A DNA stretch of 36,065 nucleotides, from positions 1 to 36,065 of the IMG/VR virus record IMGVR_UViG_3300035216_000705. The stretch is one strand, 5' to 3'. This document shows positions 1 through 36,065 of this stretch, piece after piece. This DNA comes from a virus. The notes beneath the pieces are model-generated. The model worked only from the letters and a program-made list of their open reading frames with translations, was not told the origin of the DNA and did not search any database. Numbering within the stretch: position 1 is the stretch's first letter; the number at the start of each line of letters is the position of its first letter. Position numbers and translations under genes: made by a program.

Positions 1-1706
1 TGGTTTCTACAAATGCATCTGGTGAATTAGGAAGATTTGATGCTGATGATAATTGGATAGTTGATACCTATACTGCACAATCAGGTGGTGATATTTTAAT
101 GGAGTCTACTTTAACTGGTAAAGAAACCGTTAGCGGTAAGAATGGTACAACTGGGGCATTTTTTAATTCATCCACAATTGCTTCAGTACATGATTTTAAT
201 GGTGTGTTAACGGAAGGTCGTGGTTTATATATGTCTTATAATTCTCCTGTGACGTCTGAAGGAACTAATATACTACAATGGCTGTCTAAGAGTAATAGCA
301 ATTATTATGGTAGTCATATTCAGACGGGGGGTGGTACTGCAATTTTAGCAACAAGATTTATTGGATCTAACATTTCACTTGCAAATAGAACAAACACAGT
401 AATTAATATTGGTCAAACAATAGGATTTACTGGTGCAGGAACAAATCCTCAGAGAGTAGGATTATATTCTAATGTTAAAGATTCACAAGTTAGTGCTAAT
501 GCTGGTACAATTATAGCAGACTTAATTGCTGATAGTGGTACATGGGCTGGTTATTTTGTAGGTTGTGTTAATATAGATCAAGGTGGATTAGTATTACCTT
601 CATCAACTTTTGCAAATAGACCGCTATGTAATGATGTGAGTGGAGGAAATATTGCACAAAGAACATTATGGATTAATGATGCTAACGGTCATTTATACCG
701 AGGGGTTGTTGATGTTGAAGCAACAGCAGCAGCAACTACATTAAACCAATTAACCGATGTAAATATTAGTGGAGTCCCAGCAGACGATAGTTTACTTGTA
801 TATAATTTAACTGGTGGTTATTGGGAAAATGCAACTTTAGCTGCTTATAATTTAAATGCAGTACAAAGCGGTAATGATGCTGACTTATCTTTAGGTGATG
901 GTACTTCATCAACAAGCGATGTTACATTTATTGCAGGAACTGGTATTACACTTCTTGTTGACTCTACTTTAGATACTATTACAATAGACTCTACTGGTGG
1001 GGTTGGTGCGCAAGGACCACAAGGACCGCAAGGTGCACAAGGACCACAAGGACCGCAAGGTCAACAAGGACCACAAGGACCACAAGGTGTACAAGGACCA
1101 CAAGGACCGCAAGGTGCACAAGGGCCACAAGGACCGCAAGGTCAACAAGGACCACAAGGACCGCAAGGTGCACAAGGACCACAAGGTGTACAAGGACCAC
1201 AAGGACCACAAGGACCAGCTGAGGCATTAGACGCAACACTTCTTATAGGTAATATTACTAATGGAACTGATATAGCTGTATCTGCTGGTGATGATATAAC
1301 ATTCACAGGGACCTCTAATATTATTGATGGCGCAGGAAGTGGTGGAACTGCTAATCAAACTACCCCATCAGTTTTAACTAGTGATGGTACTGCAATTGCA
1401 TGGAAAGATTTAATGGGTGCAGTGACAGCTAACACTGCAGCTATTGTTGAAATAGGACATCCGCTAGGTAATTATTGTAATATGGGTAATCCAAATGCTA
1501 CTACTACATATACATTTACAAATAATTCTGGTGGTTTTGTAGTTGGAGGATTCGGAAGAGTATTAATTAATGCAGCAACACAACCAATCGTAACTGGAGC
1601 AACACTTATAAAAGGGGATGTATTTTTAACATCTACTGATATGTATATGACTATTCAATATAATGGGCAAGTTACACAATATTGGTTTGAACAAATAGCA
1701 CCGTAA
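1..1706 (+). CDS. Collagen-repeat tail fibre protein, 5' end outside window
   Basis: Tail-fibre or adhesin protein of the virion. The reading frame is open from base 3, well before the first ATG at 99, so the gene is cut by the window edge and the true start lies upstream; about 567 residues are visible. Counting from the ATG at 99, residues 1-300 are Gly/Ser/Thr/Asn-rich with short beta-type repeats typical of fibre shafts. Residues 303-374 are 24 uninterrupted Gly-X-Gln/Ala triplets (a collagen-like triple-helix segment). A C-terminal head follows (375-535), ending in an aromatic-rich stretch. Glycine at every third position and proline-glutamine fill are seen directly; a trimeric shaft is known for collagen-like phage fibres; receptor binding by the C-terminal head is inferred. 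The next gene starts two bases after the stop, so the two are probably translated together. No chaperone-type peptidase domain is evident. Confidence 0.8.
1005..1220 (+). repeat. Collagen-encoding tandem repeat (27-base superrepeat)
   Basis: A run of 24 nine-base Gly-X-Y codon triplets inside the fibre gene. It has a higher period of 27 bases: GXQ-GPQ-GPQ with X = Ala, Ala, Gln, Val, Ala, Gln, Ala, Val through eight units, closing with GPA. The seventh unit is missing one GPQ triplet, an in-frame loss of nine bases that fits slippage or unequal recombination. The low complexity leaves two antisense frames and one further sense frame open, so apparent genes there are artefacts. Confidence 0.95.
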
Positions 1707-1708
1707 TT

Positions 1709-2995
1709 ATGAGAAAAACAATGGCAGGTAGAAGAGCTTCAGTATCTGATGCTTTTCAATTTAAAATTAATACGAATCTTACTAGTGCAGGAAGTAGTAA
1801 TACTTTTGGAATGATATTACCATTCGAGACTGCAACACCAGTGGTGCCACTGGTTCCAATGACTGTAGATTGGGGTGACGGTACAACCACAGTAATAAAT
1901 TCATCTAATTATGTAACAGCAAGGTCACATGTGTATTCAGTTGCAGGCGTTTATGCAATTAGTATAACGGGTGAGATTAGAGGCTGGTCATTTTTTGACA
2001 TGACTCTAGCAGGTGCTAGTGATTCACGTAAAGTTACTAGTATTACAAATTGGGGTAATTTTGAGTTTAGTGAAACTGGGTCATTTTTTGATTGTAGAAA
2101 TCTGACTGATATAGTTTGTGGGGATATCCCTAAGTGGTATTCTGGTGCTGCATTTCAAACGTTTTTACTTTGTGAACTTTTAACAACTATAAACAGACTT
2201 GGTGAATGGGAATTGGGTAGTCAAGTAAATATGAGAGGCATGTTTAGTGGTTGCCATGTTTTGGAATTTGACCCGAGTGTAAGTGGTGGAAAAATTGATT
2301 TTAGTAATTGGGATGTGAGTAATACACAATTAATGGATTTTATGTTTGCTAATTGTAAGCGCATGAATTCTAAAATGTTCCAAGTAACTAGTACAACAAA
2401 TAATTTGACTGGAATGTTTCAGGGTTGCACAGTCTTTGACGCGGCCGGAGGAACAAGTATGGATTCATGGGATGTGAGTAGTGTGGGTAGTATGGAAAGA
2501 ACTTTTATGTCGGCCGTAGCTTTCAATCGAAACATTAGTGGATGGACTACTACTAATTTAAATAACTTAACTCAAACGTTTGCAGGAAATCCTAGTTTTT
2601 CACCAGCTAATGAAATGGCATTTAATCAAAATATTGGTTTATGGGAGACTAAATTAGTTACTAGCTTTAATGGTATTTTTGTGAATTGTAGTTCATTTGA
2701 TCAAGATTTGAGTAACTGGGATTTACAGGCTGTTAGTACAATCGGTACTGCTGGTGGTGGTACTCAACCAATGTGTTATAATGTGGTTTCTGCTTTTCAT
2801 GTTCCATTAGAATTAAGTACTGCTAATTATGATGCAGCATTAATTGCATGGGACACTGGATCTTATCCATCAATACCATCAGGTATATGGGCGTTTGGTT
2901 TAAGTAAATTTTCAGCATCACCTTCAGCTGCTGCTAGTGCACGAGCTAGCTTAATAACTAAGTGGGGTGGAATATCAGATGGTGGTCCAATATAA
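1709..2995 (+). CDS. PKD + DUF285 (BspA-like) receptor-binding/adhesin protein
   Basis: Probable surface-exposed adhesin of the virion, 428 residues. Residues 51-95 carry a PKD-type beta-sandwich signature: a Trp-Gly-Asp-Gly turn followed by His-x-Tyr, then Gly-x-Tyr-x-Ile. Residues about 165-350 hold degenerate DUF285 repeats, with recurring 'NWDVS', 'SWDVSSV', 'FNxNIxxW' and 'FDQDLSNWD' units separated by Met/Phe-rich 'MF..C' segments. The end (residues 363-428) resembles the usual close of BspA/DUF285 proteins, 'NYDAALIAW...AR..L...W.GISDGG'. DUF285 proteins are common on Bacteroidota and Mycoplasma surfaces; in a phage the module is most simply a receptor-binding or decoration protein. 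There is no signal peptide, which fits a cytoplasmically assembled virion protein. It starts two bases after the collagen fibre gene. Domain calls are good; virion location is inferred from context. Confidence 0.75.
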   Translation: MRKTMAGRRASVSDAFQFKINTNLTSAGSSNTFGMILPFETATPVVPLVPMTVDWGDGTTTVINSSNYVTARSHVYSVAGVYAISITGEIRGWSFFDMTLAGASDSRKVTSITNWGNFEFSETGSFFDCRNLTDIVCGDIPKWYSGAAFQTFLLCELLTTINRLGEWELGSQVNMRGMFSGCHVLEFDPSVSGGKIDFSNWDVSNTQLMDFMFANCKRMNSKMFQVTSTTNNLTGMFQGCTVFDAAGGTSMDSWDVSSVGSMERTFMSAVAFNRNISGWTTTNLNNLTQTFAGNPSFSPANEMAFNQNIGLWETKLVTSFNGIFVNCSSFDQDLSNWDLQAVSTIGTAGGGTQPMCYNVVSAFHVPLELSTANYDAALIAWDTGSYPSIPSGIWAFGLSKFSASPSAAASARASLITKWGGISDGGPI

Positions 2996-3007
2996 AATAA
3001 AAACATT

Positions 3008-3250
3008 ATGGCACAAGAATCATATATAGCAACTAAAGATACCTATATGGTAATTTATACTAATATTGGTAAAACTATTTTTTTGCAACAGCAATTTATG
3101 AGTTTAGGAAGTACCTCAACATATAGAGATGGTTATGCTTTTAACAATTATGAAACATTATTATTATTTAATGCTGAAATGTCATCTTTAGGAGAACCTC
3201 AAGTTGCAATAGATCCTTTTGGTGCGCAACCAGAACCCCCGGCTTCATAA
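3008..3250 (+). CDS. Small unrecognised protein (80 aa)
   Basis: I do not recognise this 80-residue protein. It has no membrane segment or signal peptide. Its sequence mixes aromatic residues and glutamine in a likely beta-rich N-terminal half, and the C-terminus is Pro-rich and probably unstructured. The start lies 12 bases after the preceding adhesin gene behind an A-rich leader (ATAAAAACATT) with no Shine-Dalgarno. It is the last gene before a 48-base gap that carries a candidate promoter. Position directly after two fibre genes would suit a small fibre cap or fibre-assembly protein, but nothing in the sequence proves it. Confidence 0.55.
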   Translation: MAQESYIATKDTYMVIYTNIGKTIFLQQQFMSLGSTSTYRDGYAFNNYETLLLFNAEMSSLGEPQVAIDPFGAQPEPPAS

Positions 3251-3273
3251 TTTTAAACAATTTATTTTTTTAA

Positions 3274-3282
3274 TGTATAATA
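3274..3282 (+). promoter_or_regulatory. Candidate late-promoter element (TGTATAATA)
   Basis: AT-rich element TGTATAATA in the 48-base gap before the 184-residue protein, ending 16 bases upstream of its ATG. It matches the TATATAATA-like element found in six other gaps of this window. Its compact form recalls the T4 late promoter TATAAATA. Background A+T is high, so this single site is weak evidence. Confidence 0.3.
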
Positions 3283-3298
3283 ATAAAATACATAACTC

Positions 3299-3853
3299 AT
3301 GTCAAAAGAAAAAGAAATCATTAATACACCAGAAGAAATAACAACTAAAGTACATTGGCAATGGATTAAAGGTGATGAATCTGGTAATGTAGTTACATTT
3401 AAAGATGAAGGCTCACAGTGGATTACCTTTAATGAAGGTGGCAGAATAGCTACTGGATTAAGAGACGAATTTTTACAACAATTAAACCCAGACCTAGTAG
3501 GGGAATTTGTTAAAGACTCTCCTTCAATAGATCCTTTAGCAACAGGCGGTGCTAATTTAATTGCTCCTACTGCTAGCATAGCACTTGAAAAAGTTATAGT
3601 TAAACCAGTATCTCCTATTAGAGTTTTATTTAATAAGCAAAAGAAAAATAATAAAGTAAAGCTCATGTTAGAATTTCCTGTAAATATTCCATCTAAAGGA
3701 ATTTACGAATTAATGAGTACTTCATTTGATTCTAATGATGTTAATGAAGATCTATATTCTTTTATTTACGATCAATTATCCGAAGATGAAATTACTAAAT
3801 GTTTACAGGATAGTATTAAATCTTTAATCGAGAACAAGTATAAAGGGGAATAG
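3299..3853 (+). CDS. Unrecognised phage protein (184 aa)
   Basis: No family recognised. The N-terminal 60 residues are rich in Trp, Lys and Asp with a 'WQWIKGD' start and look like a small beta domain. The middle (about 75-110) is an Ala/Thr/Val linker, a Lys/Asn-rich basic patch follows (about 113-122), and the C-terminal 60 residues are acidic and probably helical. It is the first gene of a run of five small genes after a 48-base gap. The start is an ATG after an A-rich leader without Shine-Dalgarno. Small proteins beside T4-type hub genes are often assembly factors or chaperones (for example gp26, gp28 and gp51 in T4); that role is only a positional guess here. Confidence 0.6.
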   Translation: MSKEKEIINTPEEITTKVHWQWIKGDESGNVVTFKDEGSQWITFNEGGRIATGLRDEFLQQLNPDLVGEFVKDSPSIDPLATGGANLIAPTASIALEKVIVKPVSPIRVLFNKQKKNNKVKLMLEFPVNIPSKGIYELMSTSFDSNDVNEDLYSFIYDQLSEDEITKCLQDSIKSLIENKYKGE

Positions 3854-3872
3854 CACACTTTATAACTAGTAA

Positions 3873-3881
3873 TATATAATA
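3873..3881 (+). promoter_or_regulatory. Candidate late-promoter element (TATATAATA)
   Basis: Exact TATATAATA in the 39-base gap between the 184- and 129-residue genes, ending 11 bases before the ATG at 3893. If transcription began a few bases downstream, the leader would be almost absent. Identical elements lie at 5548 and 12179. Confidence 0.35.
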
Positions 3882-3892
3882 AAATTAATCAT

Positions 3893-4282
3893 ATGAGCAA
3901 AACTGCAAACCAAACACAAACAATGCCTAACCGTAGTCAAAGAAGATTGGCAATGAAGTATCAAGGAATTTTAAAGATGAAAGGTAAATTACCATTAAAT
4001 GAATGGTCAGAAGTTTGTAAACAAACTAGAGAAAAAGGAAAGGAAATACATGAAGCAAATGTGGAAGCTGCTGATAAATCTATTTATGCTAAATATGAAG
4101 AGATTGAAAATAAAAAAATATCTCAATGGAAAGAAGAAGGTTATACCAAAAAAGAAATTGAGGAATTAAGAGAAGCATATGCTTCTATTATGATTAAAGA
4201 TAAAGAAAACTGGCATCGTGATAAAAAGATAGCTAGAAATACAATTAAAGAGTTAAGATCTAAGTTAACTAAAAGAAACTAA
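3893..4282 (+). CDS. Small basic helical protein (129 aa), unknown
   Basis: A very lysine- and glutamate-rich, Cys-poor, predominantly helical protein. Near the N-terminus is a basic 'PNRSQRRLAMK' segment, and from about residue 45 to the end there are long charged helices likely to form a coiled coil. No enzymatic motif is visible. Such short charged proteins next to baseplate genes can be scaffolds, assembly chaperones or nucleic-acid binders; I cannot tell which. The ATG is preceded by TAATCAT with no Shine-Dalgarno. Its stop codon (TAA) directly abuts the next ATG, indicating coupled translation. Confidence 0.6.
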   Translation: MSKTANQTQTMPNRSQRRLAMKYQGILKMKGKLPLNEWSEVCKQTREKGKEIHEANVEAADKSIYAKYEEIENKKISQWKEEGYTKKEIEELREAYASIMIKDKENWHRDKKIARNTIKELRSKLTKRN

Positions 4283-4612
4283 ATGATTAAGATAGTTTTA
4301 GAGCCTGCCAGGAATGGTGTAATTAAAAAAGTCATTGATGATAATCATGGTGGAGGTAGAGAGCATTTTACTTCAACTGATGTTTATGAATCGATAGAAG
4401 GTGATAAAAACAAACTTAATTATATAAAAAGATTCTTTTTTGATTTATGCGATGATTTAGGTTTAAATATTGGTAGTAAATTTGATAAAGAAGTATTAGA
4501 TATTAATACTCAATGGGGTACTCACTATGAACCTACTACTAAGGATATTGACCAAAAAATAAAAAGACTTAAGAGTGAGCTTGAGGAATTAGAAGAATGG
4601 AAGAACATATAG
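4283..4612 (+). CDS. Unrecognised small protein (109 aa)
   Basis: No family recognised. The N-terminal half is mixed alpha/beta with a Gly-Gly-Gly-Arg segment near residue 24. The last 25 residues form a charged heptad-like helix (IDQKIKRLKSELEELEEW) that should be a coiled-coil oligomerisation segment. It begins immediately after the stop of the preceding gene and overlaps the next gene by 16 bases. This argues for a translationally coupled group and supports the gene being real. It ends in TAG. Confidence 0.6.
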   Translation: MIKIVLEPARNGVIKKVIDDNHGGGREHFTSTDVYESIEGDKNKLNYIKRFFFDLCDDLGLNIGSKFDKEVLDINTQWGTHYEPTTKDIDQKIKRLKSELEELEEWKNI

Positions 4613-4986
4613 AATTTAACTTTATATACTCCAATGATGCATTACGCGTTAAAACTTTTTTAGGTAATGTTCCTAGGAGTATAGAGTGTATAAATTATAT
4701 GGATATATTTAACAAGCTCACAAAAAATGATTTTTATCAATATGAACCATCTGATGCAGTAGTCTCCTCATATTTAATGAGACAATTACAAAATGCAATA
4801 GGTCGTAATACTTCAACTACTATATTTTATGTTTTAGGAAGTTTAACAACAGAAACTGTTGATGGAATAAAAGATTATGTATCTTCATTATCTGATAAAC
4901 CTATTACATATAAAATTTATCATTCACCTGATATTATTGTCAACGGCACTGCTGAATTATTCGATGACATAATAGAATTTGAATGA
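4597..4986 (+). CDS. Unrecognised small protein (129 aa)
   Basis: No family recognised. Predicted mixed alpha/beta: an N-terminal strand (IEFNFIYS), a central hydrophobic strand near residues 73-81 (TTIFYVLGSL), and an acidic C-terminus. There is no signal peptide or membrane helix. The ATG lies inside the end of the preceding gene (16-base overlap). The gene ends in TGA, which overlaps the next start by four bases (ATGA), a classic re-initiation arrangement. The TGA stop also argues against reassignment of TGA in this phage. Confidence 0.6.
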   Translation: MEEHIEFNFIYSNDALRVKTFLGNVPRSIECINYMDIFNKLTKNDFYQYEPSDAVVSSYLMRQLQNAIGRNTSTTIFYVLGSLTTETVDGIKDYVSSLSDKPITYKIYHSPDIIVNGTAELFDDIIEFE

Positions 4987-5546
4987 AAGCCCACAGAATA
5001 TTCGATAAAGGACAAATAGTATATTGCTTATTGGCATCTCATACTAACCCTAATATTTTATTACCAGTAAAAGGTATTATTATGGACTCCAAATGGGATC
5101 CTGTAAATCCTCTTTATCAAATTCGTATTGTTAAATTTTATGATAATATGAAATTTCTTAAAAAGTATTTTTTTGATATGAACTTTAGACATGTATTTGA
5201 AAATCGTGCTAGAAAAATGATTCTTAAAAAAGAAGATTATAAAACAGCTAAAGTTTTAGAAGAAAGATTAAATGAAAAAGATAGAGAAAGATTTTATATT
5301 GTGGTAGAATCTGTTATGTGTACTAAAACCAAAGTAAGTTTATCTGGTTTATTTGAAAAGGTTCAATTTTATATAATTTCTAAAAACCTTAAGGAAATAA
5401 GGGAAACTTCAGCAAGACCATTTTTTAAAGGTCCATTATCTTTAGATAGTGTAAGAGAATTTGATGCTCGTTATAAAAAAGGGTTTTATGATAAATTTGA
5501 AAATGCAAAGATTAACATTGACAAATATCTAAATAGCTTAGGTTAA
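4983..5546 (+). CDS. Unrecognised basic protein (187 aa)
   Basis: No family recognised. A Lys/Phe/Tyr-rich protein. The first 60 residues look like a small beta-barrel (a KOW/SH3-like alternation, 'FDKGQIVYCLL...LPVKGIIMDSKWD...YQIRIVKFYD'), followed by helices with many basic residues. The barrel reading is pattern-based and tentative. The start overlaps the preceding stop as ATGA. It is the last of the five small genes and is followed by a 30-base gap with a candidate promoter before the large structural genes. Confidence 0.6.
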   Translation: MKAHRIFDKGQIVYCLLASHTNPNILLPVKGIIMDSKWDPVNPLYQIRIVKFYDNMKFLKKYFFDMNFRHVFENRARKMILKKEDYKTAKVLEERLNEKDRERFYIVVESVMCTKTKVSLSGLFEKVQFYIISKNLKEIRETSARPFFKGPLSLDSVREFDARYKKGFYDKFENAKINIDKYLNSLG

Positions 5547-5547
5547 A

Positions 5548-5556
5548 TATATAATA
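5548..5556 (+). promoter_or_regulatory. Candidate late-promoter element (TATATAATA)
   Basis: Exact TATATAATA in the 30-base gap before the 602-residue structural protein, ending 20 bases before its ATG. The same nonamer precedes the genes at 3893 and 12216. It would launch transcription of the hub/spike block. Confidence 0.35.
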
Positions 5557-5576
5557 AAAATACCTTACCTTAGTAT

Positions 5577-7385
5577 ATGAAATTTAGTGATAAAATATCT
5601 GATCTTAATGATGCAATGTTTCCGAGTCCTGATAAAAACACGCCTTCTCTTATAGGTGCATTTGGTGGTGAATCATTTGGTTTTGCAAAAGATGTTGCAG
5701 CAGGCTACTCAGCTGGGTTTTATCAAGAGTCTGCACAAGCAGATGCAGTTACCGTGCCTACTGGTATGGCTGAAGCTCTAATTCCTAAATCTATTGCTAA
5801 TTCTTATGCATTATTTAATTATCAAGGATTTAACGGCGGTTTTGTAAATGCAGCACAAAGTGGTTATTTTGATCAAGAAGGAAATACACTTATGGGTGGT
5901 AAACAAGCTCATAATGTTTCTTTAACTAAGATTATAAGTTTCTTTGATACAAACTATGAAAAAATACGTTATAAGCCTGCAGATTTTTTATATTCTAAAT
6001 ATTACAAAAAAATACCAGTTAATCATTTAATAACATTAAGAAGATTTCCAATGCCTGTGCCTGATAATATTTATGATTATAAAGAAAAGCAAGCTCCTAA
6101 AAAAGCAGGAGAAAAAGCTAAGCCTGAAGCAGAAAGTGCGTACACCGCAGGTGTTACTGCCGTTACTTATTTAGGTGAGACTGCTGGTAATACATTAGAA
6201 GATTTATTAACAATGTCATTTGGTACAAATTGGAAAGAAATTGAATCTGAAATGGAAGCAATCAGTTCAGGTGACGGTGGATATACATCACAACCTTTTT
6301 ATCAAAAATCTGGTGCAGTTGGAAAGTCTATAATTGATTTTACTAAAGGTGTATCTGGAGGTGAAAAATTTAGAAAAGGTTTAAATACTACTGAAGATGC
6401 CTTTGGTACTACTTATGCTAATTTTGTAATAGGCCCAGTTAATGTTGTAGATAAAACAACAACTAGGGATAGAGGATTAAAGTTTGCAAATGATATGAAA
6501 TTAAAATTTGAATACGAACTCAAATCTTTATCATATGTTAATCCTAAAATTGCTATGATTGATGTTATGAGTAATATGTTAACAATGACAACTAATAATG
6601 CTCAATTTTTTGGAGGAGGCCATAGATACTATGGATCTGCTGGTGCTGTTGCTAATCAGTTTGGTGATATTGCTAAATTAAGAAAAGGTGATTTTTCTGG
6701 TTATATAGGAACTGTAGTTTCTGATGTTGAAACTGGAATGAAAGATAAGTTTGGAACACCTGAAGGTGGTTTTAGTGCTAGTAGTGTTTTAGAAGGACTG
6801 CAAGGTGCAGGTAAAACATTATTAACTAATATGTTAGGTGGATTTTTAAGTAGTAAAGTTGGCGCAGTAAGTGGAGTACAGGCAACTAAAGCGTTCTTAA
6901 GTGGTGATCCAACTGGTTGGTGGCATGTTACTATAGGTAATCCATTAAATCCAATTGTTATGATGGGTAATATGATTTGTGATAATGCTACTATGACACT
7001 AGGAGCCGGTTTAGGTTATGATGATTTTCCAATGGAAGTAAGTTTTGAATTAGATATAAAACATGGTAAGCCTAGAGATAAAGGTGACATAGAAAATATG
7101 TTTAATGCAGGGCGTGGTAGAATTTATGCATCAGGAGCTGATGCTCAAGATATATTAAATCTTAAAGGATTAGAAGTAAAGAGTTATGGATCAATAAGTG
7201 CAGGTAAATCACAACTTTCATCAACAAATACTCAAAAAAGTACTACAAATACTATTCCAGCTGCCGCTGTTAAAAATGAAAATATTGGTAACATCTCTGC
7301 TGACACTACAGCAGCTAATGAAAGTGGAAATTCTGCAAATGGTGATTATATTGCAAATTTAACCAGTATGATGATAGATTCTTAA
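5577..7385 (+). CDS. Large virion structural protein, baseplate/tail-hub region (602 aa)
   Basis: Probable baseplate or tail protein; not firmly assignable to a named T4 gene. Residues 149-165 carry a 'NHLITLRRFPMPVPDNI' segment. Near 460-520 there is a 'WWHVTIGNPLNPIV' segment followed by an acidic/aromatic stretch and 'KPRDKGDIENMFNAGRGRIY'. As far as I remember, this combination recurs in large phage tail/baseplate proteins, but I cannot confirm it by search. The N-terminal 110 residues are Gly/Ala/Phe-rich and probably mobile; the last 70 are Ser/Thr/Asn-rich and low complexity. No catalytic motif is seen. It heads the LysM-hub-spike gene group, which is the main argument for a baseplate role; a tail-tube-initiator-like position is possible. 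Confidence 0.65.
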   Translation: MKFSDKISDLNDAMFPSPDKNTPSLIGAFGGESFGFAKDVAAGYSAGFYQESAQADAVTVPTGMAEALIPKSIANSYALFNYQGFNGGFVNAAQSGYFDQEGNTLMGGKQAHNVSLTKIISFFDTNYEKIRYKPADFLYSKYYKKIPVNHLITLRRFPMPVPDNIYDYKEKQAPKKAGEKAKPEAESAYTAGVTAVTYLGETAGNTLEDLLTMSFGTNWKEIESEMEAISSGDGGYTSQPFYQKSGAVGKSIIDFTKGVSGGEKFRKGLNTTEDAFGTTYANFVIGPVNVVDKTTTRDRGLKFANDMKLKFEYELKSLSYVNPKIAMIDVMSNMLTMTTNNAQFFGGGHRYYGSAGAVANQFGDIAKLRKGDFSGYIGTVVSDVETGMKDKFGTPEGGFSASSVLEGLQGAGKTLLTNMLGGFLSSKVGAVSGVQATKAFLSGDPTGWWHVTIGNPLNPIVMMGNMICDNATMTLGAGLGYDDFPMEVSFELDIKHGKPRDKGDIENMFNAGRGRIYASGADAQDILNLKGLEVKSYGSISAGKSQLSSTNTQKSTTNTIPAAAVKNENIGNISADTTAANESGNSANGDYIANLTSMMIDS

Positions 7386-7396
7386 AAGATAAAGAT

Positions 7397-7924
7397 ATGG
7401 ATATAAAAGTATTAGCATTAAAAAATAGACTAACCATCGAAAAAACAGGGGAACAGTATCTTGATTTAACTGCTCCTTCGTTTACGTTTATTCCAGAGCA
7501 AGGTATTAAAGCATTACATTATGTTTTAGCTAATGAAGCAGGCAGGGTTGATAAAATTTGTGATAGATATTTTGGCACTGGAGAATATATTGATGCAATA
7601 TGCATAGTTAATAATATTTTTAATCCTTTTAGTGTACAAGAAGGTGATGTATTAGTTATACCTAATCTTAATCAAATAGACCTTTTATATACACGACCTA
7701 ATGCAGCATCTAGACCAAGTGTAACATTATCACAGTATGTGAATACTGATAGACAAAGTATATTAGATCAAAATAGAATACAAAGATTAACAGAAAAAGC
7801 AAAAACTAAAAAGAACGGAGTTAAATCACCTATACCACCTAATATGATGCAACAAGGACAGGTTGCTAAAACATATGCTGGGGGTAAAATTAAACTTGGT
7901 GCTAATATGAATACAAGAAATTAG
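7397..7924 (+). CDS. LysM-domain baseplate protein (gp53 / gpX-like)
   Basis: A 175-residue protein with a LysM-like module at about residues 50-90: 'DKICDRYFGTGEYIDAICIVNN' in two parts, then 'GDVLVIP', the usual LysM finish. In contractile phages, short LysM proteins (T4 gp53, P2 gpX) bind at the baseplate/hub rather than cleave peptidoglycan, and no catalytic domain is attached here. The C-terminal half is basic, Gln/Asn-rich and probably extended. It starts 11 bases after the 602-residue protein and is followed 12 bases later by the hub-like protein, the same neighbourhood as gpX and gpD in P2-type phages. It ends in TAG. The LysM call is fairly safe; equivalence to gp53 versus gpX is open. 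Confidence 0.75.
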   Translation: MDIKVLALKNRLTIEKTGEQYLDLTAPSFTFIPEQGIKALHYVLANEAGRVDKICDRYFGTGEYIDAICIVNNIFNPFSVQEGDVLVIPNLNQIDLLYTRPNAASRPSVTLSQYVNTDRQSILDQNRIQRLTEKAKTKKNGVKSPIPPNMMQQGQVAKTYAGGKIKLGANMNTRN

Positions 7925-7936
7925 TTAATTTAGATC

Positions 7937-9421
7937 ATGTCAGAAAGTATAGTTGAAAGAAACATATTAACAATCCTAGAACCTGCTATAGAGTTGGATG
8001 CACTAGAAATGGTTGATATAGAAAGTGGTTCTGATAATTCTGATGATCAAACCTCAAAAGAAAAGCCATCTTTATTTAGCCAAGTAATACCAGTAATTGA
8101 TATTAATAGTTATGAAGTACAAGGCGATAGATTAAATTACTTCTGTTTAAAGAATAATGGATTTTATCCTACATGCAAAATTGTTTTTGATGATGTAGAT
8201 GGACAATTTTCTGCTAGGTTTTATCCTAGAGATGGAGATATAATTAAAATTAATATCAGATCACAAGGTGATGAAACTACATTTAAGCCAGTAAGAATAG
8301 ACTTTACTGTAGTAGATATTAAGCCTGTTGGTGGAGGTGGTGGTGAATCTGCAAATAGATTTATGGTATTAGGTAGAATGTTTATACCAGGTCTTTTTAC
8401 TGAAAATGTAGAATATGAAGAAGAGGTTACTAGTTTTGATGCTTTATTAAATATTGCGGAAAGATTAAAATTAGGTTATGCATCTAATGTTGAAGAGACA
8501 GCAGATGTTATGACTTGGACTAATCCTAATGATACTACTGAATCATGGATACAAGATATTGTTGCAAATAGTTATCTTAATGATGAAACTTTTTTTACTT
8601 CTTATATTGATCCTTATTATTATTTAACTTTGGTTGATGTAAATAGGTTATTTAGCCAAGAAGGTGCAATAGAGGCCGGGCAAGAATTTGGCCAAAATGC
8701 AGGTGATACTATGGGTGCTGCTGGTGCACAAGGTCAAACGGACGGTGTCCCAATTTTTTTAAGTAATGAAATAGAGTATATGGGTAAAGCAAATTATCTT
8801 TCAAAATTTCAAATGGTTAATAAGAGTGGTGAAATAAGTAAAGCTAATGGTTATAAGAGATATACACAATACTGGGATTTAAATGCTAAAGAATGGGTCA
8901 GTGAATTTGTAGATCCTCTTACTAATGATACACCTGGGATGGTACCTGCAACAAAAGGAAGGCTTATTGATGGAGAAACTGAAGGGCCTAGGAATGATCA
9001 AGTTAAATATAAGTATTTAGGTACACAAGGAGATAATGTTCATCCCGAGTTTCAATATAGCACAGTTCTTAATTATCAAAATATAACAGAGATTAATAAA
9101 ATAGGAATGGTTGTTGAATTAGATACACTTAATCCTGCTCTAGTGAGATATAGTAGAATATTTTGTAAAATAATGGAACATTCACGAGCAAATGCAGATT
9201 CTATGGTTGCACCTAATAAGTCTGATGGGGAGACGGAAAACAATCCACAGACTAGAGATGGTTCTGATGAGAATTCTAATGTAACTTCACCGACTGGTAT
9301 AGTGAATGAATACCTTACAGGATTTTATGTTATATCAGGAGTAGAGTGGTTATTTACAAAACCAGGACCAGTAAGAATGAAATTAAAATTAGTACGCAGA
9401 GAATTCACTCCAAGTACTTAA
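7937..9421 (+). CDS. Putative baseplate hub protein (gp27 / gpD-like)
   Basis: A 494-residue protein probably forming the central hub that holds the spike. Evidence is positional plus pattern: it lies between a LysM protein and the spike gene. Residues about 50-150 look like a beta-barrel ('DINSYEVQG...CKIVFDDVDGQF...RDGDIIKINI'), as in late-control gpD/gp27 hub folds. Residues 203-240 contain a strongly patterned 'SWIQDIVANSYLND' then 'SYIDPYYYLTLVDVNRLF', and the C-terminal strand-rich segment ends 'GVEWLFTKPGPVRMKLKLVRREF'. The first 45 residues are acidic and disordered; an Asp/Asn-rich loop (about 425-455) is probably surface-exposed. No enzymatic motif. Alternative: another ring protein of the hub. 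Confidence 0.6.
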   Translation: MSESIVERNILTILEPAIELDALEMVDIESGSDNSDDQTSKEKPSLFSQVIPVIDINSYEVQGDRLNYFCLKNNGFYPTCKIVFDDVDGQFSARFYPRDGDIIKINIRSQGDETTFKPVRIDFTVVDIKPVGGGGGESANRFMVLGRMFIPGLFTENVEYEEEVTSFDALLNIAERLKLGYASNVEETADVMTWTNPNDTTESWIQDIVANSYLNDETFFTSYIDPYYYLTLVDVNRLFSQEGAIEAGQEFGQNAGDTMGAAGAQGQTDGVPIFLSNEIEYMGKANYLSKFQMVNKSGEISKANGYKRYTQYWDLNAKEWVSEFVDPLTNDTPGMVPATKGRLIDGETEGPRNDQVKYKYLGTQGDNVHPEFQYSTVLNYQNITEINKIGMVVELDTLNPALVRYSRIFCKIMEHSRANADSMVAPNKSDGETENNPQTRDGSDENSNVTSPTGIVNEYLTGFYVISGVEWLFTKPGPVRMKLKLVRREFTPST

Positions 9422-9446
9422 ATAAATATAAAAAGAAAACCAACTT

Positions 9447-10907
9447 ATGCCGTTAATAGATTATGCAAATCCAGGTGGAAGCCAAGCATTACAGCAATTA
9501 GCTGGGCCATTCGGTCCTTTACTAGGGCCTGGTGCATCATTCCCTTCAAGTTATGATTTTGCAAAAAGGTTTGTTAATAGTGCACAAACTGCCGAAGGAA
9601 GTGGTAGTAATGGTGTTACTGCATTAGATGATCCAACATATTTAGGTTTTCAGTTAATGTTTGATCCCTTTAGTCCATTATTTAATGGGGCAGGTGTTGG
9701 TGATCCTGATATATCTAATACAGATTTGCCGGGTAGCCAAGGAAATGGAAATCTAGGAAGCTTAGCATCTGGATTTGGTATTCCTAATACCTCAGAACAA
9801 ACCTCAGGCAGTGGTTATGAAAAATATGAAAGTGCTGTTGGTTATTTAGAAAAAGTTGGTGAAGGCAATAGAGCAAAATATTTAAGAGCCTTTATTCAAG
9901 GCATACAAGAAATTAATAGAACTCGCCCATATTATTTTCAAACTATAGAAGGTTTAGATGAGGCGTGGCAGAAAGCAATTGATTTTTCAGTAGATCCTTT
10001 TACAGGTAGTGCTGCTGGTGCTGGTGTTACTATTGGTTGTTTAGAAGCAATAGATTTAAAGTTAACTGCTTTATTTAGTTTATATAAAATGGCAGTTTAT
10101 GATGTTCAATATAAAAGATTCGTTTTACCTAAAAATTTAATGAGGTTTGATGTATACATTTATGTACAAGAAATAAGAAAATTTAAAACAGTAAGAAATT
10201 GGCTAACTACTTTTAATCCTAGTGCTAATGGCGCCGATACTGCAAACTTTACAAATGAAAATACTTCACAAGTAGGATTTAGATTTAATGACTGTATTTG
10301 GGATATGGCTGCAACTGGTAAAGTTTTTGAAAATGTATCTAATACCGGAGGGACTGTAGCTACCACAAGTATTAAGTTTGGATATTCTAATATTGAACAA
10401 GCTTCTCAATTTTCTGGCTATAGTGGTAAACTTAATGATTGGACACAACAACAGACTAGCCAAAAACTAGGAGCAAGAGTTAAAAAGTTTGCTAAAGATC
10501 AATTAGCTAATCAAGCCGAAGGTGCAATTAATTTAGCACAGAGAACAGTTAGTAGTGCTATACAGGGTTTTACTTTAGGAAATGTTTTTGGGGCAAGAAA
10601 TGAAATATTTGCAGCTATTTCAAATCCACAGGCATTGGCTAATGCAGCAGTAGGTGCAGCAGTACAGGCAGGTGAAGGTCTTGCTACAGGAATACAAAGT
10701 GTGTTTAACAATAATCTTGAGGAAATAGGTAATGCATTCGACAGGCCAACAGGTGCAGGTAGTATAATTAGTGAATTGGTTGGTGATAATATTTTTGAAG
10801 CAGCAACAGAAACTACAGAGGCAACAACTATCAGTGTAGGTGGTAATATATTTCCACCTGGCGCAGGTGGCCCACCACTGGAATCAACTAATGTATTTGA
10901 CGGCTAA
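9447..10907 (+). CDS. Putative tail tube-initiator/hub-associated protein (486 aa)
   Basis: Virion protein without a certain name. Residues about 62-80 ('DPTYLGFQLMFDPFSPLF') and 134-165 ('YLEKV...RAKYLRAFIQGIQEI...PYYFQTIEGL') lead into a core with 'GCLEAIDLK' (197-205) and 'LPKNLMRFDVYIYVQEIRKF' (227-246), a beta-strand pattern I associate with tube-like or tube-initiating proteins (gp48/gp54 class). That is family intuition, not a search result. From about 340 onward it becomes Ala/Gly/Gln-rich with helical repeats and a Gly/Pro-rich end. The start follows an A-rich leader. Its stop TAA overlaps the spike's ATG by one base (TAATG), so it is translationally coupled to the spike. Confidence 0.55.
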   Translation: MPLIDYANPGGSQALQQLAGPFGPLLGPGASFPSSYDFAKRFVNSAQTAEGSGSNGVTALDDPTYLGFQLMFDPFSPLFNGAGVGDPDISNTDLPGSQGNGNLGSLASGFGIPNTSEQTSGSGYEKYESAVGYLEKVGEGNRAKYLRAFIQGIQEINRTRPYYFQTIEGLDEAWQKAIDFSVDPFTGSAAGAGVTIGCLEAIDLKLTALFSLYKMAVYDVQYKRFVLPKNLMRFDVYIYVQEIRKFKTVRNWLTTFNPSANGADTANFTNENTSQVGFRFNDCIWDMAATGKVFENVSNTGGTVATTSIKFGYSNIEQASQFSGYSGKLNDWTQQQTSQKLGARVKKFAKDQLANQAEGAINLAQRTVSSAIQGFTLGNVFGARNEIFAAISNPQALANAAVGAAVQAGEGLATGIQSVFNNNLEEIGNAFDRPTGAGSIISELVGDNIFEAATETTEATTISVGGNIFPPGAGGPPLESTNVFDG

Positions 10908-11803
10908 TGGGAAAAGTTAATCCAGCAAATTTTAATGCAGATGATTTACGAACTACTCAGTGGGTAGGTATCGTAGAAGATACTGCTGATGATATCTTTG
11001 AAGGAAGGTGTAAGATTAGAGTGTACGGTAAAATGGACGATCGTGTAGATCCTGAAGATCCTGCAAGTGCATATAAACTTCCTACTGCTGCATTACCATG
11101 GGCAAGACCTCATCAATTAATGTATGGTGGTAGTAATAGCGGTAGTGGTAAATTTGAAATTCCAAAACTAGGATCTGTTGTTAGGCTTACTTTTGATAAT
11201 GGTAATTATTATCAACCAATTTATCATGAAAACATTTATCCTTCAGATGAAACAAAAGCGGAGATAGAAGCATCATATCAAAATTCACACGTATTAATAT
11301 ATGATACTGCATTCGGTTTAACTGGTGAGTTACAAGATGGGGTTTCTGAAGTAGAAAATGAAAGGGAAGGTGAGCACGTAAAGGTTTTCTTTACAGAAGA
11401 AAAAGGATTAATGCTGGACTATACTACAACCGAAGGCCCAACTACAATCAATATAAAACCTGATAATTCTGTTGAAATAATAAATGCTAATGGTGATACT
11501 ATCGTAATGCTTAATGATGGGAATTTAACATTTACACATTCTGCTCAAGTTACAATTAATAGTGGAGCAAATACAGAAATTAATTGCGAAGATGCAATAA
11601 TTAATTGCAAGAATATGGTTGTTAATCATGCATCATCTATAGAATTAGGGCAAGGTGCAACTGAACCATTAGTATTAGGAGACTTAATGACTACTTTATT
11701 TAATGGCCATACTCATATTGGTGATAGAGGTTCTCCAACATCCCCACCGATGCAACCTATGACAGCTGCACAGCTTAGTAAAAAGCAAGTTAAATCATTA
11801 TAA
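10907..11803 (+). CDS. Baseplate central spike protein (gp5/VgrG-type, no lysozyme domain)
   Basis: Membrane-piercing spike, 298 residues. Residues 18-110 form a gp5-type OB domain: 'WVGIVED', 'GRCKIRVYG', 'LPWARP', then 'SGSGKFEIPKLGS' and 'VVRLTFDNGNYYQPIYH'. Residues about 165-255 are short alternating strands with a repeating hydrophobic/Asn/Thr pattern ('INIKPDNSVEIINANGDTI', 'VTINSGANTEINCEDAIINC'), fitting the intertwined triple-stranded beta-helix of spikes. The C-terminus has 'FNGHTHIGDRGSPTSPPMQPM', a common close of phage spike/baseplate assembly V proteins. T4 gp5 carries a lysozyme domain between the OB and helix; here the linker is only about 50 residues and has no lysozyme motif, so peptidoglycan degradation must come from elsewhere or be unnecessary. 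It is coupled to the upstream gene by a one-base overlap. Confidence 0.88.
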   Translation: MGKVNPANFNADDLRTTQWVGIVEDTADDIFEGRCKIRVYGKMDDRVDPEDPASAYKLPTAALPWARPHQLMYGGSNSGSGKFEIPKLGSVVRLTFDNGNYYQPIYHENIYPSDETKAEIEASYQNSHVLIYDTAFGLTGELQDGVSEVENEREGEHVKVFFTEEKGLMLDYTTTEGPTTINIKPDNSVEIINANGDTIVMLNDGNLTFTHSAQVTINSGANTEINCEDAIINCKNMVVNHASSIELGQGATEPLVLGDLMTTLFNGHTHIGDRGSPTSPPMQPMTAAQLSKKQVKSL

Positions 11804-11804
11804 A

Positions 11805-11813
11805 TATATAAAT
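11805..11813 (+). promoter_or_regulatory. Candidate late-promoter element (TATATAAAT)
   Basis: TATATAAAT in the 26-base gap after the spike gene, ending 16 bases before the ATG at 11830. It is a variant of the TATATAATA element seen in other gaps; the surrounding TATAAATATATAAATTATAAAA also contains the T4 late-promoter string TATAAATA (11800-11807). Simple A/T composition could also produce it. Confidence 0.28.
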
Positions 11814-11829
11814 TATAAAAAATTAAATT

Positions 11830-12123
11830 ATGGCATTTGTACCAGATATTTTAAAAGAGGCTATGAAGCAAGCATTTATTGCAGGTGAAACTGCAATGGA
11901 GGAAAAGGCAAAGAGTAATATAAGGGATGCAAAAGCAACGGTATCTAATACTGCTATAAAGAAAGCAGGCGGTGAAGCCTTTGCTGAAATTGCTGGCCCT
12001 GCTATTGATGCTTACATAAGATCAGCTACAGTAACCACTATTGTTGCTGGATTAACATCACCGCCATTAGCATACCCTGTAGTTGGTACTGGTGCAGGCG
12101 CACCGGGTGTAGGACTTTCATAA
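11830..12123 (+). CDS. Putative spike-tip/baseplate accessory protein (97 aa)
   Basis: A small protein directly downstream of the spike. The N-terminal 55 residues are helical and charged ('EAMKQAFIAGETAMEEKAKS'). The C-terminal 40 are hydrophobic and Gly/Pro/Ala-rich ('AYIRSATVTTIVAGL', 'PVVGTGAGAPGVGLS'). In T4 the gene after gp5, gp5.4, is a similarly small PAAR tip protein. Here I see no Pro-Ala-Ala-Arg repeats or the metal-binding His/Cys set of PAAR cones, so it is not a recognisable PAAR protein. It may be a tip substitute or an assembly partner of the spike. The Gly-rich tail is not long enough or charge-flanked enough to be a convincing membrane anchor. Confidence 0.55.
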   Translation: MAFVPDILKEAMKQAFIAGETAMEEKAKSNIRDAKATVSNTAIKKAGGEAFAEIAGPAIDAYIRSATVTTIVAGLTSPPLAYPVVGTGAGAPGVGLS

Positions 12124-12178
12124 TGAAACAAAACCACTCATAATAAGTAAAATAATAAATACGCTAATACACAAGTAA

Positions 12179-12187
12179 TATATAATA
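12179..12187 (+). promoter_or_regulatory. Candidate late-promoter element (TATATAATA) in the longest gap
   Basis: Exact TATATAATA within the 92-base non-coding stretch 12124-12215, the longest gap in the window, ending 28 bases before the ATG of the S1-like gene. The rest of the gap is A-rich, with no hairpin or U-tract terminator. Its last 20 bases (CTCTTAAAAATAAAAAC) are an A-rich leader without Shine-Dalgarno, the sort of unstructured leader expected to suit S1-dependent or Bacteroidota-type initiation. Confidence 0.38.
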
Positions 12188-12215
12188 CAGATACTAACCT
12201 CTTAAAAATAAAAAC

Positions 12216-13355
12216 ATGACCGAACAAGAAATCACAATTCAATTAAGTGATGATCCATTTGATACAAAAAAAGTAAAAGTACAAGTTCCACAAGGAGTAA
12301 GACTTATGTGCAATGAAGTATATGCACCTGATGTATTAGCAATGTATGGATTAACAGATGCTACAATAAATAAATCTAAATTAACTGAGGATAGGATAGA
12401 TTATACTACGAGAGGCGCAATATCATTTATATCAGAAGACAGGAGTAGGGCACTGATTGATACTCAGTCTAAACATACGGCTTATTGTGTTTTAACAAAG
12501 GAACCAGATTTTATAGTAGAACAGTTGGAAGTTGGTATGGAAATTGATGTAAAAATTAAGACTAGTAAAACTGGAGATGTTATAGCATCTATTTCTGATG
12601 CCTTAATGGAAGTTAAGATGAAAGAAATTAAAGAAGCAATCGGTAATTCAGCTATTGGGTTTACTGCTAAAGTTAAAGAATTAATTCATGGTGGTTATTG
12701 GGTAGATGTAGCAGGTATTAAATGTTTTATGCCAGGTTCATTAGGAGGTTTGAATAAATTACATGATTTTAATGCAATCGTAGGAAAGGAAATAATTGTT
12801 ATGCCAATTACATTCTCTAAGGAAAAGGATACTATTGTAGTATCTCACCGAGAGTATTTAAGAACCATGATACCCACTACTATAGAAAATCTTAAAGAGG
12901 ATATTAAAGAAGAAAGAAGTGGTATTGTAACAGGCTGTACTAAGTTTGGTGTATTTGCTGAATTTGATGAATGCTTAACTGGTTTAATTCCTAAATCTGA
13001 ACTTACTACTGACTATATTAAATTATTAGAATCTCAATCTATTAAACCTGGTGATGAAATTAAATTTTGGGCTAAGGAAATTATATCAGATAGAAAAATT
13101 ATATTAAGCCAATTAGGACCTAAGGTTGATCTTTGGGATGGCGCTGATGAAAAATATAAACCAATGATGATTACTGAAGGTAAAGTTACTAAGTTAACTG
13201 CATACGGTGCTTTTGTTGAATTAGAAAAGGGTATAAGTGGATTAGTTCATAAATCAAAGCTTAAAAATCGCGAAATTGCTAAAGGTGATGTTATAAATGT
13301 TAAGATTGGTAGTGTGAATGTTAGTGACCGTAAGATTACTATGAACATTGTATAA
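12216..13355 (+). CDS. S1-domain RNA-binding protein (ribosomal protein S1-like, 4 repeats)
   Basis: Binds RNA through tandem S1 (OB-fold) domains; 379 residues. Clear S1 repeats lie at about 233-300 ('GIVTGCTKFGVFAEFDECLTGLIPKSEL...VKPGDEI'-type core, 'DRKIILS') and 318-379 ('EGKVTKLTAYGAFVELEKGISGLVHKSKL...DVINVKIGSVNVSDRKITMN'-type core). A more diverged repeat is at 147-211 ('FTAKVKELIHGGYWVDVAGIKCFMPGS', 'VSHREY' end), and a degenerate one at 64-128. Bacterial S1 has six domains and 550-600 residues, so this is a shortened relative. S1 brings mRNA to the 30S subunit and is a partner of some phage enzymes. Here, a role in translating or protecting late phage mRNA is inferred. It has its own upstream gap with candidate promoter and leader. 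Alternative roles: RNase cofactor, antitermination or transcript stabilisation. It is not structural by sequence. Confidence 0.88.
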   Translation: MTEQEITIQLSDDPFDTKKVKVQVPQGVRLMCNEVYAPDVLAMYGLTDATINKSKLTEDRIDYTTRGAISFISEDRSRALIDTQSKHTAYCVLTKEPDFIVEQLEVGMEIDVKIKTSKTGDVIASISDALMEVKMKEIKEAIGNSAIGFTAKVKELIHGGYWVDVAGIKCFMPGSLGGLNKLHDFNAIVGKEIIVMPITFSKEKDTIVVSHREYLRTMIPTTIENLKEDIKEERSGIVTGCTKFGVFAEFDECLTGLIPKSELTTDYIKLLESQSIKPGDEIKFWAKEIISDRKIILSQLGPKVDLWDGADEKYKPMMITEGKVTKLTAYGAFVELEKGISGLVHKSKLKNREIAKGDVINVKIGSVNVSDRKITMNIV

Positions 13356-13360
13356 CTCCT

Positions 13361-13393
13361 TTCCTGGTTGTAAATATATAAACAAATCAGGAA
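13361..13393 (+). promoter_or_regulatory. Candidate promoter element TATATAAAC inside a weak inverted repeat
   Basis: In the 42-base gap before the amidoligase gene, TATATAAAC (13375-13383) ends 14 bases before the ATG. It is flanked by a six-base inverted repeat, TTCCTG at 13361-13366 and CAGGAA at 13388-13393. The right arm includes AGGA (13389-13392) five bases before the ATG, one of the few Shine-Dalgarno-like strings in the window. If the hairpin formed it would mask that site. There is no U-tract, so it does not look like a terminator. Confidence 0.3.
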
Positions 13394-13397
13394 CAAC

Positions 13398-14690
13398 ATG
13401 TACTCTAACGAACAATTAAATGCAATATACTCTTCCAAGATTGGATTAGAATTTGAATTCTTTGCAAATGAAGGATTAGATGAGGTTAAACATAGCCTAT
13501 CTAATACTTTAAATAAGCAAATCCGAATAGAAGAAAAAGCTCATAGTGAGTTTACTCCTACTGATGAAATCTTTAAACTAGAACCTGATAATTCAGGTGG
13601 AACTGGTATGATTGAATTAGTCACTGGCCCTATGCCTTTTGTTGAATCTAAACTAGTTATAGCAAAAACTTTAAAATGGATAAGAGAAAATGGATCTACT
13701 AGTGATAGGTGTTCCATTCATATTAATGTAGCATTTGATGGAGAAAAATTAGGAACTCCTGTTAATATTTCTAAATTAGACATTGGTAAGTTTGTTTTAA
13801 ATTTTAATGAGGAAAAAGTTTATGAAGCATTTCCAAATAGAAAAGATTCTGTTTATGCTAAGTCCATAAAGTTTATTGTCCCATTAAGTGGAATGACACA
13901 ACCTTCTCCAGAAAAAAGATTATGGAAAAATTATATGTTTGTAACTGAAAAATATTATGGAGTAAATTTTTCAAAGTTACCTAAGAATTATATTGAATTC
14001 AGATATCTTGGTGGAAAGGATTATGAAAAAAGGTATAATACAATATTAGATCTTACTGAACATTTTGTTTTATCTTTATATGATTCTTTAATGAATCCTT
14101 CTTATAATGAACAAGATTTACAAAAACTAGATAATCTTTTAGAAAAGCATAGAACAGTTATACAATCATATAAGGCTTACGATGTATTTAAGAAAAAATT
14201 TCCTGGTATAAGATTATTAGTTAATTTAAATACTAATGACCAGATAATAGAAACTTTTTATCCTAAGATGAGAGAAAAAATATTTGAACTTTTAACTAAA
14301 GCAGGTATGAAAAAAGGTTTAGTTAATTATGATTCTGATACAGGTAAACTACAAGTTAAAGATGCCGAATTAATGAGGTGTTATGAGTTAGCTGGTATTG
14401 ATATTGTAGATAGTAAAATACAAGGTAATCTTATTAAGTGTGATATATTTAATTGTGAATTGATAAATACTTCAATGACTGAGTGTAATTTATTTGGATC
14501 GTCTGATGCACTAGATTGTAAAATAGAAGATTCTTATGTAAGTAAAAATGTAATGTGTAAAGACTCATATGTTTTTGGAATGAGAGGTGTTTTTAGTGGA
14601 GAAATGGATGGTGGAATATTTAGAAAAGGTAGAGCCACTAAACTTGCTAGGTTTGAAAATACCGAAATAATTGAAATAGAAAAAATATAA
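13398..14690 (+). CDS. Amidoligase (GS-fold ATP-dependent COOH-NH2 ligase family) with pentapeptide-repeat tail
   Basis: Predicted ATP-dependent amide-bond-forming enzyme of the Amidoligase_2 (glutamine-synthetase-fold) family, 430 residues. Family-type residues are all present: Glu18-x-Glu20 on the first strand ('IGLEFEFF'), Glu73 in 'IELVTGP', His108-x-Asn110 in 'RCSIHINVAF', and Glu200-x-Arg202 in 'YIEFRYLGG'. These correspond to the metal/ATP-binding Glu and Arg positions of glutamine-synthetase folds. After a helical linker (about 215-330), residues 344-368 form five perfect pentapeptide-type rungs (NLIKC, DIFNC, ELINT, SMTEC, NLFGS), continued by looser rungs to about 420, a right-handed beta-helix module for protein contact. 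Substrate unknown: an amino acid, peptide, cell-wall amine or virion protein. It lies six bases before the next baseplate-region gene, so it is expressed with structural genes. The family call is strong; biological role unknown. Confidence 0.82.
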   Translation: MYSNEQLNAIYSSKIGLEFEFFANEGLDEVKHSLSNTLNKQIRIEEKAHSEFTPTDEIFKLEPDNSGGTGMIELVTGPMPFVESKLVIAKTLKWIRENGSTSDRCSIHINVAFDGEKLGTPVNISKLDIGKFVLNFNEEKVYEAFPNRKDSVYAKSIKFIVPLSGMTQPSPEKRLWKNYMFVTEKYYGVNFSKLPKNYIEFRYLGGKDYEKRYNTILDLTEHFVLSLYDSLMNPSYNEQDLQKLDNLLEKHRTVIQSYKAYDVFKKKFPGIRLLVNLNTNDQIIETFYPKMREKIFELLTKAGMKKGLVNYDSDTGKLQVKDAELMRCYELAGIDIVDSKIQGNLIKCDIFNCELINTSMTECNLFGSSDALDCKIEDSYVSKNVMCKDSYVFGMRGVFSGEMDGGIFRKGRATKLARFENTEIIEIEKI

Positions 14691-14696
14691 AATAGT

Positions 14697-15560
14697 ATGG
14701 CTAATAAGAATACTTATTGTAATGATCCAGAAGAAGCAGCATGCTTAGATGCATTAATAAAAGAAATTAATGATGATTTAACTATTGCTTGCCAAATACC
14801 GTTTACGGTTCCTAAAAAAGAATTGGCTCATATTATCCAAAGAGCTAAGGGATATTTTTATAAAATTTATGAAGATAGTGTAGAGCAGATGTATATTGCT
14901 TTACCTGCGGGTGCTGTAAATAAACCAAATTTTAAACAAGGTGTACCTTTTGGTTCTGGTGCTATTCATGATACAATAACCAATAAAGATAATATTGGTA
15001 ATCCTAGGGGGATAATTCAAATGCCATCTAGAGTTTATTCAGTTAATGATGTATTTGAAATAGGTGGATTTAGTGGAGAGGACGGTGGTTTTGGTAATAC
15101 AAGCTTTAATGCAGGTGATGTTGATTTTTCTATTGATAAATTTATTTATAATGATGTTTATGGTGCAGGTATTGGAAGTGAAAATTTAATGTACTATGTT
15201 GTAAATTCATTATTTATGGATAATGCAAGGCAAGTATTAATTCCACAAATATCATATACTTATAATAGGTTAACAAAGAAATTTAGATTCCAAGGTGAAT
15301 TACCAAAAAGAGCTGTTATATTTGAAATATTTTCTACTATTCCTGACTGTGCATTATTTCAAGATGAAGCATTTGTTAGGTATGTTATAGGCCAAGCTAA
15401 AATACAATTGGCTAGAATCTTAGGTACATTCTCTTTTAATTTACCAGGTAATATAACTATTAATTATGATTTAATTTCTACAGAAGGAAGAGATGAGGTT
15501 GATAGAGTGATTGAAGAAATTAAAAATGATGAAGGTGTTGATTATTTTTTCACTGGATAA
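14697..15560 (+). CDS. Unrecognised structural-type protein upstream of gp25 (287 aa)
   Basis: No named family. N-terminal region with two Cys and 'FTVPKKELAHIIQRAKGYFYKIYEDS' (in two halves, about 37-62), a Gly/Asn-rich middle with little predicted structure (about 80-160), and a well-patterned C-terminal region (222-287) with 'VIGQAKIQLARILGTFSF', 'NLPGNITINYDLI' and an acidic helix. The ordered aromatic/hydrophobic C-terminal pattern suggests a conserved virion protein. Its position between hub/spike genes and gp25-gp6 suggests a baseplate wedge or hub-to-wedge connector, but it could also be a neck or tail-completion protein. It follows the amidoligase gene after six bases; the leader is A-rich (AAAATATAAAATAGT). 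Confidence 0.6.
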   Translation: MANKNTYCNDPEEAACLDALIKEINDDLTIACQIPFTVPKKELAHIIQRAKGYFYKIYEDSVEQMYIALPAGAVNKPNFKQGVPFGSGAIHDTITNKDNIGNPRGIIQMPSRVYSVNDVFEIGGFSGEDGGFGNTSFNAGDVDFSIDKFIYNDVYGAGIGSENLMYYVVNSLFMDNARQVLIPQISYTYNRLTKKFRFQGELPKRAVIFEIFSTIPDCALFQDEAFVRYVIGQAKIQLARILGTFSFNLPGNITINYDLISTEGRDEVDRVIEEIKNDEGVDYFFTG

Positions 15561-15593
15561 TTATAATCTGAAAGCTATTAAATTAAAAGAGAA

Positions 15594-15602
15594 TATATAT
15601 TA
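15594..15602 (+). promoter_or_regulatory. Candidate late-promoter element (TATATATTA)
   Basis: TATATATTA in the 58-base gap 15561-15618, ending 16 bases before the ATG of the gp25-like gene. It is one base different from the TATATAATA nonamer found in other gaps. No hairpin or terminator is seen in the rest of this gap. It would drive the wedge genes gp25-gp6 onward. Confidence 0.3.
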
Positions 15603-15618
15603 AAATAACTGTTCTCCC

Positions 15619-15981
15619 ATGATTAGAGATATTTATAGCAGAGATGATAAGTCACCAAAGTATAGCGATGATACTTTAGAAGTAAGTGATCCTACATCTC
15701 AGTTAATTATTAAAATTGAAAACTGTCTTTTTACACGAAGAGGAGAGGTTTTAGGAGTACCTAGTTTAGGGGCTAATTTAGATGATTTAATATTTTCTTT
15801 AGTCTTAAATGAAACAGTTATACAAAATACGATCAATAGCCAAATAAGTGCCTATTGTTTGGCTGAACAAGGCGGTTTTAGTATCAATACTACAGTAAGC
15901 TTTTTTTCCACAGCAGAAAGAGATGGATGTTTGGTTGATATTTTTGTAAATGAACAAAGAGTAATAGGAGCTCTTTTTTAA
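15619..15981 (+). CDS. gp25: Baseplate wedge protein gp25-like (GPW_gp25 family)
   Basis: Structural component of the baseplate wedge, also the sheath-initiating subunit in T4-type tails; 120 residues against 132 in T4 gp25. Diagnostic features: an N-terminal segment leading to 'IENCLFTRRGEVLGVPSLG' (residues 33-51), the family's 'lFTr.GE...P.fG' signature, then 'NLDDLIFSLVLNE', a helix with Ile/Asn/Gln, and a final strand pair ('INTTVSFFSTAERDGCLVDIFV'-like, in two parts). The family name 'lysozyme-like' is historical; no lytic activity is expected. It is followed 13 bases later by the gp6-like gene, the gp25-gp6 order seen in many myophages and type VI secretion clusters. High confidence. 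Confidence 0.93.
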   Translation: MIRDIYSRDDKSPKYSDDTLEVSDPTSQLIIKIENCLFTRRGEVLGVPSLGANLDDLIFSLVLNETVIQNTINSQISAYCLAEQGGFSINTTVSFFSTAERDGCLVDIFVNEQRVIGALF

Positions 15982-15994
15982 AATAATAAATTGA

Positions 15995-17851
15995 ATGTCA
16001 TTCTTTAGTAAAACAAGATTAAGAGCAGCAGAATTATTTGGAGACTCCTTTGAGTATCTACAACGTACATATGACCAGGCACGTGAAACATTTACACCTG
16101 CATCACCGTTCGGTCAAATACTTACAGTAGTTGCAAACTTAGGTGAAATGATTTTCTTTTATATAGAAGCAGTCGCTACTGAATTAAATATATCACGAGC
16201 AAGAAATATTGAATCTATATATGGTTTATCTAGACTTACTGGTCATGATCCTACAAGAGGTATATCTGCAAGAGGTATAATTGGATTGCGATTAAATACA
16301 AGTGCGGCTAACCTCGTGCAAGGTGACTACGTTCAGATTATAAACGGTTCTAGTTTTGAAATTGGAAATAATAGCCTAACTTATTTTTTAAGATTTAATA
16401 GCGACTTTATAAGGCTTGAAAAAACAAACACAGCATGGGTTAACGTTGAAGTAATACAAGGTGAAAAGGAAGATCAATCTTTTACTGGATCTGGGTTAGC
16501 TCTACAAAGCTTTAACTTAACCACAAAGGATCCTACAGATCAATTTTTAGTTGAAGTTTTTGTAGATGGTAAATTATGGAAATTGGTTGATTCATTATAT
16601 GATATGAATAGAGGTGAATATACTGCTATGATTAAAACCAGTGTTAATGGTGGTCTAAGTGTATTCTTTGGAAATAATCAATTTGGATACCCTCCACCGT
16701 TAGGCTCTAGGATTAGAGTAACCTATATTAAGACTCGTGGTGTTGCTGGAAATATTGGAGGTAAACAATTAGATATTAAATTTTCTGATGAAGGGAGTGA
16801 TGCATCTGGCCAAGGAATAGATCTTAATGAAGTTCTTTCTTTAAATATTGTAAGAAATCCAAATTTTGGTTCTGATTCTGAAGACCCTGCCTTTACAAGA
16901 TTAATTGCACCTTATCAAAGCAACTCATTTGTATTAGCTAATCCTAATAATTATATTTACTATCTAAGTAAGTATGATTTTTGGTCTTTCATAGATGCTT
17001 ATAATACCAAGAATGATCAGTATCTTGATGACGATAATATTATATACTTATTTTTAATTCCTGATGTAGCTAAAAAATTAACAAGTGACTTAGATTACTT
17101 TAGTGTTCCTGAGGTTGAATTTACAATGACACCTGCAGAAAAAGAACAAACATTAGAAATAATCAATAAAAGCGGTAGGCAAGTAGTAACAGCAGAAGTT
17201 AGAATTAAAGATCCTATTGTTAAAAGATATGCTCTTAATGTAGTTGTGAGATGGTTTGATAATTATGATAAAGATGGCATAAAAGTAGAAATAAGAAAAA
17301 ATTTAGATGAATATTTTTTAACAGTTAATAGAAGAGATAGAATTCCAAAGTCTGATCTTATTTCAATTATAGAAAACGTAGAAGGAATTGATTCAGTAAA
17401 CGTATTCTTTATTTCAGAAGAAAATGAAACTGCTATTAGAGATGGTTTTTATTTTGAACCTGTTTATGGAACTGATCCTATAACCGATCAAAAGGTTTTA
17501 ATTGAAAATAAAAAAATAGTATTATTACCAGAAGAAGATCCTCAATTAGGATTAGATAGTTTTGGTGATGTTGTAATTGGTAATGATGAATTGGCAATAA
17601 TAAGAGGTGGGTGGAAAGATAGAAATGGTACTTATTATGAACCTATACCAGTAAATAATAAAATTAGTTCTTTAAATGTATTCTATAAAGAATCAATTGC
17701 AAACAATCTTTATAATAAAATACAACAAGAAAAATATAATAGTACAAAACGAAACAGAGGTACTACAATAGCAACTGGTGCTAACTCTGCTGGTTTAAAT
17801 ACAGGTAGGTTACAAAATAATCCTACATTAAAAGCACTTAAAGGAAATTAA
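15995..17851 (+). CDS. gp6: Baseplate wedge protein gp6-like (baseplate J family)
   Basis: Ring-forming wedge protein of the contractile baseplate, 618 residues (T4 gp6 is about 660). N-terminal helices contain 'SPFGQILTVVANLGEMIFFYIEAVATE', a hallmark gp6/gpJ dimerisation helix, followed by 'NIESIYGLSRLTGHDPTRGISARGIIGL' (both quoted in pieces). A long beta-rich middle includes 'TYIKTRGVAGNIGG' (about 247-260), typical of baseplate J repeats, and the C-terminal part (about 395-470) has 'VVRWFDNYDKDGIKVEIRKN' and 'IPKSDLISIIENVEGIDSVNVFF'. The last 60 residues are Asn/Thr/Gln-rich and probably disordered. It sits right after gp25 and one base before an 89-residue gene. High confidence in role; exact T4 equivalence is by family and order. 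Confidence 0.9.
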   Translation: MSFFSKTRLRAAELFGDSFEYLQRTYDQARETFTPASPFGQILTVVANLGEMIFFYIEAVATELNISRARNIESIYGLSRLTGHDPTRGISARGIIGLRLNTSAANLVQGDYVQIINGSSFEIGNNSLTYFLRFNSDFIRLEKTNTAWVNVEVIQGEKEDQSFTGSGLALQSFNLTTKDPTDQFLVEVFVDGKLWKLVDSLYDMNRGEYTAMIKTSVNGGLSVFFGNNQFGYPPPLGSRIRVTYIKTRGVAGNIGGKQLDIKFSDEGSDASGQGIDLNEVLSLNIVRNPNFGSDSEDPAFTRLIAPYQSNSFVLANPNNYIYYLSKYDFWSFIDAYNTKNDQYLDDDNIIYLFLIPDVAKKLTSDLDYFSVPEVEFTMTPAEKEQTLEIINKSGRQVVTAEVRIKDPIVKRYALNVVVRWFDNYDKDGIKVEIRKNLDEYFLTVNRRDRIPKSDLISIIENVEGIDSVNVFFISEENETAIRDGFYFEPVYGTDPITDQKVLIENKKIVLLPEEDPQLGLDSFGDVVIGNDELAIIRGGWKDRNGTYYEPIPVNNKISSLNVFYKESIANNLYNKIQQEKYNSTKRNRGTTIATGANSAGLNTGRLQNNPTLKALKGN

Positions 17852-17852
17852 T

Positions 17853-18122
17853 ATGGCACTAATTAAAAATGATAGAACAGGCTTCCCTAGTTTATATAGA
17901 GCAACATATGAACGCGGGTGGAATTTAAAAAACTTAGGATTTGATTATTCAAAAAATTTGTTAAATAATACACTTTCAAACTATATGTTTGGGAATCGCC
18001 ATCTCAAAAAGTTTTTGGAAGATTATCTTAGTCCTATTATGGTATTTTGGATTAATAGAGTTAAGTACTTAAGAATTTATTATAACTTTGCAGTTCCTAA
18101 GTGGTATCAAAAAATAAATTAA
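17853..18122 (+). CDS. Small basic protein between gp6 and the large wedge protein (89 aa)
   Basis: Unrecognised. Strongly basic and aromatic (many Tyr, Trp, Phe, Lys and Arg), mostly helical by pattern, with 'RATYERGWNLKNLGFDY' near the start and 'IMVFWINRVKYLRIYYNF' near the end. It has no signal peptide; the aromatic stretch is too charged to be a clean membrane helix. It begins one base after the gp6 stop and ends six bases before the 1383-residue gene, so all three are likely cotranslated. The upstream AAAGGA at about -14 to -9 could be a Shine-Dalgarno but overlaps coding sequence. Plausible small wedge clip or connector; not proven. Confidence 0.65.
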   Translation: MALIKNDRTGFPSLYRATYERGWNLKNLGFDYSKNLLNNTLSNYMFGNRHLKKFLEDYLSPIMVFWINRVKYLRIYYNFAVPKWYQKIN

Positions 18123-18128
18123 TAAGTA

Positions 18129-21100
18129 GTGGCTAAATGGGAACATCTATATTTCTTCGATAAGAACGGGAAGAATTACAATATGAATTATGACAGTGCT
18201 GCTGACAAGTGGACTGGTGACATTTTTCTACCACAAGTTTCTATTGATTTATTTGAAGTAGGACAATTATTTGTTTTACAAAAAATGATTGATGCTACTA
18301 CTAATACATTTAGATGGGGATATCCTCATGGATACGGTGATGGTATACCAGTAGAAATCCCTGCTAAAGTTGGAGGTGGTTTATGTGATTGGATTGTTGA
18401 TTGGGAAACTACTGATCCTACCGAGCTTTTTATTTTTCAATTTGATATGAACTTTAATACTGGTACACAATCAGCATTAGTTCAAGAACCTGATGGTCCT
18501 ACATTAATAAAAGTAGATACTTTAGATGTACCTATAGATTATGATGTTAATCAACAAGTAAATAGTGAAGGATATATTATTACAGATGAAATAAGATCTG
18601 TTGCATTACAGATTAATGTTGCATTTTCTTCAGAATCTGAAAATACATATAAAAGAAAATTAAAAATAACTGATGAGTGTTCTAATACTGTAGTAGCTGA
18701 ATTTACTATATATGCTGAAAGTCTTGAAGAAGATGAACGATTGCGTGTTATGACTCAGAATATGGGATATAATGTTATTGCATCTGATAGTACAGTATTT
18801 AAAGACACTAATATAAAAGAAGCTTTACCTGATTATGTCGAAATAAATCTTAAGCGTAAAGAGATAATGTTAGAGGGTTCTAATATCTATCCTTTTATTG
18901 GTGCATATAAAGGTTTAATAAATGCAATTAAATTTTTTGGGTATGATACTTTAAAAGTTAAAGAATTCTGGAAAAATGTAAATGCAAATTCTCCACAATT
19001 TGGTAAATATATTCAAAGTAATGCTATTGATTTATTTTCTCCTACTGTTAATTTTGATGATAAGAATATAACATTACCTAATAAGAATTTTAGAAAGACT
19101 AGTTTATTTAGTTTAATTTATAGAATTAATAGAATTGTTCCTAATAAGTTTACTGATGAAGATTTACCTATAACACAAGAAGTTCAAGAATTTACAATAG
19201 AAGAAACGTTAATAAAATTATTTGGACTAAAGCGTAAATTAGAAAATGAATACTTACCTCTTAATGCTCATATAAAAGATATATCGGCTGAGGCAGATTA
19301 CTTTGGATTATTAGAAGTTACTAATACTATAAGTAGGAATGATACAAATACTATTAAGGCTGGTGTTAAAGCAGATTTTAAAATATCTCCAAAAGAATGT
19401 ATATACTTAGAGGACTTGCGTGTATTTAATGACTTTTGTTTAAAGCAAGCAGCTACAATAGCAGAAGCAGTTATAAATTCATGTAATGCATATATTGCAC
19501 CATTAGCTGCAGGTTCAACAGCAGTAGGTTCGAATATGGTAGCATCATATGTACCAGGGCAGCCTTTACCTGAACCTCCTATAGGACCAGATCCTAATAG
19601 TATATTAGGTGCTTTACAAGATGGTGGGGATGTTAGTATTAAAGATGTTGCTGGTGTATATGCGGCATACTTTTCAAGATATGCACCGGATTTATATAAA
19701 ACACAAGCTGAATTTGTTCCTGGGGAATCATCTTTAAGTTTACCAGATAAACCAGGAACACCTAGTGGAGCTTTAATTACATTAACTAATGATAGCTTTT
19801 CTAATATTACCTGGAATAATATAGATAGCACTTGGTCTCAATTAACAAATGCTAATGACTTCTTTACGTTTGATTTTAATGTACAAGGTTGTTTAAATAT
19901 TGGTGATGTATATAGTTTAAAAGATCCGGCTACACTTACCGGGGTTAGTCATACTGTTATTTCTACAGATACGATTCAAACAATTACTACATCTCTATTT
20001 AATCAGATAGAAGTATTAAAGACTACACAAACAGACCCATGGTTATGGTTTGATTGGTCTCAGGTTACTAATACAGTAGGACCTTGTATTAGAGCTTATG
20101 GTAATGATGTTAATAGATTTGTTGCCTCTGTGCAATTAGCAATACCTGGTTCAGGTGGGGCGTTTACAGATGTACAATTACCAGGAGAAACTTTATTTAC
20201 CTGGGAAGGTTTACAGTATGCTAATATGCATGAAATTGAATGGACTATTTATAAAGATGCTTCAGATGTTTCACCTGCATATTACTATAATATAAGAGGG
20301 CCTGTTAGTACATATAATAGTTTACCTATTACTTTACCTTATGTTGGTAATTACTCTGTAGAGATGAAACTATATGATATGTATAACAATGTTTCTCAAC
20401 AGATTAAAAATGATATTCTTTGTGTAGATAATAGAGAGGTTGAATATTCAGGGTGGTATCAAGCAAGGAAAGCTGATTATACTTGGAGTAGTGAAGGGGC
20501 ATACGTATGGAAACATTATGGATCATTATGGAATTTACCGCAATCACCTACAGTAACGTGGGATGAAGAAACTCCTAGTTTATATGAATCTTTAGATAGG
20601 GTTAATGCAATACTAAATAATTTTGGTATTGGAACTAATGCTGACTTTCAAATTCTTAATTATCAAGACAGTGGTAAAGCAAGCTTTACAGGACCTTATC
20701 AATGGAAAAATTTAAACCTTTCAAGTAGTACATGGTCAAATGCTTATCACTTATGGTGGGATATGACTGAATGTACTGGTGATTCACCTGCATTTTTCCA
20801 ATTTAGTGAAATTAAACCAAACTCATATTTAAAAATTGTTGATAAAGATGGCAATGTAGCTGAACATTATTTTAATGCCACTACTGATACTTTGAGTGAA
20901 GCCGTTTCGCAATTAAATTTAAGTTCTAATTCTATTATAAATAAGTATGTATATAATTTAGTTTTAGATTCATCTTATAATCAAATGTTTGTACAAGCAG
21001 TTTCTAGGTATTATGGCAAATTTGGCGATTATACATCTGTAGATATTGTAGATGTTAATGGTATTAGAATATGTGCAGGATCTACTGGTACTGGAACTAA

Positions 21101-22280
21101 TTATATAGGTGGCCCATTATTAACATCAACATTATATCCACCTTTTGATAGATCTTTAGCGATCAACGGTTCTACTTTAGTAGCTTTACCTACATTAGGT
21201 GGTACACAGGCAGTTTCTGATGAATTTGTTAAAAAGGTAGCGAGAGTATATGAATTAATATTAGATCCTGATTCAGTAGGTATTACTTATAATAAACAAG
21301 CAGCTGTTTTACAAAAATTACAAACAAATAAAACCATTCAAATGATTGGTTATAATGCAATGGGCGATTATACACCATCATTAGAAACTTATCCAGGTTG
21401 GGATAATACTAGAGATACTAATTCAAATGTAGACTTTATATGGGAATTATCTGTGGCTACACCTAATGCTCAGATAACTGAAGTATTAGAGCATGCACTA
21501 CATACAATTACAACCTATGGTTTACCAGGGGCTTATCCTACTATATTTAACCAAACATCGCCAACCGGACCAACATTCTTGGCAATGTCGGAAGCCATAA
21601 ATAATGGAACATATGATATATCAGGTTATTCACCACAACCTGGTGATACTAATGATGAATTTCAAGCGTTACTAATGAGGGAATACTTATACTTATTAAT
21701 TTATGCAGAGTGGAATTTTATTGCAACATACATAAGCGGTGGGAGCTTAGCACCAGAATGGACTGCAACAACATCAGCATTAGTAGCTTCACAAAACCCA
21801 TTAGGGCATGCATTATATACAAATTATATAAGTAAAGTATTAGCAAAACCATCTACTGGTATATTAGATTCAATGTTTAAAGTTGGTGGCCTATCAGGCT
21901 ATGTACCTTTTGAAAATAATCCAATAGGTGGAAATGTAGATTGTTTAAGTAGAATTTATAAGAAAGGGCAAAGCAGATCAAGTAACCCTACATGGAATAC
22001 GGCTAAATTTATTAATGATGGAAAAGTCTTGCCGCCTTTAACTTGGGCAATGTTTGTTTATGATAAATGTAGAATAATTGGTAAACAAGAACCTAGGTGG
22101 ACTATATCTAATACTACTGATGCATCAGTGGCGGATATATATTTCAATAGTAAGTATTTAACATATCTTTTTAAGAACCCAGGAAGATACGTAATCACAT
22201 TAGAACTTACAGATAGTAATGGGAATAAATATAAAAAAGATAGAAATATCTTAAATATAAAAGAGGTAGCAATACCTTAA
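18129..22280 (+). CDS. Giant baseplate wedge protein in gp7 position (1383 aa)
   Basis: Large baseplate protein following gp25-gp6, the place of gp7 in T4 (about 1030 residues). The start is GTG six bases after the preceding stop; it is preferred over the ATG at 18183 because the 'KWEHLYFFDKNGKNYNM' opening looks like real domain sequence. Residues 1-190 are beta-rich. Residues about 225-400 are helical, with 'FIGAYKGLINAIKFFGYDTLK' (two pieces) and 'SLFSLIYRINRIVPNKF'. A Gly/Pro/Ala-rich spacer lies around 465-500. Residues about 687-770 contain a PKD/Ig-like sandwich ending 'GNYSVEMKLYDMYNN', and a second such fold ends the protein ('NPGRYVITLELTDSNGNKYKK', two pieces, about 1345-1380). Ig-like insertions suit surface contacts or fibre anchoring. 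gp7 equivalence rests on order, not on a detected signature. Confidence 0.75.
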   Translation: MAKWEHLYFFDKNGKNYNMNYDSAADKWTGDIFLPQVSIDLFEVGQLFVLQKMIDATTNTFRWGYPHGYGDGIPVEIPAKVGGGLCDWIVDWETTDPTELFIFQFDMNFNTGTQSALVQEPDGPTLIKVDTLDVPIDYDVNQQVNSEGYIITDEIRSVALQINVAFSSESENTYKRKLKITDECSNTVVAEFTIYAESLEEDERLRVMTQNMGYNVIASDSTVFKDTNIKEALPDYVEINLKRKEIMLEGSNIYPFIGAYKGLINAIKFFGYDTLKVKEFWKNVNANSPQFGKYIQSNAIDLFSPTVNFDDKNITLPNKNFRKTSLFSLIYRINRIVPNKFTDEDLPITQEVQEFTIEETLIKLFGLKRKLENEYLPLNAHIKDISAEADYFGLLEVTNTISRNDTNTIKAGVKADFKISPKECIYLEDLRVFNDFCLKQAATIAEAVINSCNAYIAPLAAGSTAVGSNMVASYVPGQPLPEPPIGPDPNSILGALQDGGDVSIKDVAGVYAAYFSRYAPDLYKTQAEFVPGESSLSLPDKPGTPSGALITLTNDSFSNITWNNIDSTWSQLTNANDFFTFDFNVQGCLNIGDVYSLKDPATLTGVSHTVISTDTIQTITTSLFNQIEVLKTTQTDPWLWFDWSQVTNTVGPCIRAYGNDVNRFVASVQLAIPGSGGAFTDVQLPGETLFTWEGLQYANMHEIEWTIYKDASDVSPAYYYNIRGPVSTYNSLPITLPYVGNYSVEMKLYDMYNNVSQQIKNDILCVDNREVEYSGWYQARKADYTWSSEGAYVWKHYGSLWNLPQSPTVTWDEETPSLYESLDRVNAILNNFGIGTNADFQILNYQDSGKASFTGPYQWKNLNLSSSTWSNAYHLWWDMTECTGDSPAFFQFSEIKPNSYLKIVDKDGNVAEHYFNATTDTLSEAVSQLNLSSNSIINKYVYNLVLDSSYNQMFVQAVSRYYGKFGDYTSVDIVDVNGIRICAGSTGTGTNYIGGPLLTSTLYPPFDRSLAINGSTLVALPTLGGTQAVSDEFVKKVARVYELILDPDSVGITYNKQAAVLQKLQTNKTIQMIGYNAMGDYTPSLETYPGWDNTRDTNSNVDFIWELSVATPNAQITEVLEHALHTITTYGLPGAYPTIFNQTSPTGPTFLAMSEAINNGTYDISGYSPQPGDTNDEFQALLMREYLYLLIYAEWNFIATYISGGSLAPEWTATTSALVASQNPLGHALYTNYISKVLAKPSTGILDSMFKVGGLSGYVPFENNPIGGNVDCLSRIYKKGQSRSSNPTWNTAKFINDGKVLPPLTWAMFVYDKCRIIGKQEPRWTISNTTDASVADIYFNSKYLTYLFKNPGRYVITLELTDSNGNKYKKDRNILNIKEVAIP

Positions 22281-22298
22281 ATTAAAATAACAAAGAAA

Positions 22299-22946
22299 AT
22301 GGCAATTAGCGTAACAGAAATTTTAGGAACGGATTCATTATCAGGATCAAGGCTGGTTATCAATGATAACTTTAATGTTCTTGCTAGCGAAATTAATGCG
22401 ATGGAGGTGTATTTTTCACCATCAGCCGGTACAATTACAAATTTAAATAATTTATCCACTGAGGCATTAAGAGTAGGCTTAAGTACAATATTATTAGATA
22501 TCAATGCAAGTACTTTTGATATTCTTACTAATGTAAAAATGACAGGTAATCTTAATTTGACTGGTGGAGGTTTATTCAGAAATGATACTTCACCAACTAC
22601 ACAAAATGATACTTTAGCAGGTGCAGGCATGACATTAAACATTGGGGCGACTGGAGTAATTCCACCGTATTCAATTTTTAGAGTTGGCAATTCCACTTCA
22701 GGATCAAACTTAGTATTAAGTTTATTTAATGGTAGCATAGGACAAGAGGTATTTTTTATCTATGCAGAAGCAAATACAGGCACAGTAAGAATTAATGGTG
22801 TTGCAAATAACTTAGTGTTAGCAGGTGCAGGTACTAACTTGGATCTATCAGCATTAGGACAAAGCGTTCACTTATTATGTATTGACAATGGATCAGGCGT
22901 TGGAGTTTGGTATGTTGTTGGTGGAACAGGATATACAGTATCATAA
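22299..22946 (+). CDS. Short fibre-like virion protein with docking-type N-terminus (215 aa)
   Basis: Virion protein of fibre or baseplate-decoration type. The first 15 residues (MAISVTEILGTDSLS) match the opening of the collagen-type fibre at 34067 (MPITIQEIIASDTIS) position by position with identical or conservative residues, followed in both by Asn-Phe-Asn. This suggests a common baseplate-docking peptide. The remainder is Gly/Ser/Thr/Asn-rich beta sequence: a short helical-to-strand shaft (about 40-110) and a C-terminal compact beta domain with 'FIYAEANTGTVRINGVA' and 'VGVWYVVGGTGY'. No collagen repeat. Its location after the gp7-position protein matches where T4 encodes gp8-gp12 peripheral proteins. 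Function as fibre or fibre-socket is inferred. Confidence 0.65.
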   Translation: MAISVTEILGTDSLSGSRLVINDNFNVLASEINAMEVYFSPSAGTITNLNNLSTEALRVGLSTILLDINASTFDILTNVKMTGNLNLTGGGLFRNDTSPTTQNDTLAGAGMTLNIGATGVIPPYSIFRVGNSTSGSNLVLSLFNGSIGQEVFFIYAEANTGTVRINGVANNLVLAGAGTNLDLSALGQSVHLLCIDNGSGVGVWYVVGGTGYTVS

Positions 22947-22963
22947 CAATAAAGAATTAACAC

Positions 22964-25084
22964 ATGGCAACAACGCCCTTAATTAGAACACCCCAAGCAG
23001 ACGGTGGAACATTTTATACGTTCTCGTCTTCAGCTAAAGACTTGTCTAGGACCATCAATAATGATGAACTTAAGCTAGTCTTTTCTAAGTTTGTGCTTCT
23101 TAATCTACCAGACATGGATAGATTAGATCCAAATACTTTTAGTAATTATCAAAATTATATGCAGTTTGATACTATTGATGGTGCTATATGGTCAGGTGGC
23201 TTAAAGGGTGATCCTAATGTTAACTTTACTGAAAGTCTTCAAAATTACGCGCTAAATTTAGAAGAGCTTATTATAAGTGATGCAAGTTATGATAACACCA
23301 CAAATTTAACTGTTACTGAAAGAGTATTTTTTAAATGGCTTAAGGAAACTGGAGCAATGAGGTTTAGAGAAGCTACTGCATTAGAGAAAGCAGGAACTGT
23401 TACTGATAAAAGATTTACTGAGGAAAATGAAATTCTTAGTGGTCCTAGACAATATAGAAGAGTAGTAAAGTATATAGGTGAAATTGACATTGTAAACAAC
23501 GTAGACAAGGCCGGTGAATCATATACTGAGTTATATATTAATGTACCAACAGAGGTGGGTAGAACTCCTACAATCCTCTTTGACTCTGTATCAGACACAA
23601 ATTATCAACCGTCATTAAAAATACAAGGAACTAGCGAATTTATTATGGGTAGGAATGGTGCAACTGTTCACCCACAAGGGTTAGATATTTTGGCTTGGTA
23701 TGATTATGATCAACAATTACAAGGTATAGGCCCTGCTGGTTATACCGACCCTGATGCAGACTGGATGGGATTAGGACCAGGCTCAACTGTTGCAACTACT
23801 GATGCATATTTTACAGAGCCTACAACTTTTGAAAGTGTTCTTAATGCTAATATCCAAAAATACCCTGCCGATTATGATAATCCTTCAGGTTATGTTGGGT
23901 CTGCTTATGTAAGATCTGAGCTTGATGGAATATCTGTTGATTTTAATCCAAATGATTATCAGCAGATTGCATTAGATCAAAATATAAGTACTATACCACA
24001 ATTTAATGGTACTGATTTATCAGAGTCATTTGAATTTAATGCTGTACTAGTTTACTATGATATGGTAGACTTAAGTGATTCTTCTAAAACAAAAACTAAT
24101 TTGTATGGGATTTTAATATTAGATAATATTACACCTACAACAGATGGTGGCTATATTCAAAGATATCCTAAATATAAACCTAATGCTACAACTGGCCAAA
24201 ACGGTAATAGTTATGGGTTTAAAATAAATTTAAGATTTGATGCTTCCCCTGGAACTGCTGGTATTGATACAATCATTAATGATTATAATACTTTTTCAAT
24301 GGGATTATTTTCAGATGCATCAGCACAGCTACAGGCATCAGCACAAATATTTCAAAGACAGCAATTAGAGATAGGTGATTTAGAAACAAGATTAACATCT
24401 GTTGAAAATACATTAAGCTCCGTATCTACTTCAGCATTTTTACAATCACAAATTAATAATATGCAAACTCAAATTGATAATGCATCATTGGCTTTTGCAA
24501 GTAGTACTACTTTATTAGATTTAATTGCAAAAAATGCCGATGAGATTCAATCGTTAGCAAATGGTAACGTTTCTCAAACATTACAATATAATACTGATGT
24601 GGTAAGACAAGGTACAGGTATTACAGTAGATACTAATACACCTAACCAAATACACGTTTCTAATAATGTTCAAGCATATAATTTAATGGTGCCAGTAGAT
24701 AGCGGTGATGTTCCAATAACAACAGCAGCTCCTCTTAATTTAAATGTAACTGCTCCGCAAGTATTTGCAGAACTATTAACATATACCAATATGCTGAGGT
24801 TAGATACTATTAATACAGCTGGTGGTGATTTATCTATTTATATAGATGATACTGATACTCAGTGGAGAACTGGGCAAACGATAAGATTAACATTTAATAA
24901 CATTCCTTTAATAGGATCAAGAAATATTAAAATTTATACCGATTCACCAAATCGATTAAACAGTGGTGCATTTGGTAAATTAGCAGCAACTATACCTAAT
25001 GCAGATATTGGTACATTACCTATTATTGATTTAATTTGTACTGAACAAGGAGTGTTAAATTTTGTATACGATATAGTTAAATAA
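22964..25084 (+). CDS. Large peripheral baseplate/fibre-network protein (706 aa)
   Basis: Unnamed structural protein. The N-terminal 200 residues are compact and mixed ('SRTINNDELKLVFSKFVLLNLP', 'FFKWLKETGAMRFREATALE', each shortened), followed by a beta-rich region (about 195-450). Residues about 455-515 form a coiled coil ('RQQLEIGDLETRLTSVENTL', 'LQSQINNMQTQIDNA'), which predicts a trimeric stalk. A C-terminal 150-residue beta domain follows, ending 'LICTEQGVLNFVYDIVK', resembling small jelly-roll heads seen at the ends of fibres. N-terminal anchor, coiled-coil stalk and beta head is a fibre or fibre-connector architecture. It starts 17 bases after the 215-residue gene with an A-rich leader. 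Name uncertain. Confidence 0.65.
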   Translation: MATTPLIRTPQADGGTFYTFSSSAKDLSRTINNDELKLVFSKFVLLNLPDMDRLDPNTFSNYQNYMQFDTIDGAIWSGGLKGDPNVNFTESLQNYALNLEELIISDASYDNTTNLTVTERVFFKWLKETGAMRFREATALEKAGTVTDKRFTEENEILSGPRQYRRVVKYIGEIDIVNNVDKAGESYTELYINVPTEVGRTPTILFDSVSDTNYQPSLKIQGTSEFIMGRNGATVHPQGLDILAWYDYDQQLQGIGPAGYTDPDADWMGLGPGSTVATTDAYFTEPTTFESVLNANIQKYPADYDNPSGYVGSAYVRSELDGISVDFNPNDYQQIALDQNISTIPQFNGTDLSESFEFNAVLVYYDMVDLSDSSKTKTNLYGILILDNITPTTDGGYIQRYPKYKPNATTGQNGNSYGFKINLRFDASPGTAGIDTIINDYNTFSMGLFSDASAQLQASAQIFQRQQLEIGDLETRLTSVENTLSSVSTSAFLQSQINNMQTQIDNASLAFASSTTLLDLIAKNADEIQSLANGNVSQTLQYNTDVVRQGTGITVDTNTPNQIHVSNNVQAYNLMVPVDSGDVPITTAAPLNLNVTAPQVFAELLTYTNMLRLDTINTAGGDLSIYIDDTDTQWRTGQTIRLTFNNIPLIGSRNIKIYTDSPNRLNSGAFGKLAATIPNADIGTLPIIDLICTEQGVLNFVYDIVK

Positions 25085-25106
25085 ATAATAAAAGTAAACC
25101 TAGATA

Positions 25107-28100
25107 ATGGCGGAAAATAATTCAATACAGACAATGCTACCTGAGTTGTTAAGACTTTTTAACAATTCGTTGGAGAGCTTTGAGAAAGTAAATCAGGCTA
25201 TTACTTCAAATAGAGAGTCGGTAACTGTTAATATACAAAACCAGAACGGAACAAACTCTAGAGTAACTATTCCAAGTTTTGGTTATCTTAAAAACTCTGT
25301 AGATAGGTTACAGACAAATATTAATACTATAACTAATTTTAATGATTCAAATAGTTCAATAAGATTACCTGATGGTACTTTTAGAAAGTTAGTTTTAGCT
25401 AAACTTCCAACAGAGGCTGCTGATTTAACTGAAATGACTTCTGTTAATCAATTTAACGTAAAACCTAATTGGTTTTTTGAAGAATTAATTAATCCACTAT
25501 TATATGTTTCTTTTGATATAACTGGCCAAGCGCCTATTTACACAGAGCGAACAATAGTTAAAAGGTTTATATTAGATACTAATACACAAAGCAAAATTAA
25601 TTTCTTTGATAATAATTATAATGGTGTTGCTAATATAAATTATGATACTTTTTTACAAGAAATTGTTGAGAAAAATATAGCATATGTTTTAGATGAAGCG
25701 GTTACTGATTTACCACCGAGGGATTTAAGATATTCAGGAATGTTTAGTGTTACTAGGATTTCAGAAGAGAATGTTACGCAAACAGTAAATGGTGTTGAGA
25801 CAACAACTGCACAAAAACTTTATAAACTTAATAAAATATTTTATACAGATTCAGAAGCTGATTTTGAAGATACTGTTCAACTTAAAGTTGGGGATAGTTT
25901 AGAAGTAGTATCTGATCCTATAGATACAAGATATACCGTAACACAAATTGATAGTAGTACAAACTCAGTAGTTGTAAGATTACAAGAAGGTACTAGAACT
26001 ATAAGTATTGGTGCTGATGTTTTAAAAATTGGATCATCTCTTAATAATGAAATAGCGGTAGATGTGACTGTAGGTTTTGGAGAAAGGTGTGTAACTTTTA
26101 TTAAACCAATTGATCCAGATTCTAAAATACCTGCAGTGAATTGGTCACCAGGTAGTGGTTTTTATACTAATGATTTAAATACTATTGATGCAGCAGGTAA
26201 TCAACAAACTTTAGCTACATATTATCAGCAGAGTGCTGTAGATTTTGGTAGATATTTATTATCATTTGCACAAGATAAAATTCCTACTAGTAGAGAAGGT
26301 ATAACACCTAATGCACCAGTTCTTGATGCTGATAATTTTTCTGTTACGTTAATTAATGGACAGGTTTCTGAATCACCTGTTATTGTAAGTCTTAGGGATT
26401 TAAGTAATCAAAAAAATACTAATCAAGCTACACTAACAGAATTAGATGTATCAATTAGCCAAAGCAAGAAAAGAATACAAACAACTAATTATAGTACAGA
26501 AGTTGAAAGGGATGCTGATAAGAATGCGCTACAAGGATTAGTTACAGAGAGATCTTCTACTGCAAAATTATATTCTTCTGTAGTTACTGAAATAGATGCA
26601 AAGGTTAAAGATAACTCAGTAAATAGTATAACTCCTAAATATAGAGTAAGAGGCTTTTGGTCTTTACCTGAAGAAAAATCTGCACCTGCGACAGGCTTAC
26701 AAGATATAGTTAAGTTTGTTTATCGATATAGGTATCTTTCTTCTGATGGTGCTGCAAATGCAGTTGACCAATTTACTTTTAGTGATGGAAGTGGTACGAG
26801 CCAAGGTGCATTTTCTAATTATGTACAAATAGAAAGTGTATTAAGACCTAGAACTAAAAATACTTTAACTGGGTTATATGAATGGGCTCCTATTGATGAT
26901 GATAATGCAGACGCTATAAATATTAATCAATTAGACATACCTATAAGAAAAGGTGAACAAGTTGAAATACAAGCTAAGTCAATATCAGAGGCCGGGTGGC
27001 CAGGTAATCCTTTAGAAAGTTCATGGAGTAATACCGTAAGGGTTGACTTTCCAGCAGACTTAAGTTCTTCTAATGAAGTTGAAACTATATTAGCACAAAA
27101 TCAAGAAGATCTTGCAAGAGTAGCATTAACAGAAGAACTAGAAAGTTTACAATTATATACTCACTTAAGCAGCTCCTTTACTGCTAATGAAACTTATTAT
27201 GCACACTCATCTCCAGTTATTGCATCTGGATTTTTATCAGAGAACCAAACGCCTATTGATTTATTTACAAAATTAACAGAGATGCAAAATCAATTAGATT
27301 TATTTGCAGAGTTATTAAGTAATGCCCAAGGTGAAATGCAAGTTACTTTAGTAGATGACCAAGGTAATACTTCTTCTCTCAAAAGAAATTCTATTACTAA
27401 AGTTTTTGCAGGGTTTTATTCTCAAGAAGTAAATGGTTTAGATGATCCTAGAGGAGCCGTGATTACAAAAACATATTTTATTAATATTGGTAATAGATCA
27501 CAAACAGTATTACAATTAGTATCCAGAATTACTGGTAATAGAGATAGGATGGTAAGACAATCAGAAAATCCAGGATCTTATACTACTGCTAATACAACAA
27601 GCTTAGATAACGGTTCCACTATTCTACCTGCAACATATTCATGGTTAGATAATAGTGCAATTAACCAAACTAATGCAAGAGCTACATATAGAGGGGATGA
27701 TGTAGATTATAATACTATAAGAAAATATGATTTAACACCAATTCTCTTAACTAACCCAACAGTTACAGCAGCGACTAAATACGGCCAAACTGTATCATTA
27801 GCGCCATTTCAATCTACACAAAATAAAAATCAGTATATTTATAGTAGATATTCAGATGTATCTAACGATGGTAATTTTTATAGTTATATTAATCCTAATT
27901 CTGATTTTACATTTAATTTAGATACTTTAGAAAATTTTTATCCTAGGACAGCAGATACAGGTACGGCTAACCCAACAACTCAATTTATATGGAGCGGAGG
28001 TTTTGATGTCAGCGGTAATCCAACAACAGCACCTACTTATGGTGGAACTGGAACAGATGATACTATTGAGGTTTCAATTGCTCATCCATATTTAAAAAAT

Positions 28101-28991
28101 TATGCTGCTTATAAAGCTGCATATGAATCTTTAACTGGAGACCTAGGTACTTTAGATCCAGCAATTAATCCAATCACGGCAGTATTACCTATTGATTGTA
28201 CAACTACCGTAGGTAATGGTACAGCAGCTGTAATGTTTAGGCAATCAAAGTTTTCCCCTTTAACAGTGAGTGAATCTTTTGGGGAATCACAAGGAATTTA
28301 TATAAATGAAAATGTTACAGATTTGTATAGTTTATCTGTTGCTGGTGGTGGTGCATTAAACCCATCGTTTACAACCTCACAGATATTACAGGCTAGCCCA
28401 TCATTAACAGGTGCTAATTTAAAATGCCTATGGGACACTACAGCCCCAGGTTATATTAACTATAGTAGAAATGGAAAAACTTCATTTGACGGTTTTGATC
28501 AATATACATTAGGAAAACAATCATGTGGATCATATTTATTTGTTTCTGCTGATACACACCAAAATATACAAGTAGATGGAGATTCAATACAATCATATGA
28601 ATTAGTTGAATTTGGCCAACAAAATTCTTTAAATATTCCTTTAGTTTTCCAATATAGAATGACAGATTATTTTGGTTTAACAACAGGGAGTGGTTTAGGA
28701 AATATTGCAGGTGATACTACTGGAGCTACTGTTAATTTAACTTATTCTAAAAAAATAGGATTTGATATTTATCCAAACAATTCAGAGGTAATACAATTTG
28801 ATGTTGAGTTATTTGCAAAGTATCGATCTGATAGATTAAGTATAGATGTATTCCCACAAGCAACAGTGACTAAAGGATTGAATGATTTAGAAAAAGTAGT
28901 TGCTGGACTAAGACCTTCAGTTAATCAAACACAAGTTGGAAGACCTCAGCTGACGAATGTTGATGGCGGGCCAGGACCATTAGCTAACTAA
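25107..28991 (+). CDS. Giant virion structural protein with internal coiled coils (1294 aa)
   Basis: Structural protein of the tail/baseplate periphery; no named family. Starts with a helical bundle ('LPELLRLFNNSLESFEKVNQ', then 'FGYLKNSVDRLQTNINTITN') and a beta region to about 430. A coiled coil spans about 432-506 ('TLTELDVSISQSKKRIQTT', 'RDADKNALQGLVTERSS'), and two further helical segments lie near 657-690 and 712-745 ('LFTKLTEMQNQLDLFAELLS'). The C-terminal half is beta-rich with many aromatic and Asn residues; the tail is Gly/Pro-rich ('GRPQLTNVDGGPGPLAN'). Alternation of beta domains and helical hairpins suits a long protein lining a baseplate or whisker. It is preceded by a 22-base A-rich gap. 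No catalytic motif or signal peptide. Confidence 0.65.
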   Translation: MAENNSIQTMLPELLRLFNNSLESFEKVNQAITSNRESVTVNIQNQNGTNSRVTIPSFGYLKNSVDRLQTNINTITNFNDSNSSIRLPDGTFRKLVLAKLPTEAADLTEMTSVNQFNVKPNWFFEELINPLLYVSFDITGQAPIYTERTIVKRFILDTNTQSKINFFDNNYNGVANINYDTFLQEIVEKNIAYVLDEAVTDLPPRDLRYSGMFSVTRISEENVTQTVNGVETTTAQKLYKLNKIFYTDSEADFEDTVQLKVGDSLEVVSDPIDTRYTVTQIDSSTNSVVVRLQEGTRTISIGADVLKIGSSLNNEIAVDVTVGFGERCVTFIKPIDPDSKIPAVNWSPGSGFYTNDLNTIDAAGNQQTLATYYQQSAVDFGRYLLSFAQDKIPTSREGITPNAPVLDADNFSVTLINGQVSESPVIVSLRDLSNQKNTNQATLTELDVSISQSKKRIQTTNYSTEVERDADKNALQGLVTERSSTAKLYSSVVTEIDAKVKDNSVNSITPKYRVRGFWSLPEEKSAPATGLQDIVKFVYRYRYLSSDGAANAVDQFTFSDGSGTSQGAFSNYVQIESVLRPRTKNTLTGLYEWAPIDDDNADAININQLDIPIRKGEQVEIQAKSISEAGWPGNPLESSWSNTVRVDFPADLSSSNEVETILAQNQEDLARVALTEELESLQLYTHLSSSFTANETYYAHSSPVIASGFLSENQTPIDLFTKLTEMQNQLDLFAELLSNAQGEMQVTLVDDQGNTSSLKRNSITKVFAGFYSQEVNGLDDPRGAVITKTYFINIGNRSQTVLQLVSRITGNRDRMVRQSENPGSYTTANTTSLDNGSTILPATYSWLDNSAINQTNARATYRGDDVDYNTIRKYDLTPILLTNPTVTAATKYGQTVSLAPFQSTQNKNQYIYSRYSDVSNDGNFYSYINPNSDFTFNLDTLENFYPRTADTGTANPTTQFIWSGGFDVSGNPTTAPTYGGTGTDDTIEVSIAHPYLKNYAAYKAAYESLTGDLGTLDPAINPITAVLPIDCTTTVGNGTAAVMFRQSKFSPLTVSESFGESQGIYINENVTDLYSLSVAGGGALNPSFTTSQILQASPSLTGANLKCLWDTTAPGYINYSRNGKTSFDGFDQYTLGKQSCGSYLFVSADTHQNIQVDGDSIQSYELVEFGQQNSLNIPLVFQYRMTDYFGLTTGSGLGNIAGDTTGATVNLTYSKKIGFDIYPNNSEVIQFDVELFAKYRSDRLSIDVFPQATVTKGLNDLEKVVAGLRPSVNQTQVGRPQLTNVDGGPGPLAN

Positions 28992-29004
28992 TTTATTTTA
29001 ACTT

Positions 29005-29012
29005 TATCTTTG
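29005..29012 (+). promoter_or_regulatory. Possible Bacteroidota-type -7 element (TATCTTTG)
   Basis: TATCTTTG in the 49-base gap before the 1671-residue gene fits the TAnnTTTG -7 consensus of Bacteroidota housekeeping promoters. No TTG is found at the expected 17-23 base distance upstream, so only half the promoter is present. This is the one gap of 26 bases or more that lacks the TATATAATA-like element. The leader to the ATG is very A-rich (AATAAATAAAAAAAG). Confidence 0.25.
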
Positions 29013-29040
29013 GTGAATAAATAAAAAAAGTGAAAGATAA

Positions 29041-32000
29041 ATGGCTGAAAAATTGCTTGACCAAGCATCATATAGTTTAATTCGAACTAACCCTAAACTA
29101 ACAGGTAATGTAAAGGTTGTATCAGATGGTACAGATATTTACTTAGAATCGTTTAGTGCTAATACTCGATTATCTTCTCAAAGATATAAAGCGTTTAGAG
29201 TAGACGGTACAAGTACCTATGACCAAGATGTGTTTAGATTTTTTAATGAAGGTAAATTTCCTAAAGAAGCTGCATATGAAGTATTTCAAGAATTTGAAGA
29301 TACTTCCGTATTAAATACTTTTGGCAATCAATATGAAATGTTTTATGGTGCAGGTACTAGATCTATTGCATCTGAAAGTTATAGCCAAAGCCTAGGAACT
29401 TTAGCCCCTTTGTGGTTAAATGAGCAAATACCTAATTATTTTGTAATTTTTAGATTAGATGATCCAGCTGCTATAAATAATATTAATGCTTCTAATGAAA
29501 ATGATGGAGCAAATAATGCTCAAACATCTGCTCAGTTTTCAAAAAATGTATTAGAAAATTGTACAGCAATAAAAACTTTTGATTTATCTCCTAGTAGTAA
29601 ATTAGGTTCTTATATTAGAAATTATAGAAATCAGGAAGAATTTCCAACAGTACCGTTAAATGTTAGCTGGAGAAAAGACGAACCTATTTTATGGAACGGT
29701 ATTAATTATAATCATGGCGGATTTACTAGTAGTGGGAGTTATGCATATAATGATTTAGTTGGTAAAGATGCTACTATAATAGAGAATGAATATTTCTTTA
29801 CACAAGGATTTCAGAATAATGGTATTTTATTAGCTAATCTTTTAAACTTGGAGTTTCTTTTTGATGATCCTAATGCACCAGACTATTCAATCAATCGTTA
29901 TTTTGGTATGTATGTTAATGAAGTGGAAGAAGGTGGGTTTGATTTATCTGGTATAGGATTTTTTAAAAATACAGAAAAAAGCCAATTACCAAAAATAAAA
30001 ACGATAACAGAAGTATCTCAATATTTAAATACGCCATTTGAAATGACTAATGAGGCGGGTATATTATTATTTTTAGATCCTACTAAAACTACCACAATAA
30101 CAGGTTTGCCAACGCCGACTAGAGTTAATGAGGTAGAATCAGTCTTTTATGTTAAAGATAAGGATGATGATTTCCATACAATAAAAAAGGGGTCTAATTG
30201 GGAAACTAATCAATTAAGATTATTTGACAAGAAAATTAATATTGCTTTACTTACAGGATATAAAGAACCTGATACTTATGCTAATGCATCTATAATTAGT
30301 AGACAAGGCTTTTCACAAATGTACATGAAAATTGTTGGTGACTCTGCCGAAACTCCGGCACTACCCGGTAATGCTTTAGCAGGAGAAGGCCCTTGGCCTA
30401 TTCCTAGTGGATTACAAAATGTAACTGCAGGTAGCGCTATAAAATTTTATACACCTAGTGGTAATATACTTATAGGTAGCATTGTAACATCACTTAGTTC
30501 GAATTCAGTTATTCCTCCTGAAACTTTTATTGAAACTGTATCATATGATTATACAGGATTAACAGCATCCCCTAGCTACCCAGTTATAGTTTCTATAACA
30601 TTAAATAATGATGTTACTTTAGATAATAATAGTAATACTTTATTTAAATCACCCCAACCTATAATAGAACAAGTTCCTGATGGATCTACTATTTCTTTTT
30701 ATGATGGTGTAAATTTGACAGGTATTATTCAAGCTAGTACCACGATGGCTCCAAAGCCTGGAACTTCATTTGAAAGCTTTTTTAATCCTACTGGGACTGT
30801 TCAGGAAGTTGCCCAGGCAATAACAAAGGCTATTAATAAAGGTATAGATGAAAACCTTAGATTTTTTACAGCAACAGTTAATAATGATACTGTTTATGTT
30901 ATATCACGATTTGCAGGGAGTAGATTTAATCAATTAAATTTTAAAATGGATTCTACCTTTCCATTACAGCAAACTACAGTACAAACATATCCTATAACAT
31001 CGCCATCTTTATTAAACAATAATTTTGTTGGGGGTAACGATACAACAAATGCATTATTAAAAGTTTTAGCTGGTGACCAAAAAAGATTTACCAAAGGTAA
31101 TTTTGTACAAACCACAGGAGGCTATTCACAAATAGGAGATTGGGTTCCATATACAGACGAACCTATTTATGACGGATTAAATAATCAAATAGGTTATACT
31201 GACATTAATACTTATGTTTTAATTACATGTGATGATAATCAAATAATGGTTACTCGATCTAACCAGGTAGCTTTATATTCAGATTATAAACCTAGCTTTG
31301 GTAGATTTTCATTTTTTGAAGTTAAAGATTTTGATGTAGATTTTTATAGTACATTATATAGTGAAGAAGGCGAGCTTGTTTATGAAAAGGATCATTATAA
31401 TCAATCTACACCTGGTGTTAGTGGCCCGGTATATTCTGGTATAAGTAGAACACCTGAAATTAGAAAGTTTTATGACACAGGAGGATTCTTTAATTTAGTT
31501 GGTTTATTACAACCATCATCACCTAATGACGTTGTTGAAGATTATATTAAATCTGAATATATTAGGTTAGAAGAAAACTTTTTAACTTCACAAGCAACTG
31601 CATCAAGAATAATTCCGTATATAAATAAGTGGTCATGGATAAATGATGGTAAAGATGTACGGAATCATCCTTATAGATTAGATTTGAGTGAGGCGTTTGG
31701 TTTAAATAATTTTGCACCATCTAAATGGGATAGAGGTCAAGTTTCTAGTGGATATACTCATGAATGGTATTATTTAGCAGAATTCCCAAAGTACTTTACA
31801 CAAAATGCTATTGAGAGTTCTTGGAGTTATATTGATGAAGCACCAACAGACGATACTCCAGCTAACCCAATAACAGGAGCAGCATATATACCAGGAACCT
31901 TTCAGCGTGTAGATAAAGATTACTTTAATGATTATTTTATTATTAGTAAGTTTACAACTGGCGGTATAACAGAAATTGACAAACAGTTAAGATATGGTAG

Positions 32001-34056
32001 ATTTAGTGGTGGTGATGAAAAGAATTTTGCTGAAACTTTTTTAAGAGGGGTTAGAATTATAGCAAAACCTAAAGCAAGATTTTCACAAAAGCCTGATTTT
32101 GATACAAGATCTATATCTTATGTTACTAATGGTACTTTTAATGATTATAGGTTTTCAGTTATGTTAGTTCCTAACTTACCTAATAAACCAGAGAACGAAA
32201 TTAAATTTATTAAAAATGACAAATGGAAAACAGTTGTCATGTTAATTTCATTAAAATACGATGATCCATGTATTAATAATGGTAGTGAAATAATTGATAG
32301 AACAACTCTTTATTCAATGGAGAGTAAATATAAAGTAACTGCTAACTGTGCACCAGTAGAACCCTTTCAATATTTAGATAGTACTATGCAAGGCGCTCTT
32401 GCTTTTGCTAATGCTACAGTTGATCCAGTTACTAGTTTAATTTCAGTATTTGGAATACCTGACGCAGAGGGAAACCCAACTCGATTTTTAGATGATTTAT
32501 CTTTAACTTCTAGTGGAGGATACCCAGAGATTGAATTTACAGCAGACGGTGCTAACTTTGTAATTAAAGGAATAACAGAAGTGATTTCACAAGATAAGTT
32601 TATATGTTCAACGGTAGAGAGGAATGGTATTCCATGGACGTTGCCTAATAATGTACCTAATTCTTTTACTTTACAAAGAGTAACATATACATTAAAAGGA
32701 TCTGGTTTTGGTGCATACCAAAACAGATTAAATCAAGTAGGATTCGCAGAAATATTTGAAGCAGTAAATATAGGTAATCCTAATATCATTTATCAAACAA
32801 TAGATGAATTAGGAAATCAGGTTCTAAACAATGATGGAACATTAGCCCAAACTTTTTCAATAGAATTAAGAGCACAAGAAGATATACTCAAGGCAGTATA
32901 TGTTGGAGTTTTACCAGATCCTAATAAACCAACTGCTTTTAATTTAACTGATGTTATAGGATATGACTTATCACTACAAACCGCACCGCGCATTACCCCA
33001 ATCGGTAGGCATGCAGGATATTATCAACCTACCGCACTTTCAATCTTATCATTTAGAGACCCATATGCAAATTTAAACCTTACTAGTAGTGGCACAGGAT
33101 CTTCTACTGGGGGTGGTAATATTACTGATGAGGCATATAAATTAAAAGTGTTGGAATTATGTAAATATAAAAATACACAATTTAACAGTAGTGATTCAAC
33201 TTTTGGGCAGTTACAAAATTTCTTTTACCATAAAGTAAACGAACAAGACCCATCTACTATATTAGAATTATCTGCTGAAAGTGCATTCCCTAGTTTATAC
33301 CCTTTAATTAATGAATGGGGAATTGACTATAAAGATTTTTATGCATTCTCTTCTAACTGGGAACCTGCATATTTTACTAAGAGCATTGACAAAACCTTAA
33401 TTGAAGATGTTATAGGTACAAGATCAATGAAAGAGAAGAAATCCTTCTTTGGATCAAAATACTTAAAAGTACCAGAAACAATAATATTAGATACCTTTAA
33501 ACCACACCCTTTTGAAAAAAGAGCCATTAAACAACCTAGTTTAATAAATGGAACTTTTATGTACAGGGACACACCATCTGTTGTTATTAATAAAAAATTA
33601 ATAAGAACGGCAAACGGCGTAAGTTTTCCTGAATTAAAAAAACGACCAACTGCTCCTAATGTAACATTTTATTTATTTAATCAAAAGAGATTAATAGAAT
33701 ATTTGTTTACTCCAATTAAGGAACAATTTCAAAAGTATGTTAAAGATTTATATGGTTGGGGTAATTTAGAAACTTTAAATGATGATGTAGATAGATATAT
33801 TACTGAAAATATTTTGAGGCTTTATAAAATAGAAAAAGTAGAGTTTTATACTTTAGCATCTAGAGCCACTCAACCTGATACTTATACAACGGCTGAGTTG
33901 ACAAATGCTGAAAAGATTAGTAATGGGTTAACTATTAATGAGAACGTATCATCAAAAACATTAAATACAAACCCATTTGATTTAAGGCTAATATATAATA
34001 AAAGAACAGGTTTCTCTGAATCGTTTGGTTTCAGTGTTACTATAGTTAAAAAATAA
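29041..34056 (+). CDS. Giant tail/baseplate structural protein (1671 aa)
   Basis: Largest complete gene in the window. The N-terminus 'SYSLIRTNPKLTGNVKVV' (about 10-27) followed by 'YKAFRVDGTSTYDQDVFRFF' resembles openings I associate with large structural proteins of big myophages, though I cannot confirm this by search. Mid-regions are beta-rich with repeated Asn/Thr/Gly loops, including a probable sandwich around 500-620 and an aromatic-rich region (about 790-1010). The C-terminal 260 residues become mixed and basic ('FEKRAIKQPSLINGTFMYRD', 'LIEYLFTPIKEQFQKYVKDL', 'NILRLYKIEKVEFYTLASRA'), possibly the anchoring end. No enzyme motif. It lies ten bases before a collagen-type fibre and after the 1294-residue protein, so it could connect baseplate to fibres. 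Role inferred from context. Confidence 0.65.
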   Translation: MAEKLLDQASYSLIRTNPKLTGNVKVVSDGTDIYLESFSANTRLSSQRYKAFRVDGTSTYDQDVFRFFNEGKFPKEAAYEVFQEFEDTSVLNTFGNQYEMFYGAGTRSIASESYSQSLGTLAPLWLNEQIPNYFVIFRLDDPAAINNINASNENDGANNAQTSAQFSKNVLENCTAIKTFDLSPSSKLGSYIRNYRNQEEFPTVPLNVSWRKDEPILWNGINYNHGGFTSSGSYAYNDLVGKDATIIENEYFFTQGFQNNGILLANLLNLEFLFDDPNAPDYSINRYFGMYVNEVEEGGFDLSGIGFFKNTEKSQLPKIKTITEVSQYLNTPFEMTNEAGILLFLDPTKTTTITGLPTPTRVNEVESVFYVKDKDDDFHTIKKGSNWETNQLRLFDKKINIALLTGYKEPDTYANASIISRQGFSQMYMKIVGDSAETPALPGNALAGEGPWPIPSGLQNVTAGSAIKFYTPSGNILIGSIVTSLSSNSVIPPETFIETVSYDYTGLTASPSYPVIVSITLNNDVTLDNNSNTLFKSPQPIIEQVPDGSTISFYDGVNLTGIIQASTTMAPKPGTSFESFFNPTGTVQEVAQAITKAINKGIDENLRFFTATVNNDTVYVISRFAGSRFNQLNFKMDSTFPLQQTTVQTYPITSPSLLNNNFVGGNDTTNALLKVLAGDQKRFTKGNFVQTTGGYSQIGDWVPYTDEPIYDGLNNQIGYTDINTYVLITCDDNQIMVTRSNQVALYSDYKPSFGRFSFFEVKDFDVDFYSTLYSEEGELVYEKDHYNQSTPGVSGPVYSGISRTPEIRKFYDTGGFFNLVGLLQPSSPNDVVEDYIKSEYIRLEENFLTSQATASRIIPYINKWSWINDGKDVRNHPYRLDLSEAFGLNNFAPSKWDRGQVSSGYTHEWYYLAEFPKYFTQNAIESSWSYIDEAPTDDTPANPITGAAYIPGTFQRVDKDYFNDYFIISKFTTGGITEIDKQLRYGRFSGGDEKNFAETFLRGVRIIAKPKARFSQKPDFDTRSISYVTNGTFNDYRFSVMLVPNLPNKPENEIKFIKNDKWKTVVMLISLKYDDPCINNGSEIIDRTTLYSMESKYKVTANCAPVEPFQYLDSTMQGALAFANATVDPVTSLISVFGIPDAEGNPTRFLDDLSLTSSGGYPEIEFTADGANFVIKGITEVISQDKFICSTVERNGIPWTLPNNVPNSFTLQRVTYTLKGSGFGAYQNRLNQVGFAEIFEAVNIGNPNIIYQTIDELGNQVLNNDGTLAQTFSIELRAQEDILKAVYVGVLPDPNKPTAFNLTDVIGYDLSLQTAPRITPIGRHAGYYQPTALSILSFRDPYANLNLTSSGTGSSTGGGNITDEAYKLKVLELCKYKNTQFNSSDSTFGQLQNFFYHKVNEQDPSTILELSAESAFPSLYPLINEWGIDYKDFYAFSSNWEPAYFTKSIDKTLIEDVIGTRSMKEKKSFFGSKYLKVPETIILDTFKPHPFEKRAIKQPSLINGTFMYRDTPSVVINKKLIRTANGVSFPELKKRPTAPNVTFYLFNQKRLIEYLFTPIKEQFQKYVKDLYGWGNLETLNDDVDRYITENILRLYKIEKVEFYTLASRATQPDTYTTAELTNAEKISNGLTINENVSSKTLNTNPFDLRLIYNKRTGFSESFGFSVTIVKK

Positions 34057-34066
34057 TAGAAAAGAA

Positions 34067-36065
34067 ATGCCAATCACTATACAAGAAATAATTGCATCGG
34101 ATACTATTTCACAATTGGTCGATAAGACAAACTTTAACTTTGATCAGTTATTACTGAATGGTGGAGGGCCTCCTGGACCTATTGGTTTACCAGGGCCTAC
34201 TGGACCAGCTGGTGGAAGAGGACCAAAAGGAAGTACATGGTATGAAGATGCTTCACTAACAACACCTGGGGTTAGTCCTAATGTCACAGCACCTACAGTA
34301 ACACCACTAAGTGGGGATTATTATTTACAATTTAATGGTCAAGTTTGGGAATATAATGGGACAACCTGGGTAATCACAACAGTAGATTTACAAGGGCCTG
34401 CTGGGCCATCTGGTACTACTGGTGGATTTGGTTCATTTTTTGGGCAAGGTAGTATTTCTAATTTTAATACAGTTTTACCAACACCAAAGGGAATTGGAGG
34501 TACTGGTGCTAATTTATCAAATGAAGGTATTTTATCTGTTTTGGTTGGTGGTGCCGCGTCTAATACTGATACAGCAGACTCAGGAGTTACGTTAACATCA
34601 GCTTATCAATTAACTGATGCTCTTGCATTGTCAATGGCATCTGATATAGTATCATTAATGGTTCATCAAAAAAATACAGGTTCACGAGCTTTAGTTTTTC
34701 ATGGTGGAGCTGATTCAACTAATAGTGAAAACATGGAACAGAATTCACTAGGTGCACTAAGTGGTATTAAATTAGAAAATGATGATAGATTAACTGTAGA
34801 CGTACCTAAATTAGCTACAATAGTTCCTGGTATGTCTAATGCAGATGTTATAGGATACCAAGTAATTACATCACAAAGAAGTCAGTCTTATAGTTCAGGT
34901 AATCAAATAATAATGTCCAGCGGAAATAATGCAGCACCTTATGGGTTTGCAAATGAAAATTCCAATATTGAAATAACTGTTAATACAGGTTCTTCTGGTG
35001 GTACAGGTAATAAATTTAAATTAGTAACTACTGGTAGTGCTGGGTCTGGTATTTTTGAGATAGGTAATAATGTATTAATAAATCAAGCTCCACAAATAGC
35101 AGCTAACATTAATGCAAATGCAGCATTAACTGCAGGATATATTGATTTAGTTTCAAGTCAAGTTGGTAAAATACAATTGTTGTCAGGTGGTGGTGTTTCA
35201 ATAAATACTGCTAGTAATGCACCGTTTACTGGTAGTATAGATGTAGCAGCAGGAACAGGAGGATTAAATTTATCATCAACAGGGTTAGTATCGATGCTAG
35301 TGAAAGGTACTGCTAATGCTAATACAATGATAATTCAAAATCAATATAATGGTGCCAATAATGCAACTGGTCAACTTTATATAATGGGTAGTAAGGATCT
35401 TGTATTAAAGAAGTCTAATATATCTTCAAACAATGCACCAAGTATAGTATTAAATTATACAAATTCAACAGCTCCACATACTAGATTCGTAGGACACCAA
35501 ACATGGACAAAAGTAGGGACGGCTTCACAAGCACCTATTTCGGCAACTCTTGAAAAATATAATAATTTAGAAGGTGTTGGTTCAACAGCTAGCGCTATGT
35601 ATGAATTAACTGGTCGTAATTCTCTCGTTGATATGACACCTGGGTTTACTTTAAATCAGTGGGAGGGTGGTATACAGAGTATAAGTAATGTACCGGCTGG
35701 TATAGTTAAAATAGATTTAGGTAAAGAAGGTCCTACATCACCAGTCGTTCCTGGATTTGTTAATCCATTATCATATACTATGCAGGCGAGAACTGAGATG
35801 TTTAATAATTCATTAGGAATAGCTATAGAACATACCCCATTTGGTTCGCTCATCCCTTACGAAAGTTTTAGAGCAAATTCTAATCAGACTAGGTTTAGTG
35901 GACCTTTAGTTAAATCACAAACAGTTAATCCAAATAGTACTTTTATGACCGGTGGGTCTGTTACAGCTACACAGAATTATTGCAGTACTATATCCCCAAT
36001 TCCTCCTACTACTGATGGTTTTTGGGGGTTCAATACAGCAACCGCTCAAGGATTAACCAACCCAA
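34067..36065 (+). CDS. Collagen-type tail fibre, 3' end outside window
   Basis: Tail fibre protein truncated by the window edge: the frame is open from ATG 34067 to 36065, giving at least 666 residues. Residues 1-25 form the docking-like block shared with the protein at 22299. Residues 34-56 are a short Gly-X-Y collagen run (GPPGPIGLPGPTGPAGG and on). Residues 57-109 match the small module commonly seen between collagen runs in phage and bacterial proteins ('WYEDA', 'GDYYLQFNGQVWEYNGTTWV'), and a second short collagen piece follows (110-120). The rest is a long Gly/Ser/Asn-rich beta shaft with repeated 'NANAALTAGYIDLVS' and 'GGLNLSSTGLVSMLV' type turns. It starts ten bases after the 1671-residue gene behind GAAAAGAA. 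Receptor binding by the missing C-terminus is inferred. Confidence 0.8.
   Translation, partial: MPITIQEIIASDTISQLVDKTNFNFDQLLLNGGGPPGPIGLPGPTGPAGGRGPKGSTWYEDASLTTPGVSPNVTAPTVTPLSGDYYLQFNGQVWEYNGTTWVITTVDLQGPAGPSGTTGGFGSFFGQGSISNFNTVLPTPKGIGGTGANLSNEGILSVLVGGAASNTDTADSGVTLTSAYQLTDALALSMASDIVSLMVHQKNTGSRALVFHGGADSTNSENMEQNSLGALSGIKLENDDRLTVDVPKLATIVPGMSNADVIGYQVITSQRSQSYSSGNQIIMSSGNNAAPYGFANENSNIEITVNTGSSGGTGNKFKLVTTGSAGSGIFEIGNNVLINQAPQIAANINANAALTAGYIDLVSSQVGKIQLLSGGGVSINTASNAPFTGSIDVAAGTGGLNLSSTGLVSMLVKGTANANTMIIQNQYNGANNATGQLYIMGSKDLVLKKSNISSNNAPSIVLNYTNSTAPHTRFVGHQTWTKVGTASQAPISATLEKYNNLEGVGSTASAMYELTGRNSLVDMTPGFTLNQWEGGIQSISNVPAGIVKIDLGKEGPTSPVVPGFVNPLSYTMQARTEMFNNSLGIAIEHTPFGSLIPYESFRANSNQTRFSGPLVKSQTVNPNSTFMTGGSVTATQNYCSTISPIPPTTDGFWGFNTATAQGLTNP
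34166..34234 (+). repeat. Short collagen-like Gly-X-Y segment
   Basis: Codes for residues 34-56 of the fibre at 34067, a run with Gly at nearly every third position (GPPGPIGLPGPTGPAGG, GRGPKGS). It is more varied in its X and Y residues than the G-P-Q repeat at 1005-1220 and shows no nucleotide tandem repeat, so the two collagen segments are not recent copies of each other. Confidence 0.75.

What the first reader, a model, noticed from the sequence alone, without database searches (positions are those of the whole stretch)
12216..13355. Phage-encoded S1-like RNA-binding protein in a genome block that lacks Shine-Dalgarno sites
The gene codes for four S1-type repeats, two of them textbook. Around it, nearly all 24 visible gene starts have A-rich leaders and no GGAGG-type site. 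In Bacteroidota, initiation depends little on Shine-Dalgarno pairing and more on A-rich unstructured leaders (established knowledge). Inference: the phage makes a trimmed S1 that favours its own late mRNAs or replaces host S1 at the 30S subunit. The gene lies inside the late structural block and has the longest leader gap. An RNase-cofactor or transcript-protection role is equally open.
Basis: partly seen in the sequence, partly recalled or inferred. Interest (0 to 1): 0.72.

Follow-up and report, generated by a model that had tools for sequence, protein, structure and literature searches.

The report
Phage-borne four-domain ribosomal protein S1
A large phage that probably infects Bacteroidota, and all its close relatives, carry a shortened copy of the ribosome's mRNA-catching protein S1, probably to steer the host's ribosomes; phage S1 genes were already reported in 2020, and the missing Shine-Dalgarno sites turn out to be a trait of the host group, not of S1 carriage.

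Summary
Window 12216-13355 (+) encodes 379 aa whose residues ~34-379 match bacterial bS1 domains D1-D4 in register, by sequence (E 3e-62) and by AlphaFold model; D5-D6 are absent and residues 1-33 are an extra N-terminal piece. It is a core gene: 71 of 71 loci fetched through a neighbouring gene carry it at the same place. It belongs to one old phage S1 clade (100/100) with 460-735 kb 'huge phages' and Lak phages, not a recent host capture. The lysine that anchors E. coli bS1 in uS2 (K43) is kept in 34 of 35 phage proteins. Leaders lack Shine-Dalgarno sites, but equally in related Bacteroidota phages with no S1 domain anywhere, so missing SD sites say nothing about S1. A TATATAA promoter-like element lies 37 nt before the gene and recurs before other genes of the lineage. 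Relatives also carry bS21 (8 of 11 informative S1+ records, 0 of 5 S1-). Most likely a phage bS1 that docks on the host 30S and helps late phage mRNAs initiate; no step after sequence is shown. Huge-phage rpS1 and its link to missing SD sites were published in 2020, so this is a new member of a known kind.

The parts
12216..13355 (+). phage bS1-like protein (g15), 379 aa
12216..12314 (+). residues 1-33: N-terminal extension with a predicted beta hairpin (res. 2-24), not present in bS1
   Evidence: AlphaFold secondary structure; structural alignment with 30S-bound bS1 starts at residue 33-36
12315..12404 (+). residues 34-63: helices; the first superposes on the start of the uS2-binding N-terminal helix of bS1
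12405..12620 (+). residues 64-135: D1 (30S-docking OB fold), with K86 = E. coli K43
12651..12857 (+). residues 146-214: D2, the most conserved domain of the clade; Y161 and F171 = E. coli F120 and F130
12909..13115 (+). residues 232-300: D3 RNA-binding S1 domain (F244, F247 kept; canonical His is Pro259)
13155..13352 (+). residues 314-379: D4 RNA-binding S1 domain (Y330, F333, H345 kept)
12177..12186 (+). AATATATAAT, late-promoter-like element; TATATAA starts 37 nt before the S1 ATG and recurs before g05, g09, g14 and g16
12187..12215 (+). probable mRNA leader, A-rich, predicted unstructured (MFE 0)

Best explanation
The gene encodes a phage version of ribosomal protein bS1 cut down to D1-D4. 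It is made with the late structural proteins from its own late-type promoter. D1 and D2 dock it on uS2 of the host 30S subunit next to, or in place of, host bS1; D3 and D4 hold A-rich, unstructured leaders and raise initiation on abundant late phage mRNAs. Shown: homology and domain order, conservation of the uS2-anchor lysine and the OB2 aromatic residue, core status and fixed position in the lineage, purifying selection, a shared promoter-like element, co-occurrence with bS21 in relatives. Inferred: late timing, 30S binding, displacement of host bS1, preference for phage mRNA.
For: A profile of phage S1s matches E. coli bS1 11-345 in register, and the model superposes on bS1 in the 30S mRNA delivery complex (9guv_B, Z 14.8, residues 34-379 on 1-347, rmsd 15.1 because the domains are flexibly linked) and on D1-D2 in the 30S PIC (9guq_B, Z 11.5, 169 residues, 3.7 A). 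K43, which inserts into uS2 (PMC10123108), is K in 34 of 35 phage S1s and 39 of 39 bacterial ones; F130 is F in 35 of 35. D1-D3 are essential for E. coli viability and mRNA accommodation, D4 adds activity, D5-D6 are dispensable (PMC3858243), which fits the phage's cut. In F. johnsoniae bS1 gave a 2-fold higher amplitude on an SD-less mRNA (PMC9976891) and D4 is placed to meet mRNA nt -12 to -15 (PMC6847099). Core gene: 71 of 71 neighbour-fetched loci. dN/dS median 0.13, like structural neighbours at 0.08-0.17. TATATAA before starts: 60 of 217 against 14.6 +/- 3.6 in shuffles, at -20 to -40. bS21, bS1's neighbour on the platform, in 8 of 11 informative S1+ records and 0 of 5 S1-.
Against: No experiment shows 30S binding or any effect on translation. 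Identity to host bS1 is only ~20-25% and the branch to bacterial bS1 is very long, so function may have drifted. E. coli F5/F9 of the docking helix are not clearly kept (V40/Y44 by alignment). K117 of OB2 is His, and the canonical His of D3 is Pro in the window's lineage. S1-less Bacteroidota myophages with the same kind of leaders do without it. The promoter motif is a statistical element, not a mapped start.
Confidence: 0.6

Rival explanations
1. The protein acts off the ribosome as an RNA chaperone or transcript protector: D3-D4 coat A-rich phage mRNAs, or it acts with a nuclease as host S1 does with T4 RegB.
For: D3-D4 carry most canonical RNA-binding residues; the S1 fold is shared with RNase R, PNPase and Tex; host S1 has a RegB cofactor role in T4 (PMC9409239, listed; also summarised).
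Against: Conservation is highest in D2, and the uS2-anchor lysine in D1 is nearly invariant, which a pure RNA binder would not need. No nuclease domain is fused. A RegB search found none but had no positive control, so it is inconclusive.
Confidence: 0.22
2. It blocks host translation: a dominant-negative S1 lacking D5-D6 that displaces host bS1 and shuts off host mRNAs rather than helping phage ones.
For: Loss of D5-D6 and divergence in some RNA-contact residues.
Against: E. coli bS1 without D5-D6 is viable and still forms initiation complexes (PMC3858243); RNA faces of D3 and D4 are mostly kept.
Confidence: 0.1
3. It is a virion or tail-assembly protein, or is packaged and injected, since it lies among baseplate genes.
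For: Fixed place between a spike-like gene (g13, plus small g14) and g16-g19, which include head-tail adaptor and baseplate wedge homologues.
Against: In Mahaphages and Lak the S1 gene lies elsewhere, away from these genes, and the whole 34-379 stretch is bS1-like. It has its own promoter-like element.
Confidence: 0.08

Closest known systems
rpS1 of huge phages (Al-Shayeb et al. 2020, PMC7162821), incl. LR756500, LR745206, LR756501-04, and the Prevotella Lak phages
   Same: Same S1 clade (100/100), leaders without SD sites, same proposed role in initiation
   Different: The window's lineage has the gene at a fixed place in the tail block (shared only with LR756500); D4 present (absent in Lak); Pro in place of the D3 His; an N-terminal hairpin
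Cellular bS1 (E. coli rpsA; Flavobacterium rpsA)
   Same: D1-D4 in register; K43 and F130 equivalents kept
   Different: 20-25% identity, no D5-D6, extra N-terminal residues, separate phage clade
Phage-encoded bS21 of Bacteroidota phages (Chen et al. 2022, PMC9723584)
   Same: Ribosomal platform protein encoded near structural genes; proposed late-stage takeover of initiation
   Different: Different protein; in the window's relatives bS21 lies 18-26 kb upstream on the same strand and is not in the window
PhiMa05 cyanophage bS1 (PMC13157829)
   Same: Phage-encoded bS1
   Different: Reported there as acquired from a Vampirovibrio-like host together with other ribosomal proteins; its sequence was not compared here

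Membership tests
bacterial bS1 (rpsA) | Tandem S1/OB domains in bS1 order with docking D1-D2 then RNA-binding D3-D4 | tested here: met
bacterial bS1 (rpsA) | Curated NCBIfam rpsA equivalog cut-off (577 bits) | tested here: not met
   123.8 bits; but several Bacteroidota bS1 also miss it, e.g. Flavobacterium at 543, so it is a poor criterion
bacterial bS1 (rpsA) | Six domains D1-D6 as in E. coli | tested here: not met
   ends at D4; stop codon at 13353-13355
bacterial bS1 (rpsA) | uS2 anchor lysine (E. coli K43) | tested here: met
   K86; K in 34 of 35 phage S1s
bacterial bS1 (rpsA) | uS2-stacking Phe5/Phe9 of the N-terminal helix | tested here: inconclusive
   aligned V40/Y44, helix present in the model; many Bacteroidota bS1 also lack Phe there
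bacterial bS1 (rpsA) | Binds 30S and mRNA, aids initiation | not testable with these tools
   needs biochemistry
huge-phage rpS1 clade | One clade with LR and Lak S1 proteins, apart from bacterial bS1 | tested here: met
   100/100 support, 18 rows; long branches, so depth is unsure
huge-phage rpS1 clade | Genome rarely has SD sites (as published) | tested here: met
   9% of window starts against 5% in shuffles; not distinctive, since five S1-less Bacteroidota myophages show the same
RNase R / PNPase / Tex-type S1 proteins | S1 domain fused to a catalytic or Tex core | tested here: not met
   no other domain in Pfam or NCBIfam scans

The most novel reading that the evidence does not exclude
These phages bring a two-part kit, bS1 (D1-D4) plus bS21, that remakes the 30S platform of Bacteroidota ribosomes late in infection into a phage-specific ribosome, inherited together through a phage lineage spanning genomes of at least 180 up to 735 kb.
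Probability: 0.25. Interest if true: 0.75.

Novelty: new member of a known kind. Interest (0 to 1): 0.42.

Why it matters
How SD-blind Bacteroidota ribosomes pick start sites is open, and bS1 is a main suspect. A phage lineage that never loses its own minimal bS1 gives a natural D1-D4 construct for testing this. The comparison with S1-less relatives also corrects a published inference: missing SD sites in S1-bearing phages reflect their hosts.

Tried and rejected
Structured autoregulatory leader as in E. coli rpsA: the 122-nt region folds no better than shuffles (MFE 0) and Rfam finds nothing in the window. RegB partner: no match, but no control rang, so inconclusive. Recent host capture: not supported by the tree, with the caveat of long branches. 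Long leader: the 92-nt gap contains a promoter-like element, so the leader is probably short. Phenylalanines of the docking helix: alignment in this region is too weak to decide. PHROGs has no informative family for this protein. INPHARED matches in small 'Escherichia/Listeria/Enterococcus phage' records may be bacterial contamination and were not used. Residues 1-33 were not folded or searched alone, so the origin of the N-terminal piece is open.

Full report
WHAT IS THERE. The ORF at 12216-13355 (+) is intact, 379 aa, starting with ATG. Pfam sees two S1 domains at E 2.9e-22. NCBIfam's ribosomal S1 models align almost the whole protein, residues 73-378, at E down to 5e-43, though under their curated cut-offs. 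A profile of 15 phage relatives matches E. coli bS1 residues 11-345 with E 3e-62, in register D1-D4. D5 and D6 are absent. An AlphaFold model from 41 sequences (mean pLDDT 80.5, pTM 0.52, as expected for flexibly linked domains) shows a hairpin (2-24), two helices (36-58) and four OB folds. Its best solved matches are bS1 chains of the 30S mRNA delivery complex: residues 34-379 on bS1 1-347 (Z 14.8, 322 residues, 15.1 A because the linkers differ), and D1-D2 on the 30S pre-initiation complex (Z 11.5, 169 residues, 3.7 A). So residues ~34-379 are bS1 D1-D4, and ~33 N-terminal residues are an addition.

SURROUNDINGS. The window is a 36 kb virus record with contractile-tail genes: g13 baseplate/spike-like, g17 head-tail adaptor-like, g19 baseplate wedge-like. 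In 43 IMG/VR relatives (51-87% identity) and in the 462 kb LR756500 (42%) the S1 gene lies between g13 and g16, wherever the contig reaches that far. To avoid searching only for what carries S1, I fetched relatives by g17: of 71 loci with at least 2.6 kb upstream, all 71 have S1, nearly all 2.4-2.6 kb upstream. It is therefore a core gene. Median dN/dS is 0.13, against 0.08-0.17 for neighbours. In Mahaphages and Lak the gene lies elsewhere.

DESCENT. A tree of 18 phage S1s, 39 bS1s from Bacteroidota and related groups, and E. coli puts all phage proteins in one clade (100/100) on a long stem. The clade holds the window's lineage, LR756500, four 635-735 kb phages and Lak. This argues for one old acquisition and vertical descent; long branches mean the depth and the donor are not resolved.

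FUNCTIONAL RESIDUES. E. coli bS1 docks on uS2 with F5/F9 of its N-terminal helix and K43 of D1, and OB2 residues K117, F120 and F130 face the mRNA (PMC10123108). K43 is K86 here, and K in 34 of 35 distinct phage proteins and in all 39 bacterial ones; F130 is F171 in 35 of 35; F120 is Y or F in all 35, where Bacteroidota bS1 mostly has Met; K117 is His in 30 of 35. D4 keeps Y330, F333 and H345; D3 keeps F244 and F247, but its His is Pro in the window's lineage. D2 is the most conserved domain. Docking residues are thus kept at least as well as RNA contacts, which favours action on the ribosome.

SHINE-DALGARNO. With one ORF and leader pipeline for all, the share of starts with an SD-like 4-mer is 0.00-0.09 in S1-bearing phages, 0.02 in five S1-less Bacteroidota myophages taken together (pT24, PTm1, PAU, MaF61, MA9V-1), 0.03 in Flavobacteriia genes and 0.39 in a Rhizobium phage; shuffles give 0.01-0.05, and 0.13 for the Rhizobium phage. 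A content of the last 20 nt is 0.49-0.56 in S1+ phages, 0.47-0.55 in S1- phages, 0.42 in host genes. The five S1- genomes, searched whole, have no S1 domain. So SD-lessness follows the host group (known: anti-SD occlusion by bS21, bS18 and bS6, PMC9976891) and cannot be used as evidence for an S1 role. The 2020 paper drew that inference from a correlation among phages of many hosts (PMC7162821); the comparison within Bacteroidota phages removes this support, though not the possibility of the role. That PAU infects a member of Bacteroidota rests on its leaders and relatives; its record names Sphingomonas.

EXPRESSION. The 92-nt gap before S1 holds TAATATATAATCTA-like sequence in nearly all of 28 distinct leaders. 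TATATAA occurs within 60 nt of 60 of 217 starts in the lineage, against 14.6 +/- 3.6 in dinucleotide shuffles, almost all at -20 to -40; S1-less phages show no excess (7 against 6.5). It resembles the single-box late promoters of T4-like phages (own knowledge; not tested). In the window it precedes g05, g09, g14, S1 and g16. If it is the promoter, the S1 leader is ~25 nt, A-rich and unstructured.

PARTNERS. bS21 is present in 8 S1+ records and in none of the 5 S1- genomes. Among lineage contigs with at least 22 kb upstream it is found in 4 of 5, 18-26 kb upstream on the same strand (positions); the window does not reach that far. With all six huge phages, 8 of 11 informative S1+ records have it; the chance of 0 of 5 among S1- is 0.013 if records were independent, which they are not. 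Phage bS21 in Bacteroidota phages and its late expression are known (PMC9723584).

MECHANISM. Established: in E. coli D1-D3 are the essential core, D4 stimulates, D5-D6 are dispensable (PMC3858243); F. johnsoniae bS1 raised the initiation amplitude on an SD-less mRNA two-fold. Inferred: the phage protein docks through D1-D2, holds A-rich leaders with D3-D4 and supports the burst of late structural proteins. Whether it displaces host bS1, and whether it prefers phage leaders, is unknown; host and phage leaders are alike in kind, so selectivity may come from amount and timing.

VERDICT. Real, conserved and probably ribosome-directed; the kind is known (phage rpS1). New here: the unbiased core status, the single old clade, the conserved uS2 lysine, the N-terminal extension, the promoter-like element, the bS21 co-occurrence, and the removal of the SD argument.

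Noticed in passing
L180 (LR756501.1 541500-545000), just before the bS21 ORF: The bS21 gene of the 735 kb phage has a strong SD (AAAGGAGG, a few nt before ATG) although SD sites are rare in its group, as host rpsU does in Flavobacteriales, where it serves bS21 autoregulation. The other seven phage bS21 leaders read do not show it near the start.
   Followed up: partly
window 3872, 5547, 11804, 12178, 13374 (+): ATATATAA elements 21-38 nt before gene starts; strongly enriched across the lineage, a candidate late promoter.
   Followed up: partly
L175 and L176, just before the bS21 ORF: bS21 directly follows what looks like a tRNA 3' end in two relatives.
   Followed up: no
LR756502 71423-71671, LR745206 195391-195630, LR756504 449287-449496: Second S1-domain proteins in frames of ~600-646 aa, perhaps RNase-type enzymes.
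   Followed up: no
L035 10001-10408: The S1 frame breaks after 135 codons in one contig, with the rest matching from +353: sequencing error or a rare broken copy.
   Followed up: no
window 13398-14690 (g16): Conserved 430-aa protein next to S1, present in all six LR huge-phage records and weakly in Agrobacterium phage Atu_ph07, with no Pfam match.
   Followed up: partly
window ~969-1211 (+): Collagen-like GPQGPQ repeats in the first tail-fibre-like protein.
   Followed up: no
L026 and L034 S1, before the D1 lysine (columns 96-107): A subgroup has an ~11-residue insertion in a D1 loop close to the uS2-anchor lysine.
   Followed up: no

Follow-up and report, generated by a model that had tools for sequence, protein, structure and literature searches.

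What might an enzyme with the fold of glutamine synthetase (GS) be doing among the tail genes of a phage? The question is raised by w16, a gene on a 36-kb virus record (the window, which is the whole of the DNA analyzed; Table 1). An earlier note on this DNA had read w16 as an amidoligase with a pentapeptide-repeat tail that may act late in infection, possibly on virion proteins.

Table 1. Features of the window that bear on w16 and its setting
Feature	Position	Strand	Basis or remark
Baseplate-linked protein w9	5577..7385	+	Recurrent megaphage neighbor; identity weak, best Foldseek matches baseplate/tail, none significant
Baseplate-wedge-like protein w10	7397..7924	+	PHROG 7145, E 6.3e-7
gp5-like spike/hub w13	10907..11803	+	PHROG 430, E 2.2e-14
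Ribosomal protein bS1 homologue w15, S1 domains	12216..13355	+	PDB S1 chains, E 6e-30; Pfam S1, 2.9e-22; NCBIfam
Predicted hairpin around ATATATA	13361..13393	+	Arms 13361-13369 and 13385-13393
ATATATA, late-promoter-like motif	13374..13380	+	24 bases ahead of the start codon
Amidoligase with C-terminal beta-helix (w16), 430 aa	13398..14690	+	Open reading frame of exactly this extent; profiles, AF2, Foldseek
GS-fold catalytic domain of w16, residues about 10-235	13425..14102	+	Alignment, AF2 model, profile comparison
Beta-helix (pentapeptide-like) domain of w16, residues about 324-420	14367..14657	+	DSSP on AF2 model; Pentapeptide_4 in 31/58 relatives
PHROG 211 'head-tail adaptor Ad2'-like w17	14697..15560	+	6 bases 3' of the amidoligase gene
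gp25-like baseplate wedge w18	15619..15981	+	PHROG 43, E 0.019; synteny
gp6-like baseplate wedge w19	15995..17851	+	PHROG 219, E 2e-24; annotated baseplate wedge in relatives

Fold, family and active site

The w16 protein is almost certainly a homologue of the GS-fold amidoligases, as the earlier note had proposed. On its own the protein has no Pfam match at E≤1, either to Amidoligase_2 (PF12224) or, by sequence, to the glutamine synthetase catalytic domain, but this silence is a matter of sensitivity, since a relative that is 69% identical to it (L053) and gp196 of Agrobacterium phage Atu_ph07 score 23.1 and 30.2 bits, respectively, against Amidoligase_2, for which the gathering cut-off is 22. 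Amidoligase_2 is matched at E≤0.1 by 18 of 58 diverse relatives, and a profile-profile comparison of the family with seven phage Amidoligase_2-type proteins gave E 4.5e-6 at a probability of 86.5%, with the motifs in register. The AF2 model of w16, made from a 58-row alignment (mean pLDDT 91, pTM 0.85), was matched in Foldseek by glutamine synthetases (E 1e-4), by many annotated phage 'Amidoligase enzyme' models (E down to 1e-10) and by one full-length relative at TM 0.92. A PDB sequence search with the family profile returned pentapeptide and chance chains only, a search of a defense-system library gave no match, and Rfam had no match within the window.

The best named relative in both sequence and fold is Atu_ph07 gp196, annotated 'Amidoligase enzyme', although no beta-helix tail is seen in its alignment with w16. 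Amidoligase_2 proteins such as Pseudomonas phage LUZ24 gp18 likewise have a predicted GS-type fold and share with w16 the motifs GxExE, DxS, E, HxH/HxN, E, R, Y and ExR in the same order. With glutamine synthetase itself, w16 gives no family-level sequence match, and its C-terminal half is different. The E-E, H and ExR positions correspond, E18xE20, H108xN110 and E200xR202 of the window protein being the counterparts of E129xE131, H269xH271 and E357xR359 of E. coli glutamine synthetase.

The residues singled out in the earlier note align with the catalytic positions of the phage Amidoligase_2-type proteins, and its claim that they are intact holds for the window protein and for most of the family. 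E18, E20, E73, E200 and R202 are invariant in 58/58 sequences, as are G16, H49, D64, S66, G68, K131, E138, R148, Y153, P162, K185, Y186, G188 and N190, whereas H108 and N110 are kept in 55 of the 58 and replaced by QxS in three relatives (L199, L211 and L212) that form one lineage on the tree. These three retain the other catalytic residues, and their amidoligase may be an altered or dead enzyme. The window enzyme is apparently intact, its predicted metal and substrate positions being kept. One could nevertheless imagine a non-catalytic protein that retains the fold and serves the tail as a structural component or chaperone, as the conserved place among structural genes, the QxS lineage and the invariant C-terminal residues N310 and R409 would allow. 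We consider such a protein quite unlikely, given that acidic and arginine positions are invariant in 55 to 58 of 58 diverged sequences, which is what catalysis, and not packing alone, would be expected to preserve.

The C-terminal domain is joined to the catalytic domain by a helical stretch (residues about 235-305 in the AF2 model). The model bears out a beta-helix here, as do the Pentapeptide_4 matches obtained for 31 of the 58 relatives (scores, where printed, are below the family cut-off); Foldseek matched the model to pentapeptide proteins at E 4e-3. Of the five rungs described earlier, roughly two turns are supported, by confidently modeled short strands that recur every five residues over about 340-378. 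The conservation of G406 and G411 next to the invariant N310 and R409 suggests a definite role for this domain; its use as a targeting part or docking surface is a guess. A further frame of 692 aa in the 735-kb record matches the beta-helix domain only (LR756501.1 617794-618408, minus strand).

Gene neighborhood and distribution

The earlier note placed the gene between spike and wedge genes. The baseplate context stands, but on the spike side the bS1 homologue intervenes. Iterated profiles built from the window genes were used to label 223 loci, of which 87 non-redundant ones were left at 90% amidoligase identity, namely 49 main-lineage and 38 diverged loci. In the main lineage, the order S1 - amidoligase - w17 - gp25 - gp6 is nearly fixed: w17 comes directly next in 48/48 testable loci, a gp25 homologue is found within 1.5 kb in 42 of 44 and a gp6 homologue in 41 of 42, and the S1 gene is a neighbor in 40 of 44. 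In the window, w17 is probably co-transcribed with the amidoligase gene.

Placement relative to baseplate genes is also not random among the diverged loci, 27 of 38 of which retain w9 or w17/w18 within 4.5 kb. Their arrangements, with w9 head-to-head, w9 downstream, or w17 or w18 in other orders, number at least three on the tree. Because related loci are not independent, we argue linkage from the number of arrangements and give no p-value; the chance of lying within 4.5 kb of one given gene in a 600-kb genome is about 2%. In rearranged megaphages the amidoligase gene is mostly found beside baseplate genes, though not the same ones, with the remaining baseplate and S1 genes 48-451 kb away. In megaphage W02, for example, it lies 2.7 kb from w9 and 252, 386 and 451 kb from S1, w17 and gp6, respectively, while in megaphage W05 it lies 2.3 kb from w17 and 48, 167 and 186 kb from S1, gp6 and w9, respectively. 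Atu_ph07 and the 735-kb lineage (L005, L183 and L146) are exceptions, as their amidoligase gene is not beside these baseplate genes. Unlike the window gene, Atu_ph07 gp196 lies beside portal and nucleotidyltransferase genes on the opposite strand; it nevertheless falls inside CDS 170-215, a cluster that together with two others accounts for most virion proteins of that phage (PMC6102473).

The recurrent neighbor w9 yielded a structure model of low confidence (pLDDT 63) and no significant fold match in Foldseek, where most of the top matches were baseplate or tail proteins. When w9, w10, w17, w18 and w19 were read for an acceptor tail, only w17 had a strongly conserved C-terminus (IKxDEGxD), and this conserved end may be structural.

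Since a bS1 homologue adjoins the amidoligase gene in the main lineage, and since phages of Bacteroidetes express a ribosomal protein of their own, bS21, late in infection (PMC9723584), one might suppose that w16 acts on the translation machinery, much as RimK modifies ribosomal protein S6, and works with the phage S1 protein to favor late phage mRNAs. This strikes us as very improbable. In megaphages the S1 gene is about 48-442 kb from the amidoligase gene while the link to w9/w17 stays; several carrier records, which are partial, yielded no S1 gene; and the S1 gene has its own promoter-like motif. The bS1 homologue is in its own right a member of a tail operon, kept there in the main lineage and located elsewhere in megaphage genomes, and it may help translate late mRNAs.

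Several other features of these loci were observed. The slot between the spike and S1 genes (11830-12123 in the window) is hypervariable: it encodes 97 aa here, and in relatives such as L082, L104 and L195 it is filled by 550-670 aa or by two genes. It might hold a spike-tip or cargo gene. In megaphages, a protein of about 550 aa with a weak likeness to DHH phosphoesterases is repeatedly encoded within a few genes of the amidoligase gene (L160:11406-13040 and 22 other diverged loci), and in many megaphages a protein of about 129 aa without family is encoded between the amidoligase gene and w9 (L160:9510-9899, minus strand, and 20 other loci); the latter is a possible partner or substrate of the amidoligase. 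Homing endonuclease genes (PHROG 3339/559) adjoin the amidoligase gene at two loci (L152:8095-9906 and L146:1-1344). The left end of the window (99-2995) carries a collagen-like tail-fiber gene and a gene for a DUF285 (BspA-like) protein, and at the right end (34057-36065) a collagen-like coding sequence apparently runs off.

Relatives of w16 are encoded on at least 480 viral stretches in IMG/VR. Among named phages, tblastn detected them in five distinct huge-phage genomes, which span 462-735 kb, and gave a weak match in Atu_ph07. A scan of a collection of bacterial and archaeal genomes with the alignment found zero relatives at the sensitivity of that scan, and by that test w16 is not a recently borrowed host gene. 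Each of 30/30 long records searched has one clear copy. Homologues of w9 and gp6 but, by a profile search at E≤1, no amidoligase were found in Lak-A2, Lak-B1, Tenacibaculum phages pT24 and PTm1, PAU, MaF61 and MA9V-2, an amidoligase-free group that spans Lak, Tenacibaculum, Flavobacterium and Chryseobacterium phages and PAU. The enzyme is therefore a lineage-specific add-on to this baseplate type rather than a core assembly step. The baseplate type is found mainly in phages of Bacteroidota, and Bacteroidetes are likewise the predicted hosts of the largest huge phages (PMC7162821). The carriers are giant aquatic phages, probably with Bacteroidota as hosts, and we infer that the window phage infects Bacteroidota as well.

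A promoter-like motif within a predicted leader hairpin

The T4 late consensus TATAAATA was tried as the late motif of the window and rejected, as it is not enriched there; the search led instead to ATATATA. This motif precedes the amidoligase gene in 57 of 64 relatives, compared with a mean of 7 and a maximum of 15 in shuffles, and it occurs within 60 bases upstream of the gene in 28/30 main-lineage and 29/34 other representatives, mostly 11-13 bases ahead of the start codon in megaphages. It is also present upstream of w9 (11/13 and 20/20), w15 and w18, and in part w12, and in the main lineage it is hardly ever found upstream of w10, w11, w13 or w19-w24, a pattern that likely marks transcription units. 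Genes of the same phages served as positive and negative control: ATATATA is upstream of 12 of 16 full-length gp23-type capsid genes, compared with 2 of 25 DNA polymerase B genes (Fisher p 1.6e-5). By this association ATATATA appears to be a late-promoter-like element, and its presence at capsid rather than DNA polymerase genes suggests that expression of the amidoligase is probably late.

In the window the motif lies within a predicted hairpin, the 3' arm of which covers the TCAGGA ahead of the ATG. Compared with shuffles, the hairpin has a median z of -2.0 for the amidoligase gene in the main lineage, with 15 of 30 representatives below -2, and no other gene of the cluster has a median z below -1.0. 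In a sister lineage, a 12-bp helix is 87% paired and has 14 two-sided compensated changes versus 6.9 in shuffles, and sliding the helix out of register leaves far fewer pairs. In one freshwater sublineage (L050, L053, L055 and L059) the hairpin is degraded, being weak or gone, and in the megaphages it was not seen.

A late-promoter-like motif within a hairpin over the translation start region is also the design of the T4 gene e, soc and gene 49 leaders, and in gene e the start region is hidden in long early transcripts but not in those initiated at the late promoter within the hairpin (PMC3014915). The leader of w16 has the corresponding feature, with compensatory changes in the sister lineage, the promoter role being assigned by association. 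It differs from the T4 leaders in having ATATATA where T4 has TATAAATA and in preceding a different gene. If the gene e mechanism applied here, read-through transcripts from upstream would fold into the hairpin and yield little enzyme, whereas transcripts started at ATATATA would lack the 5' arm and be translated. The amidoligase would then be present only late in infection, and by this analogy late-only synthesis may be envisaged.

Candidate substrates

In the searched literature, phage amidoligases are known as annotations and none has a demonstrated substrate, in agreement with the statement of the earlier note that no function is described for such an enzyme; that statement has to be qualified in one respect, as the Amidoligase_2 proteins of podoviruses are predicted to modify peptidoglycan (PMC5498523, PMC10580990). 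We found no description there of a late, tail-linked subfamily bearing a beta-helix and this leader. Extending the peptidoglycan prediction to w16 would make it a late cell-envelope enzyme that couples the stem peptides of peptidoglycan, or some other envelope carboxylate, to an amino acid or amine, thereby blocking superinfection or tuning lysis, and it is in keeping with this that T4 gene e, with its equal leader design, is a lysis gene (PMC3014915). The genetic setting makes such a role improbable, however. The podovirus genes (LUZ24, phiEco32 and RIO-1) adjoin genes for GATase, COOH-NH2 ligase, ATP-grasp and cyclotransferase proteins, partners that the window gene lacks. GATase_6 is missing from 29/30 long records, six of these being full GenBank entries for huge or jumbo phages, and is not adjacent to the amidoligase gene in the sole record that has it; relatives of the LUZ24 COOH-NH2 ligase, GATase, RimK and GGCT do not occur near the amidoligase gene in the loci. 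Moreover, the LUZ24 gene is upstream of the replication genes and not among the tail genes, and no known lysis gene was recognised beside the amidoligase gene. The window gene is further set apart from the LUZ24 type by its late tail-gene context, its C-terminal beta-helix and its sub-cut-off Pfam score.

A metabolic enzyme that makes a small amide, for nitrogen metabolism or as a special metabolite, could also be considered, given that aquatic jumbo phages of Bacteroidota are reported to carry glutamine synthetase as an auxiliary gene (PMC12619734). We hold this to be rather unlikely, since by Pfam the window protein is not a glutamine synthetase, and the extra beta-helix, the company of tail genes and the late-type promoter motif all speak against it.

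The explanation that we favor, tentatively, is that w16 is a GS-fold, ATP-dependent amidoligase made late along with the virion proteins and modifies a tail protein. Late timing, linkage to tail genes and the position of gp196 within a virion-protein cluster favor a substrate in the assembling tail, and absence of the enzyme from related phages with the same baseplate points to an added modification, such baseplates being assembled without it. Lysis and host takeover are also served by late genes, and late timing is therefore no proof of a virion substrate. The least certain steps concern the chemistry: during tail assembly, the amidoligase may act on a carboxylate of a tail or baseplate protein, either by joining an amino acid or amine to it or by cross-linking it, with the beta-helix as a possible docking surface for the substrate. 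Counted against a tail-protein substrate are the lack of an amidoligase in the Lak, Tenacibaculum, Flavobacterium and Chryseobacterium phages and PAU, the location of the gene in the 735-kb lineage and in Atu_ph07, and the loss of H108/N110 in three relatives. The proposal of late action, perhaps on virion proteins, is thus upheld by the promoter-like motif and the baseplate linkage and weakened by the phages that have the same baseplate without the gene and by the one megaphage lineage in which the two are unlinked. It is possible, though doubtful, that the enzyme makes a covalent change to a tail or baseplate protein, or cross-links it, while the virion is being assembled.

Should it do so, it would be the first GS-fold enzyme known to act on a virus particle, and amide ligation would join the few known covalent modifications of virions. 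The ATATATA motif, as a putative late promoter, offers an entry point for studying how late genes are transcribed in huge Bacteroidota phages. With its single copy, late-type control and recurrent w9, w17, gp25 and gp6 neighbors, the subfamily narrows the search for a substrate; its carriers number hundreds of large phages, with the 735-kb record among them, and in these an amidoligase step that has not been described for any phage may act on tail proteins or on the dying host.
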